From Exiguobacterium mexicanum (GTDB lineage Bacteria > Bacillota > Bacilli > Exiguobacteriales > Exiguobacteriaceae): a stretch of 64,000 bases of DNA. Position numbers and translations under genes: made by a program. Under the pieces are notes generated by a model. It saw only the letters and a list, made by a program, of their open reading frames with translations, was not told the DNA's origin and made no database searches. This document shows positions 1-64,000 of the stretch, one piece after another; within the stretch, counting starts at the first letter, position 1, and every line of letters starts with the position of its first letter. The DNA is taken from assembly GCF_005960665.1 (NCBI RefSeq), contig NZ_CP040676.1, positions 72,501 to 136,500 on the forward strand, read 5' to 3'.

Positions 1-475
<475 letters not shown>

Positions 476-573
476 TCTAGTCTAAGGTTTGTATGAATTG
501 ATGAGTCTTCAGTTTTCAGGGAACAACCCTGAAATGGATTGACACGCCCTCGAGGCGATGTTAATATTCTTTT

Positions 574-690
<117 letters not shown>

Positions 691-698
691 AAGATCGT

Positions 699-773
699 TC
701 CGCAATAGCTCAGTGGTAGAGCAACCGGCTGTTAACCGGTAGGTCGTAGGTTCAAATCCTACTTGCGGAGCCA
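699..773 (+). tRNA. tRNA-Asn (GTT)
   Basis: A full cloverleaf with anticodon GTT at 731-733 and T-arm GGTTCAAATCC. CCA is encoded at 771-773. First tRNA of the operon. Confidence 0.97.
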
Positions 774-779
774 TATTAA

Positions 780-854
780 GGCCCGTTGGTCAAGCGGTTA
801 AGACACCGCCCTTTCACGGCGGTAACACGGGTTCGAATCCCGTACGGGTCACCA
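780..854 (+). tRNA. tRNA-Glu (TTC)
   Basis: Acceptor arms GGCCCGT/ACGGGTC pair with one G-U. The anticodon stem CCGCC/GGCGG encloses TTC. CCA is encoded. Confidence 0.96.
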
Positions 855-857
855 TTT

Positions 858-933
858 GGAGGATTAGCTCAGCTGGGAGAGCACCTGCCTTACAAGCAGG
901 GGGTCGGCGGTTCGATCCCGTCATCCTCCACCA
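858..933 (+). tRNA. tRNA-Val (TAC)
   Basis: Acceptor GGAGGAT/ATCCTCC, anticodon stem CCTGC/GCAGG around TAC, and encoded CCA. It lies only 3 nt after tRNA-Glu. Confidence 0.96.
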
Positions 934-961
934 TTTAATTTTAACCAATCAAACCATATAT

Positions 962-1034
962 GCCGGTGTAGCTCAGTTGGTAGAGCATCTGACTTGTAAT
1001 CAGAGGGTCGAGGGTTCGAATCCTTTCGCCGGCA
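962..1034 (+). tRNA. tRNA-Thr (TGT), CCA not encoded
   Basis: Acceptor GCCGGTG/CGCCGGC with one T-G pair, and anticodon TGT in stem TCTGA/TCAGA. The discriminator A1034 is followed by CTC rather than CCA. This is the only tRNA of the eight whose CCA would have to be added by the CCA-adding enzyme. Confidence 0.95.
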
Positions 1035-1040
1035 CTCCTT

Positions 1041-1124
1041 GGGGGGGTAGCGAAGTGGCTAAACGCGGCGGACTGTAAATCCGCTCCCTCGGGTTCGGCG
1101 GTTCGAATCCGCCCCCCCCCACCA
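1041..1124 (+). tRNA. tRNA-Tyr (GTA)
   Basis: A class II tRNA with a long variable arm around CCCTCGGGTTC. The anticodon is GTA within CTGTAAA, and CCA is encoded. The acceptor stem is seven consecutive G-C pairs (GGGGGGG/CCCCCCC). Confidence 0.96.
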
Positions 1125-1129
1125 GGTTT

Positions 1130-1205
1130 GAGCCATTAGCTCAGTTGGTAGAGCATCTGACTTTTAATCAGAGGGTCGCAGGTTCGAGCCCTGCATGGCT
1201 CACCA
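1130..1205 (+). tRNA. tRNA-Lys (TTT)
   Basis: Acceptor GAGCCAT/ATGGCTC, anticodon TTT inside CTTTTAA, and encoded CCA at 1203-1205. Confidence 0.97.
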
Positions 1206-1212
1206 TGTTTTT

Positions 1213-1287
1213 GCGGAAGTAGTTCAGTGGTAGAATACGACCTTGCCAAGGTCGGGGTCGCGGGTTCGAATCCCGTCTTCCGCTCCA
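1213..1287 (+). tRNA. tRNA-Gly (GCC)
   Basis: Acceptor GCGGAAG/CTTCCGC, anticodon GCC in stem CGACC/GGTCG, and encoded CCA at 1285-1287. Confidence 0.97.
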
Positions 1288-1302
1288 TATTTTTCCCTTT
1301 AA

Positions 1303-1378
1303 GGGGCCTTAGCTCAGCTGGGAGAGCGCCTGCCTTGCACGCAGGAGGTCAGCGGTTCGATCCCGCTAGGCTCCACCA
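1303..1378 (+). tRNA. tRNA-Ala (TGC)
   Basis: Acceptor GGGGCCT/AGGCTCC with one G-T, anticodon TGC in stem CCTGC/GCAGG, and encoded CCA. Last tRNA before the operon terminator. Confidence 0.96.
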
Positions 1379-1389
1379 TTTGTTTTTTT

Positions 1390-1420
1390 CTTAAGTTACT
1401 TATGACTTAAGTTTTTTTTT
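1390..1420 (+). terminator. rRNA/tRNA operon terminator
   Basis: The arms CTTAAGT and ACTTAAG, 8 nt apart, are followed by a run of nine T. It lies 11 nt after tRNA-Ala. Confidence 0.8.
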
Positions 1421-1460
1421 GCCTAAATCCATGAACCATTCACTTGAGAGTACAGAGAAA

Positions 1461-1492
1461 GGCAGCCTGCCACCATTCAGGCTGCCCTTTTG
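1461..1492 (+). terminator. second, GC-rich terminator
   Basis: Arms GGCAGCCTG and CAGGCTGCC (1461-1486), preceded by AAA and followed by CTTTTG. It is a back-up terminator that separates the rRNA operon from rocF. Confidence 0.8.
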
Positions 1493-1517
1493 TATGTTTA
1501 TTCATCATGATGTGAAG

Positions 1518-1547
1518 TTGAACCACGACTTTGGTAGCGTTTACAAT
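1518..1547 (+). promoter_or_regulatory. candidate sigma-A promoter of rocF
   Basis: TTGAAC (1518-1523) and TACAAT (1542-1547) with an 18-bp spacer, 33 nt before the rocF start. Confidence 0.6.
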
Positions 1548-1579
1548 GAAGATATTAAACGTTCAAGGGGGAAATGGGG

Positions 1580-2482
1580 ATGAATTGGTCATATATTGAA
1601 GTTCCGCTTCGCTATGGACAGGGGAAACATGGCGTAGAGCAAGGTCCATCAAAGTTACGCACACTTGGATTGGAGACATTATTACCGGCCTCAACGAAGC
1701 GACAGACGATTCGGGTGTTACCTGAATCTGAAATGATCAACAGTGAAGAGCATTTGAAACGCGTAGACGGGGTGTTATACACGGTCCAAGAACTGGCAGA
1801 AGTCGTCGATATCGAGATACAGGCGAAACGATTCCCCTTGATCGTTGGGGGCGATCACAGCATGGCAATCGGAACGCTAGCGGGTCTTGCCAAAACAGGA
1901 CCGTACGGCGTCATCTGGGTCGACGCACATGCTGATTTGAATACGGGAGAAACGTCTCCATCGGGCAATATTCATGGCATGCCGCTTGCTGCGGCGCTGG
2001 GAATGGGAGATATTCGCTTGACTGAAGTCGGCGGACGTGAACCCAAACTCGCGCCTGAGCACTTGGTCTATATGGCGCTTCGAGACATCGATGAAGGTGA
2101 GATTCGAGAAATCAATCGTCTTGGCATTAAAGTCATCACGGTCGAAGAAATTCGGACGCGGGGCGTCGACGTCATGATGGAAGAAGCACTCGCTTATTTG
2201 CGCGCACGTGTCGATCGCTTCTATCTCAGTTTCGACATGGACAGCTTGGACGCAAAACTTGTGCCAGGTACCGGGACGCCGGTCGATCAAGGTCTGACGG
2301 CCGCGGAAGGAAAAGCGATCTTGGCCGAAGCGATGAAGGCAGACGATCTGATTGCGATTGAGTTGGTTGAATTGAATCCGGCGCTTGACCATGAAGATAC
2401 GACGACCCAGTTGGCGTTTGAGTTGTGCGAGACGATTTTGAAATCCAAAGAAAACCTGTTATTGGAAGGTGAAACTGTCTGA
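1580..2482 (+). CDS. rocF: arginase
   Basis: Hydrolyses L-arginine to ornithine and urea in the cytoplasm; needs two Mn ions. The 300-residue product has the ureohydrolase metal motifs in order: GGDHS (90-94), DAHADLN (115-121), SGNIHGMP (128-135) and SFDMDSLD further on. An upstream in-frame ATG at 1574 sits only 2 nt from the AAGGGGG ribosome binding site. ATG 1580 is at 8 nt and is preferred. It stands alone between terminators, just upstream of sigW. The rocF-sigW order is the same as in Bacillus subtilis. Agmatinase is the nearest alternative, but the order and length favour arginase. Confidence 0.93.
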   Translation: MNWSYIEVPLRYGQGKHGVEQGPSKLRTLGLETLLPASTKRQTIRVLPESEMINSEEHLKRVDGVLYTVQELAEVVDIEIQAKRFPLIVGGDHSMAIGTLAGLAKTGPYGVIWVDAHADLNTGETSPSGNIHGMPLAAALGMGDIRLTEVGGREPKLAPEHLVYMALRDIDEGEIREINRLGIKVITVEEIRTRGVDVMMEEALAYLRARVDRFYLSFDMDSLDAKLVPGTGTPVDQGLTAAEGKAILAEAMKADDLIAIELVELNPALDHEDTTTQLAFELCETILKSKENLLLEGETV

Positions 2483-2492
2483 TGACCTTACG

Positions 2493-2536
2493 GTTTCCAA
2501 GTCCCTTTGCTACAATGGACTTGGGAACTTTTTTTT
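2493..2536 (+). terminator. rocF terminator
   Basis: The arms around TTCCAAGTCC and GGACTTGGGAA, about 12 bp with one G-T, are followed by eight T. Confidence 0.88.
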
Positions 2537-2552
2537 GTTGTCACGATTTTTT

Positions 2553-2579
2553 TGAAACCTACATAGAAAATGATTCGTA
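2553..2579 (+). promoter_or_regulatory. sigma-W autoregulatory promoter
   Basis: TGAAAC (2553-2558), 17 nt, then CGTA (2576-2579). The known sigma-W consensus is TGAAAC-N16-CGTA. It lies 44 nt before sigW, which is positively autoregulated in B. subtilis. Confidence 0.82.
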
Positions 2580-2622
2580 TAGAAAGATGACCGCATAGGT
2601 TGCGGAGAGGGGAAGTGGATTG

Positions 2623-3198
2623 ATGGAACGGCTGACCACCCGTTTAGTAGACGAATTGAGGTCGGGGAATCATGATTCGTTTGCTGAGCTGGTAGAACTG
2701 TACAAGGATGGTGTCTTTGCTGTCGCTTATAAGATATTATATGATCGTGGCGAAGCGGAAGACGCAGCCCAGGAGACGTTCATTCGGGCGTATACCCGGA
2801 TTGATACGTACGATCCTCAGTACAAGTTCAAGACGTGGCTCTATCGCATTGCAACGAACGTCGCAATCGATCGTCTCAGAAAACGAAAGCCGGAGTATTC
2901 GATGGATGCCGAGATTGCGGGCACCGACGGCTTGACCTATCAGGACCATTTGGCTGATGAAGCACCCCAACCCGATGCCCAAGTCGTTCATCGCGAAATT
3001 CGAGGCGAGATGCATGACGCGATTAAGCAGTTGCCCGATAAGTATCGGATTCCGCTCCTGCTGAAGTACGTGGATGATTTATCGCTCAAAGAGATTAGCG
3101 TCATGATCGATATGCCGGTCGCTACGGTTAAAACAAGGATCTTCCGGGGAAGAGAAATGTTAAAGACAATCTTTCAAAACAGGGAGGGGTTCAATTGA
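2623..3198 (+). CDS. sigW: ECF RNA polymerase sigma factor SigW
   Basis: Directs RNA polymerase to envelope-stress and antimicrobial-defence promoters. It has sigma-70 region 2 (about 20-90, with AEDAAQETFIRAY and FKTWLYRIATN) and region 4 (about 130-185, helix-turn-helix LSLKEISVMIDMPVATVKTR). At 191 residues it matches the usual 187. A TTG at 2620 is also served by the GAGGGG site, but the ATG at 2623 is preferred. A sigma-W type promoter lies directly upstream and its own stop overlaps the rsiW start, so it is translationally coupled to its anti-sigma factor. Confidence 0.94.
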   Translation: MERLTTRLVDELRSGNHDSFAELVELYKDGVFAVAYKILYDRGEAEDAAQETFIRAYTRIDTYDPQYKFKTWLYRIATNVAIDRLRKRKPEYSMDAEIAGTDGLTYQDHLADEAPQPDAQVVHREIRGEMHDAIKQLPDKYRIPLLLKYVDDLSLKEISVMIDMPVATVKTRIFRGREMLKTIFQNREGFN

Positions 3199-3830
3199 CT
3201 CCTGAAGAAAAAGTACAACAATATTTGGAAGATGGCATCCTGCCCGAAGAATCTGACGAACTACGTCACTTGTTGGAGGACGACGACTTATATGAAGCGT
3301 ACCTTCAATACGAACGAATAGATGCCGAACTGAAGGCCTTACCACGGCCGAAACTATCCGATGATTTTACAGCCCGTGTGATGGCATCTCTACCGGACGC
3401 GAAAGCACGGGTAGAGGTCACACCGGTGACTCGATTTGAAGAAAAAGTCCAGACGAAACGCAAACCACCATCCAAATGGATGACGTGGTTCCGTAAGCAT
3501 CCAGGACTGATGGCGGCCGCCTTATTCTTCAGTTTGATGTCGAGCGCGACGCTCGGCCTATGGAACGAATCGACAGAGACGATGACGTACACGAAAGTGC
3601 CGGGCATCGTTGTCACGTCAAACGAGGTCGTCATCCCGGAAGGCGTTACCGTCGAGCGGGATATCACGGTCCAAGGCGGGGACCTTCGAATTGAAGGGAC
3701 CGTCAATGGGAACGCGACGGCTGTAAATGGTCGGGCTTATCTGGCTAGCGCTGGAGAAGTCACAGGAGAACTTGAGCAGATCGATCGGATGTTTGAGTGG
3801 ATGTGGTATTCGTTCAAACAAATCTTCTAA
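3195..3830 (+). CDS. rsiW: anti-sigma-W factor RsiW, without zinc motif
   Basis: A single-pass membrane protein that should hold SigW until cut by regulated proteolysis. It starts with TTG overlapping the sigW stop by 4 nt, behind GGGAGGGG. The N-terminal anti-sigma domain is residues 1-95, followed by one membrane helix (about 103-123). The extracytoplasmic part contains VVIPEGVTVERDITVQ and YLASAGEVTGELEQI, close to the B. subtilis RsiW C-terminus. The usual HxxxCxxC zinc motif is replaced by LLEDDDLY near residues 26-33, and the whole 211-residue protein has no cysteine. Confidence 0.88.
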   Translation: MTPEEKVQQYLEDGILPEESDELRHLLEDDDLYEAYLQYERIDAELKALPRPKLSDDFTARVMASLPDAKARVEVTPVTRFEEKVQTKRKPPSKWMTWFRKHPGLMAAALFFSLMSSATLGLWNESTETMTYTKVPGIVVTSNEVVIPEGVTVERDITVQGGDLRIEGTVNGNATAVNGRAYLASAGEVTGELEQIDRMFEWMWYSFKQIF

Positions 3831-3833
3831 CGG

Positions 3834-3857
3834 AGACGCCGGAGACGGCGTCTTTTT
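3834..3857 (+). terminator. sigW-rsiW terminator
   Basis: AGACGCC and GGCGTCT with a 6-nt loop, then a T run, 4 nt after the rsiW stop. It separates the sigma-W transcript from cdaA. Confidence 0.85.
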
Positions 3858-3894
3858 GTGTTCGTTTCAATCTGGTTTCGTTTTATTGTCTAGC

Positions 3895-3923
3895 GATGCG
3901 CGGTTTCGGAAATGTGATATAAT
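3895..3923 (+). promoter_or_regulatory. extended -10 promoter for cdaA-cdaR-glmM
   Basis: TGATATAAT (3915-3923) is a TGn-extended perfect -10. No convincing -35 is seen. It is 42 nt upstream of cdaA. Confidence 0.6.
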
Positions 3924-3965
3924 GTAATTTGCACGAATTGGCTAGGTAGTTGAGGAGGGGAGCAT

Positions 3966-4826
3966 TTGCCGCTACTTGAACAGGTATCATTCTTATCATT
4001 TTTTAGTCTTTCAGAGAACGTACATTGGTACGATTATTTGAATGACGTTTTAGATATTGTCGTCGTCACGTATGTCATCTATAAGTTGATGATGATTGTA
4101 CGTGGGACAAAAGCGGTCCAATTGATTAAAGGGATTTCCATCATCCTTGTCAGCTGGTTCCTCAGTGGGTTCTTTGGGTTGAAGACGTTACAGTTCTTAT
4201 TGAATCAAATCATCACATATGGACTACTTGGGATCATTATCATCTTCCAACCAGAACTCCGAAGAGGACTCGAGCATTTAGGACGAACAAGTAATTTGTT
4301 CGGCCGAACGAGCACGAGCGATGAGGATAAGCAACGTCAAATGATCGAAGCGATCGTCAGTTCGGCGCAATACATGTCAAAACGTCGCATCGGTGCATTG
4401 ATTGCGATTGAACGCGATACGGGCTTGAATGAGTACGTCGAGACCGGGATTCGCATGGATTCGCACATCACATCACAACTGATCATCAACCTTTTCATTC
4501 CAAACACCCCGCTGCATGACGGGGCGATGATTATCCAGGACGGGAAAATTGCGGCCGCGGCTTGTTATTTGCCGTTGTCCGAGAGCCCGCACATCGATAA
4601 AGCGTTAGGGACACGACACCGGGCCGCCATCGGGGTCAGTGAAGTGACTGATAGCGTGACCCTCACCGTCTCTGAAGAAACAGGCGCCGTGTCACTCGCG
4701 ATTGCCGGTCGTCTGTATCGAGAGCTGGATGAGGAGGCACTTCGCAATAAGTTGATCCAAGAACTCGTTATTGAAGAAAAAGAGACGACGCTCTCGTTCT
4801 TTAATAAAAAAGGGGGGGACAAGTAA
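3966..4826 (+). CDS. cdaA: diadenylate cyclase CdaA
   Basis: Membrane enzyme that makes c-di-AMP from two ATP; c-di-AMP controls potassium and osmolyte balance. Hydrophobic helices lie at about 28-46, 55-72 and 77-95. The DAC catalytic domain is about 110-270 and contains DGAMII (Asp185) and RHR (217-219). It starts at TTG behind GAGGAGGGG. The 286 residues compare with 273 in B. subtilis. It abuts cdaR without a gap (stop TAA, then GTG), and glmM follows, the conserved cdaA-cdaR-glmM module. Confidence 0.95.
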   Translation: MPLLEQVSFLSFFSLSENVHWYDYLNDVLDIVVVTYVIYKLMMIVRGTKAVQLIKGISIILVSWFLSGFFGLKTLQFLLNQIITYGLLGIIIIFQPELRRGLEHLGRTSNLFGRTSTSDEDKQRQMIEAIVSSAQYMSKRRIGALIAIERDTGLNEYVETGIRMDSHITSQLIINLFIPNTPLHDGAMIIQDGKIAAAACYLPLSESPHIDKALGTRHRAAIGVSEVTDSVTLTVSEETGAVSLAIAGRLYRELDEEALRNKLIQELVIEEKETTLSFFNKKGGDK

Positions 4827-6107
4827 GTGATTGATCAGTGGTTACAACATAAATGGTTTCTCCGCATCATCGCACTTGCTTTAGCCATCCTGCTTTATTT
4901 CATGGTCGCCGAAACGAGTTCGTCGACCAACTCCACGAATGCCCTCCCGATCGTCGGACAAAGTTCGATGACGCTCGACGTTCCCGTCGAAGTGTTCTTC
5001 GATGAGGTGCAGTACGTGGCATATAACGTTCCAGAAGAAATGAACGTTGAACTTCAAGGACCATCTAGCAGTTTAACGATGACGAAATTGGTGAAAGATT
5101 ATCAAGTCTTCGTCGATTTAACGAATCTCGGGACCGGCTTCCACCGTGTTCCGGTTGAGGCACGCGGCTTTGGCGGAGACGTCAACGTCAAGCTCGAACG
5201 GGATACAGTAGAAATTTACATCGACCGTAAACAGACAATTGAAGTTCCCGTATCGGTCAACCTTTTGAACAAAGAGCAGTTGCCAGAAGGGAAAGTGGTC
5301 GGTGACGCCGATATTGAACCGGCAACGGTGAAAGTGTCGGGCGGTGCCAGTCGGATTCAAAACGTCAAAGAGATCACGTTGAACGTCGATGTCGCCAACC
5401 AAAGTCAAACGTTCACGCGAGAATTGACGCCGACGATTTTAGATGCGAACGGCAATCCGCTCAACGTGACTGTTGAACCGAACATCATCAGTGTGTCGGT
5501 CCCGGTCTACGAACAAAGTGCCGTCTTCCCGATCGAAGCAGTCACGACTGGTGAAGTGGCCGACGATTACAGACTGGTCGATACGTTGCTTGAAGAGACG
5601 GAAGTCCGTGTCTTTGCGCCACAAGACGTGCTCGATGCGATCGACACCGTGGAGACGGAGCCGATTGATTTAGACGGCATCGACAAGACCGGGAAAGTGA
5701 CCGCCAATCTCGCTTTGCCAGAAGGCGCTTCATCCCTTGCGACAAAGCAAGTGGAAGTCCAATTGCTCGTCCGGGCTGCAGATGAGACGCGAGACGACAC
5801 AGGCGAATTGACGGAACGGGTTCGCTTGACGGTCCCTGTGACCGTGCGGGGGTATGACCGGACCAACTTTACGCTCCAAGCTCCTGAAGTGATTGGAGTG
5901 ACGTTGTCCGGGAAGCGATCCCTGTTGGAAAACATCACGTCGAACAGTGTGAGTGTGACCTTGGACTTGACAGGTCTCCCGAGCGGACTGCATGGGGTCG
6001 ACGTCGATTATGAAGTACCAAAAGGTGTGACCGTCGTCTCACCGAAAACGATCGACATTGAGTTGACGAGTGTCGATGAACAAACCGAAACGTCCTCGAT
6101 TCAATGA
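4827..6107 (+). CDS. cdaR: CdaA regulatory protein CdaR (YbbR domains)
   Basis: Extracytoplasmic regulator that binds CdaA and tunes c-di-AMP output. It starts with GTG directly after the cdaA stop. It has one N-terminal membrane helix (about 10-27) followed by successive YbbR-type beta domains, seen as repeated VPVSVNLL/VPVYEQ/VPVTVRGY-type strands across 426 residues. Upstream SD AAAAAAGGGGGG lies inside the cdaA end. Family known from Bacillus and Listeria; the domain count is not resolved by eye. Confidence 0.93.
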   Translation: MIDQWLQHKWFLRIIALALAILLYFMVAETSSSTNSTNALPIVGQSSMTLDVPVEVFFDEVQYVAYNVPEEMNVELQGPSSSLTMTKLVKDYQVFVDLTNLGTGFHRVPVEARGFGGDVNVKLERDTVEIYIDRKQTIEVPVSVNLLNKEQLPEGKVVGDADIEPATVKVSGGASRIQNVKEITLNVDVANQSQTFTRELTPTILDANGNPLNVTVEPNIISVSVPVYEQSAVFPIEAVTTGEVADDYRLVDTLLEETEVRVFAPQDVLDAIDTVETEPIDLDGIDKTGKVTANLALPEGASSLATKQVEVQLLVRAADETRDDTGELTERVRLTVPVTVRGYDRTNFTLQAPEVIGVTLSGKRSLLENITSNSVSVTLDLTGLPSGLHGVDVDYEVPKGVTVVSPKTIDIELTSVDEQTETSSIQ

Positions 6108-6142
6108 GGCGTTCAATCATACAAAAGTGAGGAATTGAATTC

Positions 6143-7501
6143 ATGGGTAAATATTTTGGAACTGATGGAGTCCGCGGTGTCGCGAACTCAGAATTGACAG
6201 CAGAATTAGCATATCGTTTAGGTCGTGCGGGCGGCTACGTGTTATCGAAACACTTGCCAGCCGGCGAACAGCCAAAAGTTTTGATTGGCCGTGACACACG
6301 CATTTCAGGCCACATGCTTGAAGGTGCACTCATCGCGGGTCTCCTATCAATCGGAGCCGAAGTGATGCGTCTCGGCGTCATCTCGACGCCAGGTGTCGCT
6401 TATTTGACGAAGTCGCTTGATGCAACAGCCGGTGTCATGATCTCGGCATCGCACAACCCGGTCGCGGATAACGGCATCAAGTTCTTTGGTAGCGACGGCT
6501 TCAAGCTCGATGACGCGACAGAAGCGGAAATCGAAGCGATTTTGGATGCGGCGGAAGACACGTTGCCACGCCCGGTCGGGAAAGACCTCGGCTTTGTCTC
6601 GGATTACTATGAAGGTGCACAGAAGTACCTTCAAATGTTGAAACAGACGGTCGACGAAGATTTCGACGGTCTCCATATTGCCCTTGACTGCGCCCATGGT
6701 GCGACGAGCGGATTGGCAGCACGTCTGTTTGCTGACCTCGAGGCGAACGTCTCGACGATCGGAAACTCGCCGAACGGCTTGAACATCAACGAAGGTGTCG
6801 GCTCGACACACCCTGAGCACTTGGCACAGTTCGTTCGTGAAAAAGGAGCGGACATGGGTCTCGCCTTTGACGGCGACGGCGACCGCTTGATTGCGATCGA
6901 TGAGAACGGTGATATCGTCGACGGCGATAAAATCATGTACATCTGCGGGAAGTACTTGAGCGAGAAAGGCCGTCTCAAAGACAACACAATCGTTGCGACG
7001 GTCATGAGTAACCTCGGCTTCCATAAAGCGGTTGAAGATGCTGGCATGACGGCGCTTCAGACGGCGGTCGGTGACCGTTATGTCGTCGAAGAGATGAAGA
7101 AACACAACTACACACTCGGTGGCGAGCAGTCGGGTCACCTCATCTTCCTCGACCACTCGACGACGGGAGACGGCATGCTCTCTGGCGTTCAACTCGCTCA
7201 AATCGTGAAGACGACAGGCCGCAAGTTGTCAGAACTCGCGGCTGAGATGCCGGTCTACCCACAAAAACTCGTCAACATCCGTGTCACGGATAAGAATGAA
7301 GCGATGAACGGCGACCGTGTGCTCGCGACGATTCAAGAAGCGGAAGCAGAAATGAACGGCAACGGCCGCATCCTCGTCCGCGCTTCTGGTACGGAGCCGC
7401 TCGTACGCGTCATGGCGGAAGCACCGACTTCGGAAGAATGTGACCGTTATGTCGAACGAATCGCACAAGTTGTCCGCGAAGATTACGGTGTAGAAGGATA
7501 A
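6143..7501 (+). CDS. glmM: phosphoglucosamine mutase GlmM
   Basis: Interconverts glucosamine-6-phosphate and glucosamine-1-phosphate for UDP-GlcNAc and peptidoglycan synthesis. It has the phosphoserine loop [15 protein letters not shown] (catalytic Ser103), the metal loop DGDGDR (about 245), the sugar-binding GGEQSGH and the phosphate-binding [11 protein letters not shown] near the C-terminus. 452 residues, typical length. ATG lies behind GTGAGG, 35 nt after cdaR. In other bacteria GlmM binds and inhibits CdaA, which explains the conserved linkage. Confidence 0.96.
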
Positions 7502-7525
7502 TTCTGTCGAAATAGGGAATAAAAC

Positions 7526-7555
7526 AAGGGAATCCGTCCTCGGGTTCCCTTTTTG
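7526..7555 (+). terminator. terminator after glmM
   Basis: A stem of 11 pairs, AAGGGAATCCG against CGGGTTCCCTT with one T-G, followed by TTTTT. It makes glmS independent of the cdaA operon. Confidence 0.9.
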
Positions 7556-7590
7556 TTTCCGTTTTGTCACTGTGAAATTATGTGATTTTC

Positions 7591-7619
7591 TTGACGAATG
7601 GAGGTGTGATTTGTACTAT
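7591..7619 (+). promoter_or_regulatory. sigma-A promoter of glmS
   Basis: TTGACG (7591-7596), 17-bp spacer, TACTAT (7614-7619). Transcription would start near 7626, upstream of the ribozyme. Confidence 0.83.
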
Positions 7620-7659
7620 TAAGAGCGTGACCTTAGAAACGGAAGGACACCCAGTACGA

Positions 7660-7808
7660 AACAAGCGCCAGAACTCTTCGGAGTTGACGAGGTTGGAGGT
7701 TATCGAGTTTTCGGCGGATGCCTCCTAGTCGCCTGTCACGACTACAAGCAAACCCTCAAAACGCCCGGGCGACCGGACGGCCAAAGGGGAGCGCGTTGAC
7801 AGCTCTTA
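7660..7808 (+). ncRNA. glmS self-cleaving ribozyme/riboswitch
   Basis: Cuts its own mRNA when glucosamine-6-phosphate is bound, lowering GlmS. The core blocks match the B. subtilis ribozyme: AGCGCCAGAACT (7664 on), AGTTGACGAGGTTGGAGGTT and TTTTCGGCGGATGCCTCC. The predicted cleavage is between A7664 and G7665. The P4-type domain runs to about 7808. The 3' limit is approximate. Only about 38 nt of the 5' product would precede the cut. Confidence 0.93.
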
Positions 7809-7859
7809 GAAAAAGCCCGTTTCCTTTTTCGAGAAATCGAATATAGAGGAGATTTTTGT

Positions 7860-9656
7860 ATGTGTGGAATTGTAGGAATGATTGGGAATACCGGAGCGAA
7901 GGAAATCCTTCTCAAAGGTCTTGAAAAACTCGAGTACCGCGGTTACGACTCGGCAGGTCTTGCTTTGATGCATGATAACGTGAACGTGCATAAAGAAGTC
8001 GGCCGGATTGCTGCGCTACGCGAAGTCGTCCCAGCAGAAGTAGATGGCACGATTGGAATCGGCCACACACGATGGGCAACACACGGGGTGCCGAGCGTGC
8101 CGAACGCCCACCCGCACCAGAGCACGACGGGCCGCTTCACGCTCGTCCACAACGGTGTCATCGAGAACGACGAACAGATCAAGGCGACACTCGACGTGCC
8201 GTTCCTCTCGGAGACGGACACGGAAGTCATCGTCCAGTTGATGGAGAAGAACTTCGTCGAACTCGGCGACGTCGAGGCGGCGTTCCGCAAGACGTTGTCT
8301 GAGCTCCACGGCTCGTACGCGATCGCGATGATCGACTCGGAAGATAAAGAACGCCTCTATATCGGCAAGAACAAGTCACCGCTCCTCGTCGGACTCGGCG
8401 ACGGCACGTTCAACGTCGTGGCGTCTGACGCGATGGCGATGCTCCAAGTGACGGACCAGTACCTCGAGCTCCACGACGGCGAAATCGTCATCTTGACGCG
8501 CGAATCGGCGACGATCAAGACACTCGACGGCGAAGTCCTCGAACGTGCCCCGTATACGGCCGAGATCGATGCGTCAGACATCGAGAAAGGCACGTACGCG
8601 CACTACATGTTGAAAGAGATGGACGAGCAACCAGCCGTCATCCGCAACATCATCCAGCACTACCAGAACGACGCCGGTGACATCGAGCTCACGGAAGGCG
8701 TGCGCTCGCTCGTCTCAGAAGCGGACCGCATCTATATCGTCGCCTGTGGTACGAGCTACCACGCTGGTCTCGTCGGCAAGCAATTGATTGAGCGCGTCGC
8801 AGGTGTGCCGACAGAAGTGCACGTCGCTTCAGAATTCGGTTACAACATGCCGCTCCTCACGGAGAAGCCGTTGTTCCTCTTCATCTCACAATCAGGTGAG
8901 ACAGCGGACAGCCGGGCCGTCCTCGTCGAAGTGAAGAAGCGCGGCTACAAGGCGCTCACACTCACGAACGTTGCCGGTTCGACGCTCTCACGTGAAGCGA
9001 ACGAAACGATGCTCCTCCACGCCGGCCCGGAGATCGCGGTCGCATCGACGAAAGCATACACGGCCCAAATCGCCGTGCTCGCCATCCTCGCCTACGACAT
9101 CGCTCGTGCGAACGGCAAGAAGCTTCCGTTTGACCTCATGACAGAGCTCGCGCGTGTCGCGACGATCATGGACTCGGTCATGGCTCAAAAAGAAATCTTT
9201 GAGCAATTGGCAGACAAGTTCTTGAAAGAGTCGCGCAACGCGTTCTTCCTCGGTCGCGGCATGGACTCATACGTCGGTCTCGAAGGTGCCCTCAAGCTCA
9301 AAGAGATCTCGTATATCCAAGCAGAAGGCTACCCAGGTGGTGAGCTCAAGCACGGACCGATCGCCTTGATTGAAGATGGCACACCGGTCATCACGCTCGT
9401 CTCGCAACCGAACACGCACCTCAACATCCGTGGAAACATCAAGGAAGTTGTCGCCCGTGGCGCCGTTGCCTGCACGATCTCGATGGAAGGCATGGAACAC
9501 GAGAGTGATTCATTCGTCTTGCCGCGTGTCGAGCCACTGCTCACGCCGCTCGTGACGGTATTACCGCTTCAACTCATCTCGTATTACGCGGCTCTTGCGC
9601 GTGATTGCGATGTCGACAAGCCACGTAACTTGGCGAAATCAGTCACAGTCGAATAA
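7860..9656 (+). CDS. glmS: glutamine-fructose-6-phosphate aminotransferase GlmS
   Basis: Makes glucosamine-6-phosphate from fructose-6-phosphate and glutamine, the committed step to UDP-GlcNAc. Cys2 (MCGIVGMIG) is the glutaminase nucleophile. Two SIS sugar-binding domains follow ([16 protein letters not shown]), and the end [13 protein letters not shown] is the typical C-terminus. 598 residues, normal length. ATG is preceded by GAGGAG. Much of the gene uses C-ending codons heavily, fitting high expression. It is controlled by the upstream ribozyme. Confidence 0.97.
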
Positions 9657-9663
9657 ACGGTAG

Positions 9664-9694
9664 GCCAAGATCTTTCGGGATCTTGGCTTTTTTT
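9664..9694 (+). terminator. glmS terminator
   Basis: GCCAAGATC and GATCTTGGC with a short loop, then TTTTTTT. Confidence 0.9.
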
Positions 9695-9701
9695 GTTGTG
9701 A

Positions 9702-9730
9702 TTTACGTCATGCGAACCGGCTTGTATACT
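9702..9730 (+). promoter_or_regulatory. candidate promoter of the leader peptide-MFS unit
   Basis: TTTACG (9702-9707), 17 bp, TATACT (9725-9730). An alternative -10, TATAAC, lies at 9736-9741. Confidence 0.55.
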
Positions 9731-9759
9731 GAAGGTATAACGACTAAGGAGAGAACGCC

Positions 9760-9813
9760 ATGCGAATCCAACTAGTTAACACATTCATCCTGCCGGAGGA
9801 CGTGCGTTCATAA
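9760..9813 (+). CDS. 17-residue leader peptide of the MFS gene
   Basis: The peptide is MRIQLVNTFILPEDVRS, starting at ATG behind AAGGAGAG (spacer about 6) and ending with TAA at 9811-9813. It has a full ribosome binding site and a promoter, and ends 60 nt before the MFS start. Codons 12-14 contain one arm (CGGAGGA, 9794-9800) of the downstream RNA switch. Short leaders of this kind control several antibiotic-inducible Gram-positive resistance genes. That this one senses a ribosome-targeting drug is inference. Confidence 0.72.
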   Translation: MRIQLVNTFILPEDVRS

Positions 9814-9876
9814 GTTGGCCACCTCCTCCGATGATTCACTGTATTGGAACAAACTATCGGAGGAACCATACAATTG
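9793..9876 (+). promoter_or_regulatory. three-arm translational attenuator
   Basis: Arm 1, CGGAGGA, is at 9794-9800 inside the leader. Arm 2, TCCTCCGAT, is at 9824-9832. Arm 3, ATCGGAGGA, is at 9856-9864 and is the ribosome binding site of the MFS gene. Arm 2 can pair with arm 1 (7 bp) or arm 3 (9 bp), but not both. Pairing 2:3 would hide the MFS start, and pairing 1:2 would free it. Confidence 0.68.
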
Positions 9877-11055
9877 AAGATTCAACAGCTTTACTATGCG
9901 GTCACGAGTTCGCGCTCGCTCATCATACAGATGGTGTTCACGTTGAACGCCATCTATTATGTGACGACCGCCGAGTTGAATGCGTTACAACTCGTCTTGA
10001 TCGGAACGATTTTAGAAGTATCGATTTTACTATTCGAGCTGCCCACCGGTCTCGTCGCCGATTTATATGGACGGAAGCAGTCGATGGTCATCGGCATCGG
10101 TTTGATTGGACTGGCCCATTTGCTAGAAGGGGGCATCCCTGAATTTTGGGCCATCGCGGTCGCGTCAGCGCTATGGGGTATCGGCTGGGCGTTCATCAGC
10201 GGGGCCGAACAGGCATGGATTGCCGATGAGATGGGGAATGACGGGTTAGAACAAGTGTTTTTGCGAGGCGCTCAATATAGTTCGCTCGGCCGCTTCGTCG
10301 GAATTGGGCTTGCCGTGCTCCTCGCCGAAGTCACGTCCGTCCAAACGACAATCGTGCTCGCCGGTGGGATGTTGGTCATGCTCGCGATCATCGCATGGCG
10401 CGTCTTGCCAGAGACGCGGTTCGAACCGATCACGCGGGCCGATACGTCGAACCTCGCGCAAGCAAAACGGACGGTTCGGGACGGATACACCCATATCCGT
10501 GGCAATTCGATTCTCGTCGGCTTGGCTGCCATCACGCTCGTCTGGGGTCTCGCTAGTGAAGGATTCGACTGGTTATGGGGCGCGCATTTGATTGAGACGT
10601 TCCAGTTGTCGGAACAGGCGGCCGTGTATTGGTTCGGCTTGTTCTATGCCGTCGCGTTTCTATTCAACATGCTGGTGTTGAAAGGTGTCGAGCTATACGT
10701 CAAAGGACACTATGCGACGACCTTGTTTTGGTTCAACGTGTTGCTCATCGTTGCGATGCTTGCTTTTGCTTCGATCGGACAGTTTTGGTTGGCCGTGTTG
10801 TTGTATTGGACGATTGCGGCACTGCGTAACGTGCACTACCCGCTCATGAGCGTCATGACGAACGAGCGGCTCCCGTCGAAAGGCCGGGCGACGATTTTGT
10901 CGATGTTCGGTCAGGTCGACGCGTTCGGTCAAGTCGCCGGGGGTCCGCTGGTTGGACTGCTCGCCCTGTACACGTCGATTCAAGGAGGGCTCGGGGCAGC
11001 GGCGCTCTTGCTCGTCCCGATGTTGGTTTTCTTGAGAAAAATCAAGCACCATTGA
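9874..11055 (+). CDS. MFS transporter, probable drug efflux pump
   Basis: A major facilitator with about 12 hydrophobic helices in 393 residues. The loop 2-3 motif is seen as GLVADLYGRKQS, and GTILEVSILLFELPTG precedes it. The start is taken as TTG 9874 (MKIQQLYYAVTSS) because ATCGGAGGA lies 9 nt before it; a TTG at 9844 has no site. The substrate is unknown. The leader peptide and attenuator suggest induction by a translation inhibitor, as in Mef- or Tet-type pumps. Transcribed alone, ending at a terminator. Confidence 0.85.
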   Translation: MKIQQLYYAVTSSRSLIIQMVFTLNAIYYVTTAELNALQLVLIGTILEVSILLFELPTGLVADLYGRKQSMVIGIGLIGLAHLLEGGIPEFWAIAVASALWGIGWAFISGAEQAWIADEMGNDGLEQVFLRGAQYSSLGRFVGIGLAVLLAEVTSVQTTIVLAGGMLVMLAIIAWRVLPETRFEPITRADTSNLAQAKRTVRDGYTHIRGNSILVGLAAITLVWGLASEGFDWLWGAHLIETFQLSEQAAVYWFGLFYAVAFLFNMLVLKGVELYVKGHYATTLFWFNVLLIVAMLAFASIGQFWLAVLLYWTIAALRNVHYPLMSVMTNERLPSKGRATILSMFGQVDAFGQVAGGPLVGLLALYTSIQGGLGAAALLLVPMLVFLRKIKHH

Positions 11056-11058
11056 GGC

Positions 11059-11096
11059 AAAGACCGTCCCGTGATTCGTTCGAGGGCGGTCTTTTT
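11059..11096 (+). terminator. MFS gene terminator
   Basis: AAAGACCGTCCC and GGGCGGTCTTT with one T-G pair, followed by TT and an A-rich end. Confidence 0.85.
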
Positions 11097-11198
11097 ATGT
11101 GTCAAACTGCTAACAAATCATCGTATCGGTCTTAAAAACGTCTCATCACCTCGATAGCAGGGTAACGTATACACATAAAGACGTAAGGGAGAGATTCG

Positions 11199-11759
11199 AT
11201 GAGACAGAAAAAATGGATGACGGGTTTGAGCGCGATGTTGCTCGCGACGACTTTGGCAGCTTGTGGGGATGCCGAGGAAGAACAGACGAGCGATTCGACA
11301 GAAGAACATTCGGACCATTCGATGATGGACCATTCGGGATCAGGAGAGGTGCCGAGCGGGTTAAGTGAAGCGACAGATCCGACGTTCCCGGTCGGGTCGA
11401 CCGCGATGATGACGGCCGACCACATGCCGGGCATGGATGGCACCGAAGCGACAATCGTCGGTGCATATGACACGACCGTCTATTCGGTTTCTTATACCCC
11501 GACGGATGGAGGTGACCCGGTCGAAGATCACAAGTGGGTCATCCATGAAGAACTCGACAATCCAGGTGAGGCACCGTTAGAAGAAGGGACCGAAGCTACT
11601 CTGGCCACAGACCACATGGACGGGATGGACGGCGCCGAGGCGACGATTGATTCGGCCGAACAGACGACGGTGTATATGGTCGACTTCACCACAAACGACG
11701 GGGAAGACGTCACGAACCATAAATGGGTCACAGAGGATGAACTCGAAGCCATGAACTAA
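11199..11759 (+). CDS. YdhK/DUF1541 lipoprotein, tandem domains
   Basis: Secreted lipoprotein of unknown role; the family is often linked to metal or copper response. The signal peptide ends in lipobox LAAC (Cys22). A His/Met/Asp-rich linker (HSDHSMMDHS) follows, then two copies of the DUF1541 repeat, each with MxxDHMxGMDGxEATI and TTVYxVxFT, ending DHKWVIHEEL and NHKWVTEDEL. The His-Met rich stretches could bind copper, which is inference. Single-gene unit with its own terminator. Confidence 0.88.
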   Translation: MRQKKWMTGLSAMLLATTLAACGDAEEEQTSDSTEEHSDHSMMDHSGSGEVPSGLSEATDPTFPVGSTAMMTADHMPGMDGTEATIVGAYDTTVYSVSYTPTDGGDPVEDHKWVIHEELDNPGEAPLEEGTEATLATDHMDGMDGAEATIDSAEQTTVYMVDFTTNDGEDVTNHKWVTEDELEAMN

Positions 11760-11764
11760 GGATG

Positions 11765-11792
11765 AACCTCAGAGAAATCTGAGGTTTTTATT
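11765..11792 (+). terminator. terminator of the YdhK gene
   Basis: AACCTCAGA and TCTGAGGTT with a short A-rich loop, then a T run, 5 nt after the stop. Confidence 0.82.
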
Positions 11793-11811
11793 TATTTACG
11801 ATGATTATTTA

Positions 11812-11840
11812 TTGATAAACGATAAAAGTGAGGTTATGAT
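11812..11840 (+). promoter_or_regulatory. sigma-A promoter of the DUF2975-XRE pair
   Basis: TTGATA (11812-11817), 17 bp, TATGAT (11835-11840), 33 nt before the DUF2975 start. Confidence 0.75.
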
Positions 11841-11872
11841 GAAGCTATCAAACGAAGTGAGGTGGCTTCATC

Positions 11873-12352
11873 ATGAAACGAGAGACGGTTTTTTTACGGC
11901 TGGCCGTATTCGTTCTGGCTGTCCCGATTGTGGCGGCCTGCTTGTTTTTGCTTCCATACATTTGGCGCGAGGCGGTCGAGAGCGGGAGTTGGATTGAGGA
12001 CTCAATTCGCCCGATTGTGATTGGCATGTACGTATCGGCCATCCCGTTCTTCATTGCGCTGTTCCAAGCGTTCATGTTGCTACGGTTGATTGACCGCGAC
12101 GAAGGGTTCTCGTATCGGGCTGTCCAATCACTCCGCATGATCAAGTATTGTGCGTTGACGATCACGGCCGTTTATATCGGGACGCTCCCGTTCTTCTACT
12201 GGTTCGCCGAGCGAGATGATGCGCCTGGGTTCCTTCTCATCGGGCTTGTCTTTGTGTTTGCCGCGTTCGTCGTCGCCGTATTCGCGGAACTGTTACAGAA
12301 ACTATTGAAGCGTGCCATCGACATGAAGCAAGAAAATGATTTGACGGTCTGA
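11873..12352 (+). CDS. DUF2975 membrane protein (YoaS-like)
   Basis: A 159-residue membrane protein with four predicted helices: about 9-29, 48-70, 95-117 and 121-143. ATG lies behind GTGAGGTGG. Paired with a small XRE regulator 10 nt downstream, the same arrangement as B. subtilis yoaS-yozG. Function unknown. In such pairs the regulator probably controls the operon, which is inference. Confidence 0.83.
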   Translation: MKRETVFLRLAVFVLAVPIVAACLFLLPYIWREAVESGSWIEDSIRPIVIGMYVSAIPFFIALFQAFMLLRLIDRDEGFSYRAVQSLRMIKYCALTITAVYIGTLPFFYWFAERDDAPGFLLIGLVFVFAAFVVAVFAELLQKLLKRAIDMKQENDLTV

Positions 12353-12362
12353 GGTGAGATAG

Positions 12363-12569
12363 ATGGCGATTATCGTAAATCTTGACGTAATGTTGGCGAA
12401 ACGAAAGATTAGTGTGACCGAGCTGTCTGAAAAAGTGGGCATCACAATGGCAAACTTGTCGATTTTAAAGACGGGCAAAGCGAAAGCAATTCGTTTCTCG
12501 ACGCTCGAAGCAATCTGTCAGGCGCTCGACTGTCAGCCGGGCGACATTTTAGAATATCGGGAAGAGTGA
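12363..12569 (+). CDS. small XRE-family regulator (YozG-like)
   Basis: A 68-residue Cro/C1 helix-turn-helix protein with almost no other domain. The DNA-binding helices are ISVTELSEKVGITMANLSILKTGK (about 15-38), then FSTLEAICQALDCQPGDILEYRE, typical of the family end. Preceded by GAGGTGAG; second gene of the DUF2975 operon and directly before a terminator. Confidence 0.88.
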   Translation: MAIIVNLDVMLAKRKISVTELSEKVGITMANLSILKTGKAKAIRFSTLEAICQALDCQPGDILEYREE

Positions 12570-12572
12570 TGG

Positions 12573-12597
12573 ACAGGGCGAGCGCCCTGTTTTTTTG
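12573..12597 (+). terminator. terminator of the DUF2975-XRE operon
   Basis: ACAGGGC and GCCCTGT with a 4-nt loop, then seven T. Confidence 0.9.
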
Positions 12598-12604
12598 TGG
12601 AGTT

Positions 12605-12630
12605 TGAAACATTTTCCATCACGTTGCGTA
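12605..12630 (+). promoter_or_regulatory. predicted sigma-W promoter before the DUF975 gene
   Basis: TGAAAC (12605-12610), exactly 16 nt, then CGTA (12627-12630): a perfect match to the known sigma-W consensus. It lies 35 nt before the predicted ATG. Confidence 0.78.
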
Positions 12631-12665
12631 TAAGACAGGAAAGAGGAACGAAAAGGGGAAACGAG

Positions 12666-13352
12666 ATGATTCAGACATGGAATGAACGGGCGCACAAAGC
12701 GTTAAAAGGAAAGGCAGGGCTATTACTCATCTGGTCGTTCGCCTGCTCTGTGATGTTAGAATTGGGGTTGATGGCAGACCCGACTTATTACGGTTTGACG
12801 GTGGAGTCACTGCCGCTGACCGTGCTCAGTTTAGGTGGCATCTTAGTTTATATCGCCCTTTATCCGGTTAACGTCGGATACAACTGGCTCATCTTAAAGA
12901 CGGTACGAGATCAGCCGATTCGCTGGAGTGATGTGTTCGACCCGTTTCGTCACCGCTATGGAAAACATTTGCTCGCAACAATTCTCGTCATATTGTTCCA
13001 AGTACTATGGACATTGTTGCTAGTCGTACCAGGAATCATAAAGTATTTCTCGTATGCGTTCACATACTTCATCTTACGCGACGAACCAGAACTGTCTGCT
13101 ACAGAGGTAATCACAAAATCGAGAACGATGATGCGCGGACGAAAGTGGGATGCGTTCAAACTCATTTTGCCATTCGTTCCGATGTATCTAGTCGGTTTGA
13201 CTTTTTATATACAACTTGATTTGGTCATCCTCGGGTCATGGATTTTCCTCGTCGCACTAGCACTCATCCGCCCGTTCATCGTCAGCCGTTTCGCCGTCAT
13301 GTATGAAGACGCGCGTATCGAGTATGACGAGCAGTGGAATCGCTCGGCGTGA
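12666..13352 (+). CDS. DUF975 family membrane protein
   Basis: A 228-residue membrane protein with about five to six hydrophobic segments. It carries the family landmark VVPGIIKYFSYAFTYFILRDEPELSATEVITKSRTMMRGRK (about 115-155), given here as positions and key residues P-G-I-x-K and S-x-x-M-M-x-G. The start is ATG 12666 behind AAGGGG; an in-frame GTG at 12597 lies upstream of the promoter and is rejected. Function unknown. The sigma-W promoter suggests a role in envelope stress or peptide defence. Confidence 0.84.
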   Translation: MIQTWNERAHKALKGKAGLLLIWSFACSVMLELGLMADPTYYGLTVESLPLTVLSLGGILVYIALYPVNVGYNWLILKTVRDQPIRWSDVFDPFRHRYGKHLLATILVILFQVLWTLLLVVPGIIKYFSYAFTYFILRDEPELSATEVITKSRTMMRGRKWDAFKLILPFVPMYLVGLTFYIQLDLVILGSWIFLVALALIRPFIVSRFAVMYEDARIEYDEQWNRSA

Positions 13353-13420
13353 AGCGCATCGGTTCCGGCGTATGAGTCCTCGGGCATGATACAATCTTCC
13401 TGACAGAAGGGGGAATGGAC

Positions 13421-14353
13421 ATGAACATCGGTATTATTGGTGCCGGACTGAGCGGGATTGTCGCAGCACGCGACCTCGCCCGTCACGGCCATACAGTTGA
13501 ATTGATTGAGAAGAGTCGGAGCGTCGGGGGACGCTTGGCGACGAGGCGGATCGGAGACGGCAAAGCCGATCAAGGAGCTGTCTATTTCACCGTACGAGGG
13601 GAAGAACTCAAACAAGATGTCGCCGACTGGCAGATGGAAGGGTGGGTGAACGTCTGGTACGCTGACCCGTATCCGCGCTACGTCGCCGTCGACGGGATGA
13701 ACGCCTTGGCCAAACGGTTGGCTGACGGATTGACCGTCCATTTGAACGAACGGGCCGAGACGGTCACGACACGAGATGGTCAGGTCAGCGTCCAGACGGA
13801 TGTGACGACGCGGCAGTATGACCGTCTCCTCATCACGTCGCCGCTCCCGCAGACGCTCGACTTGCTCGCAGATTTTCCGATCGATGCGGCGTTACGTGAA
13901 TTGACGTACGCCCCGACGTTTGTCGGCTTGTTCGAATTGGCAAGCGATACTCGCATCGGTCCGGACGGGATTCTCGATACAGACTTGGTGCCGGGTATCT
14001 TGAAAGTCATCAACAACCGCCAAAAAGGCATCTCGGCGACCGAACTCGTCAGCGTCTATATGGACGAGTCGTGGAGCGAGGAGTGGTATGAACGAGCGGA
14101 CGAAGACACGCTTCGTGAGATTGAGCGCCTGTTGCAAACGGTGACAGGGTCGGCGGTGATTCAATCGAGGCAGTTGAAACGGTGGCGCTATGCGCAGGCG
14201 ACCGACGTCTGGAACGAGCCTTACCATCGATTGCGTGACGAGCCGATTTTCTTGGCCGGTGACGTCTTCCTCGAGCCGGATGACACTTCAGGCCGGACTC
14301 GGTTCGAGAGCGCGTACGTCTCAGGACTCCGTGTCGCGGAAGCGATGCGTTAA
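13421..14353 (+). CDS. FAD-dependent oxidoreductase, renalase-like
   Basis: A 310-residue flavoprotein. The N-terminus IGIIGAGLSGIVAARDL is the dinucleotide-binding GxGxxG fold (5-10), followed by Glu-ending strand VELIEKS and the GGRLATRR motif typical of amine oxidase/renalase-like proteins. The end FAGDVFLEPD-type segment (LAGDVFLEPDDTSGRT) contacts FAD. ATG 13421 is chosen because AAGGGGGA lies 6-7 nt upstream; ATG 13415 is too close. Substrate unknown. Monocistronic, with a terminator. Confidence 0.8.
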   Translation: MNIGIIGAGLSGIVAARDLARHGHTVELIEKSRSVGGRLATRRIGDGKADQGAVYFTVRGEELKQDVADWQMEGWVNVWYADPYPRYVAVDGMNALAKRLADGLTVHLNERAETVTTRDGQVSVQTDVTTRQYDRLLITSPLPQTLDLLADFPIDAALRELTYAPTFVGLFELASDTRIGPDGILDTDLVPGILKVINNRQKGISATELVSVYMDESWSEEWYERADEDTLREIERLLQTVTGSAVIQSRQLKRWRYAQATDVWNEPYHRLRDEPIFLAGDVFLEPDDTSGRTRFESAYVSGLRVAEAMR

Positions 14354-14374
14354 ACCTTCTTCGGAAGGTTTTTT
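14353..14374 (+). terminator. terminator of the oxidoreductase gene
   Basis: AACCTTC-TTCG-GAAGGTT tetraloop hairpin followed by TTTT, starting at the stop codon. Confidence 0.88.
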
Positions 14375-14424
14375 CATGACCGTGCCGAATAGTCAGACAT
14401 ATGAATTGGAGAGGGGAATCAGAC

Positions 14425-14900
14425 ATGGGGATGGTTGGCGCATACATGCGGGTATCGGTCGAAGAGTTGACAGCACTGCTTCAAGAGCCGGAGCGTTTCG
14501 AGCGACTGTTAGAAGATAAGGAACGACAGACCGATATCGATAAGGCGTGGCACGGTCTTTACTTTTTATTGACCGGGGCGACCGATTTGAACGAGATCGA
14601 CCGTCATTCGCTCGGGAAGGCAGTCTTCGGAGGGGATGTCATCGACGAAGAGACGGGCATCGCCTATTTGATGCCGGGAGAAGTCGAGGACTTGTCGACC
14701 TGACTTCAATACATCGAGCTGGAGGCGCTAGAAGCGCGCTACGACGTCGCGACGATGAATGAGCAGGAACTGTGTACCCATTTGAACGGGAGTGGGGACT
14801 CGAGGAAAAACAGTACTTATTGGACCAGTTCGATGAGTTGAAACGTGTCTTCGCCCAGGCGTCGAGACAGCGGGAGGCGCTCGTCACATGGATCGGGTAA
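14425..14900 (+). pseudogene. DUF1877 family gene, inactivated by a stop and a frameshift
   Basis: The frame starts at ATG 14425 (MGMVGAYMRVSVEEL) behind GAGGGG and reads through KAWHGLYFLLTGATD, a DUF1877 signature, to a TGA at 14701-14703 (about residue 93). The same frame continues as LQYIELEALEARYDVATMNEQEL. Near 14770 the family sequence resumes one base shifted as YPFEREWGLEEKQYLL and goes on to TAA 14898-14900. An intact relative would be about 158 residues. Two separate lesions argue against one sequencing error. It overlaps the next gene by 13 nt, so the ancestral gene headed an operon. Confidence 0.82.
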
Positions 14901-15391
14901 GCGTAAAGGCGTTACGTCTTCAAGATGAGGCGTTGCTGTATGAGTTCGAGTGCGAGAATCGCACGTATTTCGAGCGTTCGGTTACGAGCCGAGGCGACAC
15001 CTACTATGAGCCGGAATCATTCCATCAGGCGTTGCAGCAACTATTGAGCGAGCAGGCGGACGTGGACGGATGCTATTACTTGATGTGGTGCGACGATACA
15101 ATCGTCGGGCGTCGGGACGTCCATCACACCGATGCCGACACTGGTGAGGTCGGTTACCGGGTCGGGGCGGAGCATGGGGGACGCGGGTATGCCACGGCGG
15201 CCCTGCGCCAATTGCTGACGTTCAAGTTGCCTGGATTCAAAGGATTGAGAGCTGAGACGACAAGCGACAACGTGGCGTCCCAACACGTATTAAGGGGTGC
15301 CGGTTTTATCCGTGACGGCGAGGTACGACAGATAGAATGGGGAGGACGAACGCTGACGTTTAATACGTATGTATATCCACTCGACCGGTGA
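14888..15391 (+). CDS. GNAT family N-acetyltransferase
   Basis: A 167-residue GNAT of the RimJ/RimL type; uses acetyl-CoA on an unknown amine. The acetyl-CoA loop is seen as VGYRVGAEHGGRGYATAALRQLL (about 96-118, Q/RxxGxG/A), then NVASQHVLRGAGF, the usual fourth motif. Its ATG lies inside the end of the decayed DUF1877 gene, so it was probably translationally coupled to it and now depends on reading through a broken partner. Confidence 0.85.
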   Translation: MDRVSVKALRLQDEALLYEFECENRTYFERSVTSRGDTYYEPESFHQALQQLLSEQADVDGCYYLMWCDDTIVGRRDVHHTDADTGEVGYRVGAEHGGRGYATAALRQLLTFKLPGFKGLRAETTSDNVASQHVLRGAGFIRDGEVRQIEWGGRTLTFNTYVYPLDR

Positions 15392-15417
15392 AGGAACGAC
15401 TTCATCGGTCGTTTTAG

Positions 15418-15446
15418 TTGACGGTTGATAGTTTAGGACATAAACT
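15418..15446 (+). promoter_or_regulatory. promoter of the marR-MMPL operon
   Basis: TTGACG (15418-15423), 17 bp, TAAACT (15441-15446). The spacer and -10 are covered by the palindromic operator at 15427-15449. Confidence 0.7.
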
Positions 15447-15449
15447 ATC
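15427..15449. promoter_or_regulatory. palindromic operator 1 of the MarR regulator
   Basis: Perfect inverted repeat GATAGTTTA (15427-15435), GGACA, TAAACTATC (15441-15449), lying over the promoter. Confidence 0.75.
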
Positions 15450-15457
15450 TTTATCTA

Positions 15458-15472
15458 GTTTAGGGGGTAAAC
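15458..15472. promoter_or_regulatory. palindromic operator 2 of the MarR regulator
   Basis: GTTTA, GGGGG, TAAAC: a shorter copy of operator 1 with the same 5-bp spacer, overlapping the marR ribosome binding site. Confidence 0.55.
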
Positions 15473-15476
15473 CAAA

Positions 15477-15920
15477 ATGAAAGAATTGATGCGGGAGGCC
15501 GTCCAGTTGTTCGAAGAGGTCATGTTCCAAGGTGCGGAGCATGTCATCGAGGCGATGGACGGTGACGTCTGGCATGACTATTCGCGGGAACAACTGCAGC
15601 TACTCAAACTGCTCGAACAGTTCGGTCCGATTCAAGCCGGCCAGTTGGCCCAAAAACAAGGAGTTCATAAGAGCGCCGTCTCCAACCGGTTAAAAAAGCT
15701 CGTCGACAAAGAGCTCGTCGTCAGTCGACGCGGGCATGACCAGCGCGAGCGGTTGATCGAGTTGACGGAAGCCGGACATCGCATCGTCGAAGAAGCGGAT
15801 GCGGCCGTCTACCGTTACGTTGAATCGTTGCTCGACGGAAACATCGAAGAGACAGAAATCGAACAGTTCGTCCGGACGTTCCGGAAAATTAAACAGCTGC
15901 TTCGAATTGGGGAGGAATAA
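15477..15920 (+). CDS. MarR family transcriptional regulator (YdgG-like)
   Basis: A 147-residue winged-helix repressor. Recognition region IQAGQLAQKQGVHKSAVSNRLKKLVDKELV (about 59-90), wing RRGHDQRERLIELTEAG. It lies 3 nt upstream of an MMPL transporter, the same pair as B. subtilis ydgG-ydgH. Two palindromic sites over its own promoter and ribosome binding site suggest autorepression, relieved by an unknown ligand that is probably exported by the neighbour. Confidence 0.9.
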   Translation: MKELMREAVQLFEEVMFQGAEHVIEAMDGDVWHDYSREQLQLLKLLEQFGPIQAGQLAQKQGVHKSAVSNRLKKLVDKELVVSRRGHDQRERLIELTEAGHRIVEEADAAVYRYVESLLDGNIEETEIEQFVRTFRKIKQLLRIGEE

Positions 15921-15923
15921 CAC

Positions 15924-18584
15924 GTGCATAAAATCATCCAATGGCGCTGGGGCATCTTAATCGGTCTCATCGTCTTGACGGCCGCCTTGTTTGTGGTGGC
16001 GCCGAACTTGACGAAGCAGGCCGAACAAGCCGGCAGCTTCCAATTATCCGAGGACATGGACTCGCAGCGGGCGCAGGACATCTTGAACGCCGCCGGAAAG
16101 AGCGATAAGACGATCTCGCTCGTCTATGAGTTCGAAACGCTCGGTGATGCCGAACGGGCCGATATTTCCCGGGTCATCGGCGAGATGAAACAAAACGACA
16201 CGGTCGTCAAAGACGTACTCGACCCGTTTGAAAATGAAGAGACGGAAGCACAGCTCGTCTCGGAGGACGGCCGCATCGTGCTCGTCCCAATCACGGTCGA
16301 AGGGTCGATGGAAGACATCAACGCCTTCGCGGACGACGTGCGGGCAAACATTCTCCCGGAAGACGAGACGGTCTACATCACAGGTGAAGAAATCATCAAC
16401 AACGATGTGAACTTGAGTGCGCAGGAAGGCTTGAAGAAGACGGAAATCATCACGGTCGTCCTCATTTTCGGACTGCTCCTGCTCGTGTTCCGTTCAATCG
16501 TGACGCCGTTCATCCCGCTCATCGCGGTCGGATTCACGTATTTATTGAGCCAATCGTTCGTCGCATTCTTCGTCGATTGGTTTGGCTTCCCGGTCTCGAA
16601 CTACACGCAGATTTTCCTCGTGGCCATCTTGTTCGGGATTGGAACCGACTATTGTATTTTGCTGCTCAGCCGGTATAAAGAAGAGCTCGGCGCGGGCCAC
16701 GCGATTGAAGATGCCATCGTCAACACGTACAAGACAGCAGGGCGGACAGTCCTCATCAGCGGTCTTGCCGTGTTCGTCGGCTTTGCGGCCATCGGTTTCG
16801 CCGATTTTCCAATCTTCAAATCAGCCGTCGCCGTCGCGGTCGGGATTGCCGTGCTCTTGCTCATTCTCTTCACGGTCGTGCCGTTCTTTATGGCGACGCT
16901 CAAGCATCGTTTGTTCTGGCCATCGAAGAAGGCGGGCGAACATCACGACAGCCGTCTCTGGGAAGGATTCAGCCGTCTGTCGGTCAATCGACCGTTCGTT
17001 TCGATTCTCGTCGTCGCGTTGATCACGGTACCGGTGTTGTTCACGTATGACGATGCCCGGTCGTTCAATACGGTCGATGAGATCGGTGACGATTATGATT
17101 CCGTACGTGGGCTCAACTTGATTTCAGAAGGATTCGGGCAAGGAGAGTCGCTCCCGGTCCAGGTCATTCTAAAACAAGATGGCGCGTTGTCTGAAACAGA
17201 TATTCCGTATATCGAGAAATTCTCGAATGAACTTGAAAAAATCGATGGTGTAAGCGGCGTTCGTTCCGTGACGCGGCCGACGGGTGACGTCATTGATGAC
17301 TTTTATGTGGATACCCAGCTCGAACAAGTAAGTGCAGGATTGACGGAGGCCGAGACGGGTCTCGGCGACGTCCAAGAAGGACTCGCGCAAGTCGAGTCTG
17401 GGCTTGAAGCAATCGTCACTCAACTTCCTGCTGGTTCAACGAATGCCGGCGCCCCGCTCGCGGAAGCGGCAGCGGGACTTGGTCAATTGAACGCTCAGCT
17501 TGGTCTGATTGGCCAAGGACTCACGGCGACGCAAAATATTCCTGCGACCGTAACGCAGCTCGGGCAAGTGTCGGCCGGTCTCGGTCAAATCGAGGCAGGC
17601 ATTAACGAGGCAGCTACGGCATTGACGGCACAAGGCGCCCAAGCCGGAGAACTCGGAACGGGTCTCGGACAACTTGCCGCAGGTGTCGGTGAAGCGAACG
17701 CAGGGCTCGCTCAAATCGAGACTGGCATCAATGAAGCGGCAGCATTCCTATCAGACCTGAGTAGCTCGGACAGCCTGCGCGATACGGGCGTCTATCTACC
17801 GGAAGGGACGCTCACGTCAGAGGAGTTCGCTCCAGCTGTCGAGCGCTACGTGTTTGACGACGGGACGGCGACACAGCTCGAGGTCATCCTCGAGATGGAC
17901 CCATATTCGCCGGAAGCGATTGACACGGTCGAGACCGTGAAAGCGACGATGGACCGGGTCGTCACCGATACGCCGTTCGCGGAGGCGACAATCGGATATG
18001 CCGGTATCTCGAGCATTAACAGCGACTTGAATGAGACGTCGACGAACGACTTCAATCGGACGGTCGCCATCATGCTTGTGACGTTGTTCCTCGTCTTGAC
18101 GGTGTTATTCCGCTCGATGGTCATGCCGCTCTATATGATCGGCTCGCTCTTACTGACGTATTACACGTCGGCGGCCATCACGGAGCTCATCTTCGTCGAA
18201 GGACTCGGTTATGACGGCATCAGTTGGGCTGTTCCGTTCTTCGGGTTCGTCATGTTGATCGCCCTCGGCATCGACTATTCGATTTTCCTGCTCGATCGGT
18301 TCCGCGAGGAGTCAATCAACGGGATGACGGTTCGCGATGCGCTCGTCCATTCGATGACGAAGATGGGGACGGTCATCATGACCGCGGCCGTCATCCTCGC
18401 CGGAACGTTCGGGGCGATGATTCCGTCTGGCGTGCTCAGTCTCGTCCAGATTGCGACAATTGTTATCACCGGACTGTTGTTATACGGATTGATTGTGTTG
18501 CCACTGCTCATCCCAGCGATCACCGTATCGTTCGGGGACGGGGTATGGTGGCCATTTAAACAAAAAAGTAAAGATAGAGACTAA
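15924..18584 (+). CDS. MMPL/RND family transporter (YdgH-like)
   Basis: An 886-residue membrane transporter starting at GTG behind GGGGAGGAA. Two MMPL halves are visible: helix 1, a large outside loop, then helices with GIGTDYCILLLSRYKEE (about 235-251) and the matching ALGIDYSIFLLDRFREE (about 780), whose Asp residues are the proton-relay signature. The second outside loop (about 465-610) is an unusual run of Gly/Ala/Gln-rich repeats such as GLGQLxAG and AGLAQIETGINEAA, predicted to be helical or coiled. Probably exports a lipid or amphiphile under MarR control. Confidence 0.88.
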   Translation: MHKIIQWRWGILIGLIVLTAALFVVAPNLTKQAEQAGSFQLSEDMDSQRAQDILNAAGKSDKTISLVYEFETLGDAERADISRVIGEMKQNDTVVKDVLDPFENEETEAQLVSEDGRIVLVPITVEGSMEDINAFADDVRANILPEDETVYITGEEIINNDVNLSAQEGLKKTEIITVVLIFGLLLLVFRSIVTPFIPLIAVGFTYLLSQSFVAFFVDWFGFPVSNYTQIFLVAILFGIGTDYCILLLSRYKEELGAGHAIEDAIVNTYKTAGRTVLISGLAVFVGFAAIGFADFPIFKSAVAVAVGIAVLLLILFTVVPFFMATLKHRLFWPSKKAGEHHDSRLWEGFSRLSVNRPFVSILVVALITVPVLFTYDDARSFNTVDEIGDDYDSVRGLNLISEGFGQGESLPVQVILKQDGALSETDIPYIEKFSNELEKIDGVSGVRSVTRPTGDVIDDFYVDTQLEQVSAGLTEAETGLGDVQEGLAQVESGLEAIVTQLPAGSTNAGAPLAEAAAGLGQLNAQLGLIGQGLTATQNIPATVTQLGQVSAGLGQIEAGINEAATALTAQGAQAGELGTGLGQLAAGVGEANAGLAQIETGINEAAAFLSDLSSSDSLRDTGVYLPEGTLTSEEFAPAVERYVFDDGTATQLEVILEMDPYSPEAIDTVETVKATMDRVVTDTPFAEATIGYAGISSINSDLNETSTNDFNRTVAIMLVTLFLVLTVLFRSMVMPLYMIGSLLLTYYTSAAITELIFVEGLGYDGISWAVPFFGFVMLIALGIDYSIFLLDRFREESINGMTVRDALVHSMTKMGTVIMTAAVILAGTFGAMIPSGVLSLVQIATIVITGLLLYGLIVLPLLIPAITVSFGDGVWWPFKQKSKDRD

Positions 18585-18596
18585 ATTTTGCGATGG

Positions 18597-18626
18597 ACAG
18601 CACAACAATTGTTGTGCTGTTTTTAT
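18597..18626 (+). terminator. terminator of the MarR-MMPL operon
   Basis: Perfect palindrome with arms ACAGCACAACAA and TTGTTGTGCTGT, then TTTT. Confidence 0.88.
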
Positions 18627-18683
18627 TTGTTGAGTCAATGTCAGCGAAATGGAGAAAGACGGACTTGAGATTAATAAAAATAC

Positions 18684-18691
18684 GCCGAAAT
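18684..18691 (+). promoter_or_regulatory. possible sigma-D -10 element before the chemoreceptor
   Basis: GCCGAAAT differs by one base from the sigma-D (flagellar/chemotaxis) -10 GCCGATAT and lies 41 nt before the ATG. A good -35 (TAAA at 14-16 nt) is not present. An overlapping TATAAT at 18691-18696 could serve sigma-A instead. Confidence 0.35.
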
Positions 18692-18731
18692 ATAATATAG
18701 ATCTTTATTCTATTGAAAGTAGGCAACAATT

Positions 18732-20189
18732 ATGGTGAATCATTTTGAAAAAATGAGTTCGTTGTTTGTATCGCGCATGGTGATTATTTTATTTTTCCTC
18801 TCTTATCCGATCATGGGTGTTTTGTATTGGATGGGGGAGCTCGCGGGGCAAGGCGCAGTCAATTTTATTCTGATAGGTGGTGTCATTCAAGCCGCATCGT
18901 GGCTGGGCCATCGCTTCTATGTGGAACATACTTGGTTGAAGTATGGGCTCGTCACGTTGATGTACATTGCAGCTTCAGCAATTATCTTGACGCTGCCAGG
19001 TACTGCGATTCAAAATATCGTCTTTCTGTATATCGTATTGATGTTGATGTACTTGAATCGGCATCTTGTGCTGTACGGCAGCATTCTCGCGCTTATCGTA
19101 TCGGTCGGAGCTGTATTGATTGGGCGCTTTTCATTTGAAACGCCGCTCGATCTCGTCATTTGGTTCACTGTGCTCACAATGGCTTTGTCTGGCGCATACT
19201 TTGTGTCATTCTTTGGTGCGAAGTTGTTACATGAGACGTTCACGCAACAAGAAAAGTCAGAACAACACGCTAGCGAAATCGAGCTAACGATGGCGAAGAC
19301 GACAGCGAGTGCGACCACACTTCATGGGGCCGTCTTCACGATGAATGATTCAGTCGACTCTGTCACAAATGCTTCGGAGCAAGTGACAGAACAAATCGGT
19401 TTGATGACGAAACGGACGTCGGAACAAGCAGGTCTGATTCAAAACGTCGCTTCGCAAATTCGTTCAACTGTACAGGCGTTTGAGCGGATGCAACAACAGC
19501 TCCAGGAGACGACGTCTCAAGTGAGTGGGGTCTTGCAGGACGCTCATGTATCGCATGAAAATATGGACTCGACAGAACGGTCGCTCGCTGAACTGAACTT
19601 AAGTATCAGTGAAGTCAATCATGCGTTTAAAGGATTGGCGGAGCGTTTCCAAGAAGTGCGGACCATCACGGGTACGATCCAGCAGATTTCGTCTCAGACG
19701 AACCTGCTGTCGCTCAACGCTTCAATTGAAGCAGCGCGAGCGGGGGAACACGGAAAAGGATTTGCAGTCGTCGCGTCCGAAATTCGGAATCTATCGGCTC
19801 AAACGGCCCAAGCCTCATCTCAAATCAATGATATTATCCAACTCGTCATGCAGGAGGTGCAAGTGACGGAACGTGCAATCGATGGTAGTACAGAACGTTT
19901 ATCGACGCAGGAAGAACAAGTACGTAAGAGCGGAACATCGATTCTCTCCATGATCCAAACGACAGGAACGGTCGCAAGCACCGTGGATGAGACGTCGACA
20001 CAGCTCCAAGTCGTCGCATCAGAACTGAACAAAGTTCACCAAGTGACTTCCCAAATGTCGGCACTAATGACAGCGCTCGAAGTGAACAGTCAAGACGTTC
20101 ATGTGCTGACGATGTCACAGCAAGAAGCGTTAGCTTCGTTGAAAGATCAAATTGAAGAACTGAACGAGATTGCGAACGAACTCGTCTAA
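18732..20189 (+). CDS. methyl-accepting chemotaxis protein, membrane-sensor type
   Basis: A 485-residue chemoreceptor. The first 165 residues form about six hydrophobic helices with no large outside loop, so sensing probably occurs in the membrane. A coiled stretch follows (about 170-300), then the MCP signalling hairpin with [19 protein letters not shown] (tip region, about 318-336) and [15 protein letters not shown]. No HAMP domain is obvious. It would couple to CheW/CheA, not in this window. Only a weak ribosome binding site precedes ATG 18732. Single-gene unit. Confidence 0.9.
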
Positions 20190-20192
20190 ACG

Positions 20193-20227
20193 ATGGACAC
20201 GCCTTTACAAATAGGCGTGTCCATTTG
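20193..20227 (+). terminator. chemoreceptor terminator
   Basis: ATGGACACGCC and GGCGTGTCCAT around an A/T-rich loop, followed by a short T run. Confidence 0.75.
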
Positions 20228-20291
20228 CGTATACATCTCTTCCAAAACGGGAACAGTTTTGCGTCAGTCCTAAAATGAGGAGGAATCGCAT

Positions 20292-20576
20292 ATGGCAATT
20301 ACAATCACCGCTATCTTGAAGGCACATCCGGGGAAAGAGGACGAGTTACGGCAAGCGCTCGATGAGGTCATCCCCTCGTCGAGACAAGAAGAGGGGTGTT
20401 TGACGTATGTGCTCCATGAGTCGATCGACGCCCCAGGTACGTTTGTGTTTTATGAGCAATATGAAGACGAGACGGCGCTCGACCATCACATCAACTCACC
20501 ACATTATCAAGCATACCGAAAGGCAGCCGAGACGCTGCTCGCCGTCCGTGATGTGTATCGTCTGCGTGAAGTCTGA
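20292..20576 (+). CDS. antibiotic biosynthesis monooxygenase (ABM) domain protein
   Basis: A 94-residue dimeric ferredoxin-like fold of the ABM family (YgiN/LsrG-like). Landmarks are ITAILKAHPGKEDELRQAL, CLTYVLHESID, FVFYEQYEDETALDHHINSPHYQ. ATG lies behind GAGGAGG. Followed 14 nt later by a VOC protein, forming a small operon. Members oxidise quinols or act on small aldehydes; the substrate here is unknown. Confidence 0.87.
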   Translation: MAITITAILKAHPGKEDELRQALDEVIPSSRQEEGCLTYVLHESIDAPGTFVFYEQYEDETALDHHINSPHYQAYRKAAETLLAVRDVYRLREV

Positions 20577-20590
20577 AAGGAGTCAATCCG

Positions 20591-21475
20591 ATGATTACCC
20601 AATCGATTATCCCGTGCATTTGGTTTGAAGGTGACGTCGAGGCGATTGCGGAGTGGTACGTGTCGAAGTTTCCGGATTCATTCGTCGACTATACGACGAA
20701 ACTGACGGATACACCTTCCGGGGAGACGACGGTTGTGACCGTCTCGCTGGCAGGACAGTTCTTTCAACTGCTCGGGGCGGGTCCGTTGAAGGAACGCAAC
20801 CCGTCCATCTCGTATATGGTTGCGTTCCCGACGTCGGAAGAAGTAGAGACGCTATGGAACGAGCTTGTGGAGGGGGCAGAGGTGCTCATGCCGCTCGATA
20901 CGTATGACTTCAGCGAGCGCTACGGCTGGTTAAAAGACAAACACGGTGTCTCTTGGCAAATCATGCATAGCGGCGGGATGGACATCCAGACGGTGACCCC
21001 ATGCTTTTTGTTCGTCGGGGACGTCTTCGGGCGCGCTGAGGCGGCCATGAACGACTGGATTTCCATCTTCCCGGATTCGTACGTGCTGGAAGACCATCTG
21101 ATCCGTTACGAGGCGACAGACGGACCGGAGTTGGAAGGGAAACTCAATTACGCCCGCTTCGTCTTGTCCGGACGCGAGTTCGTCACCATGGACAGCGCGG
21201 AAAATCATCAATTCGCCTTCAACGAGATGCAGTCGCTGATCGCGTTTTGTGAGACACAAGCCGAGATTGATGACTACTGGGCCAAACTGTCGGTCGTCCC
21301 GGAAGCGGAACAGTGCGGCTGGCTCCAAGATCGTTATGGCGTCTCCTGGCAAATCGTGCCGTGGGAGATGGAAGAGATGCTGACGACCGGAACAAAGGAA
21401 CAATTGGCACGAGTGACCGAGGCGTTCTTGCCGATGAAGAAAATCGACGTCAAGGCGTTACGAAACGTCTACTGA
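20591..21475 (+). CDS. VOC family protein, two PhnB-like domains
   Basis: A 294-residue protein made of two 3-demethylubiquinone-methyltransferase/PhnB-type VOC domains. The first has TPCIWF-type start SIIPCIWFEGDVEAIAEWY and ends WLKDKHGVSWQIMHSG; the second starts VTPCFLFVGDVFGRAEAA and ends WLQDRYGVSWQIVPWEM. The repeat shows an internal duplication. ATG is preceded by AAAGGAG. Probably a metal-dependent or binding protein of unknown substrate, co-transcribed with the ABM protein. Confidence 0.87.
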   Translation: MITQSIIPCIWFEGDVEAIAEWYVSKFPDSFVDYTTKLTDTPSGETTVVTVSLAGQFFQLLGAGPLKERNPSISYMVAFPTSEEVETLWNELVEGAEVLMPLDTYDFSERYGWLKDKHGVSWQIMHSGGMDIQTVTPCFLFVGDVFGRAEAAMNDWISIFPDSYVLEDHLIRYEATDGPELEGKLNYARFVLSGREFVTMDSAENHQFAFNEMQSLIAFCETQAEIDDYWAKLSVVPEAEQCGWLQDRYGVSWQIVPWEMEEMLTTGTKEQLARVTEAFLPMKKIDVKALRNVY

Positions 21476-21477
21476 CA

Positions 21478-21516
21478 AAACAAGCCGTCCCGATTAGTTC
21501 GGGGCGGCTTGTTTGT
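21478..21516. terminator. bidirectional terminator
   Basis: AAACAAGCCG and CGGCTTGTTT with an inner CCC/GGG pair. It serves the VOC gene on plus and the LTA synthase gene on minus, whose stop lies inside the hairpin. Confidence 0.82.
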
Positions 21517-23323
21517 CGTGTTGTGTGAAGTCGGACAGGGCGTCTTTCTCAATCATTGTATCGGATAAGCGAAGCTGTTCGGCGGCCTCGTCAATATACG
21601 GCTCACATGCTTGAAGCGGCAAGTCATCACCGGTCTCGACCGAATAACACATGCCGCTGCCAACCGGCTCCGTCAAATCCGGGACGAAATAGAGGTCGTC
21701 GTAGCGGAAGGAGCCGTTCCGGAACACGGTCAAATTCGGCTCATCGTCGAGGAGCGAGCGTCCGAGCATATACGTCGGTGTCATCCCGAGCAAATCGAGG
21801 ATGGTCGGGGCCAGGTCGACTTGCCCGCCGCTCGCCTGCACCGTCTGACCTCGTTCGAGCCCGGCCGGTTTGATGAATAACGGGACGGAGCGGTCAAGCT
21901 GGAACAACTCGACCGTGGAGTCGGCATCTGCTTTTACGGCCATCTCGTCACCGGCAGCGGTCAATCCGCTGTCGTGGTCACCATAAAAGACGACGAGGGT
22001 GTTGTCCCACTTCTCGTCTGCTTTCAATTGTTCGACCATAAGACCGACGGCGGCATCGCTGTAGTGGACTGTGTGGTAATAGTCCTCGAGGAGCGAGTCG
22101 TCGTACCCCGACAAATCCAATCGTTTCTCCTCGTCCGGAATCTCATATGGCGTATGGCTCGTCAACGCGACCATGAAGGAATAAAACGGCTCGTCCAACG
22201 TGTCCAAATGGTCGACTGACGTCGTCAGGAACTCCTTGTCACCGACCGCCATCCCGATGACAGGCTTCGTCGGATAATCGTCTTGATGGAAGAAATGGTT
22301 GTAGCCGATTTGCTCATAAAAGTTGGCGCGGTTCCAAAACTCCTTGTCGAATGCATGCATCGCGGCCGTGTCATAACCAGCGCGCCGTAATTGCTCCGGC
22401 AAGGCGTCGAACGTGTTCGTGGCGTATTGCGTATACACCGACCCCGATTGGACGGGATAGAGCGAGGCGTTGACGGTAAATTCCGCATCGGACGTCCGGC
22501 CCTCGTGCGTCTGATGATAAAAATTCGGGAAGTACAGCATCTCGTCGCGAAGCGCATTCAAATTCGGGGTCAGTTCTTGACCGTTGACGGTCTGGCCGAT
22601 CACGGACGTTTGGAACGACTCGAGCTGAACGACGATGACGTTCGTGTCGGCTGTAGCCTCGACCGGTTCGGTCGCCAACGCTTCGATTTGGCCGCGCTCC
22701 CGTTCCGTCAGGTCGTCACCGAGGTTCAACGCGTCGCGAAGGCCACGGAACGTATCGAGCCCGTGATAGCCCCAAAATCCGAACTGATAATACTCACGCA
22801 TATTCGAAATCGGGGTCTTGCGATGGTCTGCCTCGGCGTAATGAACGGCGGTTGGAACGGTAAAGACGATGAGGCCGATCAGAAAGCCGGAAGCTGCCAA
22901 ACGGCGACCGAGGCGTTTCGATTCCGTGATGGGGTGTCGCTTCATATAGACGAGGATAGCCGCGTAGACGAGCAAATCCGTGAACAAGATGAAGTCGGGT
23001 GCTTGAATCAATGTCAAAAATCCGCCCCCGACGTCTCCCATCTGGCCGATATCAGACAGTAGGGCGACCGACAGCAAGTTGCCGAAATAGCGGTAATACC
23101 AGACGTCCGAGATGAGTAGCGTGCTGTGCAGAAACAGCGACGCGAACAAAATCCAGCGACGTGTCTGCGGTTTTACGAGTAGCGCCCAACTCGTCATCAT
23201 CAAGATGGTCGCGAGGTTGATGAATAGAAAAGGTAGGTCGAACGCGCTCGCGGTCAACAGGCTGAAGAGGAACAGCTTGGCGAGGGAGAGCGATAAGTAA
23301 CTCCAATAATCGAGATATTTCAT
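21494..23323 (-). CDS. lipoteichoic acid synthase family protein
   Basis: A 609-residue membrane phosphoglycerol transferase. Five N-terminal helices (about 10-25, 32-50, 57-76, 110-127, 145-163) precede an outside sulfatase-type domain. Metal-site residues are visible: Glu235 in QLESFQ, Thr277 in HEGRTSDAEF (the glycerol-phosphate acceptor) and YGDHDSG later. It would polymerise or prime glycerol-phosphate of lipoteichoic acid from phosphatidylglycerol. ATG is preceded by GGAGG. LtaS and its paralogues (YfnI, YqgS, YvgJ types) cannot be told apart by eye. Confidence 0.9.
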   Translation of the reverse strand: MKYLDYWSYLSLSLAKLFLFSLLTASAFDLPFLFINLATILMMTSWALLVKPQTRRWILFASLFLHSTLLISDVWYYRYFGNLLSVALLSDIGQMGDVGGGFLTLIQAPDFILFTDLLVYAAILVYMKRHPITESKRLGRRLAASGFLIGLIVFTVPTAVHYAEADHRKTPISNMREYYQFGFWGYHGLDTFRGLRDALNLGDDLTERERGQIEALATEPVEATADTNVIVVQLESFQTSVIGQTVNGQELTPNLNALRDEMLYFPNFYHQTHEGRTSDAEFTVNASLYPVQSGSVYTQYATNTFDALPEQLRRAGYDTAAMHAFDKEFWNRANFYEQIGYNHFFHQDDYPTKPVIGMAVGDKEFLTTSVDHLDTLDEPFYSFMVALTSHTPYEIPDEEKRLDLSGYDDSLLEDYYHTVHYSDAAVGLMVEQLKADEKWDNTLVVFYGDHDSGLTAAGDEMAVKADADSTVELFQLDRSVPLFIKPAGLERGQTVQASGGQVDLAPTILDLLGMTPTYMLGRSLLDDEPNLTVFRNGSFRYDDLYFVPDLTEPVGSGMCYSVETGDDLPLQACEPYIDEAAEQLRLSDTMIEKDALSDFTQHDKQAAPN

Positions 23324-23417
23324 GAAAGGCCTCCAAACGGTACGGACAAAGTGTGTTCTTTATCTTGTACCTGTTCGAAGACGGCGAAAAACATGAGGGT
23401 GTGCGATTTTGGCAATA

Positions 23418-23438
23418 AAAAAAGCAAGGCAGCGCCTC
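23418..23438 (-). terminator. weak terminator of the minus-strand VOC gene
   Basis: On minus, GAGGCGCTGCCTTGC followed by seven T; the stem is only AGGC/GCCT. Confidence 0.4.
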
Positions 23439-23835
23439 ACTTGATGACAAACGTGTCCCGGAGCTCGATAATCGTGCCTTCCGGGGCTTTTAATTTACTC
23501 AAATGACCATCAACGACGAAGTAGATGTTCCCGCCGTGCTTTGGTAGGAACGTTACACCGAGGTCCTCGAGGCGCCGCACTTCTGTTTCGAGGTCATCGA
23601 CATAAAGCGCGAAGTGGACCGGGCCGGCCACGTGCTTTGAATAAGGCGACAACGTCTCGTCGACTTTTGCCGTTTGAAGCTCGATATAGAAATCGCCAAG
23701 TTTGAGCCAGCTGTTGAACGCTCGGGTGTGGAAGTCGGGTGACTCTTGGACGAGCTCGAAGCCGAGCGCCTCATAGAATCGTTTGGACGCCTCGTAATCG
23801 GACGTTTGGATGCAGAGATGGTGGATTTGTTTCAT
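23437..23835 (-). CDS. VOC (glyoxalase/dioxygenase fold) family protein
   Basis: A 132-residue single VOC-fold pair. It begins MKQIHHLCIQTSDYEASKRFYEALGF and carries FHTRAFNSWLKLGDFYIEL and the end APEGTIIELRDTFV, typical of glyoxalase-like proteins; metal ligands would be the first His-His region and the C-terminal Glu. ATG 23835 is chosen because AAAGGAG lies 8-10 nt before it. Substrate unknown. Confidence 0.85.
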   Translation of the reverse strand: MKQIHHLCIQTSDYEASKRFYEALGFELVQESPDFHTRAFNSWLKLGDFYIELQTAKVDETLSPYSKHVAGPVHFALYVDDLETEVRRLEDLGVTFLPKHGGNIYFVVDGHLSKLKAPEGTIIELRDTFVIK

Positions 23836-23928
23836 GATGTCACTCCTTTCTTTTAGTTTATCCAATCAACGTTCTGAACGGAACTTTTCTTCACGTGAGA
23901 CGTATAGGACACCGAGGAGGGAATGATG

Positions 23929-24429
23929 ATGAAAATCCAATACGAATTGACAGAAGACGACTATATCCGGTTCAACTTGAGCCATATTAAACGTTCGAAG
24001 ACCGGAAAGCGGATGATCCTCTTACAGCGAATCATCGGACCACTTATCTTTTTAGGCGCTGCTTTCGTGCTGGCGACGTGGCTCCAAGAGACGGACTGGT
24101 GGCTATATGGCATATACGGGGTCGCGAGTATTATTTGGTTCCTGTATTATCCGAAATACTTTGAACGGCATGTCCGGAAGCAGACGCGGCGTCTCATCGA
24201 CGAACGAAGCAACGAAGGTATGCTTGGCTTGCATACGATGGATTTGGAGGAAAACGGTCTGCGCGATTTAAACGAATTCGGCGAGGCGCGTGTGTCATGG
24301 GCAGGAATCAAGGAAGTCGTCGAGGAGGACGATTATGTGTATCTATACAACTCCTCGGTCAGCGCCTATATCTTGCCGAAGCGCGGACTAGACATGGAAG
24401 AGGTGCGCCGATGGCTGCCGATACGCTGA
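23929..24429 (+). CDS. YcxB family membrane protein
   Basis: A 166-residue protein. The cytoplasmic start KIQYELTEDDYIRFNLSHI is followed by two helices (about 35-53 and 59-75), then a C-terminal YcxB-like domain with SWAGIKEVVEEDDYVYLY. Three ATGs stand in a row (23923, 23926, 23929); GAGGAGG at 23914-23920 best fits the last. Overlaps the following GNAT gene by 19 nt. Function unknown. Confidence 0.84.
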   Translation: MKIQYELTEDDYIRFNLSHIKRSKTGKRMILLQRIIGPLIFLGAAFVLATWLQETDWWLYGIYGVASIIWFLYYPKYFERHVRKQTRRLIDERSNEGMLGLHTMDLEENGLRDLNEFGEARVSWAGIKEVVEEDDYVYLYNSSVSAYILPKRGLDMEEVRRWLPIR

Positions 24430-24890
24430 CGATTCAACTCGTCGATGAAACGAACCGGGATGCCTTAGTCGCCTTGACCGTCGCTTCTGACCAAGCCCGT
24501 TTTATCGAAACGAACGCCGAATCGCTCCGCGAGATGGAAACCGATGTCAAATATGCGTGGCAGTGCTATGCACTTTGTCGCGATGATCATCCCGTCGGCT
24601 TCATGATGATTGGGGCCGAGAACAAGGTGGAGCGTTACATCTGGCTCGATCGATTTATGATCGATGTGACAGAGCAAGGGAAAGGAATCGGGTCACGCTT
24701 TTTACAGTTGGCACTCGTGTGGATTCAAGAGCGATTCGATGTGGATGACCTCATCCTCAGTCTCCATCCGACGAACGAACCGGCGAAACGATTTTATGCG
24801 AAGGGTGGATTTGTCGACAGCGGCTTGATTGATGAGGCAAACGGGGAAGAGATTTGGGTGTATCACGTCAAACAGGGACAGCCGTCATAA
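24411..24890 (+). CDS. GNAT family N-acetyltransferase
   Basis: A 159-residue GNAT (spermidine/spermine or diamine-type appearance). It has LDRFMIDVTEQGKGIGSRFLQLAL (about 80-103, GxGxGS loop) and LSLHPTNEPAKRFYAKGGFV. ATG 24411 (MAADTLTIQL) is preceded by AAGAGGTG within the end of the YcxB gene; longer in-frame starts lie deep in that gene and are rejected. Substrate unknown. Confidence 0.85.
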   Translation: MAADTLTIQLVDETNRDALVALTVASDQARFIETNAESLREMETDVKYAWQCYALCRDDHPVGFMMIGAENKVERYIWLDRFMIDVTEQGKGIGSRFLQLALVWIQERFDVDDLILSLHPTNEPAKRFYAKGGFVDSGLIDEANGEEIWVYHVKQGQPS

Positions 24891-24909
24891 GTCGGCCGTC
24901 CCTGTTTTC
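24870..24909. terminator. bidirectional terminator
   Basis: AACAGGGAC and GTCCCTGTT with inner GCCG/CGGC pairs, between two converging genes. Confidence 0.72.
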
Positions 24910-25151
24910 GTCGTCGTTGAGCCTTGAACAGCACTGCCCGCTTTGAAAAAGAGGACGATGGCAGCCACTCCGAAAATCGAGATGAACACGTTTTGAAGCA
25001 ACACATCGACGAACATCGGCTCGCTGGAAAACGTGCCTGTCGCAATCTGAGCATTCCAGCGGGTGAACGTGGCGATGCGTTCGAGCGTGTACAAGAGACC
25101 GGACATGAACAGGCAAGCGGTGGCCGCCAATAATAGCGTCAATCGATTCAA
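24885..25151 (-). CDS. small two-helix membrane protein
   Basis: An 88-residue protein with helices at about 4-22 and 48-70 and a short polar tail KAGSAVQGSTTTKTG. ATG at 25151 is preceded on minus by GGGAGG. No family recognised. Lies between a convergent GNAT gene and the thiW unit. Confidence 0.65.
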   Translation of the reverse strand: MNRLTLLLAATACLFMSGLLYTLERIATFTRWNAQIATGTFSSEPMFVDVLLQNVFISIFGVAAIVLFFKAGSAVQGSTTTKTGTADL

Positions 25152-25215
25152 GAAATGACCTCCCAGTATGTGTTATCCTGATTTTACCATTTTTTTCAGC
25201 GGGGGGAACTCCTAT

Positions 25216-25704
25216 TTATCGTTTCACCGTGAGCGGTCGTAATTGCTTGACCCGAGCCAAGACGATCCAGCCGAGCACGGCGCCAGTCACACTCGACGCA
25301 AGGAAGGCCGGGAAGAAGAACAGTGCCCCGAACTCGCTCCCCATCAACACCTTGGCGTACGGGACGGCGACGAGCGAGGCGATGAGCCCTGTCCCGATGA
25401 CTTCACCGAATGCGGCGAAGGCTACGCGGTTCGTCTTCATATAGAAGACCCCGGCCAAAAGCGCCCCAATCATACCTCCGGGAAAGGCCAAGAGCGACCC
25501 GGTACCGGTCATGACACGGACGATTCCGGTCACGAACGCAACGAGAACGGCCCCGATCGGCCCGACGGTGACGGCGGCGATGACGTTCACCATATGTTGA
25601 ATCGGATAGGCACGGGCGACACCGGTCGGAATCGAGATGAACAGGGAACCGATGACGGCGATGGCGATGAGCATCGCCATCCAAGTGAGTTGTTGAATAC
25701 GCAT
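25216..25704 (-). CDS. thiW: ECF transporter S component ThiW
   Basis: Membrane substrate-binding subunit for a thiamine precursor (probably hydroxyethylthiazole); works with a shared ECF energy module elsewhere. 162 residues, with about five helices: IAVIGSLFISIP, VNVIAAVTVGPIGAVLVAFVTGIVR, SLLAFPGGMIGALLAGVFY and others. ATG 25704 is chosen because AAAGGAG lies 7 nt before; the longer in-frame start lies within the riboswitch leader. Controlled by the TPP riboswitch upstream. No thiM/thiE neighbour is present. Confidence 0.9.
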   Translation of the reverse strand: MRIQQLTWMAMLIAIAVIGSLFISIPTGVARAYPIQHMVNVIAAVTVGPIGAVLVAFVTGIVRVMTGTGSLLAFPGGMIGALLAGVFYMKTNRVAFAAFGEVIGTGLIASLVAVPYAKVLMGSEFGALFFFPAFLASSVTGAVLGWIVLARVKQLRPLTVKR

Positions 25705-25718
25705 AGATAGTCTCCTTT

Positions 25719-25758
25719 CAAAATGAAAACGCCACTTCTCCAAGTGGAAAAGTGGCGT
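25719..25758 (-). terminator. TPP riboswitch expression-platform terminator
   Basis: On minus, arms ACGCCACTT and AAGTGGCGT followed by TTTTCATTTT, between the aptamer and thiW. Expected to form when TPP is bound. Confidence 0.82.
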
Positions 25759-25780
25759 GGAAAGACAGACGAATCCCACA

Positions 25781-25866
25781 CCACTTCCCTACGCTGGTAT
25801 GAGCCAGATCAGGTTCGAAGGGTCCGGCGCATGCCGTCTCAGCCCGAAGGCTCCCCTAGTGGTCGT
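25781..25866 (-). ncRNA. TPP riboswitch (THI element)
   Basis: On minus, conserved blocks AGGGGAGCC, GGCTGAGA, GACCCTTCGAACCTGATC and TACCAGCGTAGGGAAG in the right order. It senses thiamine pyrophosphate and would stop transcription at the following hairpin. Confidence 0.95.
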
Positions 25867-25891
25867 TTATTAACATGAGTATAGCATAGCG

Positions 25892-26212
25892 TTATTTCGT
25901 TGCCCCCATTTTTCGAGGTCGAAATATAAAATAGACGATGCCGCAGAAAAGAAGATACAACACTAGCGAAAAGACGAGATTGATCAACCACGGGAGTGTC
26001 CCCATGAACACGGCGACGGACGCCTGTTGAAACCAAACGAGCGAGAGCGAGACCCCGATGAAGCTGAGCACGAGCGTGGTCCAAAAGGCGACATCCCGTC
26101 GCTTGAACAGACGCCAGACGAGCAGACCAATGATGAGACTGACAACGGCCGTCGCCCCTAAATACATATACAAGATGGCATCGACCGGGTATGAGTAATA
26201 TACAACGTCCAT
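25892..26212 (-). CDS. three-helix membrane protein
   Basis: A 106-residue protein with helices at about 10-32, 41-62 and 70-95 and a basic tail FRPRKMGATK. ATG 26212 is preceded by AGGAGG; the longer frame upstream overlaps the divergent kinase gene and is rejected. No family recognised. Diverges from the phosphotransferase gene. Confidence 0.7.
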   Translation of the reverse strand: MDVVYYSYPVDAILYMYLGATAVVSLIIGLLVWRLFKRRDVAFWTTLVLSFIGVSLSLVWFQQASVAVFMGTLPWLINLVFSLVLYLLFCGIVYFIFRPRKMGATK

Positions 26213-26254
26213 ATCGTTTCCTCCTAGGAGATGATGAAAGAAAGGGTGAACAGG

Positions 26255-27223
26255 ATGAGACAGGCAATCCCATGGCGTGACCGATCGTTTCGTGAACGGT
26301 TCGAACGATGGATTGAGGCAAACGTGCCGAATGCGAGGTGGCACGTGATCAAAGATACCGATTTGACGTACTTGCTTGTTGGCGCGCTCGATGAGGAACG
26401 TTACTATGCCAAAGCGGTGACCGACATCAGCCGTGGCGAGGCCGGACTGACGGCGCTTCTAGCCGAGCGGCATCCGGGTCTCATCCCTGACGTCATCGCC
26501 ATCGAGTTCGCTCAGCATTGGTTACTCATGCGAGACATCGGCGGTGAGGCGTTACGTGAACGACCTAACGTGAGTCGATACGAAGCGGCGTTGCGTCAAT
26601 ACGCACAGCTGCAGCGACAGGAGATCGACCAGATCGAGACCTGCTTGTCTTACGGCATCCCGGACCGCCGACCGGACAAGTTGAAGGACGAAATCCGTAC
26701 GTATTTACCTGAGCTCTGCGCCGGGCTCGAGCAATACAAAGCCGAGGCCATGCTCGCGCTTCAAGATGAATTGATCGCGATGTGCGATGAGCTGGCGATT
26801 GGGATGCCGATGAGTCTCGAGCACGGTGATTTGCACGGCGGCAACATCTTCTGGCGGGAACGGACGAATGATTTGTGTATCCTCGACTGGGGCGACGCGA
26901 CCGTCACGCATCCGTTTTTCAGCGTGCGCGTGTTTTGGAACGCGCTGTACGACTTATTGCCGGAAGAAGACGAGGTCGCCTGGTATGAACAGATTCAAAC
27001 GATGCGTACGGTTTACTTGGAAGCGTGGAGCGGCGTCGCACCCAAGGACGTACTTTGGCGTCATCTATTGATCGCCGAAGAGCTCGGTTGCGTCTATCGT
27101 GCCTTGTCGTGGCATGTGTATGTGACGAGATACCGGTACGATGTAGCTGAGTCGAGCGATAAGCCGGCGCAATGGCTCAATTTGCTACTCGAGTACCGGG
27201 ACTTGAAACGACGCTTCCCATAA
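26255..27223 (+). CDS. phosphotransferase (APH/choline kinase fold)
   Basis: A 322-residue kinase-like protein. The catalytic loop is HGDLHGGNIFW (about 189-199) and the metal-binding segment is LDWGDATVTHPFF; the lysine region is near YYAKAVTD. This fold phosphorylates small molecules, including aminoglycosides or choline. No specific resistance class recognised. ATG 26255 is preceded by AAAGGGTG; the ATGs at 26231 and 26234 are too near TAGGAG. Confidence 0.82.
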   Translation: MRQAIPWRDRSFRERFERWIEANVPNARWHVIKDTDLTYLLVGALDEERYYAKAVTDISRGEAGLTALLAERHPGLIPDVIAIEFAQHWLLMRDIGGEALRERPNVSRYEAALRQYAQLQRQEIDQIETCLSYGIPDRRPDKLKDEIRTYLPELCAGLEQYKAEAMLALQDELIAMCDELAIGMPMSLEHGDLHGGNIFWRERTNDLCILDWGDATVTHPFFSVRVFWNALYDLLPEEDEVAWYEQIQTMRTVYLEAWSGVAPKDVLWRHLLIAEELGCVYRALSWHVYVTRYRYDVAESSDKPAQWLNLLLEYRDLKRRFP

Positions 27224-27224
27224 G

Positions 27225-27971
27225 TCATTCATGTTTCTCGAGTAGGTTTTCATAATCCGTCTCGCTCCAAAACAGCGGAGCAATCGACTCCGGCCCTTTG
27301 AAGATTTCACCGTCTTGGTCGTAGACGATGGCGTAACCGCCCTCGACTTCAAAGACGATTAAATCGGCCTTCACTTCCTTGACCCCGTTTCCAGCGATGA
27401 TGATATCTTCGAGCGGGTCGCGCGCCAGTTGTACGCCCCATTCGTCGAGCTCGACGATGAGCGCGGACGTATAGGCGTGGCGGTTATAGAGCGCCTGGAA
27501 CTCGTCTTGTGTCAAGACGACGTCCGTTGGCGGGGCACTCGCTCCGTATTTTCGTTTCTCAATCTCTTCGACGAATTGAAGGAACGACGCTTCTTGCCAA
27601 AACAGCGGCGCGACCGACTCGGGACCGTTGGCGATGTCTCCATTTTCACTCTCATAGATGGTGGCATAAGTGCCGTCGTCGAGTTTGAACGGATGGATAT
27701 CGGCGTATGTATGATGGATGCCGTCGCCGGCGATGACGACGTGCTCGAACGTCTCGCGGAACGGGGTGATTCCATCGTTCTCGAGGGCCTTCAAGAGCGG
27801 CGGGACTTTTTCGTATTGGTCGAACACGTCCTTGAAGTCTTCGCGCGTCCATGTGGTGATTTCTTCGGGCGATGGCTCGTTTGTATCAGCCGGGACGAGT
27901 GGTTTCTCGACTGGATCCGTGCATCCGGTCAGCAAGAACACACTGAATCCGAGTAGGCCTAGGCGTTTCAT
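27225..27971 (-). CDS. lipoprotein with two internal repeats
   Basis: A 248-residue lipoprotein with lipobox LTGC (Cys17). After a Pro-rich linker it has two copies of about 100 residues. Each copy has ALxxxGxxxxRxxxExxxIAGxG, an acidic strand with ATIYESENGDIANGP or AIVYDQDGEIFKGP, then PESVAPLFWQE or PESIAPLFWSE. Family not recognised. ATG 27971 lies behind AGGAGG. The stop lies 1 nt from the convergent kinase stop. Confidence 0.75.
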   Translation of the reverse strand: MKRLGLLGFSVFLLTGCTDPVEKPLVPADTNEPSPEEITTWTREDFKDVFDQYEKVPPLLKALENDGITPFRETFEHVVIAGDGIHHTYADIHPFKLDDGTYATIYESENGDIANGPESVAPLFWQEASFLQFVEEIEKRKYGASAPPTDVVLTQDEFQALYNRHAYTSALIVELDEWGVQLARDPLEDIIIAGNGVKEVKADLIVFEVEGGYAIVYDQDGEIFKGPESIAPLFWSETDYENLLEKHE

Positions 27972-28063
27972 CAATCAAACCTCCTAAGAAAGTTACATTT
28001 TTTTCCTATTATCAATGAGCGTAGCATGTTTGCCAGTCATTGAGAACCCGGGTACTTTCTCGC

Positions 28064-28756
28064 TCAGGGTTGCCGCTTCAAGTAGCGGTCGAGTGCCTCG
28101 TGAAAGCGTTGTTGCTGCTCGAACGGGATGTCATGATCGGATGCGGGACCATAGCGAATCAGATGATAGAGCGAGGCATCGATATCTGTCAGCTCGATGC
28201 GCTCGAACCAGTCGACGACCGTCTCATTCGTCCGAAGTTTTAACTCAGGGGCGAGCGACGCGTTGAACGTGATCAGCCAATCCCTCAGTTCGATATTCGT
28301 GAGCATCGGGAACGTCCGTGCCTCAATCGATGTGTCCGCGTTGAGAGACAGTGGCGCAAAGGCATTCTGTCTACTAGAAAACGTGAATCCTTTCCCCCGT
28401 CGACGACGCAGCCATCTACGCACGCCATAGACGGTCAACCCGATGGCAGCAAGGAAGGCGAACAATGTGCCGAGTCCGCCTGGGGCATCACCATCCCCGC
28501 TACCAAATTTGAATTTGAGCATGTCTTCCTTCACTTGCCGTTCTCCACCGTTTCCCTTCTCATCGGTAGAACCCAAATCAATACCACCTTTTGGCGGTGG
28601 TGCCTCTTCTGGCTTGCCCATTTCGATCACACTGATTGGAGCAGGTGTATTGATCGTTTGAAGCCAACTGAACGTCTCCTTGCTGATAAAGACGAACATC
28701 ACTACGAGACAAGCTGTCACAACAAGGAATCCTATAAATCGAGATGACCACTTCAT
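28064..28756 (-). CDS. DUF4129 domain membrane protein
   Basis: A 230-residue protein with two helices (about 8-26 and 96-113), a Pro/Gly-rich outside stretch between them, and a cytoplasmic helical C-terminus (about 145-225). The C-terminus fits DUF4129 (ELRDWLITFNASLAPELKLRTNETVVDWFERIE region). DUF4129 genes usually accompany MoxR and DUF58 genes; here it diverges from that pair with a 98-bp shared upstream region. ATG is preceded by AAGGAGGG. Confidence 0.7.
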   Translation of the reverse strand: MKWSSRFIGFLVVTACLVVMFVFISKETFSWLQTINTPAPISVIEMGKPEEAPPPKGGIDLGSTDEKGNGGERQVKEDMLKFKFGSGDGDAPGGLGTLFAFLAAIGLTVYGVRRWLRRRRGKGFTFSSRQNAFAPLSLNADTSIEARTFPMLTNIELRDWLITFNASLAPELKLRTNETVVDWFERIELTDIDASLYHLIRYGPASDHDIPFEQQQRFHEALDRYLKRQP

Positions 28757-28854
28757 CCTTTCCCTCCTTATCGGAATGTTCAGACTATTTATTGTCTATA
28801 TTACCATAAACAGGTAAACTTCGAATAAGACATCTACCAACGGAGGGGAACGAA

Positions 28855-29775
28855 ATGGGAATCGAAGCGGTCATCAAACAGTTGAATGAAGTGTATTTGG
28901 GGAAAGGTGAAGTCGTCCGGCTCTGCTGCACGGCGCTTCTCGCCGAAGGGCACATCTTGCTCGAGGACGTACCTGGAACTGGGAAGACATTGCTCGCCAA
29001 AGCGATCGCCGGCAGTTTGGACGGGTCATTCTCGCGCATCCAATTTACGGCCGATTTGCTCCCGTCCGACGTCATCGGGACCGACTACTTCAATATGCAG
29101 ACGCAAGGATTTGACCATCGCCAAGGTCCGATTTTCGCAAACATCGTCCTGATTGATGAAATCAATCGAGCCGTCCCGCGCACCCAGTCGGCGCTGCTCG
29201 AAGCGATGGAGGAACGACAAGTGTCAATCGGCGGGAAGACGTATCCGATGCCGAAGCCGTTTTTCGTCATCGCGACGCAAAACCCGATTGAATCGGCTGG
29301 GACGTTCCCGCTCCCAGACGCGCAACTCGACCGGTTCCTCATCTCGATTCCGGTCGGCTATCCGGAAGCCGCCGCAGAGCGAGAACTGTTGTTGCAAGTG
29401 TTGACCGAGACCCGCAAACAAATCGAGGCCGTGACGTCACTCGCCTCGCTGCAAGAAGCGCAGGCCGAGACGAGACAAGTCGCGATTCAGGACGATGTCC
29501 TCGACTATATGCTCGGTCTCGTCCATGCGACCCGGGCGCACGCGTCCGTCGAGGTCGGAGTCAGCCCACGTGGCGCGATCGCGCTGCTCCGCGCTTGTCA
29601 AAGCTATGCCTATTTGGCCGGCCGACTGTACGTCATCCCGGAAGACGTCAAAGCCGTGGCGCCGTACGTCCTCGCCCATCGGATCAGCTTGACGCTTGAA
29701 GGCGGCATCAAGTCGACAAAAGCGAACGTCATTGCACACATTTTAGACACCGTGCCCGTGCCGGTCGAGGGCTGA
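28855..29775 (+). CDS. MoxR family AAA+ ATPase
   Basis: A 306-residue AAA+ protein, a likely chaperone for assembly of a membrane or von Willebrand-type partner. Walker A is EDVPGTGKTLLAKA (about 38-51), Walker B VLIDEINRAVPRTQSALLEAMEE (about 100), sensor 1 VIATQNPIES. ATG is preceded by GGAGGGG. A DUF58 gene follows after 3 nt, the usual MoxR-DUF58 operon. Confidence 0.93.
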   Translation: MGIEAVIKQLNEVYLGKGEVVRLCCTALLAEGHILLEDVPGTGKTLLAKAIAGSLDGSFSRIQFTADLLPSDVIGTDYFNMQTQGFDHRQGPIFANIVLIDEINRAVPRTQSALLEAMEERQVSIGGKTYPMPKPFFVIATQNPIESAGTFPLPDAQLDRFLISIPVGYPEAAAERELLLQVLTETRKQIEAVTSLASLQEAQAETRQVAIQDDVLDYMLGLVHATRAHASVEVGVSPRGAIALLRACQSYAYLAGRLYVIPEDVKAVAPYVLAHRISLTLEGGIKSTKANVIAHILDTVPVPVEG

Positions 29776-29778
29776 CGG

Positions 29779-30831
29779 ATGATCCTGTCCACGCACGTTT
29801 GGTTGCAGCGACGGCTCCTACCTATATATCTTGTGAGCGGAGCCATGCTCGTGTTCTTCCCGTACGTATACGGATTGGGTTACATATGCTTCATTGTAGC
29901 GAGTGCGATTTGGATGCTGGAGCGGACGCGGCAACAACTCGAGCGGCACATCGATCTCCGGTTCACGCAATACGAAGAACTGCTGTTTGTCGGAGATGAG
30001 AGTCGGTTCGTGTTGGTGGTCGATGGGGTGGACGAGTTGAATCGGCTCGGCCTGCCACTTCGCATTCGTTTGAAGGCGAGCTCAGGAATAAGCTTTCCGG
30101 CGCAGGAGCGCCTTCCGAACGTGCTCGACTATGAGGTCGATGTCGGTCGCGCCCGCCACGAATTGGTCGTGCGCGCCGAGTATCGCGGTCCAGCCATGTT
30201 CGAGGAATGCGTCATCGCCGTCACACTCCCGTTCCGTCTCGGGACGTATTTGTATGAACGACCGGTCGATACAGAGTGGACCGTGCTTCCATCGCTCCTG
30301 TTGCATCCACCGGTCGGGACGAAGCGGCTAGCGCTCGGGGAACGGCCGCACTTGGCGTCACCGCTTCGAAATCCGTTGCAGCTGATTGGATCGAAACCGT
30401 ATGAAGGGGAACCGGTCAAGGAAATCGACTGGTATGCGACGGCAAAACTCGGACGATTGCAGTCGAAAGTGTTTCAACAGACGACGCTCGATACGTTCAC
30501 GTTCGCCGTGGATTTGAACGGACCATCCGGTTACACGCTCCATCATGATTTCGAATCGCTGATCAGTCAAGTCGCTTTCGTCACGTCACGTTTGTTGAAA
30601 GAGGACTGCAAGATTGAGTTATTCTTGAATCGTTTTGAAGAAGATGGGACGATGGTTCATATCCGGCTTCAAGAAGGCGAGCGCGGCATACGATTCATCT
30701 TGTTGCAGTTAGCGACGATTCACCCGGGCAATCGCTTCATCTCGACAGACGCCTTTACGCGGATGGTCGAACGAAAACGGTTGAAGCAAAGCCATCTCGT
30801 TTGGTTCAATCAGCATAATTTGTACGATTGA
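29779..30831 (+). CDS. DUF58 domain protein
   Basis: A 350-residue membrane-anchored protein. Two helices lie at about 13-45. The DUF58 core is about 200-245, with KPYEGEPVKEIDWYATAKLGRLQSKVF, matching the family pattern Y-x-x-G-x-x-x-x-x-I-D-W-x-x-x-A-x-x-x-x-L. Acts with MoxR, possibly as its substrate. A transglutaminase-like third gene, common in such operons, is absent. Confidence 0.86.
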   Translation: MILSTHVWLQRRLLPIYLVSGAMLVFFPYVYGLGYICFIVASAIWMLERTRQQLERHIDLRFTQYEELLFVGDESRFVLVVDGVDELNRLGLPLRIRLKASSGISFPAQERLPNVLDYEVDVGRARHELVVRAEYRGPAMFEECVIAVTLPFRLGTYLYERPVDTEWTVLPSLLLHPPVGTKRLALGERPHLASPLRNPLQLIGSKPYEGEPVKEIDWYATAKLGRLQSKVFQQTTLDTFTFAVDLNGPSGYTLHHDFESLISQVAFVTSRLLKEDCKIELFLNRFEEDGTMVHIRLQEGERGIRFILLQLATIHPGNRFISTDAFTRMVERKRLKQSHLVWFNQHNLYD

Positions 30832-30895
30832 ACAGGGGAATGTCGGATTTTGACGAACTCTATAGTTATGAACTGGGTCAAAAGGAGAGAGACAT

Positions 30896-31435
30896 ATGCC
30901 AAAACGGAAATTTGCCAATCGTCGAGACTGGGAACGGATTTTGCAACATCGCTACGCGCAAATGGAGGTACATGATGACCGTTTCTCCGGGACCGTCGCC
31001 TTGTTTCAAATCGATGCGGTCCGCGCACCGCAATATAAGATGCACAAGGGAGAAGAGTTCATCGTCGCCGACGCTGGCTACGCCTGGCTCCAATACTTCC
31101 CGGACAACGAGCCGTTCGGTGTGACCGTCATGTTTAATGATGAAGGGCACATCGTTCAATGGTACATCGATATCGTCGAAGCGATCGGATACGAGGACGG
31201 AATCCCGTATATGGACGACTTGTTGCTCGACATCCTCATCTTCCCGAACGGGGACGTTGTCCGCAAAGACGAGGACGAGTTCGAGGAAGCGACGGAGGCC
31301 GGAGAACTGACGCCGGAGCTCGTCGAGCAGGGCTGGCGTGACTTCCATGCGACGCTCGATCGGATTGAACGTCGGGACTTCGTCTATTTCGACTTGGCGA
31401 ACGAGCATTACACCGAGTTGAAGCAAAAACTTTGA
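30896..31435 (+). CDS. DUF402 family protein
   Basis: A 179-residue protein with the DUF402 barrel: DAGYAWLQYFPDNEPFGVTVMFN, VQWYIDIVEAIG and PYMDDLLLDILIFPNGDVVRKDEDEFEEA, with conserved Asp/Glu that bind metal in the nucleoside tri/diphosphatase Ntdp. This form is longer than bare DUF402 domains and ends in a helical tail. ATG is behind AAAGGAGAG. Probably a phosphatase acting on nucleotides, by family only. Confidence 0.8.
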   Translation: MPKRKFANRRDWERILQHRYAQMEVHDDRFSGTVALFQIDAVRAPQYKMHKGEEFIVADAGYAWLQYFPDNEPFGVTVMFNDEGHIVQWYIDIVEAIGYEDGIPYMDDLLLDILIFPNGDVVRKDEDEFEEATEAGELTPELVEQGWRDFHATLDRIERRDFVYFDLANEHYTELKQKL

Positions 31436-31483
31436 ACGGCCTGTTCCCTTTGGTACAGTGAAAAAAAAACAGGGGGACGAATC

Positions 31484-32611
31484 ATGAAAATCATCAATAC
31501 CGAGACGTGGTCGCGCAAGAAGCACTACGAATTCTTCAAGGCGTTTGACGCTCCGCATTTCAATGTGACGGCGAGCGTTGATGTGACGAAGTTACATACG
31601 CACGCCAAACGGACCGGCCAGTCGTTCTTTAAACTGTTCTTGTACGGTGCTGTCAAGACGGCGAATGCCATCCCGGAGCTTCGCTACCGTATCCGCGGCG
31701 ACGAGGTCATCGAGCATGACGTCGTGCATCCGTCCTTTACTGTCATGATGGACGATGACGTCTTCAATTTTTGCACGGCGACCTATAAAGACACGTTCCC
31801 GGACTTCATGGAAGAAGTGACGGCCCGGATGAGCGGGGCGAAACGGGAAGTCGTCGTCGGCGACGATGAACCGGACGGCCTGCTTTACATCACGAGCGTG
31901 CCCTGGGTCACGTTCACGAGCATCAGCCACCCGACACACGATCAACAGCATGATACGGTGCCGCGCATCGCTTGGGGCAAATTCACGGAGACCGGTGACC
32001 GGATGACGATGCCGCTCTCGGTTCAAGCGCATCATGCCCTCGTCGATGGCGTCCATGTCGGTCGCTATTACGAGTTGTTGCAAGCGTGGCTTGATGACTT
32101 GAGTGACTTGGAAGTCCAAACTCCTGAAGAGAAGGGGCTCGACGAAGCGATTCGTCTCCGCGAGAACGGAGAGCTCGAACGGGCAAAGCAGCTGTTGCTC
32201 ATGTTGCTCCGACAAGACGAGAAGAACCCACGCCTCCATGCCCATTGCGCCTGGTGTTATGACTCGCTCGGCGAAGAGCGGCAAGCCGTCCCGCATTATG
32301 AACGGGCAATCCGGCTCGGCCTCGCCGGCGAAGAGCTCCGGGAGACGTATATCGGACTCGGCAGCACGTATCGGGCGCTCGGCCGCTACGAGGACGCTGA
32401 GGCGTTGTTCGCCAAGGCGATTGAACAGTTCCCAGACATCGGGGCGCTCAAAGTATTTCAAGCGATGACCCATTATAATTTCGGGCGCCACACTGAGGCG
32501 ACCGGTACGTTGCTCGAACTGCTCGCAAGCCCGGAGCCGGATGACAGCATTAAACGGTATCGTCGCGCCATCGCGTTTTATGCGCGTAACTTGGACGAGA
32601 CGTATGACTGA
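31484..32611 (+). CDS. CatA-like O-acetyltransferase fused to a TPR domain
   Basis: A 375-residue protein. Residues 1-208 are a type A chloramphenicol acetyltransferase fold: SRKKHYEFFKAFDAPHFNVT at the start, PSFTVMMDDDVFNFC, and the active-site block QAHHALVDGVHVGRYYELLQ (His183-His184, Asp188). Residues 215-375 are a tetratricopeptide domain with LRENGELERAKQLLLMLLRQDEKNP, YDSLGEERQAVPHYERAI and YRALGRYEDAEALFAKAI. No stop or shift lies between them. A canonical CatA is about 215 residues, so the TPR part is an addition. Whether it acetylates chloramphenicol is unknown. Confidence 0.84.
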   Translation: MKIINTETWSRKKHYEFFKAFDAPHFNVTASVDVTKLHTHAKRTGQSFFKLFLYGAVKTANAIPELRYRIRGDEVIEHDVVHPSFTVMMDDDVFNFCTATYKDTFPDFMEEVTARMSGAKREVVVGDDEPDGLLYITSVPWVTFTSISHPTHDQQHDTVPRIAWGKFTETGDRMTMPLSVQAHHALVDGVHVGRYYELLQAWLDDLSDLEVQTPEEKGLDEAIRLRENGELERAKQLLLMLLRQDEKNPRLHAHCAWCYDSLGEERQAVPHYERAIRLGLAGEELRETYIGLGSTYRALGRYEDAEALFAKAIEQFPDIGALKVFQAMTHYNFGRHTEATGTLLELLASPEPDDSIKRYRRAIAFYARNLDETYD

Positions 32612-32617
32612 AACGAC

Positions 32618-32643
32618 AAGACGAGGCAACTCGTCTTTTTTTT
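32618..32643 (+). terminator. terminator of the CatA-TPR gene
   Basis: AAGACGAG-GCAA-CTCGTCTT followed by a T run. Confidence 0.9.
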
Positions 32644-32655
32644 GAGTCGAATTGA

Positions 32656-32684
32656 TTGACCCATCAAGTTTAACGTGTTATATT
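32656..32684 (+). promoter_or_regulatory. promoter of the mhqR operon
   Basis: TTGACC (32656-32661), 17 bp, TATATT (32679-32684), directly followed by the operator. Confidence 0.75.
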
Positions 32685-32702
32685 TATCTCGAATTAAAGA
32701 TA
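32685..32702. promoter_or_regulatory. MhqR-type operator 1
   Basis: TATCTCGAATTAAAGATA, close to the known B. subtilis MhqR box (TATCTCGAATTCGAGATA type). It covers the transcription start region of the regulator gene. Confidence 0.75.
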
Positions 32703-32747
32703 ATGAAATTTAAAGTATTGTTTTCTCTCAGCAGAGGAGGGGAACAG

Positions 32748-33179
32748 ATGAAACAATCCAACACATTAAAAGCCATCACGGTGTTGCTTCGGGCCTCGCA
32801 ATCGATTCAAGACGTGGTCAAGCATGAAGTCGCCGAGTACGGGCTGAATCCGACCGAGTTCTCGGTCCTGGAATTGCTGTACCATAAAGGCGACCAACCG
32901 ATTCAAATGATCGGCAAAAAAGTATTATTGACGAGCGGGAGCATGACGTACATCGTCGACCGGCTCGAAGCGAAAGGCTATTTGATCCGCAAAGCGTGTC
33001 CGAGCGACCGTCGCGTCACGTACGCGGCACTGACAGAGGAAGGACAGACACTTATGTCATGCATCTTTCCAGCCCATGAACGACGAATGGACGAGCTCTT
33101 CGACGGACTCGATTTAGCAGACACGATCACTCAATTGAAGACGATCGGCAAACGCGCTGAAGCGTCAAAAAATTTTTAA
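32748..33179 (+). CDS. mhqR: MarR family quinone/catechol repressor MhqR
   Basis: A 143-residue winged-helix regulator (QPIQMIGKKVLLTSGSMTYIVDRLEAKGYL, wing SDRRVTYAALTEEGQ). The MhqR identity rests on two MhqR-box operators and on the neighbours, a ring-cleaving dioxygenase and an FMN reductase, the classical regulon for methylhydroquinone, catechol and diamide stress. ATG 32748 follows GAGGAGGGG; longer in-frame starts overlap the promoter and operator. Whether it has a redox cysteine is open: Cys residues occur in KACPSDRR and LMSCIFP. Confidence 0.86.
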   Translation: MKQSNTLKAITVLLRASQSIQDVVKHEVAEYGLNPTEFSVLELLYHKGDQPIQMIGKKVLLTSGSMTYIVDRLEAKGYLIRKACPSDRRVTYAALTEEGQTLMSCIFPAHERRMDELFDGLDLADTITQLKTIGKRAEASKNF

Positions 33180-33184
33180 TTAAC

Positions 33185-33202
33185 TATCTCGAAATCAAGA
33201 TT
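33185..33202. promoter_or_regulatory. MhqR-type operator 2
   Basis: TATCTCGAAATCAAGATT in the 40-nt gap between mhqR and the dioxygenase gene, sharing TATCTCGAA with operator 1. Confidence 0.72.
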
Positions 33203-33219
33203 TTAAAGGAGCGATTTTA

Positions 33220-34212
33220 ATGAACCATGTAAAAGGTATTCACCACGTGACGGCGATTACGAGCAGCGCCGAGAAGAACTATGACTTCTTCACGAACGTC
33301 CTTGGGATGCGTCTCGTCAAAAAGACGGTCAACCAAGACGACATTCAGACGTACCACTTATTTTTCGCCGATGACAAAGGCAGCGCTGGAACAGATATGA
33401 CGTTCTTCGATTTTCCGGGCATCCCAAAAGGCGTACACGGGACGAACGAGATCGCCAAGACGTCGTTCCGCGTCCCGACCGATGAGGCGCTCACGTATTG
33501 GGAACGTCGATTCGACCGCCTCGGAGTGAAGCATGAAGGCATCGCCGAGCAGTTCGGCAAGAAGACGCTTTCGTTCGTCGATTTCGACGAGCAGGCGTAC
33601 CAGCTCATCTCAGATGAGTTCAACGTCGGCGTCGCGTCAGGCGAACCGTGGCAAAACGGCCCGGTCCCGCTCGAGTACGCCATCACGGGCCTCGGTCCAA
33701 TCTTCATCCGTATCGCGGACTTTACGTATTTCAAACAAGTGATGGAGCAAGTCATGTTGTTCGAAGAAATCGGACAAGAAGGCGACGCGCATCTCTTTGA
33801 AGGAGGTGAGGGTGGAAACGGAGCGCAAGTCGTCGTCATTCATGACGAGACGTCACCAGTCGCGCGCCAAGGGTTCGGAACCGTGCATCACGTCGCTTTC
33901 CGTGTCGATGACCGCAGTGTCCTCGATGAATGGACGGCACGCTTGCAACAGTTCGGGTTACCGACGTCAGGCTATGTCGACCGCTTCTTCTTCGAATCGT
34001 CTTATGCACGAGTCGCGCCGCAAATCCTGTTCGAATGGGCAACGGACGGACCAGGATTCATGGGCGATGAGCCGTATGAGACGGTCGGTGAAAAATTGTC
34101 ACTCCCGCCGTTCTTAGAACCGAAGCGGGAACAGATTGAAGCGATGGTTCGACCGATTGATACGGTCAGAAGCACAAAAACGTTTGAGAAAGAATATGAG
34201 GGCATGAAATGA
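33220..34212 (+). CDS. ring-cleaving dioxygenase, MhqA/MhqO family
   Basis: A 330-residue type I extradiol-dioxygenase-like protein with two VOC modules. It starts VKGIHHVTAITSSAEKNYDFFTNVLGMRLVKKTVNQDD; the second module starts GTVHHVAFRVDD. Metal ligands would be His in GIHHVT and VHHVAF and the Glu in ILFEWATDGPGF. It detoxifies quinones or catechols in the cytoplasm under MhqR control. MhqA, MhqE and MhqO cannot be distinguished by eye. Confidence 0.88.
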   Translation: MNHVKGIHHVTAITSSAEKNYDFFTNVLGMRLVKKTVNQDDIQTYHLFFADDKGSAGTDMTFFDFPGIPKGVHGTNEIAKTSFRVPTDEALTYWERRFDRLGVKHEGIAEQFGKKTLSFVDFDEQAYQLISDEFNVGVASGEPWQNGPVPLEYAITGLGPIFIRIADFTYFKQVMEQVMLFEEIGQEGDAHLFEGGEGGNGAQVVVIHDETSPVARQGFGTVHHVAFRVDDRSVLDEWTARLQQFGLPTSGYVDRFFFESSYARVAPQILFEWATDGPGFMGDEPYETVGEKLSLPPFLEPKREQIEAMVRPIDTVRSTKTFEKEYEGMK

Positions 34213-34274
34213 GCTTTTTAAATCGTTTGTTCGGTAAACAAGAGGAACCAACCAACTCACAAGGAGGAACTAAC

Positions 34275-34838
34275 ATGTTGAAAATTGGAATCGTACTCGG
34301 ATCGACTCGTGAAGGACGCGTCAGCCCGCAAGTCGGAGAATGGGTGAAAGAACTCGCGGACAAACGCGGTGACGCCAACTATGAAATCATCGATATCGCG
34401 GACTACAGCCTCCCGCTTCTCGGCGAGCTAGGCGGCGACGCAACAGGTGCCGGTGCTTGGTCTGAGAAAATCGCGGAGATGGACGGCTTCGTCTTCATCG
34501 TCCAAGAATACAACCACTCGATCACAGGTGCGCTCAAAAACGCCCTCGACTACTTACGCAACGAATGGCATAACAAAGCAGCCGGCATCGTCTCATACGG
34601 TTCGGTCGGCGGTGCGCGTGCGACAGAACACTTACGCGGCGTGTTGAGCGAGCTCTTGATCGCCCACGTCCGTGTCCACCCAGCGCTCTCGCTCTTCACA
34701 GATTTCGAGAACGGCACACATTTCGCACCGAAAGACGTGCAAGTCCAATCGGTCAACGACATGCTCGACCAGCTCGTCCCATGGACAGAAGCGATGCAGA
34801 CGGTCCGCACGAAAGCGGCAGAAGCTGCGAACAACTAA
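34275..34838 (+). CDS. NADPH-dependent FMN reductase (azo/quinone reductase)
   Basis: A 187-residue flavodoxin-like reductase. It begins MLKIGIVLGSTREGRVSPQVG (FMN phosphate loop GSTREGR) and has VQEYNHSITGALKNALDYL and SYGSVGGARATEHLR. Reduces quinones or azo compounds by two electrons. AAGGAGG at 34261-34267 serves ATG 34275. An in-frame ATG at 34209, overlapping the dioxygenase stop by 4 nt, would add 22 residues (MSFLNRLFGKQEEPTNSQGG...), so two forms are possible. Last gene of the MhqR-controlled unit. Confidence 0.87.
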   Translation: MLKIGIVLGSTREGRVSPQVGEWVKELADKRGDANYEIIDIADYSLPLLGELGGDATGAGAWSEKIAEMDGFVFIVQEYNHSITGALKNALDYLRNEWHNKAAGIVSYGSVGGARATEHLRGVLSELLIAHVRVHPALSLFTDFENGTHFAPKDVQVQSVNDMLDQLVPWTEAMQTVRTKAAEAANN

Positions 34839-34846
34839 GTATTTGG

Positions 34847-34873
34847 CCAGCCTTTAAACAGGCTGGTTTTTTT
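34847..34873 (+). terminator. terminator of the mhqR unit
   Basis: CCAGCCT and AGGCTGG followed by TTTTTTT. Confidence 0.87.
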
Positions 34874-34922
34874 GTGCGCTTTTTTTACGGGTCATGTAAA
34901 GTTGGAGTAGAAGAAGGGGGGA

Positions 34923-35405
34923 ATGAGCGTGTGGGCTCGGAAAATTGTCGCGGCGTCGCTCACGGCCCCGATTTATGCACTCTTGTTGGCGTGTTGGGTC
35001 GTCATCCCGCAATATCCGGACAGCGGTGGGGTGAGCGATACGGTGAATGGGCTATTGATGTTGACGGCCGCCTATCTGGCAGTTAGTTTCCCGGTCATCG
35101 TCACGTACGGCGTGTTGACGTCGGTGTTCAGCGATTGGGTGACACGCCGGATGTCGAAGCGGTTCGGGCCGCTCGTCTCGTTTGAGTTACATATCGGGTT
35201 CGGGCTCGTCTTGCTCTGGCTCAGTTTAGGGGCGGCGCTATTATATTGGGCGATTGATCGCTACTTGGCATATAAGGGCTGTCGGTTCGCAACAAGGCAG
35301 GTGTGGTCGAGTCTCGTCATCCCCGTCGGTGTCATAGTGACGGCTGTTGGCATCGTTTATTTGATTGGTGTGATGCAAGAAGTGATGCATCGGTTACACG
35401 GGTGA
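34923..35405 (+). CDS. four-helix membrane protein
   Basis: A 160-residue protein with hydrophobic segments at about 10-28, 43-70, 88-112 and 130-150. ATG is preceded by AAGGGGGG. No family recognised. It lies 60 nt before the saccharopine-dehydrogenase-like gene on the same strand, possibly in one transcript. Confidence 0.68.
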   Translation: MSVWARKIVAASLTAPIYALLLACWVVIPQYPDSGGVSDTVNGLLMLTAAYLAVSFPVIVTYGVLTSVFSDWVTRRMSKRFGPLVSFELHIGFGLVLLWLSLGAALLYWAIDRYLAYKGCRFATRQVWSSLVIPVGVIVTAVGIVYLIGVMQEVMHRLHG

Positions 35406-35465
35406 AAGTTGGCAGGATAGGGAACAAAGAAAAGACATGTTTGTAGAGTTGAAGGAGGAATCGTG

Positions 35466-36533
35466 ATGAAATGGATGATTTATGGGGCGAACGGCTATAC
35501 AGGCGAACTGATTGCCCGGCAAGCAGTAAAAGAAGGGATGACACCGGTGCTCGCGGGTCGGCGTGCGGACGCAATCGCAAAGCTCGGGGAAGAGCTCGCG
35601 TGTGAGACGCGCGTTTTTAACTTGTCGTTCGATAAGGCGACGCGCCAATTGGAAGACATCGACCTCGTGTTACACTGTGCCGGACCGTTCGCCGATACGA
35701 GTCGGCCGATGGTCGAGGCGTGCCTCGCCACGAAGACGCATTACTTGGATATTACCGGGGAAATCGAAGTGTTCGAATACATCCACTCGAAGAAACGGGC
35801 CAAGCTCGCACAAGAGGCCGGCGTGTTGCTTTGTTCGGGTGTCGGCTTTGACGTCATCCCGACCGACTGTGTGGCCCGCAAGTTGAAAGAGCTGATGCCG
35901 GATGCGACGAATCTAGCACTCGGCTTCTCGGCGGCCGCCGGTATCTCACGCGGGACGCTGAAAACAGCCATCCGCGGACTCGGGTCGAGCAGTGCCGAAC
36001 GGAAAGATGGCGAACTGACACCATTCCCGCTCGGGGCGAAACGCCGTCACATCGATTTCGGACGCGGCAAGAAAACGGCACTTGCGATTCCATGGGGGGA
36101 TGTCTCGACCGCCTATTATACGACGGGTATCCCGAACATCACGACGTGGGTCCCGGTCCCGACGGCTTACGCTTACGGGGCGCGTCTCTTATCTTGGTTC
36201 GGCCCGATGCTTGGCAGCGACGCGGTGCAAGGGAAACTGCTCCGTTATGTCGATGAGCACGTGAGCGGACCGGATGAGTCGGAGCGGGAGCAATCATCGA
36301 CGTATGTCTGGGGCGAGGCGACGGACGCCTCAGGACGTAAAGTGATCGTTCGCATCAAGACGGCGAGCACGTATGCCTTCACCGTGTACGGCGCACTTGA
36401 GGTCGTGAAGCGTCTTGTCGGATCGGGCCGTGTCATCCCAGGTAGCTTTACACCGGCGATGCTGTTCGGGTCGCACTTCATCGAAGAAATCGAAGGATCA
36501 TCGTCATTTGTCGTCGATGAGGTCCGGCTGTAA
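35466..36533 (+). CDS. saccharopine dehydrogenase-like NAD(P) oxidoreductase
   Basis: A 355-residue Rossmann protein of the saccharopine dehydrogenase/trans-acting enoyl reductase family. The dinucleotide loop is IYGANGYTGELIARQA (5-20), then LAGRRADAIAKL; HCAGPFADTSRPMVEACLATKTHYLDITGE is the family landmark. ATG 35466 sits 7 nt from AAGGAGG; GTG 35463 is less well placed. Substrate unknown. Confidence 0.86.
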   Translation: MKWMIYGANGYTGELIARQAVKEGMTPVLAGRRADAIAKLGEELACETRVFNLSFDKATRQLEDIDLVLHCAGPFADTSRPMVEACLATKTHYLDITGEIEVFEYIHSKKRAKLAQEAGVLLCSGVGFDVIPTDCVARKLKELMPDATNLALGFSAAAGISRGTLKTAIRGLGSSSAERKDGELTPFPLGAKRRHIDFGRGKKTALAIPWGDVSTAYYTTGIPNITTWVPVPTAYAYGARLLSWFGPMLGSDAVQGKLLRYVDEHVSGPDESEREQSSTYVWGEATDASGRKVIVRIKTASTYAFTVYGALEVVKRLVGSGRVIPGSFTPAMLFGSHFIEEIEGSSSFVVDEVRL

Positions 36534-36600
36534 CGGAATCACAATCTGTTCGCAATCGAAGTGTGGTAAACTCAGGGGAGATTAGTAGGGAGGGAATGAG

Positions 36601-37398
36601 ATGAGACGCTTAGAACTAGCCAGGCGGATCGAACGCATCAAAGCGGAAGGGACGTCTGCCTATATTCGGCATCGTAAACAGACCCCTCCCTATGAAGGTT
36701 CGGAATTGATTGTTGAAAACAAGGGCCACGTCTTCCGGATGGGCAATACGAGTTTCGCGGTCGGCTTCGGGTTGAATCGACCGACCAGTTTTTACGATTT
36801 GCACCAGATGGAGAAGTGGGTGCGCGGGAAGAACGTGTCCCGCCTACATATCGAAGTCTGTCCACTCGCGGACATGTCGCTCCTTCGGTTGCTGCAAGAA
36901 CGAAACTATACGCTCGACCACTTCCTCGACGTCTGGTTGCTCGACGTGAATGCGTTCGTGTTCCCATCAGATGAACCGGACGCGGTCGAACGGGTGAACG
37001 CCGATAACGTAAACGAATGGGCCCGGGCCATCGCGGCTGGCTTTGCCGAGACGGGAACGATTTTACAAGAGACTATTGATACAGCGAAAGGTTTCTACGC
37101 GCTCCCCGAAAACCAAGCATTTCTCGTCCGCGAAGGTGAGACGGCTGTCGCCGGTGGTATTCTTGCCATCCAGGATGGGATGGGCGAACTGTTTTTGACG
37201 AGCACAATCCCAGCTTACCGAAACAAAGGTTACCAGACACAGCTCATCTTGGAGCGGATCGCCGCCGCGAAAGCAGCGGGTTGTCAGTACGTGACCGTCA
37301 CAACGAAAGTCGATACGGCCTCGGGCCGCAATATGGAGCGTTTAGGTTTTATCCCGTTCTATCAGAAAGCGGTCATGAAAAGCCCGATCCTCAAATAA
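36601..37398 (+). CDS. GNAT family N-acetyltransferase, two-part
   Basis: A 265-residue protein. The N-terminal half is GNAT-like without a clear CoA loop. The C-terminal half has TAVAGGILAIQDGMGELFLTSTIPAYRNKGYQTQLILERI (about 181-220, R/NKGxQ loop) and NMERLGFIPFYQKAVM. Similar to GNAT proteins with a degenerate first domain. ATG behind AGGGAGG. Substrate unknown. Confidence 0.8.
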   Translation: MRRLELARRIERIKAEGTSAYIRHRKQTPPYEGSELIVENKGHVFRMGNTSFAVGFGLNRPTSFYDLHQMEKWVRGKNVSRLHIEVCPLADMSLLRLLQERNYTLDHFLDVWLLDVNAFVFPSDEPDAVERVNADNVNEWARAIAAGFAETGTILQETIDTAKGFYALPENQAFLVREGETAVAGGILAIQDGMGELFLTSTIPAYRNKGYQTQLILERIAAAKAAGCQYVTVTTKVDTASGRNMERLGFIPFYQKAVMKSPILK

Positions 37399-37428
37399 AC
37401 AGGTCGCCCTGCGGGGCGACCTGTTGTC
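37398..37428. terminator. bidirectional terminator
   Basis: AACAGGTCGCCC and GGGCGACCTGTT with a tight loop, between convergent GNAT and SDR genes. Confidence 0.75.
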
Positions 37429-37429
37429 G

Positions 37430-38215
37430 TTAAAGCAAAGATTCGGCGCCGTCGACGTACACCTCGGAACCGGTGACGTGGCTCGACATGTTGCTCGCGA
37501 AGAACAACACGACGTCCGCGACTTGTTTGGCCGTGCCTGACTTGCCGGCGAGCGGCTGATTCCCTTCCGGGTACTCAATCGGGATGACGACTTCCTCAAG
37601 CAAGGCGTCGTCTCGGTTCGTCGAGTCATCGATGTTCGTATCGATGGCGCCGGGACAAATCGAGTTGACGCGAATGCCGAACTGGGCGAGCTCGGCTGCA
37701 GCCATTTTGGCGAATCCGGTCTGTCCGGCTTTTGTCGTCGCATAGCCGCTGAAACCGAAGTTTTTGAAATAACGGTTCCCGTTGATGGATGACGTGATGA
37801 TGATGCTGCCGCCTCGTTCCTTTAAGTACGGGATGGCATGTTTCACCGTCAAGAACGTGCCCGTTAAGTTCGTCTCGACGACACCGTTCCAATCCTCGAG
37901 CGACAAATGCTCGATTGGCGTGATCGTCCCGTTACGACCCGCGTTCGCGAAGACGATATCGACGTGACCGAAACGTTCGACGGTCTGTTCATACGCTCGT
38001 TTCATCTCGTCTTCCTTCCCGACGTCGGCACTGATGCCGATGGCTCGTTCGTCTCCGATCAGGCTCGCGAGTTGCTGGGCATCCTCCAATTTTAAGTCGA
38101 CGATGGCGACTTTTGCCCCCGCTTGGACGAACCGGATGACGGCGGCGCGCCCGATTCCGGATGCCGCGCCTGTGATGAATGCGACTTTCCCCGACAACAA
38201 TGCATTTGAAATCAT
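37430..38215 (-). CDS. short-chain dehydrogenase/reductase (SDR)
   Basis: A 261-residue classical SDR. It has TGAASGIG (NAD(P)-binding, 16-23), NAGRNG, Ser in SSINGN, YATTK (Tyr-xxx-Lys catalytic pair, about 159-163) and CPGAIDTNI. The acidic residue after beta-2 (VDLKLED) favours NAD(H). ATG is preceded by AAAGGAGCG on minus. Substrate unknown. Confidence 0.9.
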   Translation of the reverse strand: MISNALLSGKVAFITGAASGIGRAAVIRFVQAGAKVAIVDLKLEDAQQLASLIGDERAIGISADVGKEDEMKRAYEQTVERFGHVDIVFANAGRNGTITPIEHLSLEDWNGVVETNLTGTFLTVKHAIPYLKERGGSIIITSSINGNRYFKNFGFSGYATTKAGQTGFAKMAAAELAQFGIRVNSICPGAIDTNIDDSTNRDDALLEEVVIPIEYPEGNQPLAGKSGTAKQVADVVLFFASNMSSHVTGSEVYVDGAESLL

Positions 38216-38283
38216 TCAATTCGCTCCTTTCAGCTTCCTGTTCTCATATTCCACCGTTCCCTAAAAACTATGCTCGTTTTCTG

Positions 38284-38328
38284 AAAAAAAGCCGTGTCGC
38301 TTAATCCGGCGTTACATGGATTGACACG
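38284..38328 (-). terminator. terminator overlapping the end of the DUF3221-like gene
   Basis: On minus, GCCGTGTC inside the last codons pairs with GACACGGC after the stop, then seven T. Confidence 0.7.
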
Positions 38329-38615
38329 GCAATTTTGAGTTTGGCGTCACGGTCGAGCTCCACCGTGACGACTTGACCGACCCGAAGTTCTTGCACGTCG
38401 TTCGCACCCCCGGTCACTTCGGTCTGATCATTGATTAAAATCGTATACAACTTGACTTCATTGCCCGAGACGTCACTTGGACCAATCATCATTTGGGGGA
38501 TATCGATTTGCTCAATCCGTCCTTCGATTTGATGGTCGTCCCACGTACTAATCCAATACACCGCCACTAAACAAAGACCGATAAACGCGAGGGCAAAGAT
38601 GAGTCGTGTCCTCAT
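38301..38615 (-). CDS. small secreted or membrane-anchored protein (DUF3221-like)
   Basis: A 104-residue protein with an N-terminal signal or anchor helix (about 5-22) and an outside beta-rich domain: EGRIEQIDIPQMMIGPSDV, YTILINDQTEVTG, LRVGQVVTVELDRDA. The pattern resembles DUF3221/YobA-like OB-fold lipoproteins but no lipobox cysteine is present. Assignment tentative. ATG is preceded by AGGAGG. Confidence 0.65.
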   Translation of the reverse strand: MRTRLIFALAFIGLCLVAVYWISTWDDHQIEGRIEQIDIPQMMIGPSDVSGNEVKLYTILINDQTEVTGGANDVQELRVGQVVTVELDRDAKLKIAVSIHVTPD

Positions 38616-38762
38616 GACGTTCCTCCTCTGCGGTATTCCGGTACGATGGTTTCCATTAGTTATTTACCCGTATTACAGGAATTGTACAGGACTCTTTTGA
38701 CAGGAATTTGAATCAATGTTGCGGAATATAACAAGACAATTTGATGAGTGGAGGTGCTGACG

Positions 38763-39068
38763 ATGATGCTAGTCGGGCTGGTCGGTTTAATCATTTTAGG
38801 ATTGGTGGCGTTCGGATGGTGGACAATCGGGTTCCCACGGCGACGCATATGGGGCGGACTGATCATGTTAGGTGTCGCGTTCACCTGCTTCCCTTTCCTT
38901 CTTGTCTTGAGCGGGGAACGCTTTGGGTTCCATGGCATCATCGCGGGATTGGTCGGATTATTTTGTATTGTTGCGGGCGGATTCTTCTTTCTTGTGCTCG
39001 GTTGGATGGGCCGTCCGCAGAAAAATCGAAAGGTACGGACACTCTCGGAAGACCCTGATTTGTTTTAG
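38763..39068 (+). CDS. membrane protein, three helices
   Basis: A 101-residue protein with helices at about 3-20, 30-48 and 55-78 and a basic C-terminus GRPQKNRKVRTLSEDPDLF. ATG 38763 is preceded by GGAGGTG (9 nt); a second ATG follows at 38766. No family recognised. Confidence 0.7.
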   Translation: MMLVGLVGLIILGLVAFGWWTIGFPRRRIWGGLIMLGVAFTCFPFLLVLSGERFGFHGIIAGLVGLFCIVAGGFFFLVLGWMGRPQKNRKVRTLSEDPDLF

Positions 39069-39128
39069 GATAGGTTGTCAGCCGACTCTTGGAACCCGTA
39101 CAGTGAATGAAACAAACATGAGGGAGCG

Positions 39129-40148
39129 ATGATGTTGGGGACAAGTAAACAACCGCCGACGTTACGGGCGGGGGACACGATTGGAATCATCACGCCGTCG
39201 TTTCCGGCACCGGTCCGGTTTCCGGAACGGTATGCGCGAGGAATTGAACAGCTCAAGCGGATGGGTTTTCTCGTTCGAGAGGGACGGTGCACGCACCGTT
39301 CAGAAGGATACCGTTCGGCCTCGATCCGCGAACGAGCCGAGGAGTTCAATGAACTGCTGCGTGATGATGACGTGAAAGCGATCATCAGCACGATTGGGGG
39401 AACGAACTCGAACTCACTCTTACCGTATATCGATTACGGGGCGTTGCGACACCATCCGAAAATCATCATGGGGTATAGCGATGTCACAGCACTCCTCCTC
39501 GCCTGCTATACGGAGACGGGCGTGACGACGTTCTATGGTCCAGCCATCGTCCCGTCGTTCGGGGAATACGAGACGATGTTTGCGGACGGGGAGCGCTACG
39601 TGCGAGAGGTACTCTGTTTGGAGCGGACGGCGCCTTACTCACTCGACGTTCCCGGAGAGTGGACCGAGGAGATGATCGATTGGTCGACGCAGGACCGGGA
39701 GGAAAATTTCCGGCCGAATGATGGCTGGCTCACTCTCCGAGAAGGTCAGGCTCGTGGCAAGTTGATTGGTGGGAACATGAACACGATGACCGGCTTCTTG
39801 AAGTCGGACTATTTCCCAGACATGGACGGGGCCATCCTGTTTTTAGAAGACTCGTTCAAGACGATGGCAGACGAGGAACGTTCCCTCAGTATGCTCAAAC
39901 TGGCCGGAGTGTTCAATCAAATCAATGGACTCATCATCGGGAAACATGAACATTTCGATGCGGCCGGCGCACCGTTCACGTTTGAGGAGCTGTTGCTCGA
40001 AGTGCTCGGAGACGTCGACTTCCCGATTTTGACGAACGTCGATATCGGGCATACGTTTCCGTCACACGTGTTCCCCATCGGCATCGATGGGGAACTCGAT
40101 GCGACGTCAGGGACAATCACATTTTTAGAGGATGGAGTGACGCGATAA
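39129..40148 (+). CDS. S66 family LD-carboxypeptidase (MccF-like)
   Basis: A 339-residue serine peptidase family member. The nucleophile elbow is GYSDVTAL (Ser117), the oxyanion/structural segment STIGGTNSN, and the Glu and His of the triad are in the C-terminal part (FLEDSF and DIGHTFP). LdcA types trim peptidoglycan tetrapeptides; MccF types inactivate microcin C. The loop pattern here looks MccF-like, but the substrate is open. Start is ATG 39129 or 39132 behind GAGGGAG. Followed by a NUDIX gene with 1-nt overlap. Confidence 0.87.
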   Translation: MMLGTSKQPPTLRAGDTIGIITPSFPAPVRFPERYARGIEQLKRMGFLVREGRCTHRSEGYRSASIRERAEEFNELLRDDDVKAIISTIGGTNSNSLLPYIDYGALRHHPKIIMGYSDVTALLLACYTETGVTTFYGPAIVPSFGEYETMFADGERYVREVLCLERTAPYSLDVPGEWTEEMIDWSTQDREENFRPNDGWLTLREGQARGKLIGGNMNTMTGFLKSDYFPDMDGAILFLEDSFKTMADEERSLSMLKLAGVFNQINGLIIGKHEHFDAAGAPFTFEELLLEVLGDVDFPILTNVDIGHTFPSHVFPIGIDGELDATSGTITFLEDGVTR

Positions 40149-40750
40149 TGGAATTCATCACGGTCGTAGACCACCGGCGGAAGAAAGTCGGGTTGAAGTC
40201 ACGCGCCGATGTGCACAGGGACGGGGACTGGCATGAGACGTTCCATTGTTGGATGACGGCCCACGACCGTCTCTTCCTGCAACTTCGAAGCGAACGGAAG
40301 GCAGATTTTCCCGGATTGTTCGATATCACGGCAGCCGGGCATTTGGCGGCCGGAGAGACCGTTCGGGACGGGGTGCGGGAGATTCATGAAGAGCTCGGGC
40401 TCGACCTGACGTTCGATCAACTGACTCCGCTCGGCGTCTTCGAAGACGTGATCGAGACAGGGACATTTTTGGATCGAGAGTTCGCCCATACATATGTCTA
40501 CGCGTACGCGGGAGAACCGTTTACATTAGATGAGATGGAAGTGGGCGATGTCGTCACGGTCGATTTTGCGGCGTTCCGGTCGCTCTTGGCCGGCAAGCAT
40601 GCGGAGGTTGAGTCGATCTCGGCAATCTCAGGGGAGACACGGACCGTGACGAAGCAAGATCTCGTGCCCCATCCGACAAGCTACTGGGAGCAAGTTTTGA
40701 CAGGCCTTGAAGAGTTGACTTCAAGCAATCGAGGCGGGTCTCATGATTGA
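40148..40750 (+). CDS. NUDIX hydrolase, isopentenyl-diphosphate-isomerase-like
   Basis: A 200-residue protein. The Nudix box is GHLAAGETVRDGVREIHEELGL (about 59-80). The shape (N-terminal VDHRRKKVGLKSRADVHRDGDWHETFHCW) matches the YfcD/IDI-like NUDIX group, which hydrolyses nucleoside diphosphate derivatives. It starts on the A of the S66 gene stop (TAATG) and its 3' end overlaps a 27-residue peptide gene. Confidence 0.88.
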   Translation: MEFITVVDHRRKKVGLKSRADVHRDGDWHETFHCWMTAHDRLFLQLRSERKADFPGLFDITAAGHLAAGETVRDGVREIHEELGLDLTFDQLTPLGVFEDVIETGTFLDREFAHTYVYAYAGEPFTLDEMEVGDVVTVDFAAFRSLLAGKHAEVESISAISGETRTVTKQDLVPHPTSYWEQVLTGLEELTSSNRGGSHD

Positions 40751-40826
40751 TTTTATTTGGCAACTGCTGAACGTATTGCTCGTGCTCGGTTTAGGTAGTC
40801 TTTTGGTTTGGTGTTTTCGCAAGTGA
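40743..40826 (+). CDS. 27-residue membrane peptide, coupled to the NUDIX gene
   Basis: ATG lies inside the last codons of the NUDIX gene (ATGATTGA overlap). The peptide MIDFIWQLLNVLLVLGLGSL... continues to VWCFRK and is one hydrophobic helix with a positive C-terminus. No independent ribosome binding site is obvious, so it would rely on coupling. Could be a chance frame. Confidence 0.42.
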   Translation: MIDFIWQLLNVLLVLGLGSLLVWCFRK

Positions 40827-40844
40827 AGAGGGGGGAATGACGAG

Positions 40845-41432
40845 ATGAACGTTGAACGTACAGATACACCGCTCCAGATTGAGACCGGACGGTTATACTT
40901 GCGGGCACCTCGCGCCGGGGAAGATGCCCGTATCGTCAACGAGGCGATTCGGGAGTCGCATGATGAACTGAAGCGCTGGCTTCCGTTCGCGCAAGAAGTG
41001 CCGACGTTATCCGAGACGGAAGAAAACTTGAAGCGGGCACAGGAACTCTATGTAACAGGTGAGAGTTTTCGGTATCTCATCTTTTTACGGGAGACGGGGA
41101 CGTTCGTCGGGACGGTCAGCCTGTTTGAGATTGACTGGGACGTACGGAAGGCTGCAGTCGGCTATTGGCTTCACACGGAACACACCGGCCACGGTTATAT
41201 GAGCGAGGCGGTCGAGGCGATCGTCCGTTTCGGATTCGCCCACTTCAGCTTCCAGCGGATTGAAATCCAATGCGAGTCGACCAATGAAGGAAGTCGAATG
41301 ATTCCGGAACGGCTCGGCTTTCAGTTGGAAGGCACGCTCCGAAACGAGGACTTGTCCGCTGACGGAAAACGCTTGACGGACACGGCCGTCTACAGCATCT
41401 TACCCGGCGAACTTATACCTGCAGCGACATGA
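40845..41432 (+). CDS. GNAT acetyltransferase, RimJ/RimL type
   Basis: A 195-residue GNAT. It has TGRLYLRAPRAGEDARIVNEAIRESHDELKRWLPF at the start, YWLHTEHTGHGYMSEAVEAIVRFGF (about 105-129, GHGY loop) and ENEGSRMIPERLGFQLEG-type fourth motif (ESTNEGSRMIPERLGF). Probably acetylates a ribosomal protein N-terminus or small molecule. ATG is behind GAGGGGGG. The 3' end overlaps the convergent GNAT gene by 20 nt. Confidence 0.9.
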   Translation: MNVERTDTPLQIETGRLYLRAPRAGEDARIVNEAIRESHDELKRWLPFAQEVPTLSETEENLKRAQELYVTGESFRYLIFLRETGTFVGTVSLFEIDWDVRKAAVGYWLHTEHTGHGYMSEAVEAIVRFGFAHFSFQRIEIQCESTNEGSRMIPERLGFQLEGTLRNEDLSADGKRLTDTAVYSILPGELIPAAT

Positions 41433-41877
41433 TGCGTTGGGGTCCGACCGGGCCGTCGATCAAGCGGCCGGTGTCGACGAAGCCGACAGTTTGATAGAGC
41501 GAGAAGGCCGGCTCATTTTTGAGATTGACTGACAGGACGACCTCGTGTTTATCGGTGAAGTGCTCCCGGACATAACTCGGCAAGAGACGGAGCGCCGCTT
41601 TGGCGTGGCCGTTTCCTTGAGCCGGATGATTGATGGAAAACATCGAGAGCAATAACGCATCTCGCACCTCCGTGTAAGAGGCGACCCGTTCCGTGTCGTG
41701 GAGCAGAAAGAAGCCAACGGGCTCATCGGTCGTGATGACGACAGGGTACACCCCGTCTGGCAACTGCGAATCGAGATCTGTTGGGAGCGTCGTATACTTC
41801 TCTTGGTCGAGCGGTAGGGAAAATGTCTCCAAGACAGGCCAATGGGCGTCACGGAGTGGTTCGAGTTTGATTGACAT
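41413..41877 (-). CDS. GNAT family N-acetyltransferase
   Basis: A 154-residue GNAT: MSIKLEPLRDAHWPVLETFSLP, DALLLSMFSINHPAQGNGHAKAALRLLPSYV (CoA loop QGNGHA), LSVNLKNEPAFSLYQTVGFVDTG. ATG 41877 is preceded by GAGGAGGA; the longer upstream frame runs towards the divergent GNAT gene and lacks a site. Substrate unknown. Confidence 0.86.
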   Translation of the reverse strand: MSIKLEPLRDAHWPVLETFSLPLDQEKYTTLPTDLDSQLPDGVYPVVITTDEPVGFFLLHDTERVASYTEVRDALLLSMFSINHPAQGNGHAKAALRLLPSYVREHFTDKHEVVLSVNLKNEPAFSLYQTVGFVDTGRLIDGPVGPQRIMSLQV

Positions 41878-41947
41878 CCGGATTCCTCCTCGGTGTAAGT
41901 TGACTCTTCTAGTATACTGAACTCTAACTCGAAAGGAACTGAACTCG

Positions 41948-42748
41948 ATGGCAAGACCAGTCATTTCTTATATCCAAAATCCGCCGCTCACAGATCTTTA
42001 CCGTGCTTTCATGGATGGTTTTTCCGATTATATGATTCATTTTGACATGGATGAGACTCGATTTGAGGCGGTGTTTCTCGTCCGCGATCAAAACCAGCCA
42101 TCCCGTTCCGTCGTCGCCTATGCGGACGATCGTCCTGTTGCCGTTATGTTGAGCGGCGTGGCGCACCTGGCTTCGGGGTGGGTCACTCGTTGCGGTGGCT
42201 TGGCGGTCGCCCCTGGCTATCGACACCTCGGCATCGCGAACGAGTTGATGCGTCGCTTCGATGAACAAGCGATGGGCACACGCCTGCTTGAAGTCATCCA
42301 AGGGAACGAACCAGCGCTCACGCTTTATGAACGGCTCGGCTATGAAACAGTTCGAGAAATTATGTACTTCCGATCTGTACCGACCGAGACGGAGGCGTCG
42401 CTCGAACCGGAACCAATCACCGAGCTATTCGAGACGTATTATCCGTCTGCGATCCACCGACCGATTTGGCAAGTCGACGTTCGTACGACCCAACAACAGG
42501 CTGAGCTCGTGCGAGTCCGTGAGGGCGAGACGACAGGAGCCCTCCTTTTCCGAGGCGATTTGCTCCTTGATGTGTTTGGTCGGGATGAAGATGCGGAATG
42601 GTTGTTGCGAGCGGCAGCAGCGGCCGGTCCGATTAAACTGACGCTCACTTCGGATCGTCCGGCCTTGATCGAGGCAGCCCGCCGACTCGGATTCGTGCAG
42701 GACGCCATCGCTCAATTCGAGATGGTCAAACCGGGAGGTATCGTGTGA
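41948..42748 (+). CDS. GNAT family N-acetyltransferase, double-length
   Basis: A 266-residue protein. The first domain has GWVTRCGGLAVAPGYRHLGIANELMRRFDEQA (about 77-108, RHLGIA loop) and VIQGNEPALTLYERLGYETV; the second half resembles a degenerate GNAT with a typical LxLTSDRPALIEAARRLGF. ATG is behind AAAGGAAC. A 59-residue membrane protein follows with 1-nt overlap. Confidence 0.85.
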   Translation: MARPVISYIQNPPLTDLYRAFMDGFSDYMIHFDMDETRFEAVFLVRDQNQPSRSVVAYADDRPVAVMLSGVAHLASGWVTRCGGLAVAPGYRHLGIANELMRRFDEQAMGTRLLEVIQGNEPALTLYERLGYETVREIMYFRSVPTETEASLEPEPITELFETYYPSAIHRPIWQVDVRTTQQQAELVRVREGETTGALLFRGDLLLDVFGRDEDAEWLLRAAAAAGPIKLTLTSDRPALIEAARRLGFVQDAIAQFEMVKPGGIV

Positions 42749-42927
42749 TGCATCGTTTCTTGCCCGTCCTGATGGTGCTGCTGATTGTCGGGAATTTGTT
42801 CACAATCCTCGGACTGACGACGAACTTGTCATCAGCCAGCACCCGGTTCTTTTTAATCAGCGGCCCGGCCTTGACCGTCTGCGCCGCCCTCAGTATTGTC
42901 ATAATTGTATTGAAACGAAAACGATGA
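42748..42927 (+). CDS. 59-residue two-helix membrane protein
   Basis: The start ATG shares its A with the upstream TGA (TGATG), with GGGAGG 8-9 nt before it. Two helices (about 5-24 and 33-53) with a polar turn SSASTRF and a KRKR end. No family recognised. Coupling to the GNAT gene is evident from the overlap. Confidence 0.6.
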   Translation: MHRFLPVLMVLLIVGNLFTILGLTTNLSSASTRFFLISGPALTVCAALSIVIIVLKRKR

Positions 42928-43019
42928 CCGCGATAGGACATATGAAGTTTGAGTGAAGTTTGTGGAGGGTCGACTCACCGTTTTGACATGTTCGACATAC
43001 AAATGAAATGCTTCATATA

Positions 43020-43048
43020 TTGAACTTTTCAAACATGGATGCTATATT
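43020..43048 (+). promoter_or_regulatory. sigma-A promoter of the M23 peptidase gene
   Basis: TTGAAC (43020-43025), 17 bp, TATATT (43043-43048), with about 55 nt of leader. Confidence 0.72.
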
Positions 43049-43108
43049 CGCACTTGTAGCTTTTTATATAGCTAGCGAATCATCCTATTTGGAGGTTTTT
43101 ATCAATAT

Positions 43109-44101
43109 ATGTGGAAACAACTACTCGTAACCGTCGGTACAGGCGTCCTGATTTTTTCAGGGACTTCAGCCGTATCGGCGGATCAACTTACCCCGCAAGA
43201 CCTCGTCAAGGCGACGAAATCGCTCGAACAGACCGAACAGCGGCTTCATACCTCGAAACAATCGGTCGCGAAAGCCAAACGCCGCGCTGAAGCGGTTGAA
43301 GCAAAAAAGAACGCGATTCAAAACAAGATTGATCGTGCCAACGCGCAACTCGCGTCATACGAGACGGCGCTGAATCCCGAGACGGATGATCCATCCCTGT
43401 TCAAACAAGTGCTATCGACTGTTCTTCCGAGCGCGAAAGCGGAAGCGGCGGCATCTGAAAAGACCGAGGCTGACTTGAAAGAGAAACAAGCGGCGACGAC
43501 GCGGTCGTTAGAAAAATTAGAGAACGAACAGGCCAAAGTGGACGCAGAGCACAAGAAGGCCCGCTCGACCCATTCAGCCGCCTACAAGCAATTGAAACAT
43601 CGGGCCGCCGAGTTGAAAGATTTGAAACGACAAACGGCAGCGTTAGCGCCTGAGAAGTTCATGATGCCGGCGACCGGTCGTCTGTCACAAGGCTATGGCG
43701 CTGCGAGCGGACAGTTCGGGTACACGTTCCATAACGGACTCGATATCGCCGCGAACGTCGGCACACCGATTTACGCGGCCGCGGCCGGAACGGTCACCGA
43801 CGTCAAGTCAGGTGGTCCTTACGGCAAGCACGTCTTCATCGAGCACGAAATCGATGGTCAGAAATGGACCACGGTCTACGCGCACATGCATAAAATCGAA
43901 GTGAAAAAAGGACAGGCGTTGCTCCAAGGCGAAGGCATCGGCCAAATCGGCAACACCGGCAACTCGTCAGGTCCTCACCTCCATTTCGAAGTGCATAAAG
44001 GCGAATACGCCTATTCATCCAGTTCGGCCGGAAAAACGGTCAACCCGATGGACGTCGCCGAAGTACTCGGTGGCGCGTCGCCCATTAAAGCCACTTATTG
44101 A
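43109..44101 (+). CDS. secreted M23 peptidase with coiled-coil domain
   Basis: A 330-residue EnvC/NlpD-like protein. The signal peptide ends near residue 24 (SAVSA-DQ). Residues 30-75 and 110-180 are charged coiled coil (KSLEQTEQRLHTSKQSVAKAK, DLKEKQAATTRSLEKLENEQ). The M23 LytM domain is about 190-320, with zinc ligands in HNGLDIA (His-x-x-x-Asp) and HLHFEVH. Acts in the wall as a peptidoglycan endopeptidase or activator. The ribosome binding site GGAGG is unusually far from ATG (13 nt). Confidence 0.9.
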   Translation: MWKQLLVTVGTGVLIFSGTSAVSADQLTPQDLVKATKSLEQTEQRLHTSKQSVAKAKRRAEAVEAKKNAIQNKIDRANAQLASYETALNPETDDPSLFKQVLSTVLPSAKAEAAASEKTEADLKEKQAATTRSLEKLENEQAKVDAEHKKARSTHSAAYKQLKHRAAELKDLKRQTAALAPEKFMMPATGRLSQGYGAASGQFGYTFHNGLDIAANVGTPIYAAAAGTVTDVKSGGPYGKHVFIEHEIDGQKWTTVYAHMHKIEVKKGQALLQGEGIGQIGNTGNSSGPHLHFEVHKGEYAYSSSSAGKTVNPMDVAEVLGGASPIKATY

Positions 44102-44129
44102 CGCAACGAAATTCGTTGCGTCATTTTTT
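44099..44129. terminator. terminator of the M23 gene
   Basis: TGACGCAACGAA and TTCGTTGCGTCA with almost no loop, then TTTTTT. Serves both converging genes. Confidence 0.88.
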
Positions 44130-44140
44130 GTGTCATTTCT

Positions 44141-44608
44141 TCAAGCCTGCTCATCATGTGTCGTTCGCAGTTCGAACAGCTTTTGGAACGCCTCGTCGCG
44201 GTCGAACGTGCTGAACCAGCGAAAGTCGTCGTGGTCGAGAATCCGGTAATGTTGACTGACCATATTCTGTTGAATCCGATATTTCCCTTGATGCTCGATC
44301 GTCGTCCACCAGACGTGTCCGCCCAACGTCTTCGTCGCCAACGTTGGATCGGTATGCGCGACGAGGCGGATGAACTCGATCGGATGGTCGCCAATCAATG
44401 AGTGCAGATAGGGACTTTGATTGAACAAGGCGCAGATGGCGACGGTCGTCGTCCAGTTCGCGTTCAGGCGTCGCTTCTCGATTTGAATCAATGTCTTTTT
44501 TGAGATGCCGACGAGCGTACAGAGTTCTTCTTGGGATAATCCTTGTTCCGTCCGAATCAGTTTGAGTTTGCTGGAAATCAGCTCAGAAAACGTTTCTTTT
44601 GTATGCAT
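44141..44608 (-). CDS. XRE-family transcriptional regulator
   Basis: A 155-residue protein. The helix-turn-helix is about 10-65 (LIRTEQGLSQEELCTLVGISKKTLIQIEKRR). The C-terminal half (85-155, with GGHVWWTTIEHQGKYRIQQN and LDHDDFRWFSTFDRDEAF) is a small domain I do not recognise, possibly ligand-sensing. ATG is preceded by AGGAG. Its targets are unknown. Confidence 0.83.
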   Translation of the reverse strand: MHTKETFSELISSKLKLIRTEQGLSQEELCTLVGISKKTLIQIEKRRLNANWTTTVAICALFNQSPYLHSLIGDHPIEFIRLVAHTDPTLATKTLGGHVWWTTIEHQGKYRIQQNMVSQHYRILDHDDFRWFSTFDRDEAFQKLFELRTTHDEQA

Positions 44609-44699
44609 AAATTCTCCTAAGATGTATTTTTACACATCGTATCATGTGGCTTGAAAACAGGGAAGATATAGGATGGGGAAAACAGCTGTTTATGGTCAT

Positions 44700-44731
44700 G
44701 AAAAAGCGGAAGGAGATGGACTCCTTCCGCT
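44700..44731 (-). terminator. terminator of the DksA/TraR-like gene
   Basis: On minus, AGCGGAAGGAG and CTCCTTCCGCT followed by TTTTTC. Confidence 0.85.
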
Positions 44732-44747
44732 CACGCAATGGCCTACG

Positions 44748-45290
44748 TTATTCTCGTGTCGGGTCGTGATTGCCTTCGCTATCAGCAATCGTATCCGAAC
44801 TCCCGAAATCCTCGACTTGACTGAACGCGTCGGTGCTTTGGCCAGGCTCATCCGTCCCATCGAGCTGTTTGCGGGCGGCTGTCTCGGACGGGTTGAGCAC
44901 GTCTTCTTCGACCGGGCGTTCACGGTCGGTCTGATGCTCGTCTTCTTCTTGTTCACGCGCATGCTTGATGCAGAGTGTCGCTTCCGGAATCACCTCTAGG
45001 CGGTCCAACTCGATGTCTTGCCCGCACACCTCACACTTTCCATACGTGCCTTTCTCGATGGCGAGCAGTGCCTTGTCAACATCACTCAAAAAGTCTTCAT
45101 CGAGCTCCGTGAGCGCTTGATCGCGTTCACGCAAAAAGAGCTCTTCCCCGGAATCGGCTGGGTGATTATCATAGTGCGACAGTTCCCCTTCGTCATATAC
45201 CTCTTCCCGATTTTCCATATATCCTTCGGTCTTCGCTTTTTCTTTTAATAGACGCTCCTTGAACGTATCGATCTGCTTCTGTGTCAACAT
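44748..45290 (-). CDS. TraR/DksA family protein (YteA-like)
   Basis: A 180-residue protein. The N-terminal helical part contains ELSHYDNHPADSGEELFLRERDQAL, typical of the YteA/DksA-like sporulation or stress proteins. The zinc-finger core is CEVCGQDIELDRLEVIPEATLCIKHA, where the fourth ligand is His rather than Cys. The acidic tail is low-complexity. ATG 45290 follows GGAG at 10 nt. A weak sigma-B-like GTTTGT-N13-GGGAAA lies upstream on minus. Confidence 0.84.
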   Translation of the reverse strand: MLTQKQIDTFKERLLKEKAKTEGYMENREEVYDEGELSHYDNHPADSGEELFLRERDQALTELDEDFLSDVDKALLAIEKGTYGKCEVCGQDIELDRLEVIPEATLCIKHAREQEEDEHQTDRERPVEEDVLNPSETAARKQLDGTDEPGQSTDAFSQVEDFGSSDTIADSEGNHDPTRE

Positions 45291-45445
45291 ACGGTTCACT
45301 CTCCAGTTCTGTTTTCATTAGTATTAGCATTTCCCATTTTGAGTCGTGACAAACCTTCCCGTCGGCGGGGTCCGTTTCTAAACGATTCGGAAAACGGGTA
45401 TGATGACAGAGAAGGAACGAATTAGCCGAAGGAGGAATTAGGACG

Positions 45446-45970
45446 ATGAGAAAAGTAGAAGTCATCCCATATGACCCGATATGGGCGACGAAATTCGAAG
45501 AAGAGGCGGCCAAGCTCAAGCGATTGTTCGAAGACGAACTCGTCGCGATTCATCACATTGGCAGTACGTCGGTTCCCGGGCTCGACGCGAAGCCGATTAT
45601 CGACATCATGCCGGTCGTGCGGCAAATCGAGCGAATCGACGACTGGATCGGTCATATGGAAGCGCTCGGTTATCGGAGTTTTGGCGAACACGGCATCCCG
45701 AGACGCCGTTTCTTTGCGAAAGGCGAGGAGGTTCGGACTTTCCACGTCCATATGTTCGAGGACGGGGACGACGGCGTCATCCGGCATCTCGCCTTTCGTG
45801 ACTACTTGGTCACATTCCCGGACGTGCGGGACGAGTACGCGGCGCTCAAGCAGCAGTTGGCGAGTCAACATCCGAACGATATCGAAAGTTACATCCAAGG
45901 GAAACAAGATTGGGTATCGGCGACGGAGCGGACGGCTACAATATGGTATGGATCCAGAAAACAAATTTGA
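45446..45970 (+). CDS. GrpB/UPF0157 family protein
   Basis: A 174-residue nucleotidyltransferase-fold protein. It has VIPYDPIWATKFEEEAAKL, HIGSTSVPGLDAKPIIDIMP (about 37-56, GS-x10-D-x-D fold motif) and FHVHMFEDGDDGVIRHLAFRDYL. Often grouped with dephospho-CoA kinase-associated GrpB. Function unproven. ATG follows AAGGAGGA. Its stop codon is the first three bases of a sigma-W type promoter. Confidence 0.9.
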   Translation: MRKVEVIPYDPIWATKFEEEAAKLKRLFEDELVAIHHIGSTSVPGLDAKPIIDIMPVVRQIERIDDWIGHMEALGYRSFGEHGIPRRRFFAKGEEVRTFHVHMFEDGDDGVIRHLAFRDYLVTFPDVRDEYAALKQQLASQHPNDIESYIQGKQDWVSATERTATIWYGSRKQI

Positions 45971-45994
45971 AACCTTTTTCCATTTCCCCTCGTA
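45968..45994 (+). promoter_or_regulatory. predicted sigma-W promoter
   Basis: TGAAAC (45968-45973), 17 nt, CGTA (45991-45994), the same spacing as the sigW autoregulatory promoter. It begins in the GrpB stop codon and lies 32 nt before the next ATG. Confidence 0.68.
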
Positions 45995-46025
45995 AAGAAT
46001 GGTAATTATTTAAGGGGGGAACGGA

Positions 46026-46343
46026 ATGAAACAATTTCTTGGCAAGTGTATCGAGTACGCCTTCGTCGCCGTCGTGTTCGTTGGTTTGTTTTTCGGACTG
46101 CGTTACGGAGTCAGTCACTTCGTCTTAACAGCCGAGGAGTCTTATTTCTATGTCTTTCTCGGCACCGCGTTTATCCTCTTTCCGGCCTCGCTATTCGTAG
46201 GTTATTGGCTGGCCCGTCCCATTCAGCGCCGTTTGAGCGGAAGAGAGACGGTCAGTTCGAACCACACGTTGCGCGGCTATGAAAAACCGCACGGGGTCAC
46301 TGAGACACGAGATTATGGGAACGAGGGATCGGGGTCGTTATGA
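46026..46343 (+). CDS. two-helix membrane protein, putative sigma-W target
   Basis: A 105-residue protein with helices at about 10-30 and 40-62 and a polar cytoplasmic tail LARPIQRRLSGRETVSSNHTLRGYEKPHG. ATG is behind AAGGGGGGA. It overlaps the following GNAT gene by 4 nt (ATGA). No family recognised. The sigma-W type promoter implies envelope-stress expression. Confidence 0.72.
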   Translation: MKQFLGKCIEYAFVAVVFVGLFFGLRYGVSHFVLTAEESYFYVFLGTAFILFPASLFVGYWLARPIQRRLSGRETVSSNHTLRGYEKPHGVTETRDYGNEGSGSL

Positions 46344-46804
46344 TGCAGTTGAGACGAACCGACGATGCGAGCTTGATTGCGACGTTGAATCGTCCCATCC
46401 ATGAACATCATCTTCAGTTGGCGCCGTCCTTCTTTGCATCTTACGATCACGCGGCGATGGAAGCGGCGTTTTCGGAGATGATGGCGCGAGACGATTATCA
46501 TTTCTTCACGGCAGAGGTCGACGGGGACACAGTTGGCTACGTCTGTTTTCAAGAGCGGGTAAGTGAGGCGAACGCATTTCGGCAAGCAGTGCGCACGCTG
46601 TACGTGCATCAAATCAGTATTAACCCGGAAGCGAAGCGAAAAGGGTATGGACGTTTGATCATGGATGAAGTGGAACGCTTTGCCATCGCGCACGGATTTC
46701 CCTCAATCGAACTGGATTATTGGTCTTTGAACGAAGCGGCTGCGGCTTTTTATGAACAGGTCGGATTCCGAGCGAAACGTCAAGTCGTTGTGAAGCAGCT
46801 GTAG
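46340..46804 (+). CDS. GNAT family N-acetyltransferase
   Basis: A 154-residue GNAT. It has LYVHQISINPEAKRKGYGRLIMDEVERFA (about 88-116, RKGYGR loop) and LNEAAAAFYEQVGFRAKRQVVVK. It begins at overlapping ATGATG and would be translated by coupling with the upstream membrane-protein gene, so probably is in the same sigma-W unit. Confidence 0.86.
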   Translation: MMQLRRTDDASLIATLNRPIHEHHLQLAPSFFASYDHAAMEAAFSEMMARDDYHFFTAEVDGDTVGYVCFQERVSEANAFRQAVRTLYVHQISINPEAKRKGYGRLIMDEVERFAIAHGFPSIELDYWSLNEAAAAFYEQVGFRAKRQVVVKQL

Positions 46805-46808
46805 AACG

Positions 46809-46964
46809 GAGAGACCGGCCATCCTGTTCCACGGGACATTCGATTTTTTGAGCGCGGGAGATACGGTACCGGACTTTGTGCCAGCCATCTCATCAGCACT
46901 CTTGATCGGTCTCGTGCTCGTCTTGGCGCGCCGCTATGATGCGCAATTTTTGAAAGTGGAATGA
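46809..46964 (+). pseudogene. remnant of a membrane protein gene
   Basis: In one frame, with no proper start, the DNA reads AILFHGTFDFLSAG, then FVPAISSALLIGLVLVLARRYDAQF and a stop at 46962-46964. His-Gly in a hydrophobic helix followed by a further helix resembles the C-terminal end of CPBP- or PrsW-type intramembrane proteases. The upstream part is missing, replaced by the GNAT gene. Likely a decayed gene tail; the family is a guess. Confidence 0.45.
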
Positions 46965-46974
46965 GGAGGATTTG

Positions 46975-47277
46975 ATGGAGACAGTCATTTTAGTCATCGG
47001 TGTCATCGGGACGATTTCGCTCATGTTATTCATGTCGAACCAATGGTTGGGTTATGGCAAAGGCAACATCGTCATGACGCTAGACGAGCATTATACGAAT
47101 TTGAATGAGTATGTGCCGGCAATCCTGACGAAACTGTATGAAGACGGGAAGTCGGCCCATTATCTCGGCGACCGGAAGTTTGAAGTGGACGGGAAACGCT
47201 ATGTCCTCGTCGAGCGGACCGTCCCGATTGGTCGGGTTCCGACACAACAGACGGTGCTCATGCCGGACAAACAATAA
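46975..47277 (+). CDS. small membrane-anchored protein
   Basis: A 100-residue protein. One N-terminal helix (about 4-21) is followed by a soluble domain with DEHYTNLNEYVPAIL, YEDGKSAHYLGDRKFEVDGKRYVLVERTVP. ATG 46975 is preceded by GAGGAGGA; TTG 46972 is less likely. No family recognised. Confidence 0.7.
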   Translation: METVILVIGVIGTISLMLFMSNQWLGYGKGNIVMTLDEHYTNLNEYVPAILTKLYEDGKSAHYLGDRKFEVDGKRYVLVERTVPIGRVPTQQTVLMPDKQ

Positions 47278-47303
47278 GCCGCGCCTCAGGCGCGGCTTAT
47301 TTT
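47272..47303. terminator. bidirectional terminator
   Basis: AATAAGCCGCGCC-TCA-GGCGCGGCTTATT flanked by T and A runs. Confidence 0.88.
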
Positions 47304-48159
47304 ATTTGACGGCCGGGGGACCGAACACACCGGCGTGATAGTCGCGGAACGCTTGGCGAATCTCATCCTCGGTGTTCATGACGAACGGGCCGTGAGCGAT
47401 ATAGTCTTCTCGAATCGGTTTGCCTGAATAGACAAGCAGTTTCGTGCGTGACGTTGCTTTTATGCGGAGTCCGCTCTCACCCTCGGCCGTCTCGTCGAAC
47501 GTGAGCGTCGCTACGTGCGTCTTTTCGAGCGGTGTCGCGGACGTCCCGAGTTCGACCGAACCGGCGAGCATATAGACGAAGGCGTTATGATTCACGGGGA
47601 TGACGTGCTCATAGACTTCACCTTCCTTTAAGCTGACTTCACTCATTGTGATCGGGACAAGGCTGTCCATCGGGCCTGTCGCACCGCCGACCTCACCCGA
47701 ATAGACACGGACTTGTCCACCGTCGATTGGCACGACCGGGGCGTCTTCGACGTACACGTTTTGATAAGACGTCGTCGTCGTTTTGAGCGCTTTCGGTAAA
47801 TTGAGCCACAGTTGCAGCGTATGAATCAAGTCGTCGTCGACGGCCTCCTCGGCGTGTCGGGCCGCCCAGCCCGCGTTCATGTACTGGACGTCTCCGGCAT
47901 CTAAAATCGAATGGCCGCCGTGGTTGTCGATATGTTCGAGTCGTCCGTCAATGACGTAGGTGATCGTTTGGAAACCGCGATGCGGGTGGTCCGAGAACGT
48001 GCCGCGTTTGAACCAGTCCTCGGCCATCAAGATGAACGGGTCGAACTCGTTTTTTCGCTCAGGGGGCAAGACCCAACCTTGTTGTACGTGTGGATATCCA
48101 GGTTGCTTATAAGCGACGGGCCAATGTGTGGCGACGTCGCGCTCGAATCGTTTCGTCAT
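47302..48159 (-). CDS. pirin family protein
   Basis: A 285-residue bicupin. The N-terminal pirin motif is FSDHPHRGFQTITYVIDGRLEHIDNHGG (about 55-82); metal ligands are His in HPHRG and HIDNHGG with a downstream Glu. The C-terminal pirin_C domain carries HNAFVYMLAGSVELG and HGPFVMNTEDEIRQAFRDY. Some pirins have quercetinase activity; the role here is unknown. ATG 48159 is preceded by AAAGGAGAG. Confidence 0.92.
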   Translation of the reverse strand: MTKRFERDVATHWPVAYKQPGYPHVQQGWVLPPERKNEFDPFILMAEDWFKRGTFSDHPHRGFQTITYVIDGRLEHIDNHGGHSILDAGDVQYMNAGWAARHAEEAVDDDLIHTLQLWLNLPKALKTTTTSYQNVYVEDAPVVPIDGGQVRVYSGEVGGATGPMDSLVPITMSEVSLKEGEVYEHVIPVNHNAFVYMLAGSVELGTSATPLEKTHVATLTFDETAEGESGLRIKATSRTKLLVYSGKPIREDYIAHGPFVMNTEDEIRQAFRDYHAGVFGPPAVK

Positions 48160-48242
48160 CAAATTCTCTCCTTTACATCGTTTGCTGTCATTGTCGCATA
48201 GCGACCGATGGATGCTTTCTGATTTTGCCTAGAAAACGTGCA

Positions 48243-48273
48243 AAGACAGACCGGTTCATACCGGTCTGTCTTT
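48243..48273 (-). terminator. terminator of the 423-residue lipoprotein gene
   Basis: AAGACAGACCGG-TTCATA-CCGGTCTGTCTT, a perfect 12-bp stem, followed on minus by TTGCA-type sequence. Confidence 0.78.
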
Positions 48274-48283
48274 AGGAAAGGGG

Positions 48284-49555
48284 TTAGCCCTGTTGCTTAT
48301 TGAATAAGTCGTGCCAACGTTCGGCATCGGCGCGGAGCAGTTTGAAGTGTGACCCTGTCAACGTATTCGTCAAAAAGACATCGTCTCCGTTATAGCTGAT
48401 ATCGAACGTCTGCGCACAAATACCCTCGAAAACGGTCAAATAGGGAGTCGGGGCCGGGGTCCCGGCCGTGGCGACAGCTTTCGAACGATCGATCGCTTGG
48501 AACACGAATTGGACGGCCTCGGCATTGGCGTGATGCAAGAACGATGCGTCCTTGGATTCCGTTCCGAGCAGCGCCAAGTCATGTGTCACGACATGCCGGC
48601 GGTGGGCAAATTGTTGGCGCATCTTCGTTTTCAACCGATCGCCGCGAAGCAACGTTTCTTCTCGATAGGTGATTGAGACGACTTGTTTATGCGGTTTCCC
48701 GTCACGGATGAATGAAAAGCTGAACAAAGGATAGCGCTCATTCGGGATGAGTGTCGTCGGGAGCGTGCTCGCTTGACGAGCGCCAAGCATGCGGTCGAAG
48801 CTCGCGTCTTTCGGTCGAAGCACATCCCCATATAAGGTTTGATCAGATGACAAATGAAGCCCATATTGTTTTGTATCTTGAGACACCTCGGTACCTAAGG
48901 CGAGGGAGAGGAAAGGTTGGCGCGATGCTTCGTTAATCGGCAACGTGACCGTCTCATATGTTTCCGGGGATTCGAACGTGAATTCGAAAGAGCCATTGAA
49001 CGGCATCGTCACGTGAACGAGCGTCTGCTCGAGCCCGCTCCGTTTCGGATATGGCTCGTTGCCGACGGGTTTAGTCATTTCCTCTGTGAAATGGATCCGT
49101 TCGTGCGGTTGGGCGTTTCGTAGTTTTGACGTTGCCGAAGACGGGACAGCGTGGTCACGATACGCAATGAGACTGTTCGGCAACGTGTCGATTTGTTTCA
49201 TATACGTGATCGTCTCGGCTTGGCACTGGACGTAGGCTTGATTGTCCACTTCAAAAAAAGTGGCGGTCGGAAAGACATCGGTCGAGGATGTCGTGATCAG
49301 CGGTTGGGTCAATGTGACCGTCCCGATCAAGTGACGTTCTCCGTCAGGAATACGGGATAGCGCGTCCTCTGGATAACAAGCATCGAGGACGTTCGTCCGA
49401 TCGGACTCGGTCATCTCGATTTGTTGTCCTGATGGCAGGGTAGCGCGACCTTGATAGTACTCTGGAGCTATATGTAAACGAAAGGCATGTTCTTCTTCAC
49501 ATCCAAAAAGGACGAACAACATGGCGAGCGTACAAAGAATCAAGTACTTTTTCAC
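48284..49555 (-). CDS. lipoprotein of unknown family
   Basis: A 423-residue lipoprotein. The signal peptide ends in lipobox LFGC (Cys19). The rest is probably beta-rich, with several Thr/Ser strands and no recognised domain. Features seen: QIEMTESDRTNVLDACYPED (about 45-64), MPFNGSFEFTFESPETYETVTLP and a C-terminal TFDISYNGDDVFLTNTLTGSHFKLL. Monocistronic. ATG is preceded by weak site AAAGGAG. Confidence 0.72.
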   Translation of the reverse strand: MKKYLILCTLAMLFVLFGCEEEHAFRLHIAPEYYQGRATLPSGQQIEMTESDRTNVLDACYPEDALSRIPDGERHLIGTVTLTQPLITTSSTDVFPTATFFEVDNQAYVQCQAETITYMKQIDTLPNSLIAYRDHAVPSSATSKLRNAQPHERIHFTEEMTKPVGNEPYPKRSGLEQTLVHVTMPFNGSFEFTFESPETYETVTLPINEASRQPFLSLALGTEVSQDTKQYGLHLSSDQTLYGDVLRPKDASFDRMLGARQASTLPTTLIPNERYPLFSFSFIRDGKPHKQVVSITYREETLLRGDRLKTKMRQQFAHRRHVVTHDLALLGTESKDASFLHHANAEAVQFVFQAIDRSKAVATAGTPAPTPYLTVFEGICAQTFDISYNGDDVFLTNTLTGSHFKLLRADAERWHDLFNKQQG

Positions 49556-49655
49556 GGGGGTGCACTCCTTTGATGATTAACTTTCATCATTTTAGCACCA
49601 TTTTTTTGTGACTTTAGTCTTAGGAAAAATAATGTGTTTTTTTAAAAAAAAATCA

Positions 49656-49688
49656 AAAAACCCGCTCAACTTGAACTGAGCGGGCTTG
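49656..49688 (-). terminator. terminator downstream of the aldo/keto reductase gene
   Basis: On minus, AAGCCCGCTCA and TGAGCGGGTT followed by a TTTTTT run, about 155 nt after the stop. In between (49690-49842) I see no gene, only A/T-rich sequence. Confidence 0.75.
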
Positions 49689-49842
49689 TTTTACACTTAT
49701 GGATATGAAATGGAATTTCACTCTTGTGAACATGTCGATTTTTGACGAATGAACCGTTGAATGGCCACGTTCTTGAAAATGATGAAACTATTTAAAAAAT
49801 CAAGGATGGAACCAATCAGGGTTTATTTGTTTATTTTTACCT

Positions 49843-50739
49843 TCAATCGACGTCGCGGCCGCGGGCTGCCTTCAAAATTTCGAACCATTCTTCACGGGTG
49901 AGCTCGATATCGAGCGTGCCGACGGCGGTCTTGACTCGGTCAATTTTCCCAGATCCGACGATCGGCATGATCTTGGCAGGGTGTTTCAAAAGCCATGCGT
50001 AAACGACTGCATCGATACCGCTCGCTTCGTGGCGGTCACTGACGTCTTCGAGTTTCTCGCGAAGCGGCGCATACTGTGACTCGGTGAACAGTTGACCGCC
50101 GGCGAGCGGGCTCCACGCCATGAGCGGCATCCGCTTCTCGTGGCATAGGTCGACAGAACCATCTTCGAAGTGTTTCAGTTGCATCGGTGAAAGTTCGAGC
50201 TGATTCGTCACGAGTTGGAACGGTAAGCGTGACTGGAGCAACTGTTGGGTTGCCGGTACGTGGTTCGAGACACCGAACGTCCGGACTTTTCCACTGCGTT
50301 GTAACGTAATGAATGCCTCAGCGACTTCGTCCGGGTCCATGAGCGGATCGGGACGATGGATCAACAGCGTGTCAATCTGGTCAATGGCGAGCTCTTTGAG
50401 TGAACGCTCGGCTTGACGGATGATATGCTCTTTCGTCGTATCATAATGATTGATTGTTTGGCCTGGGTTGAAAGAACCTGTCAGTTTAATGCCAGTCTTC
50501 GTCACGATCTCGATTTGATCGCGAAGTGAAGGATTGAGGCGAAGTGCTTCCCCGAATAGTCCTTCACATGTATAGCCGCCGTATATATCGGCGTGGTCGA
50601 ACGTCGTGATTCCGAGTTCGATACATTGCTCGATGAACGTGAGACGTTCCTGCGGGCTCATATCCCATTCAGCGAGACGCCACATGCCGTGGATGATCCG
50701 TGAGAATGATAAGTCTTCTGTCAGTTCGATACGTTGCAT
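49843..50739 (-). CDS. aldo/keto reductase (YdhF-like)
   Basis: A 298-residue NADPH-dependent oxidoreductase. Catalytic tetrad: Asp in FDHADIYGGY, Tyr in the same motif, Lys in VTKTGIKL, His in LLIHRPDP. GVSNH and VGSGKIDRVKTAV contact the cofactor. ATG 50739 is preceded by GAGGAGGA. Similar to B. subtilis YdhF/E. coli YdhF, which use small aldehydes. Substrate unknown. Confidence 0.92.
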   Translation of the reverse strand: MQRIELTEDLSFSRIIHGMWRLAEWDMSPQERLTFIEQCIELGITTFDHADIYGGYTCEGLFGEALRLNPSLRDQIEIVTKTGIKLTGSFNPGQTINHYDTTKEHIIRQAERSLKELAIDQIDTLLIHRPDPLMDPDEVAEAFITLQRSGKVRTFGVSNHVPATQQLLQSRLPFQLVTNQLELSPMQLKHFEDGSVDLCHEKRMPLMAWSPLAGGQLFTESQYAPLREKLEDVSDRHEASGIDAVVYAWLLKHPAKIMPIVGSGKIDRVKTAVGTLDIELTREEWFEILKAARGRDVD

Positions 50740-50892
50740 GATTGATTCCTCCTCATTTTCTGTCGCTTTCATTATAGAGATAGTCGGGGGATGCGTCACT
50801 TATTGGGCGTATCGGACGGACGCGGACCGAGTCAAATGAAAGTGATTTCAGTTATGATAGGAAAGAGATGAACCGAAAAAGAGGAGTGCTCT

Positions 50893-51504
50893 ATGAATCA
50901 TTATGAACAATATGCGGGCGTCACGTTTGAGCGACACGGGCAAGACACGCGTGTGACCGCCTATCATCCTGACCTCGAACTGCACGGGATCGGGCGCAGT
51001 GCTGCCGTGTTCCGCATCAAAGCTACCCGACTCGTCATTAAAGTGTTTTTCCCTGGCTATACGTACATCGCGGCCGAGGAAGCCGTGATCTATCGGAAGC
51101 TCGAGGGATTGCCACAATTCCCGGGTCTGTACGAAGCAGGTCCGAACTATATCGTCATCGACTATATCGAAGGGAAGACACTGTTTGAATGTTTGATTGA
51201 AGGCATTTGGATCGACCCCGCGTACATCAAGCAAGTCGATGAGGCGCTCATAGCGGCCCGGCGACTCGGGTTGACCCCGTCCGATGTCCATTTGCGCAAC
51301 CTCATCCTCACGCCGGACGGCCGACTCTATTTGATTGACTTGGCGCGATTCCGACAAGGGCAACAAGTCGATCACCAATGGGAAGATTTGAAGCGGATGT
51401 ATCGGCTCTATCGCCTCCGTTTCATGCCGAAGCGGTATTCGGAGCGCTGGTTGAACGGTGTCGCCTACCTATATCGTACATTCGTGAACGACCCGAGACG
51501 TTAG
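50893..51504 (+). CDS. small protein kinase-like protein (YrzF/RIO-like)
   Basis: A 203-residue lower-lobe kinase fold. It has the Lys in VIKVFF, Glu in AAEEAVIYRKL, FIDYIEGKTL-type hinge (IVIDYIEGKTLFE), then the catalytic PSDVHLRNLIL (Asp-x-His-x-x-Asn) and metal-binding LYLIDLARF (Asp). Resembles bacterial RIO/Bud32-like kinases such as YrzF. ATG is preceded by AGAGGAG. Substrate unknown. Confidence 0.84.
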   Translation: MNHYEQYAGVTFERHGQDTRVTAYHPDLELHGIGRSAAVFRIKATRLVIKVFFPGYTYIAAEEAVIYRKLEGLPQFPGLYEAGPNYIVIDYIEGKTLFECLIEGIWIDPAYIKQVDEALIAARRLGLTPSDVHLRNLILTPDGRLYLIDLARFRQGQQVDHQWEDLKRMYRLYRLRFMPKRYSERWLNGVAYLYRTFVNDPRR

Positions 51505-51587
51505 TCGACGGTGGTTTTTCTTTTGAAGATTAGGGAACAACAGTAACGTATTGTCGTTGTGTAGTCATTCAAAAGGAGGACGAATAC

Positions 51588-51917
51588 ATGGCTCATCGAA
51601 TTTATGCGAACGAACTGGAAACGTTGCACGATTGCGTGGAGACGTGCAATTACTGTCTTGAATCTTGTCTCGAGGAACATGACGTGAAGATGATGGTCGA
51701 CTGTATCCGACTCGATCGTGAGTGCGCTGCAATCTGTTCATTCCTCGCCGAGGCGATGACACGGGAGTCGGCGTTCGTACCGGAACTGGCCCGGGCTTGT
51801 GCGGTCGTCTGTAAGGCGTGTGCCCAAGAGTGTGAGAAACATAAGCACGAACATTGTCAGGAATGTGCGCGCGTCTGTTTCGAGTGCGCATCGATGTGTG
51901 ACCGTTTGGCAGCCTAA
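51588..51917 (+). CDS. cysteine-rich four-helix copper-binding protein (Csp/DUF326-like)
   Basis: A 109-residue protein with 16 cysteines in CxxC, CxxxC and helix-face spacings: C16, C20, C23, C27, C39, C46, C50, C71, C75, C78, C82, C90, C93, C97, C100, C104. This matches cytosolic copper storage proteins (Csp3 type), which line a helical bundle with Cys to bind many Cu(I). ATG is behind AAAGGAGG. No copper regulator neighbour is seen. Confidence 0.9.
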   Translation: MAHRIYANELETLHDCVETCNYCLESCLEEHDVKMMVDCIRLDRECAAICSFLAEAMTRESAFVPELARACAVVCKACAQECEKHKHEHCQECARVCFECASMCDRLAA

Positions 51918-51921
51918 GGTA

Positions 51922-51952
51922 AAAAAGTCAGTCGAAACGGCTGACTTTTTTT
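51922..51952 (+). terminator. terminator of the Cys-rich gene
   Basis: AAAGTCAG and CTGACTTT followed by TTTTT. Confidence 0.85.
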
Positions 51953-52030
51953 GTGGCAGCAAATCGTTACGTGTATTTTGAAATTGAGATAAGTATAATA
52001 AAGAAAACTTATAGAAAGTATGGTGTCCTC

Positions 52031-52543
52031 ATGATTCGCAACTGCCGTCGAGACGACCTTCAAGCCGTTTTACATATTTACAATGACGCAATCGTCAACA
52101 GTACAGCTGTTTACCATTACGAGCCGGTGACGCTTCAAAATCGCGTCGCTTGGTACGAAGATAAAAAAGCGTCCAGGCTCCCGATCATCGTGTGGGAGGA
52201 AGGCGATGTCGTCATGGGATTTGCCACGTTCGGCCCGTTCCGTCCATGGCCGGCCTATCAGTATACGGTCGAGCACTCGGTGTACGTGCATCCCGGCTAT
52301 CGGGGGAAAGGGATCGGGAATAAATTGCTCCGTGAAATCATCCGCATCGGTGAAGAACGGGAAGTGAAGACGATGATTGGTGGGATCGATGCCGCCAATA
52401 TCGCGAGCGTCAAAGCCCATGAAAAATTAGGGTTCGTCCATTCAGGCACGATTAAAAAAGCCGGATACAAGTTTGGCAAATGGCTGGACTTATCGTTTTA
52501 TCAGCTTGATTTGAAAGGCCCCGAGACTCCGCAAGAAGGCTGA
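52031..52543 (+). CDS. GNAT acetyltransferase, phosphinothricin-acetyltransferase-like
   Basis: A 170-residue PAT/YwnH-type GNAT. It has IRNCRRDDLQAVLHIYNDAIVNSTAVY, VEHSVYVHPGYRGKGIGNKLLREII (about 82-106, RGKGIG loop) and IGGIDAANIASVKAHEKLGFVHSGTIKKAGYKFGKWLD, the diagnostic PAT end. Acetylates methionine sulfoximine or phosphinothricin-like amino acids in relatives. ATG 52031 has only a weak site. Confidence 0.9.
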   Translation: MIRNCRRDDLQAVLHIYNDAIVNSTAVYHYEPVTLQNRVAWYEDKKASRLPIIVWEEGDVVMGFATFGPFRPWPAYQYTVEHSVYVHPGYRGKGIGNKLLREIIRIGEEREVKTMIGGIDAANIASVKAHEKLGFVHSGTIKKAGYKFGKWLDLSFYQLDLKGPETPQEG

Positions 52544-52609
52544 CCGCTAGCTGTCGAACTTCTAAAATTGCGGTATACTGGGAACAGTGTATCGAATGGA
52601 GGAATCAGT

Positions 52610-52948
52610 ATGACAGAACTACCGAATTGCCCAAAATGTCAGTCGACTTATGTGTATGAGGACGGGAGCTTGCTCGTCTGTCCGGAATGCGCCTACGAGT
52701 GGTCGCCGAGCGAGGTAGCCGAAGCGGAAGCAGACGCGCAAATCAAAGACGCGAACGGAAATGTGCTCCAAGACGGAGACACAGTCACGGTCATCAAAGA
52801 TTTGAAGGTGAAAGGGACGTCGCTCGTCGTCAAACAAGGCACGAAAGTGAAAGGGATCCGTCTCGTCGACGGGGACCATGACATCGACTGCAAGATTGAG
52901 GGCTTTGGCGCGATGAAGCTCAAATCGGAATTCGTGAAGAAAATCTAA
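52610..52948 (+). CDS. PhnA/YjdM family zinc-ribbon protein
   Basis: A 112-residue protein. The N-terminal zinc ribbon is [21 protein letters not shown] (four Cys, residues 7, 10, 24 and 27), followed by a beta-barrel domain [31 protein letters not shown] typical of PhnA. ATG 52610 follows GGAGG. In spite of the old name the phosphonate role is unproven. Confidence 0.9.
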
Positions 52949-52950
52949 AA

Positions 52951-52986
52951 AAAGCGTGTTGGTCCGTTCGCGGACCAACACGCTTT
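52951..52986. terminator. bidirectional terminator
   Basis: AAAGCGTGTTGGTCCG-TTCG-CGGACCAACACGCTTT, a perfect 16-bp stem flanked by A and T runs. Confidence 0.93.
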
Positions 52987-52993
52987 TTGCTGT

Positions 52994-54451
52994 TTATGAG
53001 AAAAATGGTTTGTATTCCCGGCGTTCGTGCATGACGGATACCCACTGGAGCGTCGTGAACTCCTCGAGCACCCACTCGCCGTTGAAGCGGCCAAGACCCG
53101 AATCTTTCTCTCCGCCGAACGGCAAGTGCGGCTCGTCGTTCACCGATTGGTCGTTGACGTGAATCATTCCCGTCTCGACTTGGCGGGCGAACTCGGTCGC
53201 ACGGTAAATCGAACCGTGGACGGCACCGCTCAGTCCGTATGGCAACTCATTAGAGATATGGAGCGCCTCGGCGTCGTCCTTGAACGACAGAATGACGGCG
53301 ACCGGTCCGAAAATCTCATTTTTCGCGAGTGGCATGTCGTTCGTGACACCGCTCACGACGGTCGGCTCGAGCACGTTCCCGTCAGCGTTGCCGCCGACCT
53401 GGAGCGTCGCACCGGCGTCGACCGTCTGCTTGATTTGATCGAGGATGCGGTCGACTTGGTCGTGGTCGATGAGTGGACCGACTTGTGTGTCTGATTCGTT
53501 CGGGTTGCCGAACTTCAAGGCACGGACCCGATCAACGAATTTTTTGAGGAATTCATCGTGAATCGACTCGGCGACGAGGATTCGGTTCGTCGACATACAG
53601 ATTTGCCCTTGGTGATAGAATTTCGAATAGACGGCCGATTCCACGGCACGGTCTATGTCGGCGTCGTCTAAGACGACGAAGACGTTATTCCCACCGAGTT
53701 CGAGCGCTGTCTTTTTCAACAGGCGTCCGGCCTTCTCGGCGATCCCTTTGCCGACCTCGGTCGAACCGGTGAACGAGATGAGTTTTGGCACCGGGTGCTC
53801 GACGATGGCGTCCCCAATCTCCGAACCGCGACCGACGACGATGTTCAAGACGCCTTTCGGAAGACCCGCTTCTTCAAATAGCGAGGCGAAGAGGAGACCT
53901 CCTGTGACCGGTGTCGCCGTCGCTGGTTTGACGACGACGGTATTCCCCGTCGCGAGGGCGGAGACGATTGAGCGGACCGCGAGGTGGAACGGGAAGTTCC
54001 ATGGGCTGATGACGCCGATGACGCCAAGCGGTTTCCGATAGACCCGGTTCTCTTTGTTCGGGACGATTGAAGGCTTGATGAGCCCGTCCATGCGGAACGG
54101 GAACGTCGCCGCTTCCTTGATGATCGCCATCGAGGCTAAAAATTCGCCTTCTGCTTTGATGCGCGTGCTGCCCGACTCTTTGACGAGCCAGTCGATGATG
54201 TCATCTTTATGCTGCAACGTCACTTCGGCGAACTTCTCAATCAAGGCCCGGCGATTTTGTGGCAGCATCGTCGCCCATTCGGTTTGTGCTTCTTTCGCAA
54301 CGGCATAAGCCTTGTCGAGATCAGACTCGTCGGCCGACCGGATGGAGAACAATGTCTCATCCGTGAACGGGTTGGTGTTATCGATCGATTTGTCGCTTGA
54401 CCCTTCGACCCATTGGCCATCAATGTACATCTTTGTAAAATCGGTATGCAT
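52994..54451 (-). CDS. aldehyde dehydrogenase family protein
   Basis: A 485-residue NAD(P)-dependent aldehyde dehydrogenase. It has VISPWNFPFHLAVR, FTGSTEVGKGIAEKAG, the general base in LELGGNN (Glu), the nucleophile in YHQGQICMSTNR (Cys), and NDQSVNDEPHLPFGGEKDSGLGRFNG near the end, typical of benzaldehyde/vanillin-type members. ATG 54451 lies 9 nt after AAGGAG; TTG 54457 is too close. It faces the PadR gene across a region with a long inverted repeat. Confidence 0.93.
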   Translation of the reverse strand: MHTDFTKMYIDGQWVEGSSDKSIDNTNPFTDETLFSIRSADESDLDKAYAVAKEAQTEWATMLPQNRRALIEKFAEVTLQHKDDIIDWLVKESGSTRIKAEGEFLASMAIIKEAATFPFRMDGLIKPSIVPNKENRVYRKPLGVIGVISPWNFPFHLAVRSIVSALATGNTVVVKPATATPVTGGLLFASLFEEAGLPKGVLNIVVGRGSEIGDAIVEHPVPKLISFTGSTEVGKGIAEKAGRLLKKTALELGGNNVFVVLDDADIDRAVESAVYSKFYHQGQICMSTNRILVAESIHDEFLKKFVDRVRALKFGNPNESDTQVGPLIDHDQVDRILDQIKQTVDAGATLQVGGNADGNVLEPTVVSGVTNDMPLAKNEIFGPVAVILSFKDDAEALHISNELPYGLSGAVHGSIYRATEFARQVETGMIHVNDQSVNDEPHLPFGGEKDSGLGRFNGEWVLEEFTTLQWVSVMHERREYKPFFS

Positions 54452-54529
54452 ATTCAAACACTCCTTTATCTTTTTGCTTCACCTTAAGAAGTATTCACCT
54501 GATTTGAAAAAATAAACCTCTCGATGCGC

Positions 54530-54541
54530 AACTAACTTGTT
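54530..54541. repeat. left arm of a 12-bp inverted repeat
   Basis: AACTAACTTGTT, the reverse complement of AACAAGTTAGTT at 54589-54600. The two arms flank the padR promoter, 47 bp apart. Confidence 0.75.
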
Positions 54542-54552
54542 TTACAAAGTAG

Positions 54553-54581
54553 TTGCAATTGGTAGTGCCTTCCATTACTAT
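54553..54581 (+). promoter_or_regulatory. sigma-A promoter of the padR operon
   Basis: TTGCAA (54553-54558), 17 bp, TACTAT (54576-54581), lying between the inverted-repeat arms. Confidence 0.75.
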
Positions 54582-54588
54582 TGTGTAT

Positions 54589-54600
54589 AACAAGTTAGTT
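54589..54600. repeat. right arm of the 12-bp inverted repeat
   Basis: AACAAGTTAGTT, 21 nt before the padR ATG. As a pair with the left arm it could form a large hairpin or two operator sites. Confidence 0.75.
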
Positions 54601-54621
54601 TAACGAAAGTGAGGTCACGCC

Positions 54622-54975
54622 ATGGCGATGAGTCAAATGTTAAAAGGATTGCTCGAAGGTTGCCTGTTGGCCATCATCGATAAAGGAGAGACGTACGGCT
54701 ATGAGATGTCGGAGAAGTTGCAGACGTATGGCTTCACGATGGTGAGCGAGGGCAGTATTTACCCGGTCCTGTTACGGATGAAGAAAGAGGGGTGGGTCGA
54801 GACGGTCCAAAAGGCGTTGCCATCAGGGGGACCGAAACGAAAATATTACATTTTGACGGAGGCGGGACAGCAAGAGTTGCTCGCCTTCAAACAACGTTGG
54901 GCGGAAGTGTCAAGCGGTGTCGACCGCGTACTCGGAGAGGAGAATGAAGATGGAACTTTCAAAAAAGAGTCGTGA
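54622..54975 (+). CDS. PadR family transcriptional regulator
   Basis: A 117-residue PadR winged-helix protein: LLEGCLLAIIDKGETYGYEMSEKLQTYGF, EGSIYPVLLRMKKEGWV, GPKRKYYILTEAGQQELLAFKQRW. ATG follows GTGAGG. The operator-like inverted repeat upstream suggests autoregulation. The downstream gene overlaps by 26 nt, so the two are translationally coupled. Confidence 0.92.
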   Translation: MAMSQMLKGLLEGCLLAIIDKGETYGYEMSEKLQTYGFTMVSEGSIYPVLLRMKKEGWVETVQKALPSGGPKRKYYILTEAGQQELLAFKQRWAEVSSGVDRVLGEENEDGTFKKES

Positions 54976-55705
54976 TTTTTTGGATGATTTAGCGGTATAT
55001 CTCATGTCGAGCGGGAAATCGGAAGGGGAAGTGCAAGACGTTGTCGCCGAGCTGAAAGACCACCTCGAGGAGGCGGAACGCGCAGGCAAAAGCGTGGACG
55101 ATGTCGTCGGCCAGAGCCCGAAAGCCTACATGCAGCATCTTGGACGTGAGATGGCGTTCGATGGAAAAGGGTTTTTCAAAATCATCGCAATGATCATTCC
55201 GAACGTGTTCGCCTACATCATCATCGCCAACTCCATTCAAGGCGAGATGACATTCTCGACGGTCCAGTTGATTGGGTTCCCGCTCGTCGCTGTCCTGTTC
55301 TTACTCGCCGCTTCACAAGCGTTCTGCAACATGTCGGTCCGCTCGAAAAAAAGTAAATTCAAAAACGGGATGATATACATTGCGCTCGCCGCGATGCCGA
55401 TGACGTTATTCCTCGGGCTGATGGTGCTCGACATCTTCGTCGAGACCCCAACGATCGTGTTCGGCCCAACCGGTCAACTCGTGTTACTCGGCCTTGCCGT
55501 CGTCACGTTGCTCATCGTCTCGGTTTGGACGAAAACATGGATCAATCTGATCGTCCCGATTCTCTTGTTTGGACCGCAATATGCGTTCGCCCAAACAAGC
55601 TTGCCGCTCGAACAACAATTGATTTACTCGATGCTGATTTTGTTCGTCGGGATGGGGATTTTCTTGTTCGTGTGGTGGAAAAAGAACCAAAAGGAGCAAG
55701 TTTGA
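54950..55705 (+). CDS. membrane protein with HAAS-type N-terminal domain
   Basis: A 251-residue protein. The N-terminal helical domain (about 1-75) has SRDFLDDLAVYLMSSGKSEGEVQDVVAELKDHLEEAERAGKSVDDVVG, the pattern of HAAS signalling domains that sit beside PadR regulators. Five to six helices follow (about 85-245). ATG 54950 is preceded by GGAGAGG; ATG 54944 is too close. A 25-residue peptide gene follows on the last base. Confidence 0.85.
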   Translation: MELSKKSRDFLDDLAVYLMSSGKSEGEVQDVVAELKDHLEEAERAGKSVDDVVGQSPKAYMQHLGREMAFDGKGFFKIIAMIIPNVFAYIIIANSIQGEMTFSTVQLIGFPLVAVLFLLAASQAFCNMSVRSKKSKFKNGMIYIALAAMPMTLFLGLMVLDIFVETPTIVFGPTGQLVLLGLAVVTLLIVSVWTKTWINLIVPILLFGPQYAFAQTSLPLEQQLIYSMLILFVGMGIFLFVWWKKNQKEQV

Positions 55706-55782
55706 TGTTGGCACGCTTCGGATTATTTTTCTTCTTGAGCCTACCTTTGGGCTATCTCATGGCCGCAGCCGACGATCAATGA
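55705..55782 (+). CDS. 25-residue membrane peptide after the HAAS gene
   Basis: ATG shares its A with the upstream TGA stop, with AAAAGGAGC 9-10 nt before it. The peptide begins MLARFGLFFFLSLPLGYL and ends MAAADDQ: one hydrophobic helix with an acidic tail. The good ribosome binding site and overlap support translation. Function unknown. Confidence 0.5.
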   Translation: MLARFGLFFFLSLPLGYLMAAADDQ

Positions 55783-55877
55783 GACAGGTTATCCGAAAAA
55801 GCACTCACGTCTGCTTAGAGTGTAACGCGGCTGGGAATAGGCAACTGTACGCCTAAAAGAGAAAGAAGGGATTCCCG

Positions 55878-56825
55878 TTGCCAGTCAATCCGACGATTCA
55901 ATTTTATTTGAACCAGTTTCAAAATCAGCTCTCGACCACATATGACCAATTGGATCCGTTCGAATTAAGACGACAAGAAGACGCAATGATGACCCGGTTT
56001 CAACATAAAGAGCACGTGCATGATGTCGAAGAGCGTCTGATCGCGCTCTCAGGCCGTTCGCTCCCGATTCGCATCTATCGGTCGGGTCGAACGATCGCGC
56101 CAGCACTCGTCTATTTTCATGGTGGCGGATATGTCACGGGCAGTCTCGACACCCATGACGCGATATGTCGGACGATCGCGAACGAGGCCGACTGCACCGT
56201 CATCTCGGTCGGCTACCGACTCGCTCCGGAGCATAAGTTTCCGACAGCCGTCTACGATAGCTATGGGGCGCTCGTTTGGATTGCGGATCACGCCTCGGAA
56301 CTTGAAATCGATGCCGAGCGCATCGCCGTCGGCGGAGACAGTGCCGGCGGGACACTCGCCACGGTCAGCGCCTTGATGGCGATTGAACGAGGTCGTCCCC
56401 TCGTCATGCATCAGCTGCTGTTTTACCCGGTTACCGGGACCGAGGAGAACTTGCCGCTGTCATTGATTGATTACGCGAACGGTTATTTGCTCGATGAAGG
56501 GCTCATCCGGTGGTTCCAGCAACAATATTTCCGTGATGAGTCGGAATTGATGCATCCGTACGCCTCGCCGATTTTTTCGGGCCACTTAGGGGACCTTCCC
56601 CCGACGACGTTGTTGACGGCCGAATACGACCCGCTCCGCGACCTCGGACGCGCATACGCCAACAAATTGATTAGCCTCGGTGTCCCGGTGACGTATCACA
56701 ATTACGGAGGACTCATCCACGGATTCGTCAACTACTACGCATACGTTCCGGAAGCGCGACGAGCCGTCAAAGAAGCGGCGCAGGCGCTCGGACATGCCTT
56801 CCATACGCAAAAAACTCGCCCCTGA
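55878..56825 (+). CDS. alpha/beta hydrolase, hormone-sensitive lipase family
   Basis: A 315-residue carboxylesterase. It has HGGGYVTGS (oxyanion hole, about 78-86), GDSAGG (nucleophile Ser, about 153-158), and the Asp and His of the triad in TAEYDPLRD and GLIHGFVNY. It starts at TTG 55878 (MPVNPTIQFYL) behind AAGAAGGG. Esterase or lipase of unknown natural substrate. Confidence 0.9.
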   Translation: MPVNPTIQFYLNQFQNQLSTTYDQLDPFELRRQEDAMMTRFQHKEHVHDVEERLIALSGRSLPIRIYRSGRTIAPALVYFHGGGYVTGSLDTHDAICRTIANEADCTVISVGYRLAPEHKFPTAVYDSYGALVWIADHASELEIDAERIAVGGDSAGGTLATVSALMAIERGRPLVMHQLLFYPVTGTEENLPLSLIDYANGYLLDEGLIRWFQQQYFRDESELMHPYASPIFSGHLGDLPPTTLLTAEYDPLRDLGRAYANKLISLGVPVTYHNYGGLIHGFVNYYAYVPEARRAVKEAAQALGHAFHTQKTRP

Positions 56826-56838
56826 GGCGAGTTTTTTT
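56811..56838 (+). terminator. terminator of the esterase gene
   Basis: AAAACTCGCC and GGCGAGTTTT, then TTT. Overlaps the esterase stop and the convergent GNAT stop. Confidence 0.87.
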
Positions 56839-57680
56839 CATGCTTTCGATAAATAAGGGAAGCGACAACCTTCCGGGAAGAGTTGTCCTTCGTTCATGCG
56901 AATCATCCATTGGCCGTCGCGGGACGGACGTTGTTCCACACCGTCCAGATTGGGCGTGAATTTAAAGACGATTTCGGTGATGCCTTCAAAGGAGAGGCGA
57001 GCCACGACGTCACGCATATCGACAGGTCGCGGCGACAGCACGGCATACAAGTTTAAGCGCGAGCGCTCAATCATATAAATGACATGGACGTCATCGAAAC
57101 GATACACGTCCTCGTTCATCCCTTGGTAGTAATGGAACATCCAAATATGCATGTCGTCCGTCGCATAGAGGCGTGGCGAAAACGGGAGCGACTCCAGCTT
57201 GAAACGACGCCACTGCTCGGCATCGACATCGACACGTTCGAGTGGGGAAGCCGATCCCGATACTGAAACGAATAGCTCCGGTTCAAGTTGGACGGAGAAC
57301 CCCTGTTGCTCGTAAAACGGTTCAACCCCTTCGTCACAAGCCAAAAAATAAGGCAAGGCATCGGCGTCATGCTGTTTGAACAGATACTTGAAAATACGGG
57401 TGGCGAGCCCTTGTCCTTGTCGATCCTCGTCGGTCATGACCGTCCCAATCTGATACGCTTCGCGCGCGGTTCCGTCAGCCACGATCGTCATCCGGCTCAT
57501 CCCGACGTTCGAGATGACATTCCGATAAAACGTCAAGGAATAACAGCGATAGCGGTCGGTCCATTCGCCGGCCATGTACCATTCACCAAAATCGATGCCG
57601 AACATCTCATCGGCCAAATAGAAAAATGACGCGAATTCTTCCCCTGAATACTCGAGATTGCTGATAGGTCGTTTAGCCAT
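56838..57680 (-). CDS. GNAT family protein, two-domain
   Basis: A 280-residue protein. The N-terminal GNAT has AYQIGTVMTDEDRQGQGLATRIFKYLFKQ (about 77-105, RQGQGL loop) and LACDEGVEPFYEQQGF. The C-terminal part, from residue 130 on, is a less conserved GNAT-like half, as in YkkB/YjcK-type tandem GNATs. ATG 57680 is preceded by AAGGAGTG. Substrate unknown. Confidence 0.84.
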   Translation of the reverse strand: MAKRPISNLEYSGEEFASFFYLADEMFGIDFGEWYMAGEWTDRYRCYSLTFYRNVISNVGMSRMTIVADGTAREAYQIGTVMTDEDRQGQGLATRIFKYLFKQHDADALPYFLACDEGVEPFYEQQGFSVQLEPELFVSVSGSASPLERVDVDAEQWRRFKLESLPFSPRLYATDDMHIWMFHYYQGMNEDVYRFDDVHVIYMIERSRLNLYAVLSPRPVDMRDVVARLSFEGITEIVFKFTPNLDGVEQRPSRDGQWMIRMNEGQLFPEGCRFPYLSKA

Positions 57681-57752
57681 ATGACTCACTCCTTGTTTTG
57701 AACTTCTCGGTCCGTTCCTGTACATTAGAGGCAGAGAGGGGTAATACAGATT

Positions 57753-58460
57753 ATGAAACGGTATGAAGCGATTTTATTCGATGTCGATGATACGTTGCTC
57801 GACTTTAAACAGAGCGAGCACGTCGCCTTGGAGCAGTTGCTCGCGGCACACAACGTTCGGATGACGGATGAATTGAAACAACAGTATGTGACGATCAATA
57901 ACGGATTATGGCGCGCGTTCGAGCGCGGCGAGGTCGGACGGGAAGACGTCTTGATGGGCCGGCACACGCAACTGTTCGACACGCTCGGCATCACGATCGA
58001 TGCACATGAAGTCGAACAGCGTTATCGCGACCATTTGCACGCCGGGGTGCACATCATCGATGGGGCACTCGAACTCGTCCGTACGCTCAGTGAACAGTAT
58101 CCGCTCTATATCGTCACGAACGGGGTGACGGAGACTCAGTTCAAGCGGCTCGAAGCCTCGGGACTGCTCCCTTACTTCCAAGACGTGTTCGTCTCGGACG
58201 CGACCGGTTCACAAAAGCCAATGAAACCATTTTTTGACTATGTATTTGACCGGGTTCCGAATGTGGCACCGGAACGCGGGCTCATTGTCGGTGACTCGCT
58301 GACGGCAGATATCGCCGGCGGGCGCATGTATGGGCTCGACACGTGCTGGTACAATCCGCACGAGATTGCGGCGACGGTCGAGACGACGTATGAAATTCAA
58401 GACTTGCACGAGTTGAAATCGATTCTATCCGGCTCAGCGGTCGATAAAGTGGGGCGGTAA
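57753..58460 (+). CDS. HAD family nucleotidase, YjjG/YfnB type
   Basis: A 235-residue HAD phosphatase. Motif I is LFDVDDTLLDF (Asp10, Asp12), motif II YIVTNGVTETQ, motif III with KPMKPFFDYVF and motif IV IVGDSLTADIAGG. The YjjG-type dephosphorylates non-canonical pyrimidine nucleotides. ATG is preceded by AGAGGGG. The last 27 nt overlap the convergent NUDIX gene. Confidence 0.92.
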   Translation: MKRYEAILFDVDDTLLDFKQSEHVALEQLLAAHNVRMTDELKQQYVTINNGLWRAFERGEVGREDVLMGRHTQLFDTLGITIDAHEVEQRYRDHLHAGVHIIDGALELVRTLSEQYPLYIVTNGVTETQFKRLEASGLLPYFQDVFVSDATGSQKPMKPFFDYVFDRVPNVAPERGLIVGDSLTADIAGGRMYGLDTCWYNPHEIAATVETTYEIQDLHELKSILSGSAVDKVGR

Positions 58461-58880
58461 TGATTGTGGCAACGCATAGAGCGTCTCCGGGAAGAGTTTC
58501 AAGTCACGGAGCGCGTCAAGTGGCTGCCAACGATAGATGAGGTGATCGCCTTCCGGTCCGTGGAAGTCTCCATGCCGGAGCGGGAGGTCACCCGATACAT
58601 AGAAGTACATGCCGATCTCGTGGACGGTGCGCTCTAAGTAAGTGAAGAAATTTTCGGAGACGAAGGCGAACGTCGTCCCCGTCAGTGTCGCTTCGAGTTC
58701 TTCTTGCAGTTCACGCGTCAAGGCGATTTCGGCCTCTTCGCCGATGCCGACGCGGCCGCCCGGCAACGCCCAAAAGTCATCGTTCACGTTCCGATGAACG
58801 AGCAAATGACCGTCCTGGACCCAGATGCCGGCGACGCGATAATTGAACGTGCCGTGCTCGGTCGGAAATACGATATCCAT
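58434..58880 (-). CDS. NUDIX hydrolase
   Basis: A 148-residue NUDIX protein. The Nudix box is GGRVGIGEEAEIALTRELQEELEA (about 42-65), with the RExxEE core as RELQEE. Starts seen: ATG 58886 and ATG 58880; GGAG suits 58880 (8 nt). Substrate unknown, probably a nucleotide derivative. Confidence 0.9.
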   Translation of the reverse strand: MDIVFPTEHGTFNYRVAGIWVQDGHLLVHRNVNDDFWALPGGRVGIGEEAEIALTRELQEELEATLTGTTFAFVSENFFTYLERTVHEIGMYFYVSGDLPLRHGDFHGPEGDHLIYRWQPLDALRDLKLFPETLYALPQSLPPHFIDR

Positions 58881-58933
58881 TTTCATCACTCCATTCCTTA
58901 AGCTACATCAAGTATACGCCAAGGAGGCAGGTC

Positions 58934-59536
58934 ATGTTTCAATCAAATGAGAGCTATAAAGGTGAGGACTTCCGCGACGAGACGCTCCGTGACATCCAAC
59001 TCACGCAGACGACGTTCGAGAACTGTCGCTTCACCTATATCGATGCGACCGAGTTTGAGACCGAACAGTGTCGTTTCATCAACTGTGACTTCACCGATTC
59101 GAAGTGGAACGCCTCGCGCCACAGCGGCAGCTCATTCCTGAATTGTCAGTTCAACGGGGCGAATCTGTTTTTGAGCGAGTTCGATCAGTGCAAGATGACG
59201 GGTTCGTCGTTCGATTCATGCACGTTTGAAGGGGTCGTCGTGCGTGAAGGAGATTGGTCGTTCGTCAATCTGCGTCACGCCCCGCTCCGGAAGATGGATT
59301 GGTCCGGTGTCCGGTTGACGGAGGCGGATTTATACGGTGCGGATTTGAAAGAATCACGCTGGACGAACGCCGTCTTGTCCCGCGCCGTGTTGCAACACGC
59401 GGATTGCTCCGGTGCCGATTTTGTAGGGGCCGAGATGGATGGGGTCGATTTCTCGGACGTCATTCTGAAACAAGCGACGCTTGACGTCATGCAGGCCGTC
59501 CAAGTCGCCCGCTCGCTCGGGGCGAACGTCATATGA
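58934..59536 (+). CDS. pentapeptide-repeat protein, Qnr-like
   Basis: A 200-residue right-handed beta-helix made of repeats of A/C/S-(D/N)-L/F-X-X: CRFTYIDATEFETEQCRFINCDFTD, FLNCQFNGANLFLSEFDQC, LYGADLKESRWTNAVLSRAVLQHADCSGADF. A break with no repeats at about 107-125 (DWSFVNLRHAPLRKMDWSG) could be the hinge or loop region. Length and shape resemble Qnr-type gyrase-protecting proteins, but no specific resistance is shown. The downstream ANT(6) gene overlaps by 4 nt. ATG is behind AAGGAGG. Confidence 0.85.
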   Translation: MFQSNESYKGEDFRDETLRDIQLTQTTFENCRFTYIDATEFETEQCRFINCDFTDSKWNASRHSGSSFLNCQFNGANLFLSEFDQCKMTGSSFDSCTFEGVVVREGDWSFVNLRHAPLRKMDWSGVRLTEADLYGADLKESRWTNAVLSRAVLQHADCSGADFVGAEMDGVDFSDVILKQATLDVMQAVQVARSLGANVI

Positions 59537-60372
59537 CCAATGAGCAAGTGCTCGAGCACTTGACGGCCATGGCCGCGGAGCGGGAAGACGTCCGCGTCCT
59601 CGTCTTGAACGGGTCGCTCGTCAATCCGCACGTAAAACCAGACCGTTTTCAAGACGTCGATGTCACTTGTTTCGTCGAAGACGTGACCGCGTTCATCGAG
59701 GACCGCTCGTGGATGGCGCCGCTCGGGGACGTCTTGATTATGCAGACGCCGGACGAGGTGCCGGGAGGCGACGAATATGAGCGTTTCGCGTTTCTCGTTC
59801 AGTTTGCAGCCGGTCATCGCGTCGATTTGACCGTCCGTCCTATGCGTGACGTGCAGGAAGCGATTCACGCTGACTCACTCAGTCTCGTCCTCATTGATAA
59901 AGACGAGATTGCCGGTCAACCGATCCCATCTGATGACACGTACCGCATCAAACGACCGAGCCGATTCGACTATGAGCAGTGTTGGAACGAGTTTTGGTGG
60001 GTGTCGCTTTACGTCGTCAAAGGTATCAAGCGGGGTCAACTGTTATACGCTTTCGACCATGTGACGATCATGCGAACGATGCTCCGGCAGATGCTTGCAT
60101 GGGACGTCGGCTTTGCGACAAACTTTACGGCGAACGGAGGAAAGTCTGGGGATGGGCTTGAGAAGCATCTGGCCCCTGAAGTATGGCAGGCTTATCTTGA
60201 TACATACACTTTGGTCGAAGTGACAGCGATGGAAACGGCCCATGCGACGTTGGTGGAACAATTTGAATGTGTCAGTCGCCGCGTGGCCGACCAAGCCGGA
60301 TATCCGTTTGCGGAGATGGAAGCCCGACGAATTCGTGACGCCTTTTCGACGCTTTGGTGTTCAAACGATTAG
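59533..60372 (+). CDS. aminoglycoside 6-adenylyltransferase family protein (ANT(6)-like)
   Basis: A 279-residue nucleotidyltransferase of the AadK/ANT(6) family. It has VLNGSLVNPHVKPDRFQDVDVTCFVED (about 27-53, GS motif and Asp-x-Asp), then QFAAGHRVDLTV and DYEQCWNEFWWVSLYVVKGIKRGQLLYAFDH, both typical. In resistant relatives it adenylylates streptomycin. Overlaps the pentapeptide gene (ATGA), forming a two-gene unit. Actual resistance is inference. Confidence 0.87.
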   Translation: MTNEQVLEHLTAMAAEREDVRVLVLNGSLVNPHVKPDRFQDVDVTCFVEDVTAFIEDRSWMAPLGDVLIMQTPDEVPGGDEYERFAFLVQFAAGHRVDLTVRPMRDVQEAIHADSLSLVLIDKDEIAGQPIPSDDTYRIKRPSRFDYEQCWNEFWWVSLYVVKGIKRGQLLYAFDHVTIMRTMLRQMLAWDVGFATNFTANGGKSGDGLEKHLAPEVWQAYLDTYTLVEVTAMETAHATLVEQFECVSRRVADQAGYPFAEMEARRIRDAFSTLWCSND

Positions 60373-60420
60373 TTTTCGGTTGAGTCGGGAAAAGCCCCTC
60401 TATAGAAGGGGGAATGACGC

Positions 60421-60573
60421 TTGAATCCGTATACGACGTTCATCGCGCTCCTAGTGGGGAGTTTACTCTTATTTGTCGGCATCCGGACGAAAAAATGGCC
60501 GATTTTAGTCGTGGCCTTATTTCCGCTTGGACTTGTCGCCTTCAACATGTATTTGCTGATTACTGGACGTTAG
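60421..60573 (+). CDS. 50-residue two-helix membrane protein
   Basis: TTG start behind AAGGGGGAAT (about 7 nt). The peptide begins MNPYTTFIALLVGSLLLFVG and goes on through IRTKKW to a second helix PILVVALFPLGLVAFNMYLLI, ending TGR-stop at 60571-60573. It directly precedes a terminator. No family recognised. Confidence 0.65.
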   Translation: MNPYTTFIALLVGSLLLFVGIRTKKWPILVVALFPLGLVAFNMYLLITGR

Positions 60574-60603
60574 AAGACTGTTTTCTTCAGTCTTCTTTTT
60601 TGT
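60572..60603 (+). terminator. terminator of the 50-residue gene
   Basis: AGAAGACTG and CAGTCTTCT with a 7-nt loop, then TTTTTT; it lies between convergent genes. Confidence 0.85.
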
Positions 60604-60988
60604 ATATCGATTTTACAAAAAATGCTGTCGGCAACAAAATCCCGATGGCCGCTTCGAGCAAGGCGAACAACCGGGCCGGACCGATTGGCAGCAGGTCGCC
60701 GAATCCGATAGACAGCAACGTGACCCCGCTGAAGTAAAGCAGATTGCGCCAGTTCGGATCGACCGCGTTCATCGTCTCGAGTGACGTCACCAATATGACG
60801 CCATCGCGTGATAGCGCGTAGTAAATCAAGGCAAACCCGATCATGACGCCGAGTAGGCTGACGAACAAGTGGCTGAACAAGCGCATATCGAAGCCGGTCT
60901 GTCTATACGTTTGGCGCCGAAAGAAGGTAAACACGTTCAAGCCGACGAATAATAGGGCAATCGTCAATAAAATGGAATTCACGCCCAT
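60587..60988 (-). CDS. two-helix potassium channel (Ion_trans_2)
   Basis: A 133-residue protein with about three helices: 5-23, 40-62 and 100-128. The pore segment SGVTLLSIGFGDLLPIGPARL has SIGFGD where most channels have TVGYGD, close to the variants of bacterial K+ channels. No cytoplasmic RCK or ligand domain follows. ATG is preceded by GGGAG. Confidence 0.85.
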   Translation of the reverse strand: MGVNSILLTIALLFVGLNVFTFFRRQTYRQTGFDMRLFSHLFVSLLGVMIGFALIYYALSRDGVILVTSLETMNAVDPNWRNLLYFSGVTLLSIGFGDLLPIGPARLFALLEAAIGILLPTAFFVKSIYKKED

Positions 60989-61092
60989 TTCTCCCTTCTG
61001 TGACAGTCTGTACTATGTTGTTTCCCTGATCGTTCACCGTCAAACGGACCGATTCACACCAAGACGGATTCATTCAACAAGGAGGTGTCCGA

Positions 61093-61920
61093 GTGCGACG
61101 ATGTTTAGTGAGCGGCTTATTGTTCATCTTCTTTTTAGGAGGATGTACGACGAAAGAGCCGTTTGATTTTGATGAGATCCATTCCTATAAGATTTTTTAT
61201 AACATGCCGACCGAGGCGATCATTGAAGACATGGCCCGATACGACCTCGTCATCATCGAACCGATTTGGTATACGCCGGAACAGATTGAGACGATCCGCT
61301 CGAACGGGACGAAAGTGCTCGGCTATATTAACGTGATGGAAGCAGATACGTGGAATCGTGCGCTCATCGGCCAAATGGACAAAGACGATTTCTTCTATCG
61401 GGACGGGGAACGCATCTATTTCCCGAAATGGGATTCGTATTTGACGGATATCAGCTCGTCCGACTTCCGTAAAATTTTAATCCGTGAAATTCAAAAACAA
61501 GTCATCAATAAACATCTGGACGGAATTTTCCTCGACACGGTCGGTGATATCGATGACGTCCACCTCGATTATCCGGACGACTTAGAAGAACAGCTGGCTG
61601 GGCTCGAGGCCTTTTTACAAGCGATTGAAAAGGCATATCCGGGCGTCCCAGTCGTCCAAAACTGGGGCATCGAGACGCTCGAACGAACGAGTGCGCCTTA
61701 CGTGGAAGGCTTCATGTGGGAAGGTTTTAACTACACGGAAATCACGTCCGACTCTTGGTCGATGGAGATGCTCGATCGAATGAACGCGATTCAAGACGAA
61801 TATGGAATCGCCGTCCTCACCGTCTCGGACCAAGAAGAGGCGACAAGTCGGGACATGGCCGAGGCGAACGGATTCATCCATTATCACGAACCAACTTATT
61901 ACAATACGTGGGATTTTTAG
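61093..61920 (+). CDS. PelA-like GH114 lipoprotein (exopolysaccharide hydrolase)
   Basis: A 275-residue lipoprotein. The signal peptide ends in lipobox LGGC (Cys18). The remainder is a GH114 (endo-alpha-1,4-polygalactosaminidase-like) TIM barrel: YDLVIIEPIWYTPEQIETIR, KVLGYINVMEAD, DGIFLDTVGD (catalytic-region Asp), VVQNWGIETL, FMWEGFNY. This corresponds to the hydrolase domain of PelA; the deacetylase domain is missing. It starts with GTG behind AAGGAGGTG and precedes pelD- and pelE-like genes. It would trim or process the Pel polymer outside the cell. Confidence 0.8.
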   Translation: MRRCLVSGLLFIFFLGGCTTKEPFDFDEIHSYKIFYNMPTEAIIEDMARYDLVIIEPIWYTPEQIETIRSNGTKVLGYINVMEADTWNRALIGQMDKDDFFYRDGERIYFPKWDSYLTDISSSDFRKILIREIQKQVINKHLDGIFLDTVGDIDDVHLDYPDDLEEQLAGLEAFLQAIEKAYPGVPVVQNWGIETLERTSAPYVEGFMWEGFNYTEITSDSWSMEMLDRMNAIQDEYGIAVLTVSDQEEATSRDMAEANGFIHYHEPTYYNTWDF

Positions 61921-61959
61921 GGGGTAATTAGGGGAAAGGAAGATAAGGGACTATGTATA

Positions 61960-61975
61960 CCTGTCCGAGGGCAGG
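61960..61975 (+). other. hairpin in the pelD leader
   Basis: CCTGTC-CGAG-GGCAGG in the 108-nt gap between the GH114 gene and pelD. No T run follows, so it is not a terminator. Confidence 0.45.
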
Positions 61976-62028
61976 GGATCATCCCGCATTAAAACTGAAG
62001 AGATGTTATCCATGAGGAGGGGATTATC

Positions 62029-63249
62029 ATTCTGTACGCTCAAGACCGTCCATGGCTCAAATGGGTCGAGATTCTTGTCGTGTTCGCACTATTGATCGGA
62101 ATCGATTTATTCTTCAGCCTAGGCACGATTCAAAATGAACTGAACTTGTTTTATGTGGCCGCCATCCTGTTCGCGCTCAGGTATGGAACGATTTTCGGCT
62201 TAATCAGTTTCGGCATTTTGCTCCTCTATAAAGTGTTATACACCGGCTTAATGGGAGGGGACATCTTCCTGTTGTTCTACGATACAAACTCACTTCTTAC
62301 ACTGTTTTACTACTTCGCCATCACTGTCATCGTCGGGTTGTTCAGCACCTCATTTCGAGAGCGTTACGAAATCAGCCAGTTCCGCAACGAAGAACTGAAA
62401 GATGAAAACACGTATTTGAAAGAGACCGTCGATTTACTCAACACTTCGCAAACCACACTTCGTCAAAAACTACTTCAATCCGAGTACAGCTTGAACCAAT
62501 TGTATGAACTGGCCGTATCGCTTGATTTGCCGCATCCAGAATTGATTCGGAGCGAGACGATTCGCCTGTTGAAAAAAACGTTCCTCGCGAGTGACGTCGC
62601 CATCTACCACGTCGACCGTTCCCAGAAGTCGATGCGCCTCTTGATTCGCCAAACGGACAAGAAAGAGTTTCCGCAAACGATTTTTCTCGATGAGGCGTCG
62701 AGTATGTTCAAACGGTTCTTCCAAGTGCAAGAGACGACGCTCCGTCAACTCGACGACGAGGACACGGACCCGATGTTGCTCGCACCGATCATCGTGGACG
62801 GGACGACCCGAGAAGTCGTCGTCATCAAACGGTTGCCGCTTCGGAAATTGACGACCGATGACTTGCACGTTCTCAACATCCTCTTCTCGTGGATTGGCAC
62901 ACGCATTCAAAATGCCGAGAACCTGATTCGTAAAGAGCAGCACGAGAAGATGCATAAAGGCACCTCGTTTTATAAGAAAACAGCGTTCATAGAACTCGTC
63001 GCCATCCAAGAACAAAAGAAGATTCACCATGGACAGCCGTACATCGTCCTCGAATATCCGCTCGGGTATGAGCCTGTCTCACTCGAGAGTATCGAGGCCA
63101 TCGTCCATTCGTATTTACGGGAGATCGATGTCGTCGGGTACGACCCTGATGAGAATAAGCTGTTGCTCTTACTCCCAGGAACGAGTGAAGAACACCGTCA
63201 ACGGATCTATGACCGGATCGAAGGGATTTTGATCCAGAAGGGAGTGTGA
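62029..63249 (+). CDS. PelD-like c-di-GMP receptor, non-AUG start
   Basis: A membrane regulator of about 406 residues. Four helices (about 12-105 including KWVEILVVFALLIGIDLFF) are followed by a coiled linker, a GAF domain (about 170-300) and a degenerate GGDEF domain. At 63118-63129 it keeps RxxD (REID), five residues before PDENK which replaces GGDEF. The frame has no ATG/GTG/TTG between a stop at 61996 and GTG 62080. GTG 62080 would cut helix 1 and has no ribosome binding site. GAGGAGGGG at 62013-62021 points to ATT 62029 (or CTG 62032). Confidence 0.82.
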   Translation: MLYAQDRPWLKWVEILVVFALLIGIDLFFSLGTIQNELNLFYVAAILFALRYGTIFGLISFGILLLYKVLYTGLMGGDIFLLFYDTNSLLTLFYYFAITVIVGLFSTSFRERYEISQFRNEELKDENTYLKETVDLLNTSQTTLRQKLLQSEYSLNQLYELAVSLDLPHPELIRSETIRLLKKTFLASDVAIYHVDRSQKSMRLLIRQTDKKEFPQTIFLDEASSMFKRFFQVQETTLRQLDDEDTDPMLLAPIIVDGTTREVVVIKRLPLRKLTTDDLHVLNILFSWIGTRIQNAENLIRKEQHEKMHKGTSFYKKTAFIELVAIQEQKKIHHGQPYIVLEYPLGYEPVSLESIEAIVHSYLREIDVVGYDPDENKLLLLLPGTSEEHRQRIYDRIEGILIQKGV

Positions 63250-63253
63250 CGGG

Positions 63254-64000
63254 ATGGAGTCTACCATTCGTCTCGTATTGATCGGGATTTATGTCGTTCA
63301 TGCACTGCTCGCCTTCGGATTATTGATCACGTTGAAACGAAGAATGAAAGCGCCGGATTATGGCATCGCGGTGGTGGCGCTCAGCTTCGGTCTGTTCTTA
63401 CCGTTTCTAGCCGAACTTGCCGTCTATGCGGTGTATCGGCTTGCTGAACGGTTCGGTCGGAGCGGTCTGATTGAAGACTATGACGACTATATCGACTTCA
63501 AGGTCGTCAACTATGAACAGATTCGTCATGAAGCGAGCAGCAGCAGTCATCTGTTACCGCTCACCGACGCCATCAACTCGAAAGATCCGGCTATCCGCAA
63601 ACACTCGATTTTGACGCACGTCAACCAGTCGATTGACCAGCAAGGCAAGTATTTGCAGATGGGACTTGAGAGCACGGACAGCGAGACTGTCCACTACGCC
63701 GCGGCGACAATGAACATCTTGATCGATCAATATGAACAAGAATTGAAACACGCCAAACGCGAGTACGACTTAGGTAACCCAGACACGATTCGACGGCTTG
63801 CGACGATTTATAAACGCATGATCCATAGTGAACTCATCACCGAGGTCATGTTGAAGGACAAGCGAGGCGCATGGCTGGAAGAATTATTGAAAGCGAAGAC
63901 GCTCTATCCGCCTTCGCCCTGGATTTACGAAGACTTGAACGAGATTTATCTCACGTTAGAGCGCCCCAAAGAGCAATTGAACATTTTAAAAGAGTACGTC
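63254..64000 (+). CDS. PelE-like membrane TPR protein (truncated by window end)
   Basis: Open to the window end (249 codons). Two N-terminal helices (about 5-25 and 35-58) are followed by a soluble helical region with TPR-like pairs: AINSKDPAIRKHSILTHVNQSI, YAAATMNILIDQYEQELKHAKREY, RLATIYKRMIHSELI, PWIYEDLNEIYLTLERPKEQL. PelE has the same form and lies next to PelD in known pel loci. ATG is behind AAGGGAG, 4 nt after the pelD stop. pelF and pelG would be expected next. Confidence 0.75.
   Translation, partial: MESTIRLVLIGIYVVHALLAFGLLITLKRRMKAPDYGIAVVALSFGLFLPFLAELAVYAVYRLAERFGRSGLIEDYDDYIDFKVVNYEQIRHEASSSSHLLPLTDAINSKDPAIRKHSILTHVNQSIDQQGKYLQMGLESTDSETVHYAAATMNILIDQYEQELKHAKREYDLGNPDTIRRLATIYKRMIHSELITEVMLKDKRGAWLEELLKAKTLYPPSPWIYEDLNEIYLTLERPKEQLNILKEYV

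What the first reader, a model, noticed from the sequence alone, without database searches (positions are those of the whole stretch)
61093..64000. Pel-type exopolysaccharide locus in a Gram-positive chromosome
Seen: a GH114 lipoprotein, a GAF plus degenerate GGDEF membrane protein and a two-helix TPR protein in a row, matching PelA (hydrolase part), PelD and PelE. Known: a pel cluster has been characterised in Bacillus cereus. Here the GH114 unit is a separate lipoprotein placed first and lacks the PelA deacetylase, a variant layout. The rest (pelF, pelG) would lie beyond 64000.
Basis: partly seen in the sequence, partly recalled or inferred. Interest (0 to 1): 0.75.

Follow-up and report, generated by a model that had tools for sequence, protein, structure and literature searches.

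The report
Complete Pel biofilm operon in Exiguobacterium
The window's right end holds the first genes of a complete Gram-positive operon for the sticky biofilm sugar Pel, a known kind of system, here with its sugar-cutting enzyme placed at the front as a probable membrane-anchored lipoprotein and with the gene for its on-switch apparently read from an unusual start codon.

Summary
The window's own genome continues past 64000 with a 615-aa PelA-type deacetylase, PelF and PelG, so the gene order is pelA_H-D-E-A_DA-F-G on one strand. The deacetylase is not lacking: it is the fourth gene, as in Bacillus cereus pelDEA_DAFG. PelD keeps the c-di-GMP I-site residues (R364, D367, R396) with a degenerate GGDEF, and Foldseek's six best PDB matches are all Pseudomonas PelD. 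The host is an Exiguobacterium (nearest named loci).

Not standard: (1) the GH114 hydrolase is collinear, first and has a lipobox (10 of 10 type-1 loci). Among 398 Bacilli genomes this order was seen only in 10 genomes of this genus; 13 other linked GH114 genes lie on the opposite strand. (2) pelD most likely starts at ATT (62029-62031) in 9 of 10 type-1 loci, where the tenth and 15 of 15 divergent-type relatives have ATG. AUU starts lower translation elsewhere, so it may throttle the Pel synthase; that step is inference. A new variant of a known kind, moderately interesting.

The parts
61093..61920 (+). pelA_H: GH114 protein, 275 aa, GTG start, lipobox LGGC, conserved acidic residues D148 and E210
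   Evidence: PF03537 37.7 bits (cut-off 27); PelA 5tcb E 1.8e-6; residues; lipobox
62014..62022 (+). Shine-Dalgarno-like GAGGAGGGG of pelD; GGAGG ends at 62020, 8 nt before ATT 62029
   Evidence: sequence; GGAGGGGATT identical in 10 of 10 type-1 loci
62029..62031 (+). probable non-canonical start codon ATT of pelD
   Evidence: ATT in 9 of 10 type-1 loci, ATG in the tenth and in 15 of 15 divergent-type relatives; codon periodicity downstream; one locus has no canonical start before codon 37
62029..63249 (+). pelD: N-terminal hydrophobic helices (four by eye), GAF, degenerate GGDEF (PDENK) with I-site R364-x-x-D367 and R396; 406 aa from ATT
63254..64000 (+). pelE, cut by the window end (312 aa in full, to L003:5193): two N-terminal helices plus TPR
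   Evidence: The rest lies outside the window in L003: pelA_DA 5175-7022, pelF 7019-8437, pelG 8397-9866 (window position = L003 position + 58999)

Best explanation
A complete six-gene Pel exopolysaccharide operon of the Gram-positive type (pelA_H-D-E-A_DA-F-G) in an Exiguobacterium. By analogy with B. cereus and P. aeruginosa: c-di-GMP binds the I-site of PelD; PelD with PelE switches on the glycosyltransferase PelF, which makes a GalNAc polymer; PelG moves it across the membrane; the surface deacetylase PelA_DA makes it partly cationic; the GH114 hydrolase trims or releases it. Two lineage-specific traits are added. The hydrolase is probably tethered to the cell surface as a lipoprotein and sits in the same direction at the head of the row, so it could be made together with the synthase. 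pelD is probably translated from AUU, which would keep the receptor, and so the synthase, scarce. Shown by sequence: gene set, order, conserved active-site and I-site residues, lipobox, conserved ATT. Inferred: Pel as product, co-transcription, c-di-GMP control, surface tethering, low PelD translation.
For: PelF and PelG over curated cut-offs. PelA_DA E 5.3e-152 to B. cereus PelA_DA 9zau; the catalytic residues that paper names (D262, D263, HxxxH, P405, R458, H488, D491) are all identical in that alignment, by my hand count (numbers from passages of PMC13254593). PelD: R364, D367, R396 invariant in 19 of 19 aligned sequences, at the spacing of B. cereus R363, D366, R395 (PMC7112168 section 10); Foldseek ranks 1-6 are P. 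aeruginosa PelD, best E 2.8e-7. PelE: TPR by profile. GH114: PelA hydrolase 5tcb E 1.8e-6. Gene spacing: D-E gap 4 nt; E/A_DA, A_DA/F and F/G overlap. 22 GGDEF matches and 2 galE matches over cut-off elsewhere in the genome. Layout counts. Lipobox. ATT start.
Against: No experiment here shows Pel, c-di-GMP binding or an operon transcript. The PelD model has modest confidence (pLDDT 77, pTM 0.44), and its PelD matches have high rmsd (about 16 A) and low TM-scores (0.27-0.38), so they rest on rank and local geometry. In the VIA-align second look the 50 rows shown are mostly phytochrome GAF-type structures and none is PelD. PelE has no match to a solved PelE; its Foldseek hits are mostly generic TPR, best E 3.6e-3. 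The hydrolase-pelD gap is 108 nt, so the hydrolase could be a separate transcript. galE is not next to the operon as in B. cereus. The motif GGAGG-N8-ATT alone is near chance in this genome (38 against 30 control matches).
Confidence: 0.9

Rival explanations
1. A pel-like operon that makes a different polymer, or one no longer in use.
For: Substrate cannot be read from sequence. Of 19 genomes of the genus, 5 lack PelF over cut-off and PelG, so the locus is dispensable. PMC7112168 (section 6) says of some variant loci that it is unclear whether they work or make another polymer.
Against: The core proteins are full length with catalytic and I-site residues kept, and the whole set is kept in 10 genomes.
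Confidence: 0.08
2. PelD starts at GTG 62080 and the ATT is only part of the untranslated leader.
For: GTG is a normal start and stands at codon 17 in 9 of 10 type-1 loci. GGAGG-N8-ATT by itself is near chance.
Against: L087 has GTC there, no canonical start until codon 37, and a TAG five codons before the ATT. Codons 2-16 vary mostly at third positions (2, 1 and 9 variable sites; binomial p 0.004, relatedness ignored), with 7 synonymous-only and 2 replacement columns of 15. Relatives of the divergent type have ATG at the ATT's place in 15 of 15. Starting at GTG would cut into the first helix of the model (8-28). The strong SD stands before the ATT, none by eye before the GTG.
Confidence: 0.08
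3. The collinear lipoprotein hydrolase is a simple inversion of the divergent pelA_H of other Bacilli rather than a duplicate of the secreted GH114 found elsewhere in the same genomes.
For: Same family and same side of the operon; the second genus of the same family (g2) and Halobacillus, Marinococcus and Pseudalkalibacillus have it divergent.
Against: The tree cannot decide: the lipoprotein clade (100/100) and the secreted paralogue clade (98/91) join the divergent ones in unresolved order; neither lipoprotein plus paralogue as one clade (AU p 0.31) nor the divergent ones as one clade (p 0.33) is rejected.
Confidence: 0.4

Closest known systems
Bacillus cereus ATCC 10987 pelDEA_DAFG with divergent pelA_H (BCE_5582) (PMC7112168: sections 6, 10, part 1 of 2 of section 12, and passages)
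   Same: Same five core genes in the same order; separate deacetylase and hydrolase; PelD I-site residues at matching spacing
   Different: Here the hydrolase gene is collinear and first and has a lipobox; pelD probably starts at ATT; galE is not adjacent. Whether B. cereus PelA_H is a lipoprotein was not checked
Pseudomonas aeruginosa pelABCDEFG (recalled; solved PelD and PelA matched)
   Same: PelA hydrolase family, PelD, PelF, PelG
   Different: There PelA is one two-domain protein, and PelB and PelC outer-membrane parts exist
Streptococcus intermedius pel cluster (PMC12345266, passages)
   Same: Gram-positive pelDEA_DAFG
   Different: By PMC7112168 streptococcal PelD lacks GGDEF and most have an epimerase-like N-terminal domain; the window PelD has GGDEF and no such domain, while the Exiguobacterium 'type 3' loci have a similarly long PelD frame
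Genes with conserved non-canonical starts: S. aureus cvfC1 (AUU) and ccpN (AUA) (PMC13009471, passages); Streptomyces sigR (GTC, IF3-repressed; PMC5472188, abstract)
   Same: Conserved weak start codon, in S. aureus behind an extended SD, in a regulatory or possibly regulatory gene
   Different: pelD is a membrane receptor of a polysaccharide synthase; effect on translation not measured

Membership tests
Gram-positive Pel operon (pelDEA_DAFG) | PelF glycosyltransferase | tested here: met
   NF038011 374 bits, cut-off 100
Gram-positive Pel operon (pelDEA_DAFG) | PelG transporter | tested here: met
   PF16933 454 bits, cut-off 29
Gram-positive Pel operon (pelDEA_DAFG) | PelA_DA deacetylase as its own protein between E and F | tested here: met
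   9zau E 5.3e-152, named catalytic residues identical by hand count (residue numbers)
Gram-positive Pel operon (pelDEA_DAFG) | PelD with membrane helices, GAF, degenerate GGDEF and I-site RxxD | tested here: met
   model confidence modest
Gram-positive Pel operon (pelDEA_DAFG) | PelE: TPR protein between D and A_DA | tested here: met
   profile to TPR chains and position; no solved PelE was matched, so the name rests on position
Gram-positive Pel operon (pelDEA_DAFG) | Core order D-E-A_DA-F-G on one strand | tested here: met
   same in 10 of 10 type-1 loci
Gram-positive Pel operon (pelDEA_DAFG) | Makes partly deacetylated GalNAc polymer under c-di-GMP control | not testable with these tools
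   needs experiment
Usual accessory layout: pelA_H on the opposite strand beside the operon | opposite strand | tested here: not met
   same strand, first; opposite strand in 13 of the 23 PelG matches with a GH114 within about 10 kb
PelA hydrolase (GH114-type, PelA_H) | GH domain with conserved acidic residues | tested here: met
   D148 in 38 of 38 and E210 in 37 of 38 aligned rows, the other a gap; activity not tested
Genes with conserved AUU start | AUU conserved at the start position behind an SD in relatives | tested here: met
   9 of 10 type-1 loci
Genes with conserved AUU start | translation begins at AUU and is weaker than with AUG | not testable with these tools
   needs reporter or ribosome profiling

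The most novel reading that the evidence does not exclude
In one Exiguobacterium lineage the c-di-GMP receptor of a Pel synthase is held down by a conserved AUU start codon, so Pel output is set by initiation-factor (IF3) discrimination as well as by c-di-GMP, while a surface-tethered Pel hydrolase is made from the head of the same operon. infC itself seems to start with ATT at the same 8-nt spacing in these genomes, which would let the IF3 level tune both.
Probability: 0.45. Interest if true: 0.6.

Novelty: new variant of a known kind. Interest (0 to 1): 0.42.

Why it matters
It places the Gram-positive Pel family in a genus that the main texts of the founding survey and its companion do not name (term searches; their supplementary species tables were not readable here, so it may be listed there). 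It also gives a natural variant in which the Pel hydrolase is probably tethered and co-made with the synthase, which bears on the open question of what the hydrolase is for. The conserved ATT start would be a directly testable extra layer of control; a gene caller limited to ATG, GTG and TTG would miss the first 17 residues of PelD, as the mechanical reading did.

Tried and rejected
Considered and rejected: 'no PelA deacetylase' (one search shows it). Riboswitch control: Rfam at gathering cut-offs finds in L003 only a TPP riboswitch after pelG. Plasmid origin: PelG matches on plasmids are all under 60% identity (19 records). Promoter and terminator patterns over L003:1700-10200 are no more frequent than in shuffles (3 against 7.5, 8 against 9.1). 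Where the lipoprotein hydrolase came from: the tree did not decide. The ATT motif by itself is near chance genome-wide, so only conservation counts. infC as a control: script 51 printed nothing because of a wrong filter; redone. The lipobox scan looked at only the first 70 residues of each frame, too few for some; redone up to the barrel with the same result.

Weak or negative: PelD alone gives no meaningful PDB sequence match (two coiled-coil chains, E 0.9 and 1.2); only a profile reaches GGDEF. PF00990 does not find PelD among its 22 matches. In VIA-align the 50 rows shown hold no PelD. PelE Foldseek has no match at E 0.001 or better.

Rows dropped or left out: five Lachnospiraceae or other MAG loci (L054-L057, L059) of the 23 named loci gave no GH114 match by phmmer. 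Identical GH114 rows were merged before the tree, the GH114 of L047 was not put in (its frame ends early), nor was the remote one of L096. The start-codon survey used 10 type-1 and 15 divergent-type pelD; type-3 pelD was not examined. L085 and L086 repeat L047 and L045.

Literature: 8 searches used, listings capped. For a non-ATG pelD start or an AUU start in an exopolysaccharide gene I searched (4 of 4 papers listed; 12 of 19; 10 of 18; 10 of 1,840); the rows listed show none for pelD. The listing shows a Yersinia rcsD biofilm paper with the words AUU start codon (not read). For pel in Exiguobacterium I searched (12 of 323 listed; 12 of 438; 10 of 42); none in the rows listed. PMC10714750 has no 'pel' in its main text (term search).
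Full report
OBSERVATION. On + at the right end of the window are three genes in a row: 61093-61920, 62080-63249 as an ATG/GTG/TTG reading, and 63254 to beyond 64000. Pfam gives GH114 to the first (37.7 bits, cut-off 27) and GAF_3 to the second (E 1.6e-8); the third has only sub-threshold TPR. A profile of 19 relatives takes the second to a GGDEF domain (6khu E 1.5e-6), and one of 15 relatives takes the third to TPR chains. The first has lipobox LGGC.

PAST THE EDGE. The window is G000:C4:72501-136500. The next stretch (L003) holds a 615-aa protein, then a 472-aa and a 489-aa one, then what look by eye like thiamine genes. The 615-aa protein matches the solved B. cereus PelA_DA (9zau) at E 5.3e-152. 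The residues that the B. cereus paper names (D262, D263, the HxxxH histidines, P405, R458, H488, D491; passages) are identical in that alignment once its chain numbering is raised by 25; this is my hand count, checked by the D262-H488 distance. The 472-aa protein is PelF by NF038011 (374 bits, cut-off 100) and the 489-aa one PelG by PF16933 (454 bits, cut-off 29).

PELD. An AlphaFold model from alignment A1 (pLDDT 77, pTM 0.44) has as its six best Foldseek matches in the PDB only P. aeruginosa PelD chains (entries 4eu0, 4etz, 4etx, 4dn0, 4dmz; E 2.8e-7 to 3.0e-6; rmsd about 16 A, TM 0.27-0.38, so the domains are placed differently or the model is loose). The VIA-align second look shows GAF-type photoreceptors instead. 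R364, E365, D367 and R396 are invariant in 19 of 19 sequences. B. cereus PelD needs R363, D366 and R395 (PMC7112168 section 10), the same spacing. The place of GGDEF reads PDENK here. So it is a receptor-type, not an enzyme-type, domain (inference). The genome has 22 GGDEF matches, so likely c-di-GMP makers exist.

HOST AND RELATIVES. Named PelF relatives at 87-96% identity are seven Exiguobacterium records. In the genus sample, 14 of 19 genomes have PelF over cut-off and 14 of 19 have PelG. Three operon types occur in the genus (with places): type 1, hydrolase collinear and first (10 loci in 10 genomes, the window's among them); type 2, hydrolase divergent (G012, G016, second locus of G015); type 3, no GH114 near and a PelD frame of 713-733 aa (G002, G003, second locus of G008).

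HOW UNUSUAL IS THE LAYOUT. In 398 Bacilli genomes (a sample of the class), PelG over cut-off has 55 matches in 52 genomes; three of them are partial or weak (G384, the second of G063, G306). Comparing places with GH114, 23 of the 55 have a GH114 match within about 10 kb: 10 collinear upstream (all in this genus), 9 divergent upstream, 4 downstream on the opposite strand; 32 have none. In the 23 named loci, 7 are collinear (Exiguobacterium), 11 divergent (Halobacillus, Marinococcus, Pseudalkalibacillus, two Exiguobacterium) and 5 without a GH114 match. A recent paper says that in Gram-positives the hydrolase is frequently encoded divergently, upstream or downstream (PMC12345266 passage). The lipobox LGGC is in 10 of 10 type-1 hydrolases, and no lipobox-like motif precedes the barrel in 14 divergent, 10 secreted-paralogue and 4 outgroup rows. 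So placement at the operon head goes with a lipobox in this sample, though as one clade it may be a single event.

SECOND HYDROLASE. The ten type-1 genomes, and none of the other nine, also carry an unlinked GH114: signal-peptide-like N-terminus without lipobox, a Thr/Lys/Pro/Ala/Glu repeat linker (24-bp unit, 12.5 copies in the window's genome) and a Lys/His-rich tail. Its relation to the lipoprotein is unresolved (38-row tree).

START CODON. In the window 108 nt separate the hydrolase stop from the ATT. This spacer varies strongly among the ten type-1 loci, except for GGAGGGGATT-NNN-AT(T/G) directly before conserved coding sequence. At the place where 15 of 15 divergent-type relatives have ATG, nine type-1 loci have ATT and one (L039) ATG. 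In the nine ATT loci the first downstream in-frame canonical start is at codon 17 (GTG, eight loci) or codon 37 (L087); in L087 a TAG five codons before the ATT closes the frame. L041 alone has an upstream GTG, nine codons before. Codons 2-16 vary at 2, 1 and 9 sites by codon position; 7 columns change only synonymously and 2 change the residue, against 2 and 9 or 0 and 11 in the shifted frames; binomial p 0.004, relatedness ignored. In 12 of 12 infC loci read, GGAGGTGCTAACC-ATT stands at the probable infC start with the same 8-nt spacing (19 of 19 genomes have infC); an in-frame ATG lies inside that SD-like stretch, so the infC start is itself an inference. That infC starts with AUU in other bacteria is recalled. 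The motif alone occurs 38 times in the genome against 30 for its reversed control, so it carries no weight without conservation. In S. aureus, AUU and AUA starts gave about 10% of AUG reporter output in poor medium, more for ccpN in rich medium (PMC13009471 passages); in Streptomyces, a GTC start of sigR is repressed by IF3 (PMC5472188 abstract). I hold the ATT start as about 0.85-0.9 likely, and a real regulatory throttle as about 0.45. L039, the one with ATG, comes from G015, which also carries a second pel operon; one case only, so no conclusion.

MECHANISM. Shown: genes, order, residues. From knowledge of Pel systems (PMC7112168 sections, PMC12345266 passages): PelD-PelE-PelF-PelG make and export the polymer on c-di-GMP, PelA_DA deacetylates, and the hydrolase limits biofilm (its loss raises biofilm in B. 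cereus; but loss of the S. intermedius hydrolase gave no phenotype, same call). Inferred here: that this product is Pel, that a tethered hydrolase trims at the cell surface, and that AUU holds PelD low.

VERDICT. A genuine, complete Pel operon; known kind, new arrangement, with one unexpected conserved feature worth a cheap test.

Noticed in passing
L004:3200-4681 (G000:C4 about 338.2-339.7 kb): Second, unlinked GH114 protein with a 12.5-copy 24-bp repeat linker and a Lys/His-rich tail ending in FFKF or FFKL; present in exactly the ten type-1 genomes of 19.
   Followed up: partly
L081, L082, L083 (G003, G002, G008): A third kind of pel operon in the genus: PelD frame of 713-733 aa, no GH114 near; G008 and G015 each carry two different pel operons.
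   Followed up: partly
L099-L110, infC 5' ends: infC in 12 of 12 loci read appears to start at ATT behind GGAGGTG with the same 8-nt spacing as pelD.
   Followed up: partly
window 61042-61049: AAACGGAC, identical in 10 of 10 type-1 loci within a conserved block, 44-51 nt before the hydrolase start; possible promoter or operator.
   Followed up: no
L003:9928-10032: TPP riboswitch (85.6 bits) directly after pelG, before genes that look by eye like tenA, thiM, thiD and thiE.
   Followed up: no
window 60587-60988, - strand: 133-aa Ion_trans_2 (ion-channel-like) gene divergent from the operon.
   Followed up: no
L096 (G354), and G028: Sub-threshold PelG matches over most of the model with a GH114 on the same contig and, in L096, a 685-aa frame with a PelF match: possibly a remote Pel-like locus.
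   Followed up: no
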